Origin: Hexactinellida sp. DTS-2022
Lineage: Eukaryota; Porifera; Hexactinellida
Assembly (NCBI GenBank): GCA_028753945.1
Contig: JAPNXP010000009.1
Coordinates: forward strand, 1-64,000
Direction of reading: 5' to 3'
DNA: 64,000 nt
Below are positions 1 through 64,000 of this stretch, one piece after another (within the stretch, counting starts at the first letter, position 1; each line of letters starts with the position of its first letter). Position numbers and translations under genes: made by a program. Under the pieces are notes generated by a model that worked only from the letters and a program-made list of their open reading frames with translations, had not been told where the DNA came from and did not search any database.

Positions 1-3000
1 CTATTTTTTATGGTAAACAAGTTTTGCTGGGAACGAAGGAGAGTGAAGAATTCTGTCTATTTAGTTGTCTTGATCGGAAACATATGTAAAGGATGGCTAT
101 CCTATGTGATGTGTAGATGTATCTGTGTGAAAAGTATATCATCTTTTCAAAGCGACCAGGATGGTTTATTGTCAAAGATTCACCTTCCTAATCAACCTAA
201 TTAGCATTCTTAAAATCTATTTTTTATGGTAAACAAGTTTGCTGGGAACGAAGGAGAGTGAAAGAATTCTTCTATTTAATTGTCTTGATGGAATATATTG
301 TAAAGGATGGCTATCCTATGTGATGTGTTGGATGTCTGGTGAAAAGTATATCTCTTTTCAAAGCGACCAGGATGGTTATTGTCAAAGATTCACCTTCCTA
401 ATCAACCTAATTAGCATTCTTAAAATCTATTTTTTATGGTAAACAAGTTTGCTGGGAACGAAGGAGAGTGAAAGAATTCTTCTATTTAATTGTCTTGATG
501 GAATATATTGTAAAGGATGGCTATCCTATGTGATGTGTTGGATGTCTGGTGAAAAGTATATCTCTTTTCAAAGCGACCAGGATGGTTTATTGTCAAAGAT
601 TCACCTTCCTAATCAACCTAATTAGCATTCTTAAAATCTATTTTTTATGGTAAACAAGTTTGCTGGGAACGAAGGAGAGTGAAAGAATTCTTCTATTTAA
701 TTGTCTTGATGGAATATATTGTAAAGGATGGCTATCCTATGTGATGTGTTGGATGTCTGGTGAAAAGTATATCTCTTTTCAAAGCGACCAGGATGGTTTA
801 TTGTCAAAGATTCACCTTCCTAATCAACCTAATTAGCATTCTTAAAATCTATTTTTTATGGTAAACAAGTTTGCTGGGAACGAAGGAGAGTGAAAGAATT
901 CTTCTATTTAATTGTCTTGATGGAATATATTGTAAAGGATGGCTATCCTATGTGATGTGTTGGATGTCTGGTGAAAAGTATATCTCTTTTCAAAGCGACC
1001 AGGATGGTTTATTGTCAAAGATTCACCTTCCTAATCAACCTAATTAGCATTCTTAAAATCTATTTTTTATGGTAAACAAGTTTGCTGGGAACGAAGGAGA
1101 GTGAAAGAATTCTTCTATTTAATTGTCTTGATGGAATATATTGTAAAGGATGGCTATCCTATGTGATGTGTTGGATGTCTGGTGAAAAGTATATCTCTTT
1201 TCAAAGCGACCAGGATGGTTTATTGTCAAAGATTCACCTTCCTAATCAACCTAATTAGCATTCTTAAAATCTATTTTTTATGGTAAACAAGTTTGCTGGG
1301 AACGAAGGAGAGTGAAAGAATTCTTCTATTTAATTGTCTTGATGGAATATATTGTAAAGGATGGCTATCCTATGTGATGTGTTGGATGTCTGGTGAAAAG
1401 TATATCTCTTTTCAAAGCGACCAGGATGGTTTATTGTCAAAGATTCACCTTCCTAATCAACCTAATTAGCATTCTTAAAATCTATTTTTTATGGTAAACA
1501 AGTTTGCTGGGAACGAAGGAGAGTGAAAGAATTCTTCTATTTAATTGTCTTGATGGAATATATTGTAAAGGATGGCTATCCTATGTGATGTGTTGGATGT
1601 CTGGTGAAAAGTATATCTCTTTTCAAAGCGACCAGGATGGTTTATTGTCAAAGATTCACCTTCCTAATCAACCTAATTAGCATTCTTAAAATCTATTTTT
1701 TATGGTAAACAAGTTTGCTGGGAACGAAGGAGAGTGAAAGAATTCTTCTATTTAATTGTCTTGATGGAATATATTGTAAAGGATGGCTATCCTATGTGAT
1801 GTGTTGGATGTCTGGTGAAAAGTATATCTCTTTTCAAAGCGACCAGGATGGTTTATTGTCAAAGATTCACCTTCCTAATCAACCTAATTAGCATTCTTAA
1901 AATCTATTTTTTATGGTAAACAAGTTTGCTGGGAACGAAGGAGAGTGAAAGAATTCTTCTATTTAATTGTCTTGATGGAATATATTGTAAAGGATGGCTA
2001 TCCTATGTGATGTGTTGGATGTCTGGTGAAAAGTATATCTCTTTTCAAAGCGACCAGGATGGTTTATTGTCAAAGATTCACCTTCCTAATCAACCTAATT
2101 AGCATTCTTAAAATCTATTTTTTATGGTAAACAAGTTTGCTGGGAACGAAGGAGAGTGAAAGAATTCTTCTATTTAATTGTCTTGATGGAATATATTGTA
2201 AAGGATGGCTATCCTATGTGATGTGTTGGATGTCTGGTGAAAAGTATATCTCTTTTCAAAGCGACCAGGATGGTTTATTGTCAAAGATTCACCTTCCTAA
2301 TCAACCTAATTAGCATTCTTAAAATCTATTTTTTATGGTAAACAAGTTTGCTGGGAACGAAGGAGAGTGAAAGAATTCTTCTATTTAATTGTCTTGATGG
2401 AATATATTGTAAAGGATGGCTATCCTATGTGATGTGTTGGATGTCTGGTGAAAAGTATATCTCTTTTCAAAGCGACCAGGATGGTTTATTGTCAAAGATT
2501 CACCTTCCTAATCAACCTAATTAGCATTCTTAAAATCTATTTTTTATGGTAAACAAGTTTGCTGGGAACGAAGGAGAGTGAAAGAATTCTTCTATTTAAT
2601 TGTCTTGATGGAATATATTGTAAAGGATGGCTATCCTATGTGATGTGTTGGATGTCTGGTGAAAAGTATATCTCTTTTCAAAGCGACCAGGATGGTTTAT
2701 TGTCAAAGATTCACCTTCCTAATCAACCTAATTAGCATTCTTAAAATCTATTTTTTATGGTAAACAAGTTTGCTGGGAACGAAGGAGAGTGAAAGAATTC
2801 TTCTATTTAATTGTCTTGATGGAATATATTGTAAAGGATGGCTATCCTATGTGATGTGTTGGATGTCTGGTGAAAAGTATATCTCTTTTCAAAGCGACCA
2901 GGATGGTTTATTGTCAAAGATTCACCTTCCTAATCAACCTAATTAGCATTCTTAAAATCTATTTTTTATGGTAAACAAGTTTGCTGGGAACGAAGGAGAG

Positions 3001-6000
3001 TGAAAGAATTCTTCTATTTAATTGTCTTGATGGAATATATTGTAAAGGATGGCTATCCTATGTGATGTGTTGGATGTCTGGTGAAAAGTATATCTCTTTT
3101 CAAAGCGACCAGGATGGTTTATTGTCAAAGATTCACCTTCCTAATCAACCTAATTAGCATTCTTAAAATCTATTTTTTATGGTAAACAAGTTTGCTGGGA
3201 ACGAAGGAGAGTGAAAGAATTCTTCTATTTAATTGTCTTGATGGAATATATTGTAAAGGATGGCTATCCTATGTGATGTGTTGGATGTCTGGTGAAAAGT
3301 ATATCTCTTTTCAAAGCGACCAGGATGGTTTATTGTCAAAGATTCACCTTCCTAATCAACCTAATTAGCATTCTTAAAATCTATTTTTTATGGTAAACAA
3401 GTTTGCTGGGAACGAAGGAGAGTGAAAGAATTCTTCTATTTAATTGTCTTGATGGAATATATTGTAAAGGATGGCTATCCTATGTGATGTGTTGGATGTC
3501 TGGTGAAAAGTATATCTCTTTTCAAAGCGACCAGGATGGTTTATTGTCAAAGATTCACCTTCCTAATCAACCTAATTAGCATTCTTAAAATCTATTTTTT
3601 ATGGTAAACAAGTTTGCTGGGAACGAAGGAGAGTGAAAGAATTCTTCTATTTAATTGTCTTGATGGAATATATTGTAAAGGATGGCTATCCTATGTGATG
3701 TGTTGGATGTCTGGTGAAAAGTATATCTCTTTTCAAAGCGACCAGGATGGTTTATTGTCAAAGATTCACCTTCCTAATCAACCTAATTAGCATTCTTAAA
3801 ATCTATTTTTTATGGTAAACAAGTTTGCTGGGAACGAAGGAGAGTGAAAGAATTCTTCTATTTAATTGTCTTGATGGAATATATTGTAAAGGATGGCTAT
3901 CCTATGTGATGTGTTGGATGTCTGGTGAAAAGTATATCTCTTTTCAAAGCGACCAGGATGGTTTATTGTCAAAGATTCACCTTCCTAATCAACCTAATTA
4001 GCATTCTTAAAATCTATTTTTTATGGTAAACAAGTTTGCTGGGAACGAAGGAGAGTGAAAGAATTCTTCTATTTAATTGTCTTGATGGAATATATTGTAA
4101 AGGATGGCTATCCTATGTGATGTGTTGGATGTCTGGTGAAAAGTATATCTCTTTTCAAAGCGACCAGGATGGTTTATTGTCAAAGATTCACCTTCCTAAT
4201 CAACCTAATTAGCATTCTTAAAATCTATTTTTTATGGTAAACAAGTTTGCTGGGAACGAAGGAGAGTGAAAGAATTCTTCTATTTAATTGTCTTGATGGA
4301 ATATATTGTAAAGGATGGCTATCCTATGTGATGTGTTGGATGTCTGGTGAAAAGTATATCTCTTTTCAAAGCGACCAGGATGGTTTATTGTCAAAGATTC
4401 ACCTTCCTAATCAACCTAATTAGCATTCTTAAAATCTATTTTTTATGGTAAACAAGTTTGCTGGGAACGAAGGAGAGTGAAAGAATTCTTCTATTTAATT
4501 GTCTTGATGGAATATATTGTAAAGGATGGCTATCCTATGTGATGTGTTGGATGTCTGGTGAAAAGTATATCTCTTTTCAAAGCGACCAGGATGGTTTATT
4601 GTCAAAGATTCACCTTCCTAATCAACCTAATTAGCATTCTTAAAATCTATTTTTTATGGTAAACAAGTTTGCTGGGAACGAAGGAGAGTGAAAGAATTCT
4701 TCTATTTAATTGTCTTGATGGAATATATTGTAAAGGATGGCTATCCTATGTGATGTGTTGGATGTCTGGTGAAAAGTATATCTCTTTTCAAAGCGACCAG
4801 GATGGTTTATTGTCAAAGATTCACCTTCCTAATCAACCTAATTAGCATTCTTAAAATCTATTTTTTATGGTAAACAAGTTTGCTGGGAACGAAGGAGAGT
4901 GAAAGAATTCTTCTATTTAATTGTCTTGATGGAATATATTGTAAAGGATGGCTATCCTATGTGATGTGTTGGATGTCTGGTGAAAAGTATATCTCTTTTC
5001 AAAGCGACCAGGATGGTTTATTGTCAAAGATTCACCTTCCTAATCAACCTAATTAGCATTCTTAAAATCTATTTTTTATGGTAAACAAGTTTGCTGGGAA
5101 CGAAGGAGAGTGAAAGAATTCTTCTATTTAATTGTCTTGATGGAATATATTGTAAAGGATGGCTATCCTATGTGATGTGTTGGATGTCTGGTGAAAAGTA
5201 TATCTCTTTTCAAAGCGACCAGGATGGTTTATTGTCAAAGATTCACCTTCCTAATCAACCTAATTAGCATTCTTAAAATCTATTTTTTATGGTAAACAAG
5301 TTTGCTGGGAACGAAGGAGAGTGAAAGAATTCTTCTATTTAATTGTCTTGATGGAATATATTGTAAAGGATGGCTATCCTATGTGATGTGTTGGATGTCT
5401 GGTGAAAAGTATATCTCTTTTCAAAGCGACCAGGATGGTTTATTGTCAAAGATTCACCTTCCTAATCAACCTAATTAGCATTCTTAAAATCTATTTTTTA
5501 TGGTAAACAAGTTTGCTGGGAACGAAGGAGAGTGAAAGAATTCTTCTATTTAATTGTCTTGATGGAATATATTGTAAAGGATGGCTATCCTATGTGATGT
5601 GTTGGATGTCTGGTGAAAAGTATATCTCTTTTCAAAGCGACCAGGATGGTTTATTGTCAAAGATTCACCTTCCTAATCAACCTAATTAGCATTCTTAAAA
5701 TCTATTTTTTATGGTAAACAAGTTTGCTGGGAACGAAGGAGAGTGAAAGAATTCTTCTATTTAATTGTCTTGATGGAATATATTGTAAAGGATGGCTATC
5801 CTATGTGATGTGTTGGATGTCTGGTGAAAAGTATATCTCTTTTCAAAGCGACCAGGATGGTTTATTGTCAAAGATTCACCTTCCTAATCAACCTAATTAG
5901 CATTCTTAAAATCTATTTTTTATGGTAAACAAGTTTGCTGGGAACGAAGGAGAGTGAAAGAATTCTTCTATTTAATTGTCTTGATGGAATATATTGTAAA

Positions 6001-9000
6001 GGATGGCTATCCTATGTGATGTGTTGGATGTCTGGTGAAAAGTATATCTCTTTTCAAAGCGACCAGGATGGTTTATTGTCAAAGATTCACCTTCCTAATC
6101 AACCTAATTAGCATTCTTAAAATCTATTTTTTATGGTAAACAAGTTTGCTGGGAACGAAGGAGAGTGAAAGAATTCTTCTATTTAATTGTCTTGATGGAA
6201 TATATTGTAAAGGATGGCTATCCTATGTGATGTGTTGGATGTCTGGTGAAAAGTATATCTCTTTTCAAAGCGACCAGGATGGTTTATTGTCAAAGATTCA
6301 CCTTCCTAATCAACCTAATTAGCATTCTTAAAATCTATTTTTTATGGTAAACAAGTTTGCTGGGAACGAAGGAGAGTGAAAGAATTCTTCTATTTAATTG
6401 TCTTGATGGAATATATTGTAAAGGATGGCTATCCTATGTGATGTGTTGGATGTCTGGTGAAAAGTATATCTCTTTTCAAAGCGACCAGGATGGTTTATTG
6501 TCAAAGATTCACCTTCCTAATCAACCTAATTAGCATTCTTAAAATCTATTTTTTATGGTAAACAAGTTTGCTGGGAACGAAGGAGAGTGAAAGAATTCTT
6601 CTATTTAATTGTCTTGATGGAATATATTGTAAAGGATGGCTATCCTATGTGATGTGTTGGATGTCTGGTGAAAAGTATATCTCTTTTCAAAGCGACCAGG
6701 ATGGTTTATTGTCAAAGATTCACCTTCCTAATCAACCTAATTAGCATTCTTAAAATCTATTTTTTATGGTAAACAAGTTTGCTGGGAACGAAGGAGAGTG
6801 AAAGAATTCTTCTATTTAATTGTCTTGATGGAATATATTGTAAAGGATGGCTATCCTATGTGATGTGTTGGATGTCTGGTGAAAAGTATATCTCTTTTCA
6901 AAGCGACCAGGATGGTTTATTGTCAAAGATTCACCTTCCTAATCAACCTAATTAGCATTCTTAAAATCTATTTTTTATGGTAAACAAGTTTGCTGGGAAC
7001 GAAGGAGAGTGAAAGAATTCTTCTATTTAATTGTCTTGATGGAATATATTGTAAAGGATGGCTATCCTATGTGATGTGTTGGATGTCTGGTGAAAAGTAT
7101 ATCTCTTTTCAAAGCGACCAGGATGGTTTATTGTCAAAGATTCACCTTCCTAATCAACCTAATTAGCATTCTTAAAATCTATTTTTTATGGTAAACAAGT
7201 TTGCTGGGAACGAAGGAGAGTGAAAGAATTCTTCTATTTAATTGTCTTGATGGAATATATTGTAAAGGATGGCTATCCTATGTGATGTGTTGGATGTCTG
7301 GTGAAAAGTATATCTCTTTTCAAAGCGACCAGGATGGTTTATTGTCAAAGATTCACCTTCCTAATCAACCTAATTAGCATTCTTAAAATCTATTTTTTAT
7401 GGTAAACAAGTTTGCTGGGAACGAAGGAGAGTGAAAGAATTCTTCTATTTAATTGTCTTGATGGAATATATTGTAAAGGATGGCTATCCTATGTGATGTG
7501 TTGGATGTCTGGTGAAAAGTATATCTCTTTTCAAAGCGACCAGGATGGTTTATTGTCAAAGATTCACCTTCCTAATCAACCTAATTAGCATTCTTAAAAT
7601 CTATTTTTTATGGTAAACAAGTTTGCTGGGAACGAAGGAGAGTGAAAGAATTCTTCTATTTAATTGTCTTGATGGAATATATTGTAAAGGATGGCTATCC
7701 TATGTGATGTGTTGGATGTCTGGTGAAAAGTATATCTCTTTTCAAAGCGACCAGGATGGTTTATTGTCAAAGATTCACCTTCCTAATCAACCTAATTAGC
7801 ATTCTTAAAATCTATTTTTTATGGTAAACAAGTTTGCTGGGAACGAAGGAGAGTGAAAGAATTCTTCTATTTAATTGTCTTGATGGAATATATTGTAAAG
7901 GATGGCTATCCTATGTGATGTGTTGGATGTCTGGTGAAAAGTATATCTCTTTTCAAAGCGACCAGGATGGTTTATTGTCAAAGATTCACCTTCCTAATCA
8001 ACCTAATTAGCATTCTTAAAATCTATTTTTTATGGTAAACAAGTTTGCTGGGAACGAAGGAGAGTGAAAGAATTCTTCTATTTAATTGTCTTGATGGAAT
8101 ATATTGTAAAGGATGGCTATCCTATGTGATGTGTTGGATGTCTGGTGAAAAGTATATCTCTTTTCAAAGCGACCAGGATGGTTTATTGTCAAAGATTCAC
8201 CTTCCTAATCAACCTAATTAGCATTCTTAAAATCTATTTTTTATGGTAAACAAGTTTGCTGGGAACGAAGGAGAGTGAAAGAATTCTTCTATTTAATTGT
8301 CTTGATGGAATATATTGTAAAGGATGGCTATCCTATGTGATGTGTTGGATGTCTGGTGAAAAGTATATCTCTTTTCAAAGCGACCAGGATGGTTTATTGT
8401 CAAAGATTCACCTTCCTAATCAACCTAATTAGCATTCTTAAAATCTATTTTTTATGGTAAACAAGTTTGCTGGGAACGAAGGAGAGTGAAAGAATTCTTC
8501 TATTTAATTGTCTTGATGGAATATATTGTAAAGGATGGCTATCCTATGTGATGTGTTGGATGTCTGGTGAAAAGTATATCTCTTTTCAAAGCGACCAGGA
8601 TGGTTTATTGTCAAAGATTCACCTTCCTAATCAACCTAATTAGCATTCTTAAAATCTATTTTTTATGGTAAACAAGTTTGCTGGGAACGAAGGAGAGTGA
8701 AAGAATTCTTCTATTTAATTGTCTTGATGGAATATATTGTAAAGGATGGCTATCCTATGTGATGTGTTGGATGTCTGGTGAAAAGTATATCTCTTTTCAA
8801 AGCGACCAGGATGGTTTATTGTCAAAGATTCACCTTCCTAATCAACCTAATTAGCATTCTTAAAATCTATTTTTTATGGTAAACAAGTTTGCTGGGAACG
8901 AAGGAGAGTGAAAGAATTCTTCTATTTAATTGTCTTGATGGAATATATTGTAAAGGATGGCTATCCTATGTGATGTGTTGGATGTCTGGTGAAAAGTATA

Positions 9001-12000
9001 TCTCTTTTCAAAGCGACCAGGATGGTTTATTGTCAAAGATTCACCTTCCTAATCAACCTAATTAGCATTCTTAAAATCTATTTTTTATGGTAAACAAGTT
9101 TGCTGGGAACGAAGGAGAGTGAAAGAATTCTTCTATTTAATTGTCTTGATGGAATATATTGTAAAGGATGGCTATCCTATGTGATGTGTTGGATGTCTGG
9201 TGAAAAGTATATCTCTTTTCAAAGCGACCAGGATGGTTTATTGTCAAAGATTCACCTTCCTAATCAACCTAATTAGCATTCTTAAAATCTATTTTTTATG
9301 GTAAACAAGTTTGCTGGGAACGAAGGAGAGTGAAAGAATTCTTCTATTTAATTGTCTTGATGGAATATATTGTAAAGGATGGCTATCCTATGTGATGTGT
9401 TGGATGTCTGGTGAAAAGTATATCTCTTTTCAAAGCGACCAGGATGGTTTATTGTCAAAGATTCACCTTCCTAATCAACCTAATTAGCATTCTTAAAATC
9501 TATTTTTTATGGTAAACAAGTTTGCTGGGAACGAAGGAGAGTGAAAGAATTCTTCTATTTAATTGTCTTGATGGAATATATTGTAAAGGATGGCTATCCT
9601 ATGTGATGTGTTGGATGTCTGGTGAAAAGTATATCTCTTTTCAAAGCGACCAGGATGGTTTATTGTCAAAGATTCACCTTCCTAATCAACCTAATTAGCA
9701 TTCTTAAAATCTATTTTTTATGGTAAACAAGTTTGCTGGGAACGAAGGAGAGTGAAAGAATTCTTCTATTTAATTGTCTTGATGGAATATATTGTAAAGG
9801 ATGGCTATCCTATGTGATGTGTTGGATGTCTGGTGAAAAGTATATCTCTTTTCAAAGCGACCAGGATGGTTTATTGTCAAAGATTCACCTTCCTAATCAA
9901 CCTAATTAGCATTCTTAAAATCTATTTTTTATGGTAAACAAGTTTGCTGGGAACGAAGGAGAGTGAAAGAATTCTTCTATTTAATTGTCTTGATGGAATA
10001 TATTGTAAAGGATGGCTATCCTATGTGATGTGTTGGATGTCTGGTGAAAAGTATATCTCTTTTCAAAGCGACCAGGATGGTTTATTGTCAAAGATTCACC
10101 TTCCTAATCAACCTAATTAGCATTCTTAAAATCTATTTTTTATGGTAAACAAGTTTGCTGGGAACGAAGGAGAGTGAAAGAATTCTTCTATTTAATTGTC
10201 TTGATGGAATATATTGTAAAGGATGGCTATCCTATGTGATGTGTTGGATGTCTGGTGAAAAGTATATCTCTTTTCAAAGCGACCAGGATGGTTTATTGTC
10301 AAAGATTCACCTTCCTAATCAACCTAATTAGCATTCTTAAAATCTATTTTTTATGGTAAACAAGTTTGCTGGGAACGAAGGAGAGTGAAAGAATTCTTCT
10401 ATTTAATTGTCTTGATGGAATATATTGTAAAGGATGGCTATCCTATGTGATGTGTTGGATGTCTGGTGAAAAGTATATCTCTTTTCAAAGCGACCAGGAT
10501 GGTTTATTGTCAAAGATTCACCTTCCTAATCAACCTAATTAGCATTCTTAAAATCTATTTTTTATGGTAAACAAGTTTGCTGGGAACGAAGGAGAGTGAA
10601 AGAATTCTTCTATTTAATTGTCTTGATGGAATATATTGTAAAGGATGGCTATCCTATGTGATGTGTTGGATGTCTGGTGAAAAGTATATCTCTTTTCAAA
10701 GCGACCAGGATGGTTTATTGTCAAAGATTCACCTTCCTAATCAACCTAATTAGCATTCTTAAAATCTATTTTTTATGGTAAACAAGTTTGCTGGGAACGA
10801 AGGAGAGTGAAAGAATTCTTCTATTTAATTGTCTTGATGGAATATATTGTAAAGGATGGCTATCCTATGTGATGTGTTGGATGTCTGGTGAAAAGTATAT
10901 CTCTTTTCAAAGCGACCAGGATGGTTTATTGTCAAAGATTCACCTTCCTAATCAACCTAATTAGCATTCTTAAAATCTATTTTTTATGGTAAACAAGTTT
11001 GCTGGGAACGAAGGAGAGTGAAAGAATTCTTCTATTTAATTGTCTTGATGGAATATATTGTAAAGGATGGCTATCCTATGTGATGTGTTGGATGTCTGGT
11101 GAAAAGTATATCTCTTTTCAAAGCGACCAGGATGGTTTATTGTCAAAGATTCACCTTCCTAATCAACCTAATTAGCATTCTTAAAATCTATTTTTTATGG
11201 TAAACAAGTTTGCTGGGAACGAAGGAGAGTGAAAGAATTCTTCTATTTAATTGTCTTGATGGAATATATTGTAAAGGATGGCTATCCTATGTGATGTGTT
11301 GGATGTCTGGTGAAAAGTATATCTCTTTTCAAAGCGACCAGGATGGTTTATTGTCAAAGATTCACCTTCCTAATCAACCTAATTAGCATTCTTAAAATCT
11401 ATTTTTTATGGTAAACAAGTTTGCTGGGAACGAAGGAGAGTGAAAGAATTCTTCTATTTAATTGTCTTGATGGAATATATTGTAAAGGATGGCTATCCTA
11501 TGTGATGTGTTGGATGTCTGGTGAAAAGTATATCTCTTTTCAAAGCGACCAGGATGGTTTATTGTCAAAGATTCACCTTCCTAATCAACCTAATTAGCAT
11601 TCTTAAAATCTATTTTTTATGGTAAACAAGTTTGCTGGGAACGAAGGAGAGTGAAAGAATTCTTCTATTTAATTGTCTTGATGGAATATATTGTAAAGGA
11701 TGGCTATCCTATGTGATGTGTTGGATGTCTGGTGAAAAGTATATCTCTTTTCAAAGCGACCAGGATGGTTTATTGTCAAAGATTCACCTTCCTAATCAAC
11801 CTAATTAGCATTCTTAAAATCTATTTTTTATGGTAAACAAGTTTGCTGGGAACGAAGGAGAGTGAAAGAATTCTTCTATTTAATTGTCTTGATGGAATAT
11901 ATTGTAAAGGATGGCTATCCTATGTGATGTGTTGGATGTCTGGTGAAAAGTATATCTCTTTTCAAAGCGACCAGGATGGTTTATTGTCAAAGATTCACCT

Positions 12001-13880
12001 TCCTAATCAACCTAATTAGCATTCTTAAAATCTATTTTTTATGGTAAACAAGTTTGCTGGGAACGAAGGAGAGTGAAAGAATTCTTCTATTTAATTGTCT
12101 TGATGGAATATATTGTAAAGGATGGCTATCCTATGTGATGTGTTGGATGTCTGGTGAAAAGTATATCTCTTTTCAAAGCGACCAGGATGGTTTATTGTCA
12201 AAGATTCACCTTCCTAATCAACCTAATTAGCATTCTTAAAATCTATTTTTTATGGTAAACAAGTTTGCTGGGAACGAAGGAGAGTGAAAGAATTCTTCTA
12301 TTTAATTGTCTTGATGGAATATATTGTAAAGGATGGCTATCCTATGTGATGTGTTGGATGTCTGGTGAAAAGTATATCTCTTTTCAAAGCGACCAGGATG
12401 GTTTATTGTCAAAGATTCACCTTCCTAATCAACCTAATTAGCATTCTTAAAATCTATTTTTTATGGTAAACAAGTTTGCTGGGAACGAAGGAGAGTGAAA
12501 GAATTCTTCTATTTAATTGTCTTGATGGAATATATTGTAAAGGATGGCTATCCTATGTGATGTGTTGGATGTCTGGTGAAAAGTATATCTCTTTTCAAAG
12601 CGACCAGGATGGTTTATTGTCAAAGATTCACCTTCCTAATCAACCTAATTAGCATTCTTAAAATCTATTTTTTATGGTAAACAAGTTTGCTGGGAACGAA
12701 GGAGAGTGAAAGAATTCTTCTATTTAATTGTCTTGATGGAATATATTGTAAAGGATGGCTATCCTATGTGATGTGTTGGATGTCTGGTGAAAAGTATATC
12801 TCTTTTCAAAGCGACCAGGATGGTTTATTGTCAAAGATTCACCTTCCTAATCAACCTAATTAGCATTCTTAAAATCTATTTTTTATGGTAAACAAGTTTG
12901 CTGGGAACGAAGGAGAGTGAAAGAATTCTTCTATTTAATTGTCTTGATGGAATATATTGTAAAGGATGGCTATCCTATGTGATGTGTTGGATGTCTGGTG
13001 AAAAGTATATCTCTTTTCAAAGCGACCAGGATGGTTTATTGTCAAAGATTCACCTTCCTAATCAACCTAATTAGCATTCTTAAAATCTATTTTTTATGGT
13101 AAACAAGTTTGCTGGGAACGAAGGAGAGTGAAAGAATTCTTCTATTTAATTGTCTTGATGGAATATATTGTAAAGGATGGCTATCCTATGTGATGTGTTG
13201 GATGTCTGGTGAAAAGTATATCTCTTTTCAAAGCGACCAGGATGGTTTATTGTCAAAGATTCACCTTCCTAATCAACCTAATTAGCATTCTTAAAATCTA
13301 TTTTTTATGGTAAACAAGTTTGCTGGGAACGAAGGAGAGTGAAAGAATTCTTCTATTTAATTGTCTTGATGGAATATATTGTAAAGGATGGCTATCCTAT
13401 GTGATGTGTTGGATGTCTGGTGAAAAGTATATCTCTTTTCAAAGCGACCAGGATGGTTTATTGTCAAAGATTCACCTTCCTAATCAACCTAATTAGCATT
13501 CTTAAAATCTATTTTTTATGGTAAACAAGTTTGCTGGGAACGAAGGAGAGTGAAAGAATTCTTCTATTTAATTGTCTTGATGGAATATATTGTAAAGGAT
13601 GGCTATCCTATGTGATGTGTTGGATGTCTGGTGAAAAGTATATCTCTTTTCAAAGCGACCAGGATGGTTTATTGTCAAAGATTCACCTTCCTAATCAACC
13701 TAATTAGCATTCTTAAAATCTATTTTTTATGGTAAACAAGTTTGCTGGGAACGAAGGAGAGTGAAAGAATTCTTCTATTTAATTGTCTTGATGGAATATA
13801 TTGTAAAGGATGGCTATCCTATGTGATGTGTTGGGATGTCTGGTGTAAAGTATATCTCTTTTCAAAGCGACCTGGATGGA
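1..13880. repeat. 211-bp satellite array, about 66 tandem copies
   Basis: Head-to-tail copies of one 211-bp AT-rich unit fill this stretch. The landmark ctattttttatggtaaac recurs at 217, 427, 638, 849, 1060 and so on to 13720. From 427 to 13720 is exactly 63 x 211 bp, so there is no net indel in 13.3 kb, and the units I compared by eye look identical. The first copy (1-216) carries several small indels and substitutions, the second is one base short, and the last (from 13720) diverges after about 13835 and ends near 13880. Because 211 is not a multiple of three and stops occur in every unit, it is not coding. Each unit has one GAATTC. The array runs off the left edge, so its full length is unknown. 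It abuts CLASP exons that must have upstream partners, so it probably lies in a CLASP intron. Confidence 0.97.
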
Positions 13881-13884
13881 TAAC

Positions 13885-14423
13885 GGAAAAAAAACTCGCG
13901 TTTCTATATCTCTACTCTAAATAAAGTAGAAAACGCTCGCCATTCTATGTAAGTTGAATGTATTATAGTTAAAAAGATTAGTTTTTCTAAATATTCATTG
14001 GCCCATTTGTAACACATTCTTTGGTTCAGAAGTTTTGCAACGAATGGCTCAATTGCATATTATCTAAGTGTAAACACATGATGCGCCTTCCTAATTTGAT
14101 TGCAATGGTTATTACGTATTAATATACCTTCGCTTTACATAAGAGTTATGTTTTCAGATTGCTCTAAATTGAATTCACACATCAATCTGTATCAATGTGT
14201 AGGAGTTCTGGTAACCTGAAACCTGCATTCCTTTCCCTAGGCTTAATCGTTATAGCAACATATAAAACCTTTCAACTCAACTCGTACTATAGTTTACACC
14301 AAATATCGTGAATCCTAACTGTTAATTAATGGCCTCCGAAAATTATGTGGATATAGCTGAGGTGGGAAATCAATTTGTAACTTCGCAATTATTTCTGCAA
14401 ATGATATAATGTTTATTTCGTAG
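13885..14423. other. non-coding spacer between satellite and first visible CLASP exon
   Basis: AT-rich sequence with no ORF of note and no recognisable repeat. It ends in the splice acceptor (tttcgtag) of the first visible CLASP exon, so it is most simply the 3' part of a CLASP intron. Confidence 0.6.
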
Positions 14424-16524
14424 TTTGAAAAGAGCATCAGCCAACTGAAGGATTATCTGGCTAAAGTACGGAAGGAATCCTTGTTGTTCATTATGGAGTA
14501 TGCTCACAACAATCCTCTTACGTGAGTTGTCCCAGTGCATAGGTGGATAATTCCTTAATTGACTAATAATGATCTATTTAGCCTGGAGCACGGAGAGATG
14601 CTGAAAGCCGGATTTCTAACAATGTTTGTAGAAAAGCAGCCTCTTGTAAGTGCATTAACTTCTTATTTCGAGAAATCGAACAAGTTTTAACAAAAAAATT
14701 ACAACAATTATATTCACAATCACAAAAACTACAAATCTAAGGTTTTCCATCTGACGATAGATAATTAAATGTATTGGAAAGTAATCAAGAACATTTAGGT
14801 GTATTCGCAATTCGTTGACACGATTGGAGCAATCCTGGAATGCTGGTCAAAACAGGTAGTCGGGTGGGTGTCCATGATTATAGCAAAGTTCCTACAGAAA
14901 CTGGGCTCCGACACAATGATGAAACCTTTAGATGATAAGATCAGAAAACTGCTAGTCAACATTACGTAAGCGCAAACAACAGTTGCGAACTACTAAACAA
15001 TGTTTAATGTTCTCGAATTAATAGGAAACACTGCCCTGGGGATTTGGTGCTGAGCTGCATATTTCGGGCGTACGCGGACCCCTCTCAGCCGATGAACAGA
15101 AAGACTATAACGATTTCGCTCCACTATCTGGTCGATGTGTCGCGAAGGATCGAACAGGGAGACTTCTCGAGGTCAGACGAGTCATCAAAGGGCTTCGAAA
15201 GAGTGGCAGGTTGGTACTCAAACAAGAAAGCTTTCATAGACATACAAAGAGCATCAAAGCAGGTCAGCTATAAAGCATAGCGCGGAACTGAAATAGTATT
15301 CTTATAAGTCTCTGCATAGGCTCTGTTGAATCTATTCCGACTGAACTCGAGTACATTCATGCAACTGAAATCGGAACTGCCGATCACGAAAGAAGTGTTC
15401 GTCCGACAGCTGATCAGCGACCAGATCCTGCACACGGACGGATTCTCCCCAGAAGAGGAGTGCCGGTTTTTCAGCCCGAGCGAGTCATCTCAGGAGCGAG
15501 ACTTCCTCGCTCCTTCACACGACGTAATGAATGCAACGGCAACCAAGTAAGCACTCCGTTATACACAAACAGCAACCACAGCCTAACTGTCCTTGTAGGT
15601 CGCCTCAGTTGGAGATACCGGACTATCCCGTAAGACCCGCTTCTTCGGAGGAAATCAAAAACTTTGGGTTTTCAAACTTACCCTCGAAAAGCGGGAAAAA
15701 CGCAACCCTGCCGAGAAGAATGACCAATGCTTACAGGACCTCAAACGTACACGACAATCGTAAGCAATTTATTTATTTGTAGTTATTAACTGCTATAGCT
15801 GTGTATATTTTCCTGAGGCATAACCTTCACTGTGTAACACTGTTGTTTATTTGTTCCTTTGTTTTCCCGCCTCGACGCTGTTTCTTGGCATATCTTTTTT
15901 TATGTTCCGAGATAATCCTTTGACTTTCCATTAGTCGTTTTCGTTCATTCGGTGTAAAGATGAGATAATGGTGTGGAAATCGGCACCTGGATCAGTTCAA
16001 ATAATTTGTTAATGCCATGCATGGTACAAATCATTGTAACGGAGGACAAAACCTATTGTCTTCATTTCGCTACTCGCATATTCATTTTTAGTGCAATGGG
16101 ATGGCATTTACGGCATCAATTATCGCTCGAACATTCCCTTTATTTATTTTCACGGCCAGTTTAACTGTTGCTCATTAACTAGTAACTACAGCAATTACTA
16201 ACTAACTACTGTAGCTATTACTGCTGCTTATTAACTGCTGTAGTTATTAATAACTACACCAGTTAATAAGCAGCAGTGTCCAATTTAGGCGCCAGTCCCA
16301 CTCAGTCGAAGCTCCCGCTCTCGCGGACCGCCTCGCTGGGAAAGAAGCCGAGCTACTCCGGGGACCCCAACCGGCAGTCGCCCTCCTACCGCGCCAGTCC
16401 CAAGCTGGAGATCGGCGCCTCAAGGCTCCCGCGCCTCGCGACCGTGGACGACGATTCTATGATGAGAGAGGATTCTCTTATGAGGGAAGATTCTGAAGAG
16501 ACGAGAGGATACGCTCTGATATGA
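14424..16524 (+). CDS. CLASP: CLASP microtubule-associated protein, C-terminal part (5' end missing)
   Basis: Seven exons join in frame: 14424-14521, 14582-14645, 14799-14965, 15025-15262, 15320-15546, 15599-15759 and 16289-16524 (397 codons with stop). The first five encode a TOG/HEAT-like array that matches the third TOG domain of animal CLASPs as I remember it, including a stretch equivalent to human VLISLFELNTPEF, here ALLNLFRLNSSTF. CLASPs bind tubulin at microtubule plus ends and the cortex and promote rescue. The last two exons are Ser/Arg/Pro-rich and contain three [ST]x[IL]P-type motifs (SNLP, SKLP, SRLP), the class bound by EB proteins. The ORF stops at 16522, about 170 residues after the TOG domain, so the C-terminal CLIP/CENP-E-binding helical domain of other CLASPs is absent here. 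Exons for TOG1 and TOG2 are not in the window and should lie left of the satellite. The family call is firm; completeness is not. Confidence 0.85.
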
Positions 16525-16649
16525 ATGAATTGTTGAGTCATTCAGCTGAACAAACAATATTCTGTATTGTATCTTAGATATTAACTTAACTGGTTATCAA
16601 AATTGTACCATTATTACTGCTATAGAGAACTGAATGCAATACACTAATC

Positions 16650-16655
16650 AATAAA
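16650..16655 (+). terminator. poly(A) signal of CLASP
   Basis: AATAAA lies 126 bp after the CLASP stop codon, just before the stop codon of the convergent gene at 16713. The two 3' ends are therefore nearly touching. Confidence 0.6.
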
Positions 16656-16712
16656 TATCAGAAATAACTATGAGTTAGTTGGCTGAGAGAGCTGGAATTA
16701 AAGAGGGCCTAA

Positions 16713-19170
16713 TCAGTTCCTGGGAGAGGAGGGGGAGAGGAGCAGCTCGGCGGCGTCCAGCTGTCGCAGCGCCTCCGAGACGCGCTCCAGTTCGCACCCG
16801 AACTTCCGGTGCGCCTCCGTCAGCAGCGAGAGCGGGTAGCGACTCTCGCTCCCCCCGGAGAGCCCCAGCGTCTCGGCGAGCTCCTGCTGCCGCCCGGGGG
16901 CCGGCTGTCCGCGCGGGGACGGCGGCTGCTGTCCCGCCTCCAGGTCCAGGGCGGCCAGGAGCGTCTCGCCCGCGGTGAGTCTCAGCTCGCAGGAGAAGGC
17001 CCCGGCGCTCTCGAAGAGCCTCTCCAGCTGGAAGATACTCCGCCGGTGTGTCTCCCCTAGCGTGGGCACGGCAGCGGCCTGCTTGCAGCTGCCGGTCACG
17101 CGGTATCCGAATTCAAGTTCCGCGAGGGCGAGAGAGCCGCGCTGCTCGCAGCAGAGAGAGAGCGGCTCCGACTCGCACAGGAACTGGGAGAGCCCCGGGG
17201 GCTCGCTCTCCAGGATCTTCGCGAACACGTCGTTGTAGTCGTTGTAGAGATACAGCGACAGGGCGGGGCGGGGCGAGGCGGCGCCGGTCAGGAAGCAGGC
17301 CAGTCTGAGTCGCTTGCAGACCGAGTAGGGCTCTCTATTAGGCCTGGCGCTGCGGGAGAGCCCCACCAGCTGCACCCACTGGAACACGAAGTGCGAGATC
17401 TCCAGGATGACGCAGTCGGGCTGCAGGTTAAACACAACCGGGCCAAGGATGGTGTTGTAGGAGAACATCTCCAGCTCCAAGTCTTCTTTGCAGACGTCGA
17501 TGCGAACGTAGTTGAGTCCGTTCGGCGAGAACACGTCTCCGTACGCGAATATTAGCTGCACGTGGTAGTCCTCCACATCTGGGAATACAAACATAAACAA
17601 CAACAACACAACAACAACAACAACAACAACAGCAAGTACCTAGGTTGAGACAGTGCGGCATGCGTATGCGGATGGGCTCCTGGAACTTGGCCCCCACGGG
17701 TCCGAACTGGAGCAGCGGGCTGCACACGTGCGCGGCGTATCCGTCCTCTCTCCGCTCCTCCAGGAACCCGGGGTCCGGCGAGACCTTGAAGTAGAACCCT
17801 TGGATCTGCCCCTCGGGAATCGCCCCCGCCGGCACCTCCACCTCGATGTGGCTCTCCCGGAAGCAGATGCGCCCCCCCAGACACCCAAACACCTTCTTAA
17901 CAATGGCCCCGAAGCAGACCACCTCGCTGTCGTCGCTAGCGGCCGGCGTCTCGACGGAGAAGGTCCCCAGGCCCTCCCGGGCGGACCCGGACACTCGGAT
18001 GCGACGCATCTTCCCGAGGGAGGGCAGTCTCTGTCGCAGCTCCAGGGCCAGGGCCAGGGGGGCCAGGGGGGGCGCGGGGCGCGGGCTCTTCGGGCGGAAC
18101 TTGGGAGGGACGGGCGGCGGACACGGGTCGTAGGACTCATCGAATGACTTAGATTTCTGAGAGAGAACAGTTAGGCAATGCAGTCAAATGTATAGCGAGC
18201 TAACCTTAAAATCCATTTGCTCGTGTCCGTTGCCAGGCTTCTGCACAGTGGCGTACTCGGGGGCGGACAGTTCGTCCATTGAGTAGAACCTCGTCGGGGC
18301 GGGCGACGGGATAACCCCCTTCCCAGTTGAGAGAATTAATTCCTTCAGTTTCGAGAAGCTGCCTCCCCTGTCGCTCCACTGTACGTCCAGCGAGTCTGTC
18401 CCCTGATAGCTCCCGCTAGCTACCCCCCCTGTCTCCTCTGTGATAGGCTCAGTGGGGGCGGGGGGGGGCTGGCGGCGCTGCAGGACCGTGTAGTGGTTAG
18501 AGCGGATGAGGGAGGCCCTGAGAGGTAACATAACACCTTAGCTAACAAACAAACAAAGCGGTGCCTACCTGAACTCCATTTCCGCTATCCTGGGCGCCTG
18601 TCCCTCCCCTGAGTCGGGAGAGTTGCCCCTGTCCTCATCCTGGTTACGGGAGGGGAGGCTAGGCACGCTGCTCACGGCTAGCGTCCGGCTTCCCGCATTC
18701 ACGTACACCTGCATGAGGAGGCTGCTGGGCATTAGGGGCTTGGGCGCGCTCTTCTGCGGATACACCACGTCCTCGCCGATCCCGAGGATCCGCTTTATCT
18801 GCGTGACCCAATCGAACATGATCTCCAGCTGCCCCGCGCTGAAGAAGTAGGTCCGGCCGGGCATAATGAGGTCGAATATGTTTGCGTACTTCTTAGTCTC
18901 GAGTCCGGCCTCCAGTCGCTGGGTCTGCTCCAGGTGTATGACCCCCAGAGGGACCGCGGCCCGAAAGCCCTCGTAGTACTCGAGAGACGCGTCCGCGCGG
19001 AGGACGAAGTAGCGGGTCTTCCAGCGCTTGAGGATGCTCTTGTTGAGCGGCGGCGACTTGACGAGGTACCCGCTCATGAGGATCTCCGGGAAGGGTTTCT
19101 GGTGGCACTCGGAGCAATGCACCAGGCCGCTGTGACTACACTTGTTAGCCATTCTGATATTGGGTTTCAT
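16713..19170 (-). CDS. PH (GAB-like) - ZU5 - UPA - death domain cytosolic adaptor
   Basis: Four exons (19170-18569, 18517-18205, 18156-17640, 17578-16713) with introns of only 51, 48 and 61 bp join into a 765-residue protein. Residues about 32-133 form a PH domain (GYLVKSPPLNKS then KRWKTRYFVLR) closest to the GAB/DOS docking proteins. It is preceded by a small Cys/His-rich stretch (CSHSG, HCSECH). Residues about 150-380 are disordered, with Tyr motifs (YTVL, YSMD, YATV) and a PPPVPPKFRP proline motif suited to SH2 and SH3 partners. Residues about 380-490 are a ZU5 domain (VVCFGAIVKK, VEVPAGAIPEGQ), 500-650 a UPA domain (CVILEISHFVFQW, KRLRLACFL), and about 675-755 resemble the UNC5 death domain. 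There is no signal peptide or membrane segment. I infer a cytosolic PI-lipid-binding scaffold. The upstream in-frame extension to 19194 begins with TTG, so the ATG at 19170 is the start; it sits 63 bp from a TATA box. Confidence 0.85.
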
Positions 19171-19225
19171 AGAGTCTCTGAATATAGCAGCCAACTGGGA
19201 TCAAGTTACACTCCATTCTACAGAG

Positions 19226-19233
19226 TATTTATA
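19226..19233 (-). promoter_or_regulatory. TATA box of the PH-ZU5-UPA-death gene
   Basis: TATAAATA on the minus strand (context GGCCTATAAATACTC). Its 5' end is 63 bp from the ATG at 19170, implying a leader of about 30 nt. Confidence 0.6.
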
Positions 19234-19502
19234 GGCCATTTCACTCCGTCACTATTCCAATCTTACGAAACAAACCATTCTCAGAACACTGATTCTATTG
19301 ACGTAGGTGCTGTAACGAAAAATTCAAAAGTTAGTTGAGAATCGTTGCTAAAATTGCTAACAAAGCATTAGTAACAGACAAATCTAAATTTTAGCAAAAT
19401 AAGATTTGCTAATACTATATTTTAGTTCCTAGTATGATGTGCAATAATATTATTATTGTGTCGCCTATACTATAGTATAGTGGCCCAGTTCTAATCTTAC
19501 TA

Positions 19503-19642
19503 ACAGTGGAATTGCTATATTCTCGCATTTTGCAAGAAATTTGGTTGCTATATGCGAAGTTGCTATTAGAGGAACAGAAATAACATTAAAAGCTCGCTTG
19601 GGAACTTAAATAAGTTGCTAATAGGGGAGTTGCTAATACACG
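19503..19642. mobile_element. MITE family D (CAGTGG...TTGCTAAT)
   Basis: Contains ATTCTCGCATTTTGCAAG, TTGCTATTAGAGGAACA and GCTCGCTTGGGAAC. The same blocks recur at 35395-35465, 38651-38732 and 60698-60839, so this is a dispersed non-autonomous element, here without a clean right end. Confidence 0.55.
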
Positions 19643-19761
19643 AATTAATGATCTCAAAATACATATGTACACTTATGCAATTGCTACTAAAATAGTTACA
19701 TTCTAAAAGGAACATTCCAACGAGCGTTAAACACACAACTAGTCGAATAAGCATATTGCTG

Positions 19762-22700
19762 CTATTGCTTCTCAGAAAGCTTATTGGTCAATTCGGTTCG
19801 CAGGGTGTTCAGCTCAGCTCGCAGTTTGGCGCTCTCCTCCTAAGAAATGTTAGCCATTCAATAGCGCCTGCAATAATACTCATAGGCATATGGCAATAAT
19901 ACTGAATATAGGCACAGGATTATACTCACCTCCAGTTTGGTGTCGAACTTGTTTATCGCGTTCTCCACGTTTTCTGCGGATTTCTTGGCCATGCCCCTGG
20001 CCTCATCGATAAGGTACTCCATGTCGTTAAGCCCGTGTCCCTGCTTCTTTATCACAGTCTCCATCTCTTCCATTTTCTCCTAAAACGTCAGATTAATATA
20101 CCTACCATTAGCATAGCATAGCATAGCATAGCATAGCATATAGCATAGCATAGCATAGCATATAGCATAGGATAGCATAGCATAGCATATAGCATAGCAT
20201 AGCATAGCATAGCATAGCATAGCACATAGCATAGCACATAGCATAGCATAGCATAGCATAGTACATAGCATAGCATAGCATGGTGGCTACTCACCAGAGG
20301 AGACTCGGGGGGGATGTCTGACACGGACTGCCCCTGTCCGGACTGCCCCCTCAGCTGTTCCAGGTCCCGGCTCTGCTCCTCCAGCAGCCGCAGCGCCGAG
20401 TCCACAGCCTGCTGCAGACGGGAGTTATCTGCCAACACGCGCACCAGCTCCCCAGCCTGAGACTAGAGTGTGAGTTATGAGTTATAATATAGAGCAGTTA
20501 TAAGGAGGTATAATACAGAGCAGTTATTGCAATAGTAGATAACAGTTTATATCGAATGCAAATAAATAACAGTTATAATATAGCAGTTATAAGGAGGTAT
20601 AATACAGAGCAGTTATTGCAATAGTTAATCCATAGTAGATAACTGTGCAGTTAATATGTATCGAATGCAAGAACTGCTTACTATAGTAGCGCAATATAAG
20701 TAAACTAAACTGCAACAAATCAAAAGTGTACGTACAATAAATGACGTCATAGGAAGTGTAATATACAGTGTGAGTCTTAAGCCACACACAAGGTAGCATA
20801 ATTAACTTAAAAACGATATATCAACCTAATGGCCGTGTGACAAGTCATAACTAACTTTATTTGCGACCTATACAATAAATCATGAATATAGCAACTAAAT
20901 TCTAACAGCTATTACAGGGAAGACAAAATAATTCTGATTAGCAATCAAATATACTACGTATTTAAAATAATAAATAATTAAATTTGACTATTTACAGAAT
21001 AGATGTAAAGTGAAACGAAAAGAAGAGTTAAATCGAGAAAATTCTATTCAAACTAGTGTCAATAGAAATAGAAAATAGAGCGTTTAGTTAGATAATAAGA
21101 ATTTCATTAATGTTCTAGATTAACAAAGTTGTGAGTCCCAAGTTAAGTGAAATAAGTATTTACAAACGAGTCTATTTATAGAATAAAAAAGATGTATAAA
21201 TAGTAGTAAATATTTGAAAAAATAATAATAACATATTGCAAACAACAAAAATATGAATTCTTATTTTCCGAAATCAGAAGACGTTAAAGTAGAACAAAAG
21301 CTAATAGCTTGCAGGAGAATACTAACGGACGATTTCATGCTTAGACTCCCGTACTGCCAAGACCTGCTAGACCTCGTGGATAAGCACAAGGTATCCTTTA
21401 GAGTGAACCAAGCAGAGCTGACTGCCATCCTTGAGAGGAGCGGATTCTCGCCGGCAGAGCAGGCCTACATCCGGCGGATGAGACACCAGGGAAGGAACAA
21501 TATGGCCGCTAAGCGCCTACGCGACAAGAAGAGGGAAATGGAATGTGGCGAAGAGCTGCATTTGGAGCAGCTGCGAGCGGAGAGAGATCGGCTCGAGAGA
21601 GAAAAGAGAGAATTGACAAAAGAAATAGAATCTTATAGAAGCTTTATAGATTGCTAATGCATGTTATCACTACTGTATTGTATTGCATAGGCTATTCACT
21701 TAAGCGCTGTCATCACTAGCAACAATTTACTGTATATTTATCGGCACAAATAAAACTATTTTCTATACTTTTCAATGTTTACAATTTGGTGGCAAACATT
21801 AGATTATTTGTAAGAATCATTGCCTAGATGCTCATAATCCTATTTTGAGCAAAATAGAACAGTTACACTCCAGTGATCAACTAATGTGTTTTATCATGAC
21901 AATGTAATTATTATTGTACCGGCGCTTATTCGGGGAAATACGGTAATTATTTATAACATCAAACAAAAGTTCAAGAGTAAGCAAACCGTACAGCATTCTT
22001 GTGGTGTCAGGGGTTATTTACTGTTGTTGTTGTTGTTTACATTCCCCGTAAATATACAGTTATATTATAGTATAAACTGTATAAACAGAATATTAGGTAA
22101 TTTACAGTTAATCTGTTCTAAAATTAGGAACGAATTAGCGCAAATAATCCAAATCTATTTTTAGAAAGAGGAGCACAAAATTACCAAATAATACAGCAAT
22201 TACTAGCGCGTAATAACGTAACGAGGCACCTGTCAGATAACATTCCAATTGCAACCCCAGTAACTATGTACGCAGGCTTAGATGTTTATCAATTAAATCG
22301 AAAGTCTAATAGAAGAAATCTTTAATGCAATTTATATAAATAATTAATCTATAAAATGTAGAAATAATGTAGTGAATCCCGGTATAAGTAATAACGAAAT
22401 GCTTGGGACCTGTAAATCCCTTAGTTATATCCGGATACTCATTATAACGGGAGTTCTCTGTATTTCATAGGAATAAACTATAATGGCATAATTTCGAGAA
22501 ATATTTATTTCAGACAAAAAAGAATTTGCATTATTCTATACCAACGCTCCTTAGAAGTTTAAACAAATCCTATAAGAGTCCACCGGCAGAAAAGTGATTT
22601 TATACAAACAACACAATTTAACCCTGCATGCGTACAAAAATTATATTTAAAACTTACAGAAAGTTACAGTGTATCAATGTGTGACCAATAATTCCCTCAC

Positions 22701-25700
22701 ATGACACTCACAAGTATAAATTTGAAAATATACAATTTAGTAATTAGTAAAACTAGGATAATCCCAAAAGTGGTAAAAATTTAAAATGATTAAAATATAG
22801 TTTGCAGGATACATAGTGAAAGTTAGACAGATTTAGTATAAATAAAGACTTCTGAATATATGTTCATAAATAAACAAAATATATTAGGAATTTACACAAA
22901 ATGTTAGCTCAATCACGTTTCGCACCACCCCAGACTTACATCACAGTTTCTCAATTATTTCAACACAAACTATTTGTCTCGAAACGTATTATAAGAGACG
23001 ATTACTTCAAACTGCTAAGCCCCGGCACTGATATAATAGACATTCTCGACAAAGACAAGATATCATTTGAGGTCTCCCTTCCCGAGCTTAGCTCCATTCT
23101 GGAGGCGGGCGGGTACTCAAAGGGGGAGCAGGCCTACATCCGACGCATGCGCCACCAGGGCAGGAACAATGTGGCCGCGAAACGACTGAGAATAAAGAAA
23201 CGGAGACAGGAGAGTCGGGAGGAAGAGTCGCTAAATAGCTTAGAGACTGAAAAGCAGAAGTTATTGGTAGAAATGCGACAGCTGCAATCCGAAATAGAAT
23301 TCTACAAATCTCAAACAGAAATATATTTCCAATAGAATAGTTAGACAATTCACTTGATTTCAATCTAGTTTTTCAAATTTGTATTTTTTAGTCTAGTTTT
23401 TTGAATTTTGCATTTCAACCTAGTTTTTTGAATTTTGTATCCCATTTAGTATCCAATTTTTCTAGTCTAGTTTTCAAATTATGAAATATTAAACCTCATA
23501 TCTCTCTTCCAATACTTAACATATTCCTGGCCCGCTAACCCCTGCAGTGCACAATGGCTGCTCTGTAGTTAGTCACGCGGGCGCTGAGCTAAACTCAGCT
23601 CAACTCGAGTCGGGCACGGGTCTGTGCTATTAATAGAATGTGATTAGATAGCGAGTGAGGAGAGAAATAGAGACGCATGCACTAACTCAATAAGAAAGTT
23701 AATTGGAATTCCACTAATCCTATAATACCAAATAGGATCCTAGGGCAAATAAGAGAGTGAAAGATAATGCAATATTCCCAATAAAGAGACACTGAGGCTA
23801 ATCAGGAAATAAATACTTTCATTAGTGCTGTGAGCAGAAATAGAGACACGAGTTAATTAATTAATTAGAATTAAATCAAACTATCATGAACATATTTGTA
23901 CAATAGTAAATTTAACTATTGTCTGTTGCCATATTTAAGTAGTATCCAATATAAATATTTATCATTTGTTGACCTTTTCTGGACATCATAGAACTGTCAC
24001 ATGGATACTAATACGTAATATAAAATCCCCATACGTCTACAACACTTATAATATCACTATGAGAATCGTAGATTCGTATTATCGCTCACAATATGGCAGT
24101 CAGCAGAGATTTGACCCCAGGAAATACAGATTATTGTTCAGTAGCATTTTCAAATGAGCGGAATTTGTTGACAATTCACTTTTGTTTATACCAAATTCAG
24201 TAATATAATTTGTTGTTTAACAAGAATACAGAGTGCAAATTGTTTCAGGAAACGCATACGAACTCAATTATACAAAAATAGAAATAAAATTTCTGTAAAA
24301 TAAATACAAGCACGAGATATCGGGTAGCTCAGTGATTAAATATTTTTCCAACAAACACTTAATTATCCGATTTGTAGCTAACAGCCATTAATTAATTAAT
24401 TAAACTTCGGTAAAGCACCACAAACACTGGAAATATCATATACCAAGAATTGTAATTAAAATAGAATAAAGTCTCAAGTTCTCAAATTAGAAAAGTCCAC
24501 AAATGTCTCTAATAATTATCCCACAATAGCTATAATTAGATTGTATCGCGTTACAGTCATAAGATAGCTTAAATGGGAACTGGATACATCAAATGTAACT
24601 GAAACCGATTGAGATACAAATATATAATTACACTCAAACCTCCCATATCCGGCCTATGGTCCGGGGGTGCCCGTAACTTTTCATACTTATCAGAATTTTA
24701 GAATTAAGGTCAACGAAAGTGTAACGAAGTCCGTTTTAACAAAAAACGTCAGAAATTAGCTAACAACAGCAAACAGATTATAAACAGCATTCTTCCAATT
24801 AGTGGGCTTAAATTAAACCTGTCTGATTGGTCAGTTCTTGGAAAGCAATTCTGCAAAAACAAATAATATTCTCATTCAGCAAACACAACTCCTTATAAGG
24901 AGTTAGCTAAATTAATTAATATCTGCAAGAAACGTGTTCGTTTTATAAACTAAGTTACGCATGTGTACAACTTGAGTGCAAGTACAGTTAAGCAGAAAGG
25001 TTGCAAACCGGTTAAACTCTTATAAGAGTGAAATCAGAAATAGCGGGGTGGTAACAGGTCAAACCAAACATGCAACTCATCAGAAAACTGGTAGCAAACT
25101 GTTTGTTTGCGGACACAAACATCAACCAACCTGGCACAGAATGTTTGAACTAAGAACGCTAATTAGCTGAGTATACAACATACACTAAATAGCTGTACAG
25201 TTTACGTATAAAGTATACACTATTACCTGAGTATATTAGCTGAGTATACACTAAGCATACCAGACTACAGTACAAGGACTAATTAACTAAGGTCGCAACA
25301 CTAGCTATACACTAAATTATATAGACAGTATAAGTATACACTGTTATACACTACTAAATGCTACACAACTAATTAGCTACAATGCTACACTACTAGACAG
25401 TATTACTACTAATGCTACACTACTATACTACACTACTAATTAGCTACTAACTAGCTACACTACTATACTACACTACTAGCTAGCTAGCTACTACACTACT
25501 ATACTACTAATTAGCTAGCTACTACTATACTACACTACTAGCTAGCTAGCTACTACACTACTATACTACTAATTAGCTAGCTACTACTATACTACACTAC
25601 TAGCTAGCTAGCTACTACTATGCTATAGGTATAGCTACATATAACGTACCTCGCACTTCTGTCCCAGCTCTGCGCTCTCTGCCCTCAGCACCAGGAGGTC

Positions 25701-28700
25701 TGACTGCGCGGTCTGCAGCTGCTCCTGGTTCCGCTGTATCTCCGTCTGTGCGCCCTGCTGCCGTCTGTCCACGTCCATGGTGCTGTCCGACACAGATTGC
25801 AGCTGCGCCGCCGTCTCCTCCATGCGGTCCAGCAGCAGCCCCACCTCCTCGCCTAGCATTCCAGAGCAGCTTACATAGCAACCACAGCAGTATAGCAATA
25901 GTATACAGGGAATTATAGGCGCGCGAGACGCTACTTTGGAGCATTAATTTGGAAAATATTAATTTAGGAGCGAGAAAATTTGGTATCATACCGTAACATT
26001 AATTTGTGATTTGGCGTATTAAAATTGGATCAGACCAGGATTAGGAGCGTATTTACAAATGCTTGTATAACACTCTGCTCTTACAGTATTATCATGGGAC
26101 TTAACCACATTACCCCTAGTTACGGGTTGGCGCTAAGGCATGCACTCACTTGTCTTCTGCATGTACTCCAGCTGCAGGGGCTCCAGAGTGGGGTCGGAGG
26201 AGGTCCCCAGAGAGTCCAGCTTATCTGCCAGCTGCGCGAGGCCCAGCTCGCAGCCTCGGTACTTCTCTGAGAGCTCAGCGCTCAGGTCAGCCACCTTAAC
26301 CTGTAGGAAGATAATACACCTATTGTAATGGCGTAATGGTATTGTATAATGCAATGTTATTGCATTAAGCCTTGCAGCTGGAGAACTCGTGCTAGAAAGT
26401 AACTCTGGAATTAAGGAATTAATAGCATTCTCATGTAGAATCAGCAATTTGCAAGCAATTAGGATTGTCGATATAATCTGAGTTAATGTGCTAATCATAC
26501 CATGTATACTAGAATTAAGAAATTAGTTTTCAACTAACTTTAATAGATACAATCGTGCATAAATTGTGAACATTCTAATGCTACCACTATCTCTGGCTAG
26601 TTAGTAGAATACTGCACTCGGTACTGTTGTATGACGGTTTACTTACCATGACAGTTTACTTACCTCTATTAATATAACAATAATTAACCATGGATACTTT
26701 CTATCCATGACGGTTTACTTACCGTCTTTGCAATGGCTTCACACTTTATACTTTCTATTACACATCTACACTTATAAGGATTCATATCTCAAATTCTAAT
26801 TGGAAAATGTCATTATTGCCCAAAATATCTAAGCTATTATGGAAATTATTAAATGCTATGTTCAAATTATGAAAAGTAAATTAGAATTTGAGATGTGAAT
26901 CCTTATAAGTGTAGATGCGTAATAGAAAGTATAAAGTGTGAAGCCATTGCAAAGACGGTAAGTAAACCGTCATGGATAGAAAGTATCCATGGTTAATAAT
27001 TGTTATATTAATAGAGGTAAGTAAACTGTCATGGTAAGTAAACCGTCATACAACAGTACAATGGTTATCCTACCTCTATGAGAGCTGTATAACCATGGAT
27101 ATCCTACCTCTATGAGAGCTGTATAACCATGGATATCCTACCTCTATGAGAGCTGTATAACCATGGATATCCTACCTCTATAAGAGCTGTATAACCATGG
27201 ATATCCTACCTCTATAACTAGCTGTATAACCATGGATATCCTACCTCTATGAGAGCTGTATAACCATGGATATCCTACCTCTATGAGAGCTGTATAACCA
27301 TGGATATCCTACCTCTATGAGAGCTGTATAACCATGGATATCCTACCTCTATGAGAGCTGTATAACCATGGATATCCTACCTCTATAAGAGCTGTATAAC
27401 CATGGATATCCTACCTCTATAACTAGCTGTATAACCATGGATATCCTACCTCTATAACTAGCTGTATAACCATGGATATCCTACCTCTATGAGAGCTGTA
27501 TAACCATGGATGCCTACCTCTATGAGAGCTGTATAACCATGGATATCCTACCTCTATAAGAGCAGAATAACCATGGATATCCTACCTCTATGAGAGCTGA
27601 ATAACCATGGATATCCTACCTCTATGAGAGCTGTATAACCATGGATATCCTACCTCTATAAGAGCTGTATAACCATGGATATCCTACCTCTATAAGAGCA
27701 GAATAACCATGGATATTCTACCTCTATGAGAGCTGAATAACCATGGATATCCTACCTCTATAAGAGCTGTATAACCATGGATATCCTACCTCTATAAGAG
27801 CAGAATAACCATGGATATTCTACCTCTATGAGAGCTGAATAACCATGGATATCCTACCTCTATAACTAGCAGAATAACCATGGATATCCTACCTCTATAA
27901 GAGCTGTATAACCATGGATATCCTACCTCTATAAGAGCAGAATAACCATGGATATTCTACCTCTATGAGAGCTGAATAACCATGGATATCCTACCTCTAT
28001 AACTAGCAGAATAACCATGGATATCCTACCTCTATAACTAGCTGAATAACCATGGATATCCTACCTCTATAACTAGCTGAATAACCATGGATGCCTACCT
28101 CTATAAGAGCAGTATAACCATGGATATCCTACCTCTATAAGAGCAGAATAACCATGGATATCCTACCTCTATGATGAGCTGTATCTTCGCGTCTATCTCA
28201 TTTGAGAGCGTGTTCTGCATCAGCTCCAAATCGTCCCGCATTCCCGTCTGCGCGTCCCGTAGCAGAGACAGCTCGCCCCTGGCCTCAGTCAGCTGATCCC
28301 TCAGCCCCGACACCTCCCCCTCGGCGCGGCGGCCCCTACTCAGCCCCGCCTGCACCTCCTCTCTCAGAGAGGTCAGCTTGCTGTCCACCGACTCCTGACC
28401 CTCTCTGCTTGCAACCTGTGTGCAGCCAGTAGGTTAATGCGCTGCTATAGTGCTACTGGACCACGGATATACCTCTAGCTTAAGCAGGAGACCCTCCTCC
28501 ATAGAGTCGAGGCGGCCCTGCGTGGTCTTCTTGTCCTGGCCGGAATCTTCTAGAATAGTCTCCGTCTTGGTGCGATGCTCCTGGATGTCCTTACTTAGAG
28601 TGCTCTGCATCTAGCAACCGGTAGGGACGATAGGAATGCAGGGGGTTGCCATACAACACCTTACCTCTTGCATTCGGACCTCAAAGTCCTGAGACAGCTT

Positions 28701-28834
28701 CCGAGTTATGTCCGACTTCTCAGTTTCCTTAATCGACAGCTGTTCCTGGTGACTCACACTCAAATCAGAAATCCTTTGTTCGAAATCCTGTCGCACTCGA
28801 GCCTGCTCCTCCTACAAACAACATTTGTGTTAAG

Positions 28835-28873
<39 letters not shown>

Positions 28874-28924
28874 GTTGTTGTTGTTGTTGTTGTTGTGTTG
28901 TTGTTGTTGTTGTTGTTGTTGTTG

Positions 28925-28987
<63 letters not shown>

Positions 28988-30540
28988 GTTGTGTTGTGTG
29001 TTCTTATTGTGTTGTTGTTGTTGTGATAATTATACTATTGTTGTTATGTGTTGTGTAGTGTTTTGTTGTTGTTGTTATCGTGTGTTGTTGTTCTGTTGTT
29101 GTTTACCTTTACAGAGGTGTCGATGCTCCCACTCATGCGCTCCATTCGCTGCACCTGTGTCTGTATGAGAGCCTCCTGCGCCTTTATCTGCTCGAAGAAC
29201 TGCTTCTGATTCTCGGAGACCCTGTTCTCCAGCAAGGTCTTCATGAGGGCCTCCAGCTGCGCCCGCGCGCGCTCCTCCTCGGAGAGTCGCGCCTCCAGCT
29301 GCTCCTTGGTCGCCAGCAGCTGTTCCGACAACTTCCGGTCCGATGCCTCCGTCTAAGGGACACTAGTCATACCCTGGCAACCGGGGAGGGCGATAGGAAT
29401 GCTAACCTGTTTGGCCTCCTGCATGACGGTTTGCACTCTGGCGATCTCCTCCAGGAGAGCCCGCTTCTCTCTCTGCACTGAGTCACGCACTTCCTGTTAG
29501 ACAGGTAACCAGATATCCATGGTTAGGACTCGTAACCAGATATCCATGGTTGCTACGCTCTTACCTGAGTTTCCTTCTTTCTGTCCTCCAGCTCCTCCCG
29601 CACCAGGGACGCAGACACGGAGTTCTGGTCCATTATCTGCGAGACTCGCTTCTCGAACTCTCCCTTATCTCTGCTCCCCTCCGTCACCTTGCTGCTCACC
29701 AGTCGCTCCATCTCGCCGCGGTCCACCTACACAATCCATGGTATTATTAATACAACATAATACATGGTATTACAGTAGATGTCGGATATAAGCACACCGG
29801 TTATAAGAACATATCGGATATAAGAACACTAGTTGGAAAACGGTTGCCATATACCCTGTATTATTTATGTCGGTTATAAGCACATTAAGTGCAGTTCCCG
29901 ACGATGTGCTTATAACCGGCATCCACTGTATAACACACATGTAATCCATGGTCCGGTCAGTAGCTACCTGCAGCGAGCTGGTCAGCTTCCTGTCGAGCTG
30001 TCCGTACTCGGTCCTGGCTCTCTCTGAGCTGGTCTCCTGCTCCCGGATCAGCTGTTCGATGCGCTGCGCCTGCGAGCTGAGCATCTGGTCCAACAGCTGA
30101 TACTTCTCCCTGGTCCGCTGCTCCACGCGGTCCGCCAGCGTATCCTCGAGTCTCTCTCTCTCCTCCTTGTCCCGCTTCACCTACAAACGCATCATATCCA
30201 TGGTTAGCCTGCACAGTTCCCTGTGTATAGTCACCTCTGTGTCAATCTCTACGAAGGAGCGTCGCAGCTGCTGCTTGTCCTGCTGGTATTGAGTGACGGA
30301 GGATTCCAGATCCGAAATCTTAGACTTGTCTTGTTGCATCAGCTGTTCCAGAAGATAGAATTTGTGCGACAATTCCTCGAACTGCTCCTGGGTCACTATA
30401 GCACGCGTGACAACCAACCTGTCGTATGGAATGCAGCCTTATTACTCACCCATTTTCTTGGGATGAACCTCGATCTCGTCGGTCCCGTCTCGGGGCACCA
30501 GGCCCTGGCCCTGCGTGTCTTTTGAAGACTTCCCTCCCAT
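19762..30540 (-). CDS. long coiled-coil protein with N-myristoylation signature, unknown function
   Basis: Fourteen exons join in frame to 747 residues: 30540-30450, 30395-30235, 30180-29968, 29726-29565, 29493-29407, 29352-29107, 28811-28665, 28610-28473, 28415-28167, 26300-26150, 25852-25650, 20462-20295, 20079-19930, 19839-19762. Nearly all junctions are phase 0. The protein begins MGGKSSKD, a good N-myristoylation signal with a polybasic start, followed by a Gly/Asp-rich linker. From about residue 35 almost everything is Glu/Gln/Arg/Leu heptad coiled coil (for example QFEELSHKFYLLEQL). No catalytic or known globular domain is visible. The start FEEL...KFxLLE faintly recalls axonemal docking-complex coiled coils, but I would not name it on that. 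Exons are separated by repeat-filled introns; intron 11 (20463-25649) holds two antisense bZIP genes. A TATA-like box lies 53 bp upstream of the ATG. I infer a membrane-tethered structural rod; homology is unresolved. Confidence 0.8.
20107..20282. repeat. AGCAT-type short tandem repeat in intron 12 of the coiled-coil gene
   Basis: Pentamer catag/agcat units with occasional atatagc and acatagc variants fill most of the intron between exons 20462-20295 and 20079-19930. The array begins about 13 bp from the splice donor (CTG|GTGAGTAGCC) and ends near the acceptor. Confidence 0.9.
20463..21190. other. AT-rich intronic DNA upstream of the first nested bZIP
   Basis: The left part of intron 11 contains short direct repeats of a tataaggaggtataatacagagcag-like block (about 20500-20640). 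Otherwise it is AT-rich sequence with no supported gene. Confidence 0.5.
21195..21202 (+). promoter_or_regulatory. TATA box of nested bZIP gene 1
   Basis: TATAAATA, 58 bp before the ATG at 21253. It matches in sequence and spacing the boxes of the other two nested bZIP genes (22837 and 57065). Confidence 0.65.
21253..21657 (+). CDS. small CNC/Maf-type bZIP transcription factor 1 (intronless, nested antisense)
   Basis: A 134-residue single-exon ORF. Residues about 36-70 form a helical extension before the basic region like the CNC/Maf extended homology region (AELTAILERSGFSPAEQAYI). The basic region follows as RRMRHQGRNNMAAKRLRDKK, with the invariant Asn, paired Ala and final Arg of bZIPs; Leu replaces the usual Cys/Ser. 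The zipper has Leu at three heptads and Tyr at the fourth (EQL, DRL, REL, ESY) and then ends. No transactivation domain is present, so it resembles small Maf proteins in size and is likely to act as a dimer partner or repressor. The gene lies inside intron 11 of the minus-strand coiled-coil gene. It has its own TATA box 58 bp upstream and an AATAAA at 21749. It is a paralogue of the gene at 22901. CNC/Maf family membership is from remembered alignment; the exact subfamily is unsure. Confidence 0.85.
   Translation: MNSYFPKSEDVKVEQKLIACRRILTDDFMLRLPYCQDLLDLVDKHKVSFRVNQAELTAILERSGFSPAEQAYIRRMRHQGRNNMAAKRLRDKKREMECGEELHLEQLRAERDRLEREKRELTKEIESYRSFIDC
21749..21754 (+). terminator. poly(A) signal of nested bZIP gene 1
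   Basis: AATAAA about 92 bp after the stop codon of the bZIP ORF. Confidence 0.6.
21760..22830. other. AT-rich spacer between the two nested bZIP genes
   Basis: Contains a family B MITE (22368-22462), a short TTG run near 22020-22035, and otherwise unique AT-rich sequence. I see no further gene. Confidence 0.5.
22368..22462. mobile_element. MITE family B (gttataacgaag / ataacgggagttc)
   Basis: Reads AATAACGAAATGCTTGGGAC, then CTGTAAATCCCTTAG and ATAACGGGAGTTCTCTGTA. The same blocks recur at 46326, 50368, 53639 and 59323. The ends are inverted and the element looks non-autonomous. Confidence 0.65.
22837..22845 (+). promoter_or_regulatory. TATA box of nested bZIP gene 2
   Basis: TATAAATAA in the context AGTATAAATAA, 64 bp before the ATG at 22901. 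The same AGTATAAATAA string precedes bZIP gene 3. Confidence 0.65.
22901..23335 (+). CDS. small CNC/Maf-type bZIP transcription factor 2 (intronless, nested antisense)
   Basis: A 144-residue single-exon ORF. It shares the block QAYIRRMRHQGRNN and then AAKRLR with the gene at 21253, so the two are recent tandem paralogues. The pre-basic helix (SLPELSSILEAGGYSKGEQ) matches the CNC/Maf extended homology type. The zipper has the same register: NSL, QKL, RQL, then a Tyr (EFY). The key Asn and Arg of the basic region are intact, so it should bind DNA. No activation domain is present. It lies in intron 11 of the antisense coiled-coil gene with its own TATA box. The 3' region is unusually T-rich and repetitive (23340-23480). 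Likely role: dimer partner or competitor within the same bZIP set; the target site is unknown. Confidence 0.85.
   Translation: MLAQSRFAPPQTYITVSQLFQHKLFVSKRIIRDDYFKLLSPGTDIIDILDKDKISFEVSLPELSSILEAGGYSKGEQAYIRRMRHQGRNNVAAKRLRIKKRRQESREEESLNSLETEKQKLLVEMRQLQSEIEFYKSQTEIYFQ
23340..23490 (+). repeat. T-rich degenerate tandem repeat in the 3' region of bZIP gene 2
   Basis: Four or five imperfect copies of a ctagttttttgaattttg-like block, about 30 bp each, follow the stop codon. An ATTAAA at 23488 may serve as poly(A) signal. Confidence 0.6.
23500..25160. other. AT-rich intronic DNA, no gene seen
   Basis: This part of intron 11 of the coiled-coil gene holds runs of TTAATTAA and AT-rich unique sequence. 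Short ORFs at 23966 and 24976 have no recognisable domains and I do not support them as genes. Confidence 0.5.
25165..25630. repeat. ctagctagctactac low-complexity tandem region next to exon 11 of the coiled-coil gene
   Basis: Degenerate repeats of gctagctactac, actacactac and gtatacac reach to within about 20 bp of the splice donor of exon 25852-25650 (GAG|GTACGT). Confidence 0.8.
25902..26069. mobile_element. MITE family E (GAGCG-rich, TATACAG...TGTATA)
   Basis: Carries GCGCGCGAGACGCT, ATACCGTAACATTAATTTG and CAGACCAGGATTAGGAGCG. The same order of blocks recurs at 42871, 53083 and 62221 and in reverse at 61108. The ends read TATACAGGG... and ...TTGTATA. Confidence 0.7.
26621..27059. repeat. 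long near-perfect palindrome (two 181-bp arms, 77-bp loop)
   Basis: Bases 26621-26801 are the reverse complement of 26879-27059 with about three mismatches. The arms contain repeated GGTAAGTAAACCGTC-type subunits. It looks like a foldback element inside intron 9 of the coiled-coil gene, ending where the 34-bp minisatellite starts. Confidence 0.9.
27060..28166 (-). repeat. 34-bp minisatellite carrying a splice-donor copy in each unit
   Basis: About 32-33 copies of a 34-bp unit. Read on the sense (minus) strand each unit holds CTCATAGAGGTAGGATATCC, and the last one is the real exon 9 donor (CATCATAGAG|GTAGGATATCC at 28167/28166). So the unit spans the exon-intron boundary and includes about 15 bp related to exon sequence. 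Unit variants (tgagagctgt, taagagctgt, taactagctgt, taagagcagaa) alternate in blocks. Confidence 0.92.
28836..29104. repeat. TTG/AAC trinucleotide array filling intron 6 of the coiled-coil gene
   Basis: Runs of ttg with occasional tg interruptions occupy almost the whole intron between exons 29352-29107 and 28811-28665. The long Val/Leu/Cys ORFs seen here are artefacts of this repeat. Confidence 0.95.
29771..29930. mobile_element. MITE family A (TACAGTAGATGTCGG...ATCCACTGTA)
   Basis: Inverted ends with TA at the borders and internal CGGTTATAAGCACA, AAAACGGTTGCCATATACCC and GCAGTTCCCGACGATG. Related copies at 31519, 33793, 47449, 49498, 51283, 54698 and 60860. Confidence 0.75.
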
Positions 30541-30586
30541 CGCTTGCTAGCACAAACACAAACACAAGGAATGGGATTAGGCACAA

Positions 30587-30600
30587 GTTTATAATTATAG
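30587..30600 (-). promoter_or_regulatory. TATA-like box of the coiled-coil gene
   Basis: Minus-strand CTATAATTATAAAC; the TATAAAC begins 53 bp before the ATG at 30540. Confidence 0.5.
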
Positions 30601-31300
30601 AGCCAACAAACAATTTCCCAACGAGTTAGTACAAACTGCAAAGTAAGAATAATGTTAGAAGCAAACTGCTGCTAACTAGCATAAATAGGAGAGTAGTGAG
30701 ACCTCGGATTAGTGGTAATTATATTCCCAACAAGTTAGCAATAAGAGATTATTAATTAATAGCCATTGCATGCATTTTATATCCTTGTTCACTTATCTGG
30801 ATTGAATTAATTGTTACAAGCTGTTTGTACCGTGCTAATGTTTTCTTATTTCCGCTTTACTCTAATGGGATAGAGCGCGTACGAACAATTCATACAATTT
30901 GTAATTATACTAACGAGATGGCCTGTAACTAAAGTATTTTCAAAACTCATGGTTAGTAACCTAAGTTGATTCTGTTAGAATTTATAAGTTATACTCCTTG
31001 ACATGTCTGCATAGATAGTGGATATGCTATGAGCTCACTGGGAGTAAACAGTTTTGCTCTGACCTGGTCTGACATATCATTATTCTAGAACTATCACGCC
31101 CTGCCTATAATTATCACTACGTAAGCAACACAGCAACTATTTTGGAAATAGCTAACGGGCAGTTTCCTAAGGGTAGGAAAGTTATCACACACGTATTGCA
31201 GCCGTTATATCAGAGAAATACTAGTTGCTATCGTCTTTAGACATTTGGGGAAATAGTACTTTGTAACATCTGTAAACCGCGTCTCGGGACACAGCCCAAA
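30601..31300. other. intergenic AT-rich DNA, no gene seen
   Basis: Divergent spacer between the coiled-coil gene (-) and TM9SF2 (+). Unique AT-rich sequence without supported features. Confidence 0.5.
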
Positions 31301-31310
31301 CTCACTAGGG

Positions 31311-31416
31311 CAGCGATTCCCAACCTTTTTCAACCGTATAGCAAATATTATACATTCTGTGGATCCCGTCCCATTGACCGCAATATACCTTGTGGACCCC
31401 AGGTTGGGAACCACTG
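31311..31416. mobile_element. short hAT-type MITE with 8-bp target duplication
   Basis: Begins CAGCGATTCCCAACC and ends GGTTGGGAACCACTG, inverted ends of a kind common in hAT elements. It is flanked by the direct repeat CACTAGGG (31303-31310 and 31417-31424), the 8 bp expected for hAT. Confidence 0.85.
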
Positions 31417-31518
31417 CACTAGGGTATCTGGTCTCTATACAAGTTATGTGCCCAAACGCGCTTACACGGAATGTTTGAATCATTCCAGCCATAAATTGGG
31501 ATTTACTCTCTGGTAAAT

Positions 31519-31650
31519 TACAGTAAATACCGGATATAAGAACATTATATTGGAAAACGGTTTCCATATACCCTGTATAATTTATACCGGTTATAAGAAC
31601 ACTATATGCAGCAGTTCCCGACGATGTTATTATTACCGGTATCCAGTGTA
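31519..31650. mobile_element. MITE family A copy
   Basis: Begins TACAGTAAATACCGGATATA and ends ACCGGTATCCAGTGTA, with the family blocks GAAAACGGTTTCCATATACC and AGTTCCCGACGATG. Confidence 0.7.
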
Positions 31651-31740
31651 TACGACTAATAATTGCCATCTATGTAACGGAGTCTCAGCTATCTAGCTGT
31701 CCGCTAGTTTTTAGGGCAATTGACAAATGCATTATTGTAG

Positions 31741-33121
31741 GACATACCTAATTTCCGGAACAGGACGGTATGGAACGGTACCATTCCGGAAAATCAAAGT
31801 ACCTAAATTACGGAATTGCGCGGAACGGTTCCGGAAAATATGAATACCTAATTTCCGGAACGTAATTATTCCGGAAATTCAAATGCCTATTTACCGGAAT
31901 TTTCGATTCCGGAATTTGTAAATGCCTAATTTCCGGAACAAAATTATTCCGGAAATTTAATTGCCTATTTTCCGGAATTTTCGATTCCGTTAATTTTGAT
32001 CCCTAATTTCCAGAACAAAGATACCTCCTTTCAGTTAAACCTCGATCGAAAGATATGTGCAATCCCGTGGATACCCTAACGAGACCCCGAGTAAACCAAA
32101 ATAGTGATTCCAATTGCCAACCTTCCTTTCCCGTCTAAAATTCCTTTTTTGTTCCTTTACCCCCGGCCCTAAATCACTAGCGTTTCAGGGCCGGCTTAGT
32201 CCGAAATCGCTAAATGTAGGGATCAAACCAGTGATATGTACTAGACCTCTGCGCGGGGCGGGTTAATAAATGCGGGTTGCGGGTCAAAGGATCTGAATAT
32301 TTTGTGGGGCGGGGCGGGGGCGGTACCCGCATACGACCCACACAGAGACCCTTTAAAACTATTATATTATTATTGGAGGAAGTCATAGTAACTAAGTGTC
32401 CTACTCAGGAAGGAGGGCAGTGATACAATGTGCATTTAACAATGAGAGTAATCATTAAAAATGTTGCAAGTCCCTAAACACCAAGTATGTTAAGTGACAC
32501 GTGTTGGATGTGTAGACTGTAGACAAGGTGGTATAGTTAGGGATACCAGGGTTTCTTTAGACATTGACCAAAGCGATGGAAAAATTATGGTTTCCAGGAA
32601 TAAGGGATGGCGAGGATGTGACCGCGCGCGGAAGCACGCTGTAAGGTAGGGGCTGCAAGGGATGGCGAGAGCCATCCTACGCCATCCCCTAAATGAAGCC
32701 CTGGATCCGTTATTTACAATGTTAATTTAGCTACTTGAGCTGGTATACATCAACTAAGAATGATTAGACTATAACAATATACTCACTCTATACAAAACTC
32801 GGGATCCCTAAATCGCTATTGATTTAGGGCACCACAAGAACACAATAGGTTAGCTATTTCGGCCCCTGGGTCCCTAAACGCGCTTACGCCAGTTTGTTTC
32901 AATTTATCTTCATAATTTAGCACATTTAGTACAAATAGTATATCAGGATGCAAGACCAAATGTTTCTAAAGTCTATAATAACCTATACCTTGGGGGGGCT
33001 ACCCCGTTCCGTAATTTAGGTACTTAGATTTCCCGGAATGGTACCGTTCCGTAATTTAGGTACTTTAATTTTCCGGAATGGTACCGTTCCATACCGTCCC
33101 GTTCCGGAAATTAGGTATGTC
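31741..33121. mobile_element. non-autonomous MULE-like element with long inverted ends and 11-bp target duplication
   Basis: The left end GACATACCTAATTTCCGGAA continues for about 75 bp and is repeated inverted at the right end with about two mismatches. The exact 11-bp direct repeat CATTATTGTAG flanks it (31730-31740 and 33122-33132). Long inverted ends with a 9-11 bp duplication are the Mutator/MULE pattern. The 1381-bp interior has no long ORF, so it is non-autonomous. Other internal copies of the TTCCGGAA-type block follow the left end. Confidence 0.8.
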
Positions 33122-33181
33122 CATTATTGTAGCATTACAAACAGCAGCTATCTTATAAGCACTCATTTCTTGTATTAGTTC

Positions 33182-33367
33182 CTAACTACTCGTGTCCCCG
33201 CTCTCACTAGAGGGTCGGACGCGAGTAGTCTGGGAGGCCTCCTCCGCGGACGGGTGCCCCCCCACTGGCACCTGCCTAGGCGGGTGGTGGCGTGGGTGCA
33301 TTGAGGCGGCCCGCGTCGGAGACCAGAAAGGGGTAAGGGGGTTCAAATGTGTCCGCAGTCGCACCAC
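33182..33367 (-). other. isolated GC-rich block with 61-codon ORF, nature unknown
   Basis: A GC-rich patch in AT-rich intergenic DNA, 5' of TM9SF2. The minus-strand ORF is Pro/Ser/His-rich and ends in a normal stop, but no domain, start context or partner exons are seen. It could be a terminal exon, a non-coding RNA or a CpG-rich promoter region. Confidence 0.3.
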
Positions 33368-33792
33368 TTAAAAGTGGCACGAAAGCAGAAGCCTAGACAC
33401 GCAGAGCTGTCAAGGCGTTCACAAATGTCACCTCTTAATTTTAACATGGAACAGTATCGAAGTATGCATAAGAAGATATAGCTATTAGCCTTAGAAGAGT
33501 AACAACAGAATCGGATTATACTAGAGTTCAGTCTATTTATACTCTATCAGCAAGGCCTACTGGGATACAAGTTTGATTAGTTTCAGAAAGCATAGACTGC
33601 ATATATTTCGTAGCATAGGTAATTGATAAGTTGATATGAATAGAATCTAGTGTTCAGACAAACAAACCACAACGTTTGTATGCACATCATAACTATACCC
33701 AGTTTCATATTATTGAATGTGTTTCCTAACTTTGTTAGAGTTTATTCTGTCTATGGCAATATTTCCCATTTTCGCTACAAAGTAAATATACT

Positions 33793-33912
33793 ATACAGTG
33801 GATACCATTTATAAGAATATCGTCGGGAGCATAAATTATAGGGGTATATGGCAACCGTTTTCTAGTAGAATGTAGTTATATCAATATGTTCTTATAGCTG
33901 GCATACATTATA
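33793..33912. mobile_element. MITE family A copy just upstream of TM9SF2
   Basis: Contains TACAGTGGATACCATTTATA, ATCGTCGGGAGC, TATATGGCAACCG and ATGTTCTTATAGCTGGCAT. A partial repeat of the right half follows (33917-33960). The end reaches a TATATA motif about 70 bp before the TM9SF2 start codon. Confidence 0.6.
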
Positions 33913-33981
33913 TAGGGGCATATTAGGGGGTATATGGCAACCGTGTTCTAGAATGTTCTTACCCCCCAGTATACTCTAGCT

Positions 33982-36900
33982 ATGTTAATATCTCCGTGCA
34001 GCGGTCTGCTGCTGCTGGTGTTCCTGTCGGTCTGTCGCTGCTTCTATCTTCCCGGCCTAGCGCCCACCAACTTCTGTAAGGTCAGAGCCGAGGGGGAGAC
34101 CTGTCAGACTAAGCTCACGATATTTGCTAACAAACTGGACTCCGCTAAATCCATTCTCTCCTACGACTACACTTCCTTCGACTTCTGTCCGGTCGACCCC
34201 GCCATCTCCACCTCGGAAAACCTAGGCCAGGTAAGTTAGTTAGTTCTTATTAGTTAGTTCCTATTTAGTTAGTTCCAATTAGTTAGAGAGTGGCATTACT
34301 TATCAAACTGGAATATTTGGCGGATTGGGAATATAAACCGCATTTGCACTTAGCTAAATATCGATTCCAAACGAGTATAACGAATTTATAATGTCCGATC
34401 TAGTATTGACTATCTATCTATTGACTATCTATCTATCGACTATCTATTCACTATCTATCGACTGTCTATATCTGCATACATTTTCAGTGCTATACAGGTG
34501 TTGTATGGCACTCGTCTGCACGCACTCACCATGGATATCAACTTTCTGTCCCCGGAGCGGCGGCGGCTGCTGTGCACCAAGAAGTACTCCGCTTGGACGG
34601 GAGAGCTCTCCTTCCTGGTGCGGGGCATCCAGCAGCACTACGCGCACCAGTGGGTAGCGGACAACCTCCCGGTGACCCTCTGCGAGATCGGGGAGGGGCC
34701 CGAGGCGCACTGCATTAAGAACTTCCCCATAGGATGCTACCACGAGTCAGATATCATAAGTGAGTATAGTCAGATACGCACTGTAACTAACAGGGTTATA
34801 GGTTTATAGGTGATAAGGTGCCAATGTGTGATTCCATTAGATGCAGGGTGTCTGGTAAGATTTTCTTGCCAAGAAATTCCTGAATAATTATAACCCCTGT
34901 TTGGGTTCCTACATATTTTACTTCTTTCAAATAATTCCGCATCACTGCATCATTATGGCTAACACATTTAGGGTAGCGTAAATATATATTTCCATAATAA
35001 AGTGCCTTACCAGAATACCCTATATAACCCTGTGTTACTGCAATCAGTGTCATTACACATAGCATTACACACAGCAGCACGCTTATTATTCCCGTATGCT
35101 AGACACGTGTGTGTTCCCCACGGAGACGGGAGAGGTGTACCTGTACAACCACTTTATTCTGACGGTTCACTTCAGCGAGGAGACCGGGGTGTTCTCCCCG
35201 GGCAAGCGGATCGTAAAGGTGCGAATAATCTATTTATAGACTGGCATGACTGGTGTTTAGGTAGACGTGTTTCCGCTCAGCTGCAAGAAGCCGGAAGGGG
35301 ACTGCTCCTCCGATTCGGACCCTCTCATCCTCCCCGCGAACGAGGCAGAGATGAAAAAGGTAATTACGTTCCTAATAGCTAGCTAGTCAGTCCCAAGCGA
35401 GCATTTATGTTAATTCTGTTCATAATAACAGGCAAATTTCGTGCAAAATGCAACTTGCTATTACAGTTCTATACTATAGTGAAACCCCGGAATTATAGTG
35501 ACTCTTGGGACCGATAAAATAGCCATAATTGTGAAATAAATTATTGTTAATATGTACATGTACTGTACATGGGCGTCAGAAGGGGGAGGCACGTGCCCCC
35601 CACAAAAATCTCGGTGCCCCCCTCATCTGTGCATCCCCTCGCCTGTGCCCCCTTCCCCTGTCCAAATAGATGAAATAACAACACCAATGATCACATGAGT
35701 TCAAATGTCATGATACCACTGCTCTTATCCGAAGTGAAACTATCAAAAAAGACATAAAATCACGTTGGGTTTTATACTACTAAGAATTAGCTTTTTGTCT
35801 GTGCCCCCTCTAAATTCTGAATGCCCCCTCCCCGATTTCACGCTTCCGACGCCCCTGGTACTGTATACCACTATACTATACTATCCTATACCACTATACT
35901 ATACTATACTATACCACTATACTATACTATACCACTGTTACATACTAATGTTACCCCTCAGATGGGCTCGCTGGAGATTCCCTACACGTACAGCGTAGAG
36001 TTCAAGAAGGCTACCACTCACTGGGCCTCGCGCTGGGACTACCTGCTCAACTCCACCAAGTCGCAGTCCCGCATCCAGTGGCTCTCCCTCGTTAACTCTG
36101 TCGTTATAGCCGCGTTCCTATCAGGTACATAGCGTATTATACTATAGGCTACCCATACAGTGGCTCTCCCTAGTTAACTCTGTCGTTATAGCCGCGTTCC
36201 TATCAGGTACTTATAAGTTGATTAATACGCGTATCATACGTATAATTACCCGCCCTGTGTAGGCCTGGTGGCTATCATATTGGTCCGGGCCCTGAGACGG
36301 GACCTGGCCCTATGGCCGCATTCCTATTGACTACTCCGGTTGCTATATCTCTAGGTCTGGTGGCTATCATATTGGTCCGGGACCTGGCCCTATAGCTGCA
36401 TTCCTATTGACTACTCCGGTTGCTATATCTCTAGGTCTGGTGGCTATCATATTGGTCCGGGCCCTGAGACGGGACCTGGCCCTATGGCCGCATTCCTATT
36501 GACTACTCCGGTTGCTATATCTCTAGGTCTGGCAGGGGCGTAGCCAGGGTGGTCACTAGGGGGGTTTCCAAACAGCTTACTAGTACAGTCGACTCTGTAC
36601 ACTTAGACTACTGTTACGTATATCTAAGAGGTTTAGGGGGGTTTCCGGGCAACGGGAAACCCCCCCTGCCTACGCCCCTGTCTGGTGGCTATCATATTGG
36701 TCCGGGCCCTGAGACGGGACCTGGCCCTATGGCCGCATTCCTATTGACTACTCCGGTTGCTATATCTCTAGGTCTGGTGGCTATCATATTGGTCCGGGCC
36801 CTGAGACGGGACCTGGCCCTATAGCCGCATTCCTATTGACTACTCCGGTTGCTATATCTCTAGGTCTGGTGGCTATCATATTGGTCCGGGCCCTCAGGAG

Positions 36901-39900
36901 GGACCTGGCCCTATGGCCGCATTCCTATTGACTACTCCGGTTGCTATATCTCTAGGTCTGGTGGCTATCATATTGGTCCGGGCCCTCAGGAGGGACCTGG
37001 CCCTATAGCCGCATTCCTATTGACTACTCCGGTTGCTATATCTCTAGGTCTGGTGGCTATCATATTGGTCCGGGCCCTGAGACGGGACCTGGCCCTATAG
37101 CCGCATTCCTATTGACTACTCCGGTTGCTATATCTCTAGGTCTGGTGGCTATCATATTGGTCTGGGCCCTGAGACGGGACCTGGCCCTATGGCCGCATTC
37201 CTATTGACTACTCCGGTTGCTATATCTCTAGGTCTGGTGGCTATCATATTGGTCCGGGCCCTGAGACGGGACCTGGCCCTATGGCCGCATTCCTATTGAC
37301 TACTCCGGTTGCTATATCTCTAGGTCTGGTGGCTATCATATTGGTCCGGGCCCTGAGACGGGACCTGGCCCTATGGCCGCATTCCTATTGACTACTCCGG
37401 TTGCTATATCTCTAGGTCTGGTGGCTATCATATTGGTCCGGGCCCTGAGACGGGACCTGGCCCTATAGCCGCATTCCTATTGACTACTCCGGTTGCTATA
37501 TCTCTAGGTCTGGTGGCTATAATCCTGGTCCGGGCCCTGAGACGGGACCTGGCCCTATGGCCGCATTCCTATTGACTACTCCGGTTGCTATATCTCTAGG
37601 TCTGGTGGCTATAATCCTGGTGCGGGCCCTCAGGAGGGACCTGGCCCTATAGCTGCATTCCTATTGACTACTCCGGTTGCTATATCTCTAGGTCTGGTGG
37701 CTATAATCCTGATCCGGGCCCTCAGGAGGGACCTGGCCCTATAGCCGCATTCCTATTGACTACTCCGGTTGCTATATCTCTAGGTCTGGTGGCTATCATA
37801 TTGGTCCGGGCCCTGAGACGGGACCTGGCCCTATAGCCGCATTCCTATTGACTACTCCGGTTGCTATATCTCTAGGTCTGGTGGCTATCATATTGGTCCG
37901 GGCCCTGAGACGGGACCTGGCCCTATAGCCGCATTCCTATTGACTACTCCGGTTGCTATACTCTAGGTCTGGTGGCTATCATATTGATCCGGGCCCTCAG
38001 GAGGGACCTGGCCCTATGGCCGCATTCCTATTGACTACTCCGGTTGCTATATCTCTAGGTCTGGTGGCTATAATCCTGATCCGGGCCCTCAGGAGGGACC
38101 TGGCCCTATAGCTGCATTCCTATTGACTACTCCGGTTGCTATACTCTAGGTCTGGTGGCTATCATATTGGTCCGGGCCCTCAGGAGGGACCTGGCCCTAT
38201 GGCCGCATTCCTATTGACTACTCCGGTTGCTATATCTCTAGGTCTGGTGGCTATAATCCTGATCCGGGCCCTCAGGAGGGACCTGGCCCGCTACAACCGG
38301 GACTCCCAACAGGACGACATCCAGGAGGAGTACGGATGGAAGCTGGTGCACGGAGACGTGTTCCGGGCTCCGCCCAGCTGTCTGCTGCTCAGCGTGCTCG
38401 TGGGGAACGGGCTACAGCTGGTCCTCATGGCCGTATTCACACTTGTAGCGGCCTGTCTCGGGTTCCTGTCCCCCGCCAATAGGGGGTACCTAATCACCAC
38501 GCTAGTAGGCACATACATACTCCTGGGTACGTATTAGTATAACTTATAACTTATTATCATAACTTATCATAACTTATATAACTTATATAACTATTAATAA
38601 TTATATAACTTATCTAACTTATCATAACTTATAATTAACATAACTTATTTCTGTTCCTCTAATAGCAACTTCGCCTATTAGCAACAAAATTTCATGCGAA
38701 ATGCGAGTTGCTAATACAGCAATTCCACTGTATTAGTGATACAATCTTTTGCAAGAAATTCCAACTTTTCTTATTATTTTTATCTGAAAAGAATGGGTTA
38801 GAAGAAACCGCTTTCAACTCTATGGACATTGTATCATACCAGGATTAGGAGCCTATTTATATATGGCTGTATAACACTCTCTATATACTACAGTACTATT
38901 CCCTGCATAATACTATACTCTCTATATACTACAGTACTATTCCCTGCATAATACTATTCGCTGTATAGGCATGGCTTCTGGCTACACGGCCGCGCGGCTC
39001 TACAAGACGTTCGGAGGCGTCAAGTGGAAGTTGTGTCTCTCTCTCTCCGCCCTGCTGCTCCCGGGGCTCGTGTTCGGGACCGTGTTCTCGCTTAACCTGG
39101 TGTTCTGGATATACGGCTCCTCCGCCGCTATTCCCTTCCTGACCCTCCTCTCCCTGCTCTCCCTATGGCTGGGGGTGTCCGCACCTCTCAACTTCCTAGG
39201 TTAGTTAGCCACTCTCTCCTGTGTAAGGAGTGTAGCAATAGTGATACTGTGTTTCATGCAGACATTTGGCAAGGGGGAAGTATAGTTTTGGGAATGTATC
39301 TTAAAAACTTTAGCTATATGATCAATGTATTTTTGCAAAATTCCAAGGGGGTAATCTGTGTAATGTGTGTAGGGAGCATGGTGTAATGTGTGTATAGTTA
39401 ACATGTCTATTAGGGGGCATGCTATAACTACTCTTATGTGTCTATTAGGATGCATGGTATAACTATTATGTCTATTAGGAGGCATGGTATATAACTATTA
39501 ACTTGTATGTAGGGGGCATGCTATACTATTGTCTATAGGAGGCATGTTATAACTACTCTTGTGTATATAGGAGGCATGTTATAACTACTCTTGTGTATAT
39601 AGGAGGCATGTTATAACTATAAACTTGTGTCTATAGGAGGCATGGTATATAACTATTAACTTGTATGTAGGGGGCATGCTATAACTACTATTGTCTATTA
39701 GGAGGCATGGTATATAACTATTAACTTGTATGTAGGGGGCATGCTATAACTACTATTGTCTATAGGAGGCATGGTATATAACTATTAACTTGTGTGTAGG
39801 GGGCATGTTATACTATTGTCTATAGGAGGCATGGTATATAACTATTAACTTGTATGTAGGGGGCATGTTAATATGATGTTATACTATTATATGTGATAGG

Positions 39901-41005
39901 AGGCATGCTATAACTGTATTAACATGTGATAGGAGGCATGGTATATAACTATTAACTTGTATGTAGGGGGCATGCTATAACTACTATTGTCTATAGGAGG
40001 CATGGTATATAACTATTAACTTGTATGTAGGGGGCATGATATACTATTATATGTGTAGGAGGCATGCTATAACTGTATTAACATGTGATAGGAGGCATGG
40101 TATATAACTATTAACTTGTATGTAGGGGGCATGCTATAACTACTATTGTCTATAGGAGGCATGGTATATAACTATTAACTTGTATGTAGGGGGCATGATA
40201 TACTATTATATGTGTAGGAGGCATGCTATAACTGTATTAACATGTGATAGGAGGCATGGTATATAACTATTAACTTGTATGTAGGGGGCATGTTATAACT
40301 ACTATTGTCTATAGGAGGCATGGTATAACTATAAACTTGTGTATTAGGAGGCATGTTATAACTATTAACTTGTATGTAGGGGGCATGTTATAACTACTAT
40401 TGTCTATAGGAGGCATGGTATAACTATAAACTTGTGTATTAGGAGGCATGTTATAACTATTAACTTGTCTATTAGGAGGCATGGTTGGCTTCAAGCAGGC
40501 GGAGATCGACTTCCCGGTGCGGGTCAACAAGATCCCTCGCGGCATTCCGCACCAAACCTTCTTCTCCAAGTCTCTGTTCGGAATCGTGGTTGGGGGCGGG
40601 CTGCCCTTCGGGTGCATATTCCTGCAAATGTTCTTCATTCTCAACTCCATTTGGGGGCACGCCACGTACTACATGTTCGGGTTTCTGTTCCTTGTGTTGC
40701 TACTCTTGCTGATCATATGCAGTCTTAACACCATTCTGCTATCCTACTTCCATCTCTGCTCAGAGAACTACAGCTGGCAGTGGCGCGCGTTCGCTAACTC
40801 CGCGGCCATAGGCCTATACGTGCTGGGGTACTCATTCTACTTCTACCTGACCAAGCTATCCATAGAGGGCATAACCAACCTGGTGCTGTTCTTCGGATAC
40901 ACGGCCGTGTTCACTATGCTGGTCGGGCTGTTTACGGGGTCCGTGGGGTACCTGTCGACACTGGTGTTCGTCAGGAAGATCTACTCCCTGATAAAGATAG
41001 ACTGA
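33982..41005 (+). CDS. TM9SF2: transmembrane 9 superfamily member 2-type protein (nonaspanin)
   Basis: Eight exons join in frame to 643 residues: 33982-34230, 34498-34759, 35103-35218, 35261-35359, 35962-36124, 38242-38526, 38969-39199 and 40479-41005. It starts with a signal peptide and the family's [12 protein letters not shown] signature. A lumenal domain follows, ending in the ASRWDYLL-type segment, and then nine membrane helices. Family blocks seen include [45 protein letters not shown] and [14 protein letters not shown]; these match TM9SF2 better than TM9SF4 as I remember them. The C terminus [10 protein letters not shown] carries the KxD Golgi-retention type ending. TM9SF proteins act in the endosome/Golgi and help sort membrane proteins with glycine-rich helices. 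Introns 5 and 7 are expanded by tandem arrays that copy the splice acceptor. The acceptor of the last exon can be read at 40478 or three bases earlier, 40475 (one extra Gly). Confidence 0.93.
35568..35857. mobile_element. hAT-type MITE with 8-bp target duplication in TM9SF2 intron 4
   Basis: Begins CATGGGCGTCAGAAG and ends CTTCCGACGCCCCTG, flanked by the direct repeat GTACTGTA (35560-35567 and 35858-35865). The interior is rich in GCCCCCC tracts and has no transposase ORF. Confidence 0.8.
36158..36210 (+). repeat. duplicated 3' end of TM9SF2 exon 5 with its splice donor
   Basis: Repeats the last 50 bases of exon 5 and the donor (ATCAG|GTAC) with one silent-type change (CTC to CTA). It is preceded by an acceptor-like ccatacag. 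Splicing from exon 5 into it would shift frame and hit TAA, so it is more likely a non-functional tandem duplicate. Confidence 0.85.
36257..38241 (+). repeat. 92-bp tandem array (about 20 copies) built from TM9SF2 exon 5 tail and exon 6 head
   Basis: Each unit carries an acceptor (tatctctag) plus the first 50 or so bases of exon 6 (encoding [16 protein letters not shown]), then a degenerate copy of the exon 5 tail (atagccgcattcctattgac, where the donor GT is lost). Unit-internal stops (CTATAG or TATTGA) follow the exon-like part. The real exon 6 starts at 38242. A 148-bp hAT-like element interrupts the array at 36533. Confidence 0.93.
36533..36680. mobile_element. 148-bp hAT-like MITE with 5-bp target duplication, inside the TM9SF2 array
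   Basis: Begins CAGGGGCGTAGCCAGG and ends CCTGCCTACGCCCCTG; flanked by TCTGG direct repeats (36528-36532 and 36681-36685). A nearly identical copy lies inverted at 43052-43199. Confidence 0.85.
38651..38732. mobile_element. MITE family D fragment in TM9SF2 intron 6
   Basis: Contains CCTCTAATAGCAACTTCGCC, TTTCATGCGAAATGCGAG and ends AATTCCACTGTA. It is the reverse of the copies at 19503 and 60698. A family E fragment follows at 38833-38876. Confidence 0.55.
39370..40478 (+). repeat. tandem array copying the splice acceptor of TM9SF2 exon 8
   Basis: Units of roughly 30 and 60 bp alternate tataggaggcatggtatata and tgtagggggcatgctataac types. The last unit is the real acceptor with exon start (ctattaggag|GCATGGTTGGC). 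So each unit contains an AG acceptor and the first six to eight exon bases; dozens of decoy acceptors precede the true one. Confidence 0.9.
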
Positions 41006-41336
41006 GCTATTGTATTGAACTAATTAGGAACCTGTTCGTGTTTCTAATAACAGCTAATTGCTGATTATAATTAAACTATTTCTTGTAGTCAACTTGTCCT
41101 ACATACTTATGTATTATGCTAGCTTATGATGCCTCATTAGTCAATCTTAATTTAACAATCTTAATAAATAGACAAGTTACCATATACTCGAATAATCGCC
41201 CCCCTAAAACAACAAAACTAATAAAAGTATAAAATATTAAAATTAATAAAAACAACAAAATTTCAAAAATTTCATAAAAACAACAATCCCCTCGAGTAAG
41301 TACACTAACAGAATACAACAGCTGTGCGCCTAACCT
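41006..41336. other. spacer between convergent TM9SF2 and MFS genes
   Basis: AT-rich 3' regions. Bases about 41180-41295 hold a repeat (ATACTCGAATAATCGCCCCC then CTAAAACAACAAAA) that recurs inverted near 43420-43485 and in related form at 54088-54333, so a dispersed element is present. Confidence 0.5.
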
Positions 41337-42782
41337 TCACCCCTCACTGCGGGGGAGCTCCAGTCTCCCTGGGTACCTCACCGCGGCTATAAGCAGCCCT
41401 CCCAGCTGTATACAGCCCAGCCACCAGACCAGCGAGCTGTCCAGTGGCCAGCCGGCCCCCAGAGCTACGCTCCACGCGAACACATTAGCGGAGAGCGCCG
41501 GCCCCGCCAGCCTAGCGAGCGAGGCGCCCGACTGCGCGCACCCGTTAACCGCGGCCCGCGCCTCCCGCCCGCTGGCATTAGCCACCCCCAGGGTGTAGCA
41601 GGTGAAGAGCGCCATTCTCAGCAGGAAGAAGGGGATTAGGAGGGACAGCAGTAGGAGCCACACGGACAGAGGGACCGCGGTCGCCCCCAGGCCGACAGAA
41701 CAGGTGTCATTAGCCGCGAGGGGGAGGGCCCTAAGGACCAGGGGGGCCCGCGTCCAGAGGGCCAGCCCGACCAGCACTGCCGCGTAGCCGCATATAAGCA
41801 GCCGCAGCGCCTTCCTAATGCCCAGACTGGCTATGAGCCGCGGGACTATAAACAGGGCCCACGGGACCTGCGCGAGGGAGGCAGAGAAGGTGATGAGACC
41901 GAGGGAACTCTCGTTCATACAGAATCCCCCGAAGCGGGGCGGGGTCACCATGACCAGGGGAATGAGCTCCTCGCACTGCATGCTTATCAGCGCAAACAGG
42001 TTGTAGTTGAGCACAGCTGCCAGCACCAATCTGTCGGTCAGCAGGCGACGAGTGGTTCCCATAAACCGACTGCAACTGAGAGGAATAAGTTTATATGCAC
42101 AGCCCCTCTCCCTTGTATCCTCGCTCTCAGGTTCTAGCAGTCCATAGTCCGACGTGTGTACCCTGGGCAGGGTCTCCTTAATGAGCACAGCTGCGACCGC
42201 TATCGCCGCGACCGCAAACAGGAAGCACACCAGACTCGGGAGCAGGAATGGGAACCGACGCAGGAGCTCCAAATCCAGGAGAGGGTACTTATCTGCGGGT
42301 TTGCTTAACAGAGCGCTTATAGTCGGGCCCAGCATTCTGCCTAGTCCGTTAGCCAGTGCCATAATAGAGAGTCCCTTGGCCAAGTCCTTACCCTCACAAA
42401 TATCCGCTATGAACGTTTTAATTATTGTGTCCAGTCCATTGAACAGTCCCCATAGGAACCGCAGGAAGAGTGCCATGGCATAGGATGAGCTCATTCCGAA
42501 CATGACACCCGTAACGCTGAATAGGAATGTGCTCAGAATCATGGCTCGCTTTCTCCCATAGGTGTCCGCTACCTTTACCCAAACAAAGTTTCCGAAGAAG
42601 TTCCCCAGGAAGTATATTCCTGCCAGGTACCCCTGTCTGTAGCCGAGCTGTGTGACCGCCAGGCGCGGGAAGAACAGCTGCGTCATCGCGGGTAGGATCG
42701 GGAACACGTAGAGCAGTCCGAACTTCCCGACCACCTGCACCAGGCAGGCTGCGAACAGCTGGACCGAGGTGTCTGATCTCAT
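41337..42782 (-). CDS. major facilitator superfamily transporter, ZIF-like (DHA1-type)
   Basis: An intronless 481-residue ORF read from the ATG at 42782; the in-frame extension to 42818 begins with GTG. It shows twelve hydrophobic helices in two halves of six. The loop between helices 2 and 3 carries the MFS motif A (VKVADTYGRKRAM). Blocks such as LSKPADKYP and RRFPFLLPSL after helix 5-6 match the plant/fungal ZINC INDUCED FACILITATOR-like group. Those proteins are proton-coupled exporters of small chelators or ions in the plasma or vacuolar membrane; the substrate here cannot be told. The central loop is acidic (EPESEDTRERG). Codon use is GC-rich like its neighbours, so there is no sign of recent transfer, though this family is uncommon in well-studied animals. 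An upstream exon supplying a longer N terminus cannot be excluded. Confidence 0.82.
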   Translation of the reverse strand: MRSDTSVQLFAACLVQVVGKFGLLYVFPILPAMTQLFFPRLAVTQLGYRQGYLAGIYFLGNFFGNFVWVKVADTYGRKRAMILSTFLFSVTGVMFGMSSSYAMALFLRFLWGLFNGLDTIIKTFIADICEGKDLAKGLSIMALANGLGRMLGPTISALLSKPADKYPLLDLELLRRFPFLLPSLVCFLFAVAAIAVAAVLIKETLPRVHTSDYGLLEPESEDTRERGCAYKLIPLSCSRFMGTTRRLLTDRLVLAAVLNYNLFALISMQCEELIPLVMVTPPRFGGFCMNESSLGLITFSASLAQVPWALFIVPRLIASLGIRKALRLLICGYAAVLVGLALWTRAPLVLRALPLAANDTCSVGLGATAVPLSVWLLLLSLLIPFFLLRMALFTCYTLGVANASGREARAAVNGCAQSGASLARLAGPALSANVFAWSVALGAGWPLDSSLVWWLGCIQLGGLLIAAVRYPGRLELPRSEG

Positions 42783-42870
42783 GCAGCTGTGTTGCTCCAA
42801 TTGTATATAGGTATTCACACTGTATGCTGTACCCTGCTGATGGTACTTAGTCAGAACGGATTTATGTTGT

Positions 42871-43051
42871 TATATGCAAGGAATTATCCAGGAGCGAGAG
42901 ACGCTCCTTTTGGAGCATGATTTATGGAAAATTTAAATTTAGGAGCGCGAAAACTTTGCATCTTCTCCTATACCGTAACATAAATGTGTGATTTAGGCGT
43001 ATGGAAATTGGATCAGACCAGGATTAGGAGCGCATTTACAAATGGCTGTAT
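42871..43051. mobile_element. MITE family E copy, interrupted by a hAT-like MITE
   Basis: Holds GGAATTATCCAGGAGCGAGA, TACCGTAACATAAATG and CAGACCAGGATTAGGAGCG. Its right end (tgtataataca) resumes at 43200 after the nested insertion. Confidence 0.75.
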
Positions 43052-43199
43052 CAGGGGCGTAGGCAGGGGGGGTTTCCCGTTGCCCGGAAACCCCCCTAAA
43101 CCTCTTAGATATACGTAACAGTAGTCTAAGTGTACAGAGTCGACTGTACTAGTAAGCTGTTTGGAAACCCCCCTAGTGACCACCCTGGCTACGCCCCTG
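43052..43199. mobile_element. 148-bp hAT-like MITE with 5-bp target duplication (second copy)
   Basis: Inverted relative to the copy at 36533; begins CAGGGGCGTAGGCAGG and ends CCTGGCTACGCCCCTG. Flanked by TGTAT (43047-43051 and 43200-43204). Confidence 0.85.
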
Positions 43200-43204
43200 T
43201 GTAT

Positions 43205-43867
43205 AATACACTGATTATATGTACAATCTTATTCTGAAGAGTGCAACAATTGCAAATGTCCAAATATAAATAATGGCCCCATTACTTGCCAGTGTTTACT
43301 TACGCCTGTATTATATTATACCAACAAACACCAGCTAAATATAATCTAACTCCAGTCATCCGAATTCGTATTAACAGGCGCCACTAAATGCTGTAAGCCC
43401 TTTAAGGTCGAAACTGTTTTGTTTTTTCATTGTTTTTATTAATTTTGTTGTTTTAGAGGGGGAACAATTATTCGTAACTTAATTGTCTATTTTAAGATTG
43501 ACCTATCAGTCTACTCCTATTTTCACTGTTTTCTATTTGTTTTAATAGCATTGCAATTCATGCTGGCTTAAGACAAACTATAGCTACAACTTTTCACCGA
43601 TTATTCACTAATTCTCAATTTAACTCAAGTGTCATGGCTAGAAATGAGAGCACGAATTCATTTTCGGTTATTTCGTCTATGGAAAGCTATAATTTACGCG
43701 CCTATAAGAAATAGAGATTTACCCGCCGTAATTGAAAATAAATTTTAATTTAATTATACAAATTTTTAATAAAACAGCAAATGCTGAAAAAAACACTAAA
43801 ATGGATAATGTATCAAAATGTATATTTATAGCTCAAAAGGTGTGAAGTCACTTTCAGAGGTGTGAAG
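43205..43867. other. intergenic spacer 3' of synaptojanin
   Basis: AT-rich spacer between the MFS gene and the synaptojanin stop codon. It has the dispersed TTTTATTAATTTTGTTG block (43420-43485) and a 17-bp duplication (AGGTGTGAAGTCACTTT) around 43838-43875. Confidence 0.5.
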
Positions 43868-46800
43868 TCACTTTGCGTCGGGCCGGTGGGGTCTGGGGGG
43901 GACCACAATGGTCCCGTGGGTCCGGACGGGGGGCACAGGGGGGACAGAAGTTATAAAACTGTCCGCACCTAAACAAATACAACACATAAACATGGCAACA
44001 CGTTATAAGCTATGGAATGTATGATTTGTCACCAGGAGCTCCCGCGACTGTGATTGGTCGGTTGTTGGGCAGAATGGGCGGGGTTTTCTTCCTGACGGCC
44101 GCGATGACTGGCGGCTGCAGCTCGTTGCTAGGGAGCTAAGATAGGAATGTTAGGAATGTTAAGCCACAGCTGTAGTGCTATGGCACATACCTTATGCACT
44201 GTAGCGTAGACAGGCATGCTTCTGTTGTTTGAGATAGCGTGAGAGGTGTCTAGTCAATAGTAAACAGTAAATAGTAAACAAATAAGCAAACACAAGTTAA
44301 GAGGCTGCATACCTGTGTTGAGCTGTGTTGCTAGGGAGTCCTCATCCGATATTTCGCTCTCTTGCGACCCCGAGTCGTCTGAGTACTGTACCGCGTTCCC
44401 CTATAATAACAACAACAACAACAACAACAACAATAATAACAACAACAACAACAACAACAATAATAACAACAACAATAATAACAACAACAACAACAACAAC
44501 AATAATAACAACAACAATAATAACAACAACAACAACATACCTTGCGTATGGCGGCGTTCAGAATGCCCTCTATGGACACCAAGGATCTCAGCTCTGGCTG
44601 CTGATTGGCTGGCTGGGTGCGGGTGCGGGGCCGGATCGGGGGTCTGGCGCCCGAAATCGTGTGAGACCGGGGATGCGTTAGGAGCTCTGGAGAGAGGCGT
44701 TTGATTGGCTGATGTGTTAGGAGCTCTGGAGAGAGGCGTTTGATTGGCTGATGCGTTAGGTCTGGAGAGAGGCGTTTGATTGGCTGAGGGGAGCGAGTGG
44801 TGGGGCGAGGGGGCCGTATAGGCTTGGGATCAGTTGCCTCCTAAACACAACAACAACAACAGTAATATGATTGTTGTTGTTTAAGAACAAAGAGAACTAA
44901 CGAGACACAATGACTGTGCCAGAGGTGTAGTTGCCTTGGATACAGCCTTGTAGATAGGGACGTCGGTATCGGAGTCTGATTGGTTGGGACTGGAGGCGTA
45001 CACGGTCGCGGGTCGCTTGGGCTTGTTGGGTCTGACGGGCCGCGCGGAGGGCAGGAGGGGGGCGTCCAGTTTAAACGCGTCATCAGCCTCGGTCTGCTCC
45101 AGGAGGGACTCGGGCGGGGGGGCAGATTCCGCGGCGCGGGGGCGCGAGGGGAGAGGGGACCGATTGGCCGGCAGGGGGGCCCGGCGGAGGGGCAGGTTAA
45201 GGAGCGGGAGACCGGCCAGGGGGAGCGAGTCCTGTCCAGCTATGTTCAGCTACAAACATAGGTTAATAGGCATAGGCATAGGCTACATAGGCATAGGCAT
45301 AGGCATAGGCTACATAGACATAGGCATAGGCTACATAGGCATAGGCTACATAGGCATAGGCATAGGCATAGACATAGGCATAGGCATAGGCATAGGCTAC
45401 ATAGACATAGGCATAGGCTACATAGGCATAGGCTACATAGGCATAGGCTACATAGACATAGGCATAGGCTACATAGACATAGGCATAGGCTACATAGACA
45501 TAGGCATAGGCTACATAGGCATAGGCTAGGCATAGGCATAGGCTACATAGACATAGGCATAGGCATAGGCTACATAGACATAGACATAGGCATAGGCATA
45601 GGCTACATAGACATAGGCATAGGCATAGGCATAGGCTACATAGACATAGGCATAGGCTACATAGGCATAGGCATAGGCATAGGCTACATAGACATAGGCA
45701 TAGGCTACATAGGCATAGGCTAGGCATAGGCATAGGCTACATAGACATAGGCATAGGCATAGGCTACATAGACATAGGCATAGGCATAGGCTACATAGGC
45801 ATAGGCATAGGCATAGGCTACATAGACATAGGCATAGGCTACATAGGCATAGGCTACATAGACATAGGCATAGGCATAGGCTACATAGGCTAGGCATAGG
45901 CATAGGCTACATAGACATAGGCATAGACATAGGCATAGGCATAGGCTACATAGACATAGGCATAGGCTACATAGGCATAGACATAGGCATAGGCTACATA
46001 GGCATAGGCATAGGCATAGGCTACATAGGCATAGGCATAGGCATAGGCTACATAGGCATAGGCTACCTCAAGTTGCGGACTGAGTATCTCGCTCTGGAAT
46101 CTCTTCTTGACGGCGGCTACGATTGTCCCCCAGGAGTCCTCAGCAGATATTCTAACGAACTTACCGTCGATCTGACAGCCGTCCAGTCTGAGCAGCCGGG
46201 CCGCCTCGGAGAAGTCGGACAGGCGAACCTGAATGCAGCTGCTATCCAGCACCTAGCGAGGGTATCATAACCTGAGTGAGGTGTTATGGCTATAGCAATA
46301 GAGCTATAGCAATCCTATCAATAGAGATACTCTCGTTATAACGAAGTGCTTGGGACCTGTGAATCCCTTCGTTATAAGCGGATAATAATTGATGCATTTA
46401 GTGCTCTGGGGGAAATCTTCATTTCGTTATATCCGACTAGCATATAACGGGAGTTCTGTAGATAAATCTACTAACTTTGTATAAAGGATGAAACAATTAA
46501 TGAATATGTTACGCCCGCTTATAGCTTGCTTTTAAGACATGTCTTTATGTTATAAAGCACAGATATCTAATGTCCACTGGTGTTATTATGTTCCTATCTA
46601 AGCTACCGTACCATCAGTCCATAGAGACCAGTAGGCAGATAGGATCACTAACCTTAACAGCTGTTACCCTCCCTATCCCTCCTACGAAGGCTATGACGGT
46701 CTCCAGCAGAATGCTAGCTCCTGGGGACTTGTGCCCGTCTATCTCTAGCAGCACCGAGTTGTCCAGCGGCCCCAGGTCAGCTGTTATCGCCGCTACGCAC

Positions 46801-49800
46801 TCCAGCAGCTTATCCTCCTCCACCTAGCCATATACGGTATGGTAACACAAGCGGCACATGGAATGTTAGGGAAATGAGGTTATTTAATTATGGACATTCA
46901 AAGGAGAAATAGTTGTGTTCATAATAGAGAGACTTCATAATAAGCGAACTCAACTTAATACAACCCCTATGTAAGTTGTTAAATTGGGACCATAGGGCTT
47001 GTTCATAATAAGCAGACCTGACTGTAAAGCAAAGACAATATTGACTTGCTATACAGTAGAAGTACTATTTCAGTCCGCATCAAAGCCTTTTCAATACAAA
47101 AGACACAGGTTAATAACTTAATACGAATTCAGGATAAGGAGTACACATCTTATGATCCCCTGATGTACGTACCAACAAGCCAACAAGCTTAGAGAGAACA
47201 GACAGTACGTACCATGACGTTATCGCAGGCTAGATACGCCACGACCGGTCTGTGGTCTGAGGCCTTCAGTTCGGAGCGTCGGTAGCAGAGACAGCTGCCC
47301 TCACTCCAGCTGTGATTAGCGACAGGGTCAGACTCTCCTAATATGAACAGGCCTTTCGTGCGCTTCTTCAGCTCCAGGAACTTGTAGCGCGACACCTATA
47401 TACACACATAGCAATAGTACATAGCCGTTACTAGGTGCGATAAGTGAATACAGTAGATACCAGATAAAAGAACATACGGGATATAAGAACACCGGTTATA
47501 AGAATATCGGTTATAAGAACACCGTTATAAGAACATGCTGGATATTTGAACATTCTACTGGAAAACGGTTGCCATATACCCTATATAATATATACCGGTT
47601 ATAAGAACACTATATGCAGTTCCCTACGATGTCCTATAACCGGTATGCCCTGTACATAAGACAGGGGACAGACAGACACCTTATCCTCCACACTATAGTT
47701 CCGGTTACACCTCCAGAGGACCCGATCTGTCCAGGCCGGGATCCGCTGCTTGTCCGAGGTGTCGTAGCGGTCCGTAAACACGTCGTACTTGAATGTGGGA
47801 GGGAACTGAATGTCCCCCTCGGAGAAGCCGTGGAACACACACCCGTCCCAGATCTGGGTTCGCAGCTGGTCCGCCTTTAGCAGCTCTGTGTAGTTCCGGC
47901 TCTGGATGTGCGCGTGCACCTACACAACAACAACACAATAACAACAACAACCAGAGGTTTATCAGGAGCCATACGCCCAGAGGGTATAAATTGGGATATG
48001 TTTGCGTTTAGGAACGCGAAAACTGCAAAAGTCCCCATAGAGTAATACAAAACTAACCTTTTAGGCGTACAAAAGTTATACTATAGTGACCTTAGGACAG
48101 TTCAATTCTACTCCTGCATAATACCCTGTATACACAGTAATAAGCTGATCCTTATACCTCAGGGCGTATATGCATAGGGACAGGAATAATTGGGGCTTTA
48201 TAAGTCAGATTAATTAGTCAGGTTATTACCGTACTAACTGTATTATAAACTGTAGGAAAGTTGGTCAGTTTGCTCCATACTTACAGTACTAATCATACCA
48301 TAGTAGGTAATGTAGAACATGGTTAATATGGCTGTACCTACTGCTATTATCATAAGGCACTAGGTACACACGAGTATACACAGGAGGGTCCATAGATATA
48401 ACCAGGCAACCAACCTGGTCCCTTGGCATGTCTATCCTGTAGTTGAAGTCCCCGCACCAGAACACATAGTCCATATCCTGGAGCATGATAGGTCCGCACC
48501 GCGACGTGAACTCCAGCTTGCGACACGCCTCTATGTAGTCAGCGTTGCGCTCGCTCACCTTGTCTTGGTGCGCCGCAAAGTGAGAACACACGAAGCAGTA
48601 GCGGGCAGCGCGCACCTAGTTATTATGCCATTAGATATATAGGCTATAGGCAGGGAGTTATAAGGCCATTAGATATAGTAGGATATAGGCAGGGAATTAT
48701 AAGGCCATTAGATATAGTAGGAGATAGGCAGGGAGTTATTATGCCATTAGATATAGTAGTCTATAGGCAGGGAGTTATTATGCCATTAGATATATAGGCT
48801 ATAGGCAGGGAGTTATAATGCCATTAGATATAGTAGGATATAGGCAGGGAATATACATAGAGCGAGACACTCCTAAGGAGTAGGATTTAGGGGAGAAAAA
48901 TCTAAAATTACAGCTGTGCCGACAGCATGTCATTTGGAGGCACTATTAGTGTTTCATACAGGATATGCATACAAGGGGGGCAATCTGGGTTATGTAAATT
49001 CTCAAGGGGGCATAAATTAAACTTTTAGTGTAAGTGGTTTTTCTAGGGGGGGGGGGGGGGGGTTGGGGGCACTTGAAGGAGCAGAGGGGGCAAATATCCC
49101 CCATATAACCCCCTGTATGAAACCCTGACTATATGTTGGTCGTTGGTTGATTGAGAATGCCCTCATAATCACATAACACTAACCTGCACATACACCCCTA
49201 TGGACCCCTTGTTGCCCGCCTTGCCGGACATGCCGGTCTTAACCACACACACATCGGTGTCTCTGACCGCATCTACCAGCTCCTGCTTGATGAACAGATA
49301 CAGACAGGTCCCGACCAGCTGTTCTGCGGTCAGCAGGTGGTAGGGATGTCGGGCCGACAGCACTGAGGTGAGCTCTTGTTCCCAGGCGTCTCGGTGCGAG
49401 GAGCTGGTGCTTATCAGGTTCTTAGTGGTTATCTGGACCAGCTCCTCGAAACCTAAGGTCCATGGTACTTATGCTAGTTATAGTACACAAGAGTACAGAC
49501 AGTATATGCCGGATATAAACACACCGGTTATAAGCACACTATATTGGAAAACGGTTTCCATATACCCTATATAATTATATGCAGATCCCGACGATGGTTA
49601 TAAGAACATCGCCGGGCATTGCATATAATGTTGTTATATTAACCGGCATAAAATATATAAGGTATATGCCAACCGTTTTTCAGTAGAATGTTCTTATATC
49701 CGGTATGTTCTTATAACCGGCATCTACTGTAGCATGACAGGAACCTGCATATACCGGAACTAACGGCTATAGTTCCATATTAACATAGCACATACCTATG

Positions 49801-52800
49801 GCGAAGAGGTCGGGGGGCGGCTGGTCGGGCGTGTTCAGCCACTCACTCAGAGAGCTGGCTTTGTCCAGATAGCTCCTGGTGTGCTTACCGCCGTTAACAT
49901 TATACGTGGCTATCCCTATTGAGAAGGGCCTGTGGAGAGAGAACTCGTCGGCTCGCGAGGAGAGGGCACGAAGGAACGCCAAAGGCTCCTGGATAGTGTT
50001 CTTGCCTAGAGACACACAGGGTAGTATCAACTCATTTTACTGTTACCAACTCATTCAACTCATTCAAGAAAATGAGTTGATTCTGCCAACTCAAATTGAG
50101 TTTATACAACCCTGCTAGAGACACACAGGGAGATAGGAATGCGTAACTTACCACAGGATTAGTTCAAACGGTACGTAACTTAATATTATTGTAATTAGAC
50201 CCCCTCCCTATGTCACGCTTATATACAGTAGGGCCTGTTTATAACGGCACTCAAGGGACTAGCCATAATAGTCGTTATAACAGGTGATCGCTATACACAG
50301 GTTGATATAATATGGGAAGTCATGTGGGGACCTATTATAAGTGCCGTATATAGAGGGTATACTATACAGTAAACTCCCGTTATAACCAAGCGGATATAAC
50401 GAAATAACTGCTTTTCCCCCAGAGCACTAAATGCATTAATTAGTATCCGCTTATAACGAATATCCGGATATAACGAAGTGATTTACCTCCTTGGGGCACA
50501 GTGTGGCATGTGGTCTCGTGAATTTCGAAATATCCAGAATAATCCACTAAGTATCGCAATTGTTAGCGTTAGGTATTGAAAGTTGGGCAAATAGCATTAC
50601 AGGTAAACCTCCCAAAGCGGCACCCATCGGGAGAATAATTTTGTGCCGCTTCTCGGAGGTGCCGCTTTGGGAGGTTTTACTGTATATCGTAACTTGCAAG
50701 TTCGGCAATTGACCATGTTGACCTATACTAATTAGCCGTTATAGACCATACTATTATAACTGTCTGTCCCATTGGTACGGCTATAACTGTATGTCCCATT
50801 GTATATTACCCAGTAGTGTGTTCCCGTTGAGGATGCTCTTAATCCCGAAGCAGGACTGTCCCAACAGGAGCGAGAACCCCTCCCCCATGACCCCCTCCAG
50901 CTGTCCGGCCTTGAGGGCCCGCGCGACGGACGCCCCGGTGTCCGAGAGCTTGCTCTTGGTGTGCGCTGAGTGCAGGGCCGTGGTTCCCGTGAACAGCCGG
51001 GACAAGTTGTTCCCGTTGTGGTGCCATAGCGAGGAGAAGGCCTCCTCTATCCGACCCTCGCACTGCGCGGCGCGATCAGCTGACTCCTCCTGAGGACAGG
51101 TGTCTCGGAGCAGCTGTTCCGTCTGGGCCGTGGCCATCTTGAGACCTGCAACAGGAACTAACTTAGGCGCCAGGTTAGTTCCTATAGAGCAGCCTACCTC
51201 TATATAATAGCTAGGATATGGTACTATGTATTTAACCTTCGTATAATGCGTTCGACTTATCCGGAATTAGTATTAAGTACTATGCCGGTTATAAGCACAT
51301 CGTCGGGAACTGCGCTTAATGTGCTTTAACCGACAGGGTATATATGGCAACCGTTTCCCAACATAGTGTGCTTATATCCGACATCTATTGTATTAACCAA
51401 TATAATTTGTATTGAAAACGCTTTGAAGGGGACTGAAATAGTGTCGTATTAACCGTGTTCCTACTAACGAGGTTATACAGTACTATGGAATTGTACCATT
51501 AGAGATACCATTACATATCCGTATCCCTTACCGATGTATGTTTGCAGGGCATTGGTCCTGTCCAGACAGTCGAAGCAGTTGGTCCTCACGACCCCTGCCT
51601 GTGCCGACACCACCAACACCTCTCCACTGGCCCTGTCCCGCTTCTCGTAGAAACAGCTGTTCGCCTGCACCTGGTCCAACAGCTGCGAGTTCCATAGCAC
51701 GTCCAGCTTGTCTCTCTTCCCGCCCTTGCACAGCTCAAGGAAGTCGAAGTTAACGTATCTCAGCTGATCCCTGAACTCAGAGGTCGCCTTAAGGTGCTCC
51801 CTGAACTCGCTCTTGAGCTGGTGCTCCGACTCTCGTATCCCTGTTACCGGAGAGGGCAATAGGAATGTTGTATGACACATGTTGTTATAGAGGGGGGGCT
51901 GGGATTTAATCCCCCACCCCAGGAAAGATGCCCCCACCTCAGGAATTGTCTTATTTTGGCCTATACATGTTATGCTGCTCCTTTATCCAAGGGAACAGTC
52001 TGTTCTAGGAAAGTTTCCCCACAAGAAAAAATTTCTGTATCAAACCCTGATGACAAACGTTATAGAGGTTAATAGAAATGTTGTTATAGAGGTTAATAGA
52101 AATGTTGTTATAGAGGTTAATAGAAATGTTGTTATAGAGGTTAATAGAAATGTTGTTCTTACAAATCTTACAACTAAAATTCACCTTCTAAAATTTACCC
52201 AAATTGTTGCTAACAGACTTATTATGTTCTTACAAATCTTACAACATGCAACACGTTCTAAAATTCACCCCAAATTTTACAATTTTACAAAAAAACTGGA
52301 CTGCTACACAATCGGGACACATTATGTGTCTTAAGACATACCATAAGGCGAGAGTGGTAACCATGGGGAAACTAACTTCACGAGGTAATAATATAATTAA
52401 TAATAAGTATTTATTTTGGGATATATTACGGATTAACCTTTCCATACAAATAATGGCCACGGGATTAATGTGTATATGCCTTGAGTGAAAACTTTCTAAA
52501 TAATTTCTGAAAATTAAATTACTTCTGAAGGCGGATAGGAGTGAAACTAGCTAAATTACCCAATGGAAATATCAAATTAGTGCCTTTAATGGGATGTGAA
52601 AGTTAGTAATAAAACTCGCATTCTCAAATTACATAGATAATCACGCTAAGCATATTCTGAGAAAGTAACAGAATATTCATTAGCAAATACATTGCTAGAT
52701 ATATGTGTGGTCATTTGTATTAGAACGGCGTATAATGCAATTGATTCCAAAATATATTCAAAATGAATACAAGTGTATAGTTCATCCTATATTTAGAATT

Positions 52801-55800
52801 GGAGGGATAATGATTATAATAAGATATTCAAGTTATGACAATGGTTGTAGATTAAGTTCATTAGTTTGTTTAAAAATAAATATAAAACTCTTAAACTCAT
52901 AATAGAAAACTAAATACGTGAACTGTTCAACTGCTACCAAATAAATTTATTCATAATTCCCTGGCACAATTAAATTTACCTAAATTAAATTATATTATTA
53001 TTGTTGTTTATTTGTTGTTTCAGTGTGTCAGCTAAATATAGTTGCCTGTTCTAATTTAACTGCTTTAATTAGAACTTAATTTACGCTCCTTTTGGATTAT
53101 GATTTTTGGTAATTTTACTTAGGAGCGGGAAAATTTGGAATCTTCTCCTATACCATAACATTAATTGTGATTAATATTGGATCAAACTAGGATTAGGAGC
53201 GTATTTACAATGCCTGTATATACACTATTCCACAAGTGTGTTCTCTACCTATGCCTAAACCGGACAATAGTCCATTTTATAAATACAAAACTGACCCAAC
53301 AGGTCCAGGACTAGCACCCGTCCGTACCTCCCGCATAGCTCCCTAAAGTGCCGCAGGAATGCGGGCGTGGTGCAGTGGAACCGCCGCGTGAAGCTTATTC
53401 TGTTCTGCTCCACCTGGTAGCTGCGCTGCTCCCAGAAGAGAGGCACCGATCCGCGGATCTACACAACGCAACAGACAATTGGAATGCATAGCTACAGCTG
53501 TAGTACATAATGGGCATAGTGATTATGGTGGGACATGGGATTATCACTATATTCAATATATCACTATGTTACAAGCTGTATGTATATCAGCCAAACATAA
53601 ATAACCAAACATTTATGTAGACCCCTCCCATTGTCATATACAGGGAACTCTCGTTATAACGAAGTGCATGGGACCTGTAAATCCCTTCGTTGTAACCGGA
53701 TATTCGTTATAACCGGATTATAATTAGTGCATTAGTGCTCTGGGGGAAATCTCCATTTCGTTATAAGCGGTTATCTCGTTATACGCACTAGCTTATAACG
53801 GGAGTTCCCTATACTACAGTATACCACACTATGCCCTATGACTATGAGACAGCTGTTATTCACACAGGTTACCTGTAGGAATGAGGCGAGTAGGCCCTCC
53901 TCCGGGACGGACACCAGCTGTTCCGTCTCTGCGAACACCGCCACTCTCCCCTCCGAGTCTATGCCCCTAGTGGCCAGGCGGGAGCCAGCCCGGGAGCAGC
54001 TCAGCCGCGTAAGCAGGCAGCACCGGACCTAACGAGTGTATATGTGTATGTAGTATGTAGTGTATTAGTATACCTAGCTGTATACCGTATATACTCTAAT
54101 AGTAGCCCCTATTCGAATAATCGCCTACCTCCAATAATAGCCCCCCCCCCCCCCAAATTAACAAATACAAATTTACTACCGGTACCCAGAGTAATTATCA
54201 ACTGACTATACTAAATAAATGGTATCAACATGTGATATTCTCGAAAAGTCACAATAACTATTGGTCAGAAAATGGCCTAAAAAACAAAAATCGCCTAGGC
54301 TACTATTCGAATAAATACGGTATGTATAGTGTATTAGTGTATGTAGTGTATAGATACCTAGCGTGTATATAATGGTTAGTTCTTGTTTACAATAGTTAGT
54401 TCCGGTTACAATAGTTAGTTCCGGTTAGAGTTGACTCACAATGTCTAACCTGAGCTGAACCCGAATATACAATCTTTTCCTCTGCGAAACCGCACACCAG
54501 TTCAATAAGCCAATCAGCTGTTGATATCCCGAACTGGTGAAATGACGTCATGAGATATTTGTTCCACACAAAGCTGGGGTTTGGCGCCCGGGCCCGGGGG
54601 GCTTGTCTCGAGGCGGGACGGGTCAGGTCCCATCGGGGGCAGCCCTCCGGACTCCAGGAGAAATAGAATACCTAGGGACACACCCTGTTATAGCTGTACT
54701 GTAGATACCGGATATAAGAATATTATACTGGAACCGGTTGCCATATAGCCTGTATAAATTATGTCGGTTATAAGAACACTATATGCAGTTCCCGACGATG
54801 TTCTTATATCCGGTATCCACTGTATTATCAAATTAACTAGTCAGTAGTTCTCGTTAAAGTGTACACTAGGAGACCGTAGAAATATGCTCGTATTAAGTAT
54901 TAACCGGAGTCACTTGCACTTGCATGGATTTGTATAGGCTAGGGGAATTAAACCTTGTATCCTTATAAACCGATATTTCCTTTATCCGTGTTCGTATTAA
55001 CGAGAGTCTACTATTTGTAGAATTGTTTATGTTTACTACTCATAGTAACCACTGGGGTAGATTGGAATGCGAGATGTGCTTCTACAGATATTCTACGAAT
55101 TCTATCACTCAGCATTTAATCCTACTAAGTCAGGAATTTCTGTAGAATACAATTGTATTGTGTCTCGTGTAAGGAGTATAAAGTATAAAGTGTAATGTGT
55201 ATAATGTCTATAATGTCTATAATGTCTATAAAGTGTAATGTGTAATGTGTAATGTGTATAATGTCTACTGAGCATTAGTTCAATTTGATAATAACTTTCG
55301 TTTATTTCATTATAATTACAGGAAACAGTAGCATATTAATAGAAAGCAAATAGAACTATAATAATCATAGATTGGACATTAATGTAGTTACATAGTAGCA
55401 TAGTGAATAAGCACGATAACTTATTGGTATTATTTGTAAGAAAGCTATTATTAGCAAGCCCGTATAGTAGAATAGTACTATATTTACGTACGAACTTTGT
55501 TTGTCATCTCTTTTCAAAGAATAAACAACTCGCGTAAATGAGGAGTCACTAATTGGCGCCTAATTTAGATTTGTTGTGTTTGGCGCAAAAAATTAGAAAT
55601 TAGGAGTTTGGCGCCTAAATATTAAGCGGGCTCACTCTATCGAAACCCTCTTAATTAATTGGTCAAATAACCTGAACAGAACAATCTGTATACAGTAGAA
55701 CCTCGTTAATACGAACACCAACGGACGGTAAAATATGTTCGCTTTATCCGGAGTTCGTATTAACCGGAGTAATACCCATTGAATAGCCATTGCAGGGACC

Positions 55801-58800
55801 TGATTTTATGGAACTGTTTGTTCGTATTAACGAGGTTCGTACTAACGAGGTTCTACTGTACATTCCAATGTACCACTCTGGTCGGTTAGCGCGTACCTTG
55901 AGGGATAGGAGCCTCTTAACACTGCTGGCGATCTCGGGAGTGGCATCCTCCGTGAGGGGAATAACCTGAACAGAAGTTAGGAGGTACACCTCGGTGCTCT
56001 TAAGCACTGCTACTCTCTGACATTCCTTTACAACCAACAGGTAACTATAGCTCCTGATACAAGGAATGCCATCTGTCTCACTCTCTATATTAGAAAACAA
56101 AATAATTATTATGAACATTAAAGGGACCAAGGTTTAGTTCATAATAGAGAGACTTTATAATAAGCGAACTCAACATAATACAAACCCTATGTAAGTTGTT
56201 AAATTGGGACCATAGGGCTTGTTCATAAAAATGAACTCAACATAATACAAACCCTATGTAAGTTGTTAAATTGGGACCATAGGGCTTGTTCACATTAAGC
56301 AGACCTGACTGTAGTTAGCAAGAGAATACACAATTGTCCCATTGGTACAAAATAGCCCAATGAAAGCGTGATCTTTAAATTGCTATTTTATTAATTTGCT
56401 ACAGCCATTATGTTTAATTGGGACTCTCGTTAAGGAAATATTAAAGTGAGAATAATATGTTAATCGGGATATAGTGCCGTGACAAAGTGTATGTAAGCAG
56501 AGTTGATTATATCACAAATAATGAAGTAACAATAATTATTAGCTACAATCTATAAGAAATACCCTAGCAATTATACACTATTATAATCCGCTAAATTCCC
56601 ATAATATATATTGAGAATATATTTGAATTCAATTAACATACTTGTATAATCATGCGCTTGCTAATTAGGGAATAACAGGAGGAAAGTTAATACTATATTA
56701 CTCACGCGGGGGATCATATGTAGTTTGTGGAAATATAAAATTAATTCCCAGAATTCGAAAATGAATACAATAATTTAGCGTGACTAATTTCAAGTAATAC
56801 GGATATACAATAGAAAGTTAGTACATTGAAAGAATAAGGAATTGAATTATTTCTACTAAATAAATGAACTTTCACTTTTATAAGTGACATGAACCCAAAT
56901 AGAGTAATCTTCAACCAGTTTTGTAATAGATATTGAACTGGGCTATTAATGAAAGATAAATTGAGAGCTACTATAGTGAAACGAACAATTATATTTTTAG
57001 ACATTAATTATTACTCGTGAGTGAATGTGGGATATATTTTCTGGTAATAAATGTGAAAAACTAGTATAAATAAGAACCAAAAAGTAATTTCCAACAAGAA
57101 ATAAGAACTAAAATCGAGTCAATACAAATGGAGAATTTCGGAAACATGACAGAACCAAATTTTGCTCTGAACCAATACGACAACAGTTATACACTATTTC
57201 ACCAGTACCCAATGCACCCAATACACACAGGGGTAAACACAGCTCAAGAGTTGCTTTTAAGCCCAGCACACATGAACCTGCGGGAGAGACATATCAAGGA
57301 AATGCCAATAAAATATTTAAACACAGTTCTAAAAATGAAGAACCTTGACAAAAACCAAATAAAATTAATCAAACAACATCGACGGAAAATGAAAATTCGA
57401 GACTACGCAGAAATCAACAAAATACGGACTGTTTTATCGGACAGGAGAATTAACGATGAACTCAAGTTTCTTTCAGGAATGAAAGAAAACTTACAAACAA
57501 CAAAACAAACTCTACTAGATGAAATAAGCCAATACAAACAACTCATGGACTTGTAATATCACTTTTGTAACATTATATGTTAGAAATAAATTAGTTCATT
57601 TCAGCTAATCTATTATTACAGCAATATTAAACCAATTCATAAATAGCAAAAATAAATGCATAGATAATATAGATACGGAACCAGTGAATTGGAATGTACA
57701 CTAAATTATGCTTACGAAGCAACGAATCAAGATTGGGCTGATGATTATAAATTAGAGAACAAGTATATAAACGGAGATCTCAGTTAAATTGTCTTATAAA
57801 GAATTAACATTGGGCTGAATTAATTTAATTGTAATAATTTCAGGATAATTTAATTATTGATTTTAACGCGCTTTGTATTACAAGAAGATTTGGTCACAGC
57901 TATGAATTTACAAATTTTCCCGCCTAAAAGGAAAATCAGATTAACGCGCCTAAAAGTAAGTTCTAATTCAAGCGCCTAAAATCAGTTATAATTAACGCGC
58001 CTAAAAGCAAGTTATAATTCACTTTCCAGAGAGAGGAGTAATATAGTGTATGGGACATGTAAGTTATACTGCATATAGTAGGATCCTGGAGATTTAATTG
58101 GTTAGTCTATGTTGGAATTAAACGGTTGAGGGGTCTCAAATAGCAAATTGCCATAGTTGTTGTTGTTGTTTACTTAACAATAATATAATATTTTTATCTG
58201 TGAGTGCTATATCAACAAAACATTCAATGAGAATCTCGTTTAAATTTGCTATTTAATTAAGATTGGTAGCTTATTTTAACATACAAGGGACCAAAAATTG
58301 TGTTCATAATAGAGAGACTTCATATTAAGTGAACTCAACTTAATACAAACCCTATGTAAGTTGTTAAATTGGGACCATAGGGCTTGTTCATAATAAGCAG
58401 ACCTGACTGTAATAATGCGAAATGTATTGTTAGCAGTTCCTATAATAACAGTTCTAATAAGAAGCATATTTGTGCAAATAAAAGCAACCCATTAACAAAC
58501 CCTACTTTGGGGCTATTCAAACGTTAGGTAACGCTTTCAAGGGGGAGAGGGTAAAAAGCGTGACATAGGGGGGTGCCTAATTATCTAGAAGTTTGCATAA
58601 AGTACAATTAATTGTCCCTTTAGAACTAATTAATAATTAACAATTAACAACAATATTGCATGCGCCATAAGGAGTGAATAAACTTACATACACACAGTGC
58701 CTAACTAGCCTAGCCTAACTAACCTAGCAATAGCTATTAGACCGAATAAGTGCAAGCACGCTACAATAGGATAAGTGCACCATGAGGTACTACACATCAT

Positions 58801-60663
58801 ATTGCATAGACAGGATATAGGAACAACAATGTGATTGAACTAACACGAGCTGTTCTAAGTAAATCATAGTTTTATTAAAGTGAAAGGGTCAGTGCAATAG
58901 GGTATATGCAAGACAAGATGAGTGGTGTAATTATAGGAATATATAGGAATTATTTTTATTTCAGAATTAAATTAGAAAATATCTTAGAGACAAATTTTAT
59001 AAAAAATGTATAAACAACATAATTTCAGCTTTGTTGACAATAATAATCATCTAGAATCTAGAAATTAGGTAAACAACTAAACCAACACGAATCAAACTAT
59101 CCGGCCATAGGTATTCACAATAATTTTGTGTCACAAGTGGCACATAATAGGACACAAGTTATGGTATAATCTGAAATAATAAAATATATTATATCGTATT
59201 GTATAAACTTGAATGGTCGTATTGAGAACTTATGGCACAAATTTCCATTTGTTCAAATACTTCTGGTCGAGTAGAGTAGAGTAAGGAATTATAAAATATT
59301 GTCGAGAAGTTTGGGTGTTTTTATATAGAGAACTCCCGTTATAACGAAGTCGGATATAACGAAATAACTGCTTATAATGAAATGGATATTTCCCCCCAGA
59401 GCACTAAATGCATTCATTATTACCCACTTATAACGAATATATGATATAACGAAGGGATTTACAGCTCCCAACGTTATAACAAGAGTTCACTGTATAATGA
59501 TGAGTATAATCAAGCAAGGCCTCTGGCCAAATAAGAAATTTAAGAATCGATTGGAAAGGTTTATATCGAGACTCGACTTATAATCTAGAGCCAGTTACAA
59601 CCACATTCCTTATACCCACTAGGGTAGTCGGGTTAATCTGCTACTTGTATTGTGAGGCTGCAAGAATACAGCCCCGCACCCACAAGTACTCATGTGCTCC
59701 TAACGACATTAGCAGAGAAGAGTCCAAGCCAAGCTTTTGTAGGAGGCAGCGCTTATAGTGCACCCAACAGGCAAACAGTAATGTTATAGCCATAAGCAGT
59801 GTGGTTGTGTTATAAAGATTATACAAATTAGACACAAAACTAGATACACGTAGATAGTAGCTAGATAGATAGATACAGTAAAACCTCTAAAAGTGAACAC
59901 CTCCAAGAAATGAACACTTTTTCTCGGTCTCATATTTTCCCCATTGCTTTAGACACACATTATGATATATAATGATAAGTGAACACCTCTCAAAAGTGAA
60001 CACTATGGCTGGTCCCCAGGGTGTTCACTTTCTAAAGGTTTTACTGTAGATAGATAGATAAATAGCAAAAAATCTGTGAGCCTATAAAATTATAAATAGT
60101 TCTAATGGATCAGCTGTTGTAATAGTAACCACAATATTAGGCAGACTTGTGCAATAAGTAACAAACAAACTTAAAACCGGTTACAAACAGTATATGTATG
60201 TCTTACCGAGGAATGTGTTAAGGATTCCTATAATGGCGTAGGCGTCAAGTTCCGGGAGGTACCCCAGTTCTCGCTTCCGGTTTGAGAATTCGGGCTGGGA
60301 CAGCTGCATCAGTTGATTGCTCTCCAGGAGCAGACAACCGGAACCTAACAGAGAATCCGGATATAAGCTAACAGGATATGTACGGTACTCCTGTTTATAA
60401 ATAGGCTCCTAATCCTGGTATGGTCTTATTTTCCATACAGTTGAAACCGGGTTTTCTAACCAATTCTTTGTAAGAAAATAAAGTAAGAAAAAACCGATAG
60501 TTAGAAAAACTGGTTTCGACTGTACGGTACTGCTGTAGACTCGGTTATAACGTACATTCGGATAATTCCCGAGTAGGAACTAACCGGATTTGTTGTGTAC
60601 CAGGGTAGATAGTTTGTTGCCAGAGCTGGATTTGAGGACTCTCAAACATTTGCTGAGTCCCAT
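43868..60663 (-). CDS. SYNJ: synaptojanin (SAC phosphatase - inositol 5-phosphatase - proline-rich tail)
   Basis: Exons: 60663-60585, 60344-60207, 56072-55897, 54671-54450, 54028-53873, 53458-53296, 51840-51532, 51145-50810, 50005-49796, 49452-49184, 48615-48415, 47919-47680, 47395-47213, 46823-46653, 46252-46067, 45249-44902, 44840-44541, 44400-44313, 43968-43868. They sum to 1292 codons, in frame. The start [10 protein letters not shown] matches synaptojanin N termini. The SAC domain carries the CX5R loop ([12 protein letters not shown], exon 7). The 5-phosphatase has [19 protein letters not shown] and SDHRPV (exons 9-13). Exons 14-15 are the RRM-like module, and exons 16-19 a proline-rich tail with SH3-type motifs and three 13-residue repeats. 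Synaptojanins strip phosphates from PI(4,5)P2 to uncoat endocytic vesicles. A possible extra exon (44135-44033) also encodes [13 protein letters not shown] but does not fit the phase; the 3' end is therefore provisional. Intron 2 holds an antisense bZIP gene. Confidence 0.92.
44033..44135 (-). other. candidate alternative exon in the synaptojanin proline-rich tail
   Basis: Flanked by an acceptor (ATCTTAG) and a donor (CCTG|GTGACA). The frame [20 protein letters not shown] looks like a real proline-rich tail and joins the last exon in frame. It does not join exon 18 in frame, since that leaves one base over. It may belong to an alternative transcript using another upstream donor. Confidence 0.4.
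44402..44537. repeat. AAC/AAT trinucleotide array filling synaptojanin intron 17
   Basis: The whole 138-bp intron, from donor (AAG|GTATGTTG) to acceptor (TTATTATAG), is aac with periodic aat units. The Asn/Thr and Cys/Tyr ORFs here are artefacts. Confidence 0.95.
44673..44787 (-). repeat. 39-bp coding minisatellite in the synaptojanin proline-rich tail
   Basis: Three copies encoding [13 protein letters not shown] (the first reads [12 protein letters not shown]). The copies are almost identical in DNA, so the expansion is recent and in frame. Confidence 0.9.
45253..46062. repeat. TAGGCA-based array filling synaptojanin intron 15
   Basis: About 810 bp of taggca and tagaca hexamers broken by ggctacatag units. 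On the sense strand each break reads GTAGCCTATG, identical to the real donor (CTTGAG|GTAGCCTATG) at 46066. The array occupies essentially the whole intron. Confidence 0.95.
46326..46460. mobile_element. MITE family B copy
   Basis: Contains CTCGTTATAACGAAGTGCTT, GGGACCTGTGAATCCC and ends ATAACGGGAGTTCTGTAG. Confidence 0.7.
46897..47026. mobile_element. dispersed repeat family C
   Basis: Blocks TTCATAATAGAGAGACTTC, CCTATGTAAGTTGTTAAAT and CATAGGGCTTGTTCATAAT, ending CAGACCTGACTGTA. Near-identical copies at 56117 and 58281. Confidence 0.75.
47449..47653. mobile_element. MITE family A copy
   Basis: Starts TACAGTAGATACCAG and ends ACCGGTATGCCCTGTA, with TGGAAAACGGTTGCCATATA in the middle and extra tandem TTATAAGAACA units at the left. 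Confidence 0.7.
48620..48855. repeat. 39-bp minisatellite next to the synaptojanin exon 11 acceptor
   Basis: Six copies of ttatgccattagatatagta and ggatataggcagggag. The first copy touches the acceptor (AACTAG|GTGCGC at 48615/48616). Confidence 0.9.
48949..49127. mobile_element. hAT-like MITE (AGTGTTTCATACAGG...CCTGTATGAAACCCT)
   Basis: Inverted ends enclose G-rich tracts (AAGGGGGGCAATCTGGG, a run of about 18 G). A related copy is at 63688-63838. Confidence 0.65.
49498..49731. mobile_element. MITE family A, compound copy
   Basis: Carries two sets of family A blocks (GAAAACGGTTTCCATATACC then TATGCCAACCGTTTTTCAG inverted) and ends AACCGGCATCTACTGTA. It looks like two elements in inverted tandem. 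Confidence 0.65.
50222..50490. mobile_element. two adjacent Tigger-like MITEs (family B relatives)
   Basis: TACAGTAGGGCCTGTTTATA to about 50365, then TACAGTAAACTCCCGTTATA with ATAACGAAATAACTGC and CAGAGCACTAAATGCAT to about 50490. Confidence 0.55.
50599..50684. mobile_element. 86-bp MITE (TACAGGTAAACCTCCCAAAG...GGTTTTACTGTA)
   Basis: Nearly perfect inverted ends around CAAAGCGGCACC; TA at both borders. It has the minimal size of a Tigger/pogo-type MITE. Confidence 0.75.
51225..51484. mobile_element. family F element with a nested family A copy
   Basis: Outer blocks (CGTATAATGCGTTCG, GTGTTCCTACTAACGAGG, TTATACAGTA) flank family A sequence at about 51283-51392 (GGTTATAAGCACATCGTCGG, ATATGGCAACCG). 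Confidence 0.5.
52064..52152. repeat. 24-bp tandem repeat, four copies
   Basis: Unit gttatagaggttaatagaaa plus tgtt in synaptojanin intron 6, four identical copies. Confidence 0.9.
52160..53080. other. AT-rich part of synaptojanin intron 6, no gene seen
   Basis: Short AT-rich ORFs occur but show no domain. Nothing else is recognisable before the family E copy at 53083. Confidence 0.5.
53083..53221. mobile_element. MITE family E copy
   Basis: Left end truncated; carries CGCTCCTTTTGGATTATG, CTATACCATAACATTAATTG and CTAGGATTAGGAGCGTAT, ending CTGTATATA. Confidence 0.7.
53639..53813. mobile_element. MITE family B copy
   Basis: Begins TACAGGGAACTCTCGTTATA and ends TATAACGGGAGTTCCCTATA; contains GGGACCTGTAAATCCC. 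Confidence 0.75.
54088..54333. mobile_element. MITE with ATACCGTAT / TCGAATAA ends
   Basis: Left end ATACCGTATATACTC with CTATTCGAATAATCGCC; right end CTACTATTCGAATAAATACG then GTAT. The interior has a C tract. Related blocks at 41180 and 43420. Confidence 0.55.
54698..54824. mobile_element. MITE family A copy
   Basis: GTAGATACCGGATATAAGAA to TTATATCCGGTATCCACTGTA, with GCAGTTCCCGACGATGTTC. Confidence 0.7.
55691..55860. mobile_element. MITE family F (TACAGTAGAACCTCGTTAAT...TTCTACTGTA)
   Basis: Inverted ends of over 25 bp (GTTCGTATTAACGAGG at the right, duplicated). Such ends are typical of Tigger/pogo-type elements; no ORF inside. A decayed relative lies at 54835-55015. Confidence 0.8.
56117..56312. 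mobile_element. dispersed repeat family C with internal duplication
   Basis: AAGGGACCAAGG, TTCATAATAGAGAGAC and CATAGGGCTTGTTCAT. The block from AACTCAACATAATACAAACC to GGGCTTGTTCA is present twice; ends CAGACCTGACTGTAG. Confidence 0.75.
56320..57060. other. AT-rich DNA upstream of bZIP gene 3, no other feature
   Basis: Part of synaptojanin intron 2; the short ORF at 56741-57004 (-) is AT-rich and has no recognisable domain. Confidence 0.45.
57065..57073 (+). promoter_or_regulatory. TATA box of nested bZIP gene 3
   Basis: TATAAATAA in AGTATAAATAA, 63 bp before the ATG at 57128, the same string and spacing as bZIP gene 2. Confidence 0.65.
57128..57556 (+). CDS. small Maf/CNC-like bZIP protein 3 with altered basic region (intronless, nested antisense)
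   Basis: A 142-residue single-exon ORF with AT-rich codons. The extension before the basic region ([20 protein letters not shown]) resembles the Maf extended homology region. The basic part reads [18 protein letters not shown]. It aligns without gaps to the two bZIPs at 21253 and 22901 over 36 residues. At the invariant Asn it has Ile, at the final Arg it has Lys, and Tyr-Ala replaces Ala-Ala (Tyr-Ala is normal in Maf). The zipper has the same register (KFL, ENL, QTL, SQY). It should therefore dimerise but may bind DNA weakly or not at all. It lies in synaptojanin intron 2 on the opposite strand, with its own TATA box and an AATAAA at 57585. The intact ORF argues against a pseudogene. The Maf-like call is moderately sure. 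Confidence 0.75.
   Translation: MENFGNMTEPNFALNQYDNSYTLFHQYPMHPIHTGVNTAQELLLSPAHMNLRERHIKEMPIKYLNTVLKMKNLDKNQIKLIKQHRRKMKIRDYAEINKIRTVLSDRRINDELKFLSGMKENLQTTKQTLLDEISQYKQLMDL
57585..57590 (+). terminator. poly(A) signal of nested bZIP gene 3
   Basis: AATAAA 29 bp after the stop codon. Confidence 0.6.
57600..59320. other. AT-rich part of synaptojanin intron 2
   Basis: Contains three copies of a GCGCCTAAAA motif (57910-58010), a short TTG run at 58158 and a family C repeat at 58281-58411. No further gene is supported. Confidence 0.5.
58281..58411. mobile_element. dispersed repeat family C copy
   Basis: CATACAAGGGACC, TTCATAATAGAGAGACTTC, CATAGGGCTTGTTCATAAT, ending CAGACCTGACTGTA. Confidence 0.75.
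59323..59494. mobile_element. MITE family B copy
   Basis: TATAGAGAACTCCCGTTATA at the left and AACAAGAGTTCACTGTA at the right; contains CCCAGAGCACTAAATGCAT as in the copy at 50368. Confidence 0.7.
59874..60048. mobile_element. MITE family H (TACAGTAAAACCTCTAAAAG...GGTTTTACTGTA)
   Basis: Inverted ends carrying GTGAACACC; interior repeats AAGTGAACACCTC. No ORF. Confidence 0.75.
60436..60524. mobile_element. 89-bp MITE family K (TACAGTTGAAACCGG...TTTCGACTGTA)
   Basis: Inverted ends with AACCGGTTTT-like blocks in synaptojanin intron 1; TA borders. Confidence 0.65.
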
Positions 60664-60697
60664 TTAGCTAATAAACAACAACAACAACATTCGTAAA

Positions 60698-60839
60698 TAC
60701 AGTGGTGTTCGCGTAATAGCAAGTTGCATTTTGCACGAAATTTGCTTGCTAATAGCGAACTTGCTATTAGAGGAACATAATTAACTTTAAATGCTCGCTT
60801 GGGACCTGTAAATAATTTGCTAAGGCGAACACCACTGTA
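60698..60839. mobile_element. MITE family D, complete copy at the synaptojanin 5' end
   Basis: TACAGTGGTGTTCGCGTAAT at the left and GCGAACACCACTGTA at the right are perfect inverted ends. It lies 35 bp upstream of the synaptojanin ATG, so the promoter or a 5' intron must include or skirt it. Confidence 0.8.
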
Positions 60840-60859
60840 ATAAACACACATACAAGAAC

Positions 60860-61019
60860 TACAGTGGATACCGGTTATAAGAACATCGTCGGGAACTGCA
60901 TATAGTGTTCTTATAACCGGCATAAGTATATAGGGCAAAGGCAACCGTTTTTCGAGTACAACGTTCTTATAACCGGTGTTCTTATAACCGGTATGTTCTT
61001 ATAACTGGCATCTACTGTA
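60860..61019. mobile_element. MITE family A, complete copy
   Basis: TACAGTGGATACCGGTTATA to ATAACTGGCATCTACTGTA; has GAACATCGTCGGGAACTGC and GGCAACCGTTTTTCGAG. Confidence 0.8.
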
Positions 61020-61107
61020 TTGTATCTCAATTAATACATCATTTTGTGTATAATTCGTGAATACCGACCAGTTGACAAATGGTTTGTTCAGTTGTATTCA
61101 GTTTATT

Positions 61108-61194
61108 ATACAGCCATTTGTAAATACGTTCCTAATCCTGGTTTGAACCAATTTTCAATTTTCCTGGATAATTCCTCTGTTGTATTGCAATACC
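61108..61194. mobile_element. MITE family E, reverse partial copy
   Basis: TATACAGCCATTTGTAAATA and CGTTCCTAATCCTGGT, with the other end CTGGATAATTCCTCTGTTGTA; the middle is deleted. Confidence 0.65.
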
Positions 61195-61455
61195 GTAGTT
61201 AGGTATAATATTGTTACACACACTGGTAACTCGTATAATAGAATACATACCAATGAACCTATAGTGTCGCTTAGATAGAATCACTAACAATGGATTAAGA
61301 CGAATGTATTATACACAAATTGATGGTTCAAGTTATAAATTCCTCATTGGCATTCTGGAACTAACACATTTCTATGGAGGATAGCAAGTTATCTTCTTAA
61401 CACCTCTATAGTTCCAATTAGAAGTACATACAAAGCAGACCTATTAACCGGATAT

Positions 61456-61624
61456 AGTATACTCCGCTTAATAGAGCCACTGGTTAATCGGGTCAAAATT
61501 TCGCAGGATTTATAGGACAGAATTACAGTTTGGCTTAAAATATTTTCGGTTAATCGGTTTCTCCGCTTAATCGGGTCAAAACAACTTAGTCCCGAGATGA
61601 CTCTATTAAGCGGAGTCGACTGTA
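61456..61624. mobile_element. MITE family J (CTCCGCTTAATAGAG...GCGGAGTCGACTGTA)
   Basis: Inverted ends around ATTAAGCGGAGT and internal GTTAATCGGGTCAAAA (present twice, once inverted in context). Confidence 0.6.
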
Positions 61625-61905
61625 GTTCCATATCAACATAAAGTGTAGGAAATGTAAAACAATGGATTAAAGCATCGCATTTGGTATTTTCAGAATAAAT
61701 ATAACGTCACATTTGTAATGGATAAATATTGGAATGATTAACATTTGTAACAAAATGTGAGTAAACACTGATAAATATTAATCATTCTAAATGTTACAAT
61801 CAACATATTATTATGTATAAATAACACACAATAAGAACAATAATAAACAACAATTTCCTTCAAACATTTCTCTCAACTGATTACAAGAGCTCTTACAAAG
61901 GTAAC

Positions 61906-62065
61906 TACAGTATAACCTGCATAATCCGACCCTATATAATCCGGTATTTAGCAGAACCGACACTTTTCCTTATCCCAATGAGCGTCGGATTATGCATTAG
62001 AGCCTGCATAATCCGACATTATTCCTTATCCCAACGGGGTGTCGGATTAAACAGGTTCTACTGTA
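61906..62065. mobile_element. MITE family G (TACAGTATAACCTGCATAAT...GGTTCTACTGTA)
   Basis: Inverted ends with ATAATCCGAC/GTCGGATTA; a second internal GCCTGCATAATCCGAC suggests an internal duplication. Confidence 0.75.
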
Positions 62066-62220
62066 TTCAGTTCCTATAAGATATTGAGACAAAATAAGTA
62101 AACAAATCCTCCATCAAATAGTGCAGTATAATTGAATAATACCGATTATGTTTCTGACTAACATTATGACTAATAATAAAGTGGTAACCCATGAAAATCC
62201 CTTATAAACCCCTTATACCG

Positions 62221-62399
62221 TATACCAAGGAATTATCCAGGAGCGCGAGACGCTCCTTTTGGAGTATGATTTTTGGAAAATTTGAATTTAGGAGCGCGAA
62301 ATTTGGAATCCTCTCCAATACCGTAACATTAATTTGTGATTTAGGCGTATTAAAATTGAGTCAGACCAGGATTAGGAGCTTATTTACAAATGACTGTAT
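62221..62399. mobile_element. MITE family E, nearly complete copy
   Basis: AAGGAATTATCCAGGAGCGC, GACGCTCCTTTTGGAGTATG, CAATACCGTAACATTAATTT and CAGACCAGGATTAGGAGC, ending CTGTATAATA, next to the RNase T2 3' end. Confidence 0.75.
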
Positions 62400-62473
62400 A
62401 ATACACTACCGTATAGTATACCCATGCATAGACTTTATACGACACACACATTACATTAATGGGCAATACTGTA

Positions 62474-63235
62474 TCACAGCATAAACAGGACCACTGCCAA
62501 CAGCAATAAAATCATGACATCGATAGCTAGTGTGTGTCCCGAGCTGGAATAGAGGAGCGGGTTATAATAGCTACAGCTGTCCGTCTTGCCCGAGGGACAG
62601 CTGATCACCGAAAAGTTGGCACTCAGACACAGGTGCGAACTCGTTATATATCTGTGGTTGTCAATAGTGGAGCATTGGAATGTGACCGTATTGCTAATTC
62701 CAAACTTAGTTGTGAAGGTAGATTTAAGTTCTGACAGAGAAGTGGAGGTGCCCGGGTAAATATCGTTTTCCTGTAGAATCTTACCGAAATTGAATCTGCC
62801 GTATAGCTCTAGGGTTCTGGAGAAATAGGCCGATTGGGAGGGGAACATATCCGGGTCCCCCTGGACCGCACAGGTCCCGTGTTTGCTCCATTCGTAGCTC
62901 CAGAAGGACGCGTCGGTCGCGGACTCTCTGTAATTCGGCCAAACGGCGGTCAGCTCGCTCCTCAGGTCGCTGCTTAGGGAGTCCGAACTGAATGGGTCCC
63001 CGTAGCAAAAAGAGGGTTTTGAGGTCTGTTGGTTAAGTGTGGGCCATAGACCATGGATTGTCCAGGTGTTGGTGACCTTATCGCGGTCGCAACCGTTCCC
63101 TATACTGGTGCAGTACCCAGGGGGCCAAGTCAGGGCGAGGACAACATAATCGTAGGTAACGTTTTCAGCTGATGTCAACAACAACAATAACAACGAGTTA
63201 AGTAACAATAACACAAGTTGCATAGAAAGAGTCAT
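62474..63235 (-). CDS. RNASET2: RNase T2 family endoribonuclease with C-terminal hydrophobic tail
   Basis: An intronless 253-residue ORF. Residues 1-24 are a signal peptide (Leu-rich, ending near SAEN). The mature part shows both T2 catalytic motifs, CAS I as WTIHGLWP (about residue 58) and CAS II as FWSYEWSKHGTC (about 110-121), with catalytic His in each. Cys residues match the family disulphides. RNase T2 cleaves single-stranded RNA to 2',3'-cyclic phosphates in the lysosome or outside the cell. Unusually, the last 20 residues are a hydrophobic stretch ending at the stop (MILLLLAVVLFML) after a small-residue SSSGH segment, which looks like a GPI-attachment signal or a C-terminal membrane anchor. 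A TATA box lies 51 bp upstream. N-glycosylation sites (NVTY, NFSV) are present. Confidence 0.93.
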   Translation of the reverse strand: MTLSMQLVLLLLNSLLLLLLTSAENVTYDYVVLALTWPPGYCTSIGNGCDRDKVTNTWTIHGLWPTLNQQTSKPSFCYGDPFSSDSLSSDLRSELTAVWPNYRESATDASFWSYEWSKHGTCAVQGDPDMFPSQSAYFSRTLELYGRFNFGKILQENDIYPGTSTSLSELKSTFTTKFGISNTVTFQCSTIDNHRYITSSHLCLSANFSVISCPSGKTDSCSYYNPLLYSSSGHTLAIDVMILLLLAVVLFML

Positions 63236-63279
63236 TAATAGTATTTTGGTATTGTACTGTAGAAGCGAAATAAGAACGC

Positions 63280-63286
63280 TTATATA
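63280..63286 (-). promoter_or_regulatory. TATA box of RNase T2
   Basis: Minus-strand TATATAA (context CTATATAAGC), 51 bp upstream of the ATG at 63235. Confidence 0.55.
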
Positions 63287-63687
63287 GTCTAGAATACCTA
63301 TATAATATCCATACAGCGTTTCGCTATAATGAGAAGCCTAAGTTAATAGAGTCTCTCTTAGCTGGGAAGACAGAAGGCAGTAATTATATTATTTGTGTCG
63401 CAAATGAAAACAATTAACCATCGTTTTAACTCAGTTCCTTTTCGAGAGATATTTACAGTTAAATAATCGCATTTCCAATTAAATAGTATTTCGATAGCTT
63501 CCGTTAAGAATATTTTGTTGTAGAAGACCATCCTTTTTAAGTTTTTATATAACAAATCGGTCAAAAAGCGTACATAGGGAGGGGTGCTTCTAACTTTTGG
63601 CGCTACGTAAGGTTTGAATGGCATTCTAAGATAAACCGGTGTGAAAATGAAATAGCCAAGTTAGGAACTTGCAGGATTACCATCTTC

Positions 63688-63838
63688 AGTGTTTCATACA
63701 GGATTTGCATGCAAGGGGGCAAACTGGGATATGTAAATACTTGAGGGGGGGGGGGCATAAATAAAACTTCGTAGTGTAATAAGTGGTTTTTCTAGGGGAG
63801 CAAGTGCCCCCCCCCTGCAATCCCCTGTATGAAACCCA
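63688..63838. mobile_element. hAT-like MITE (AGTGTTTCATACAGG...CCTGTATGAAACCC)
   Basis: Relative of the copy at 48949-49127, with the shared AAGTGGTTTTTCTAGGGG block and G tracts between inverted ends. Confidence 0.65.
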
Positions 63839-63903
63839 ATCTTTGGAATAAATATTATATATTTATTTTAGAATAAATAAGCAACCACGAAGTTGATTTC
63901 AGA

Positions 63904-64000
63904 ATGGGAAACAAACATCCAGGTGTTGCAGGCGACCCAAACAACAACTGTCTATATTGCGACATAGGAAGAAGTTGGGGATGGGATGGGAAAGGCATAT
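63904..64000 (+). CDS. possible start of a gene cut by the window edge
   Basis: An open frame from ATG at 63904 runs off the end (32 codons), starting MGNKHPGVAGDP and containing CLYCDIGRSWGWDGKG. It is richer in G and C than the DNA before it. An acceptor-like TTTCAG lies directly upstream, so it could also be an internal exon. No family recognised. Confidence 0.25.
   Translation, partial: MGNKHPGVAGDPNNNCLYCDIGRSWGWDGKGI

Follow-up and report, generated by a model that had tools for sequence, protein, structure and literature searches.

ZU5–UPA–death modules have been studied within receptors, ankyrins and PIDD, and soluble proteins that pair ZU5 with a death domain are already known, among them UNC5CL and PIDD1, the latter of which carries an LRR. 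In ZO-1 the ZU5 domain belongs to a PDZ–SH3–GUK context with neither a PH domain nor UPA–death. A K-x(n)-K-x-R pattern marks PH domains that bind 3-phosphoinositides. To our knowledge, MACC1, SH3BP4, UNC5CL and PIDD1 carry no PH domain and GAB proteins carry no ZU5, and we know of no PH–ZU5 protein. One account presents MACC1 and SH3BP4 as soluble ZU5 proteins, MACC1 having an SH3 and two death domains (PMC11585957), and another describes a preference of Gab1/2 for PI(3,4,5)P3 and a contribution of the Gab1 PH domain to plasma-membrane recruitment (PMC2747914). No PH–ZU5 protein was found in the literature at the level of titles and abstract openings of the matches listed; eukaryote protein databases may already catalogue it.

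The window, by which we mean the whole 64 000-nucleotide stretch of glass-sponge DNA that was analysed, encodes a protein of this kind on its minus strand (19170–16713). As the first-pass annotation had proposed, four exons close in frame as one protein, and the joined open frame of 2298 bases comprises 765 codons and a stop. Exon 1 (18569–19170; residues 1–200) contains the start codon, a Cys/His N-terminal motif and the PH domain, exon 2 (18205–18517; residues 201–305) a Pro/Ser-rich linker with Tyr210 and Tyr289, exon 3 (17640–18156; residues 306–477) the proline motif PPPVPPKFRP and the bulk of the ZU5 domain, and exon 4 (16713–17578) residues 478–765 and the stop. All three introns are GT-AG (intron 1, 18518–18568, 51 bp; intron 2, 18157–18204, 48 bp; intron 3, 17579–17639, 61 bp) and the last interrupts the ZU5 match. 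The coding signature is uniform across the four exons, with a GC3 in the predicted frame of 0.83, 0.75, 0.87 and 0.88 for exons 1–4, respectively, set in introns with a total GC of 0.36–0.44 and flanks of 0.34 and 0.31; the other frames of the exons contain between one and eight stops each. When one junction was varied per run, within 60 bases and with introns of 35–150 bp allowed, junctions 1, 2 and 3 admitted 2, 8 and 27 frame-preserving splices, respectively, including the chosen one. By openness, junction 1 is thus well fixed and junction 3, which adjoins a GTT repeat, poorly fixed; the latter is fixed by homology, since the ZU5 match (residues 392–486) spans the 477/478 boundary. A 19-residue Kyte–Doolittle scan of the joined protein reaches a maximum mean of 1.55, at residue 533, and finds no transmembrane-like segment, so the earlier description of the product as soluble holds. 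We conclude that the gene is real and encodes one soluble protein in which a PH domain precedes ZU5.

An improbable alternative is that two genes have been read as one, namely a PH-only exon 1 and a ZU5 gene starting at one of two in-frame methionines (Met281 or Met355), possibly in combination with a trans-spliced leader. Exon 1 read unspliced meets a stop codon at the donor, the paralogues on contig C8 described below are PH-only frames of 184 codons, and a trans-spliced leader of ∼37 bp is reported for the glass sponge A. vastus in one account (PMC10282587). Against this, the 51 and 48 bp gaps have GT-AG boundaries and preserve the frame, the coding signature runs throughout exons 2 and 3, and such gaps would leave little room for one mRNA to end and the next to begin. 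Introns of ∼50 bp are no glass-sponge hallmark as such, because those of O. minuta average 341 bp; A. vastus is described as having short introns (PMC10282587).

The gene lies near a chromosome end, 2.8 kb inward of a 211 bp satellite that occupies positions 1–13879 of the window (65.8 copies, 99%). The matches listed place further copies of this repeat close to the ends of contigs C16, C11 and C13, as well as in arrays within the interior of C18 (∼216 and 315–321 kb); it is probably a subtelomeric satellite. We consider it highly improbable that the gene is degenerate or non-expressed within a subtelomeric, GC-shifted segment: its position just inside a satellite also found towards the ends of other contigs would suit such a fate, as would the result that a genome search at E values of up to 1 found no second copy of exons 2–4, but 765 open codons, a strong third-position signature and clean splice sites argue against it. 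Upstream of the gene is a TAGCA-type repeat (20109–20281), and the adjoining minus-strand frames look coiled-coil-like by eye. Elsewhere in the window (40457–42869 and 62477–63337) the neighbours are ordinary: an EMP70 gene end, an MFS transporter and an RNase T2. Rfam gave no match within the window.

The PH domain (18787–19080, minus strand; residues 31–128) scores 47 bits in the joined protein against a Pfam cut-off of 25.1 (E = 3.9 × 10−12), while a second, related PH model matches under its own cut-off. Residues 38–53 carry the K-x(n)-K-x-R basic pattern, and TAPP1, pleckstrin and DAPP1 are among the matches of a PDB search with this domain. Ahead of it is the motif HSGLVHCSECH (19102–19134, minus strand; residues 13–23), which by eye may resemble a metal knuckle. 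The general form HxxLVHCxECH is common to the window gene and to two paralogous PH-only frames, in which it reads HGDLVHCTECH, located in inverted order on contig C8 (1827671–1828120 and 1829625–1830071) of this genome of 112 398 167 bases in 18 contigs. Each of these frames has 184 codons from stop to stop and contains no ZU5. They are 51–52% identical to the window protein over residues 12–159. Compared with each other, they share 159 of 184 residues, 152 of these within the first 158; the GC content of the matched DNA is 0.44 in the C8 pair versus 0.60 in exon 1.

The N-terminal half had been likened to GAB proteins, a view that the pairwise scores partly support. For comparison, we used a sequence that we take to be the GAB1 PH domain; the window domain is 39% identical to it. 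BLAST of the window PH domain against four subjects gave 160 bits for the C8 pair, 67 for a gene on contig C14, 61 for the presumed GAB1 sequence and 45 for TAPP1. A genome search with the presumed GAB1 sequence returned 12 matches, headed by the C14 gene (C14:5030552; E = 1.4 × 10−12) and followed by the C8 pair (E = 8.1 × 10−10 and 2.2 × 10−9) and the window gene (E = 2.2 × 10−9). In an 11-row tree, the window PH domain and the two C8 paralogues form one group (support 98/98), with GAB1, C14, TAPP1 and others placed without resolution. The window PH domain thus appears GAB-like by pairwise score, a relation that the tree does not settle. The better GAB candidate is the C14 frame, which encodes a PH protein of 326 codons and, by eye, has Tyr motifs close to its end.

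In the linker, the Tyr motifs lend no support to a docking function. Its motifs were counted over 263 residues and set against shuffled linkers. YxxM and YxxP are both absent, and the fraction of shuffles as rich as the linker is 0.134 for YxN and 0.337 for Yxx[VIL]; the Tyr motifs, which had been taken as evidence of docking, are therefore about as frequent as expected by chance. The proline motif that was noted at the same time is present, beginning at residue 318, but the enrichment of three SH3-type Pro patterns is borderline (shuffle fractions of 0.048–0.058) and PxxxR is at chance (0.386).

The ZU5 domain (residues 392–486) is encoded in two parts on the minus strand, 17640–17898 in exon 3 (residues 392–477) and 17553–17578 in exon 4 (residues 478–486). 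It scores 59.8 bits in the joined protein against a Pfam cut-off of 21 (E = 3.3 × 10−16), so that both of the domains now placed in this protein lie far above their thresholds. In a PDB search the top ZU5 match is ZO-1 (2kxr and 2kxs; E = 6.1 × 10−12), and UNC5B (3g5b) matches residues 388–486 across intron 3 (E = 3.1 × 10−9). A six-frame exon-wise search of the genome gave at least one ZU5 match, the window gene, a lower bound in that domains split by introns can stay hidden in such a search. With UNC5B as the query, the window gene is the sole genome match at E values of up to 1.

Beyond ZU5, the protein had been assigned an UNC5-type tail. The ZU5 part of that assignment stands, resembling ZO-1 and UNC5B, whereas UPA and the death domain were not recovered by the Pfam HMMs that found PH and ZU5. 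The joined protein and exon 4 gave no UPA or Death match at E values of up to 5, nor did three sub-pieces at up to 10, in searches where HMMER filters remove most matches above E ≃ 0.1. UPA had no match in the whole genome, in a search in which no positive control matched either. NCBIfam, where the ZU5 exon was entered in the wrong frame, gave no match. The regions concerned are a possible divergent UPA (16929–17552, minus strand; approximately residues 487–694) and a possible degenerate death-like tail (16716–16928, minus strand; approximately residues 695–765), neither with a Pfam match.

Comparison of these regions with UNC5B gave results that depend on the test, with shuffle p-values ranging from 0.007 to chance for the UPA part and from 0.002 to 0.08 for the tail. 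Local alignment to UNC5B (3g5b) was equalled by 155 of 2000 shuffles for residues 487–765, by 70 for the UPA part (residues 487–640), by 154 for residues 641–765 and, against the UNC5B death domain, by 12 for residues 696–765; the linker control was equalled by 808. A one-sequence HMM of the UNC5B UPA scored as high on 136 of 20 000 shuffles of residues 487–765. In semi-global alignment, the UPA part was at chance with BLOSUM62 over three cuts (723, 436 and 371 of 1000) and reached 38–61 of 1000 with two BLOSUM45 schemes. The tail (residues 695–765) gave 2, 2 and 14 of 1000 under three scoring schemes, with a boundary at residue 695 that was chosen after an alignment had been seen, and the linker and PH controls gave 190–762 of 1000. 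For residues 641–765, a UNC5B plus MyD88 profile was matched by 70 of 20 000 shuffles and a six-row Death profile by 138 of 20 000, the reversed sequence scoring nearly as high in the latter case (1.2 versus 1.7 bits). When UNC5B was combined with three ankyrins in one profile, the result was at chance (2831 of 20 000) in the second version; in the first version, which had a misaligned cut, the query was not among the matches.

Structure-based comparisons add a weak pattern. The predicted model of exon 4 shows strands followed by helices at a pLDDT of 37.7, and residues 640–765 modelled alone reach 50.0; no relatives of exon 4 were found for the structure-prediction alignment. VIA-align of the exon 4 model listed 50 matches with no ZU5, UPA or death title among them, which is uninformative either way. 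A PDB search with exon 4 alone returned a single chance match (E = 1.6), and one with ZU5 plus the following region returned a second UNC5B stretch at 1.0 bit. It is rather unlikely that the C-terminal part is an unrelated, lineage-specific β/helical region behind a PH–linker–ZU5 protein whose ZU5 acts alone as in ZO-1. The missing UPA and Death HMM matches and the chance-level UNC5B–ankyrin profile point that way, as does ZO-1 being the best PDB match of the ZU5 domain; the UNC5B matches that continue collinearly after ZU5, albeit with test-dependent p-values, and the strand-then-helix order of the weak model point the other way. On balance, we lean towards a divergent UPA–death region in residues 487–765, a weakly supported reading that depends on domain order, the pattern of the low-confidence model and comparisons with one or a few sequences whose p-values shift with the test.

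Our interpretation, in which we have moderate confidence, is that the single gene encodes a cytosolic adaptor belonging to the wide class of ZU5 proteins (UNC5, ZO-1, PIDD and ankyrin) and carrying a phosphoinositide-type PH domain in front. The PH domain would most likely bring the protein to plasma membrane carrying PI3K lipids, where ZU5, with the apparent β-rich and helical parts, may act as a protein–protein module that recruits partners, much as the UNC5 tail does beneath its receptor, here in a protein without a transmembrane receptor. Families from which partners might be drawn are present in the genome, where the six-frame exon-wise search gave 62 SH2 and 64 caspase-fold (PF00656) matches; Death gave four matches at E values of up to 10 (on C1, C5, C7 and C13), none of them in the window gene. 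Eight caspase-fold matches are packed into 14 kb (C6:322813–336041). In a 570-codon frame (L002:46–1755), a C-terminal Death domain (E = 4.5 × 10−11) is the sole Pfam match at E values of up to 0.1. A caspase part was suspected in the death-domain gene on C1; Pfam found none. The same six-frame search gave 16 homeobox matches and no Wnt match, no positive control having matched for the latter. This gene content fits that of the glass sponges O. minuta, reported to have 20 homeodomain proteins and to lack Wnt (PMC10280926), and A. vastus, for which the source reports no Wnt (PMC10282587).

More tentatively, as a reading that is less likely than not, the lineage's only ZU5–UPA–death module may stand behind a GAB-type PH domain rather than in a receptor, so that PI3K lipids and not netrin would place it at the membrane, with the PH-only paralogues, encoded on another chromosome, competing naturally for the same lipids. 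If true, lipids alone can position such a module in an early animal lineage, which bears on whether UNC5-type signalling started as a cytosolic adaptor. The locus offers a concrete test case: it is one gene, with no second copy detected, and SH2, Death and caspase-fold matches, the last of them numerous, occur in the same genome.

Set beside the known systems, the protein shares with the UNC5 receptors (UNC5B, 3g5b) a clearly related ZU5 domain and a downstream region that is collinear but weak. It differs from them in having no Pfam ectodomain family (Ig/TSP) and no transmembrane-like segment, in the PH domain in front, and in that its UPA and Death were not found by HMM. MACC1, SH3BP4, UNC5CL and PIDD1 are alike in having ZU5 without a receptor ectodomain and death-type domains at the end. 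ZO-1 (2kxr and 2kxs) supplies the ZU5 closest to that of the window protein in the PDB. With GAB/DOS the protein has in common an N-terminal PH domain of similar sequence, by comparison with the presumed GAB1 sequence, followed by a Pro-rich, Tyr-bearing region; it differs in lacking YxxM and in Tyr motifs that occur at chance. The join of PH and ZU5 in one protein looks real as a new, unusual domain combination.
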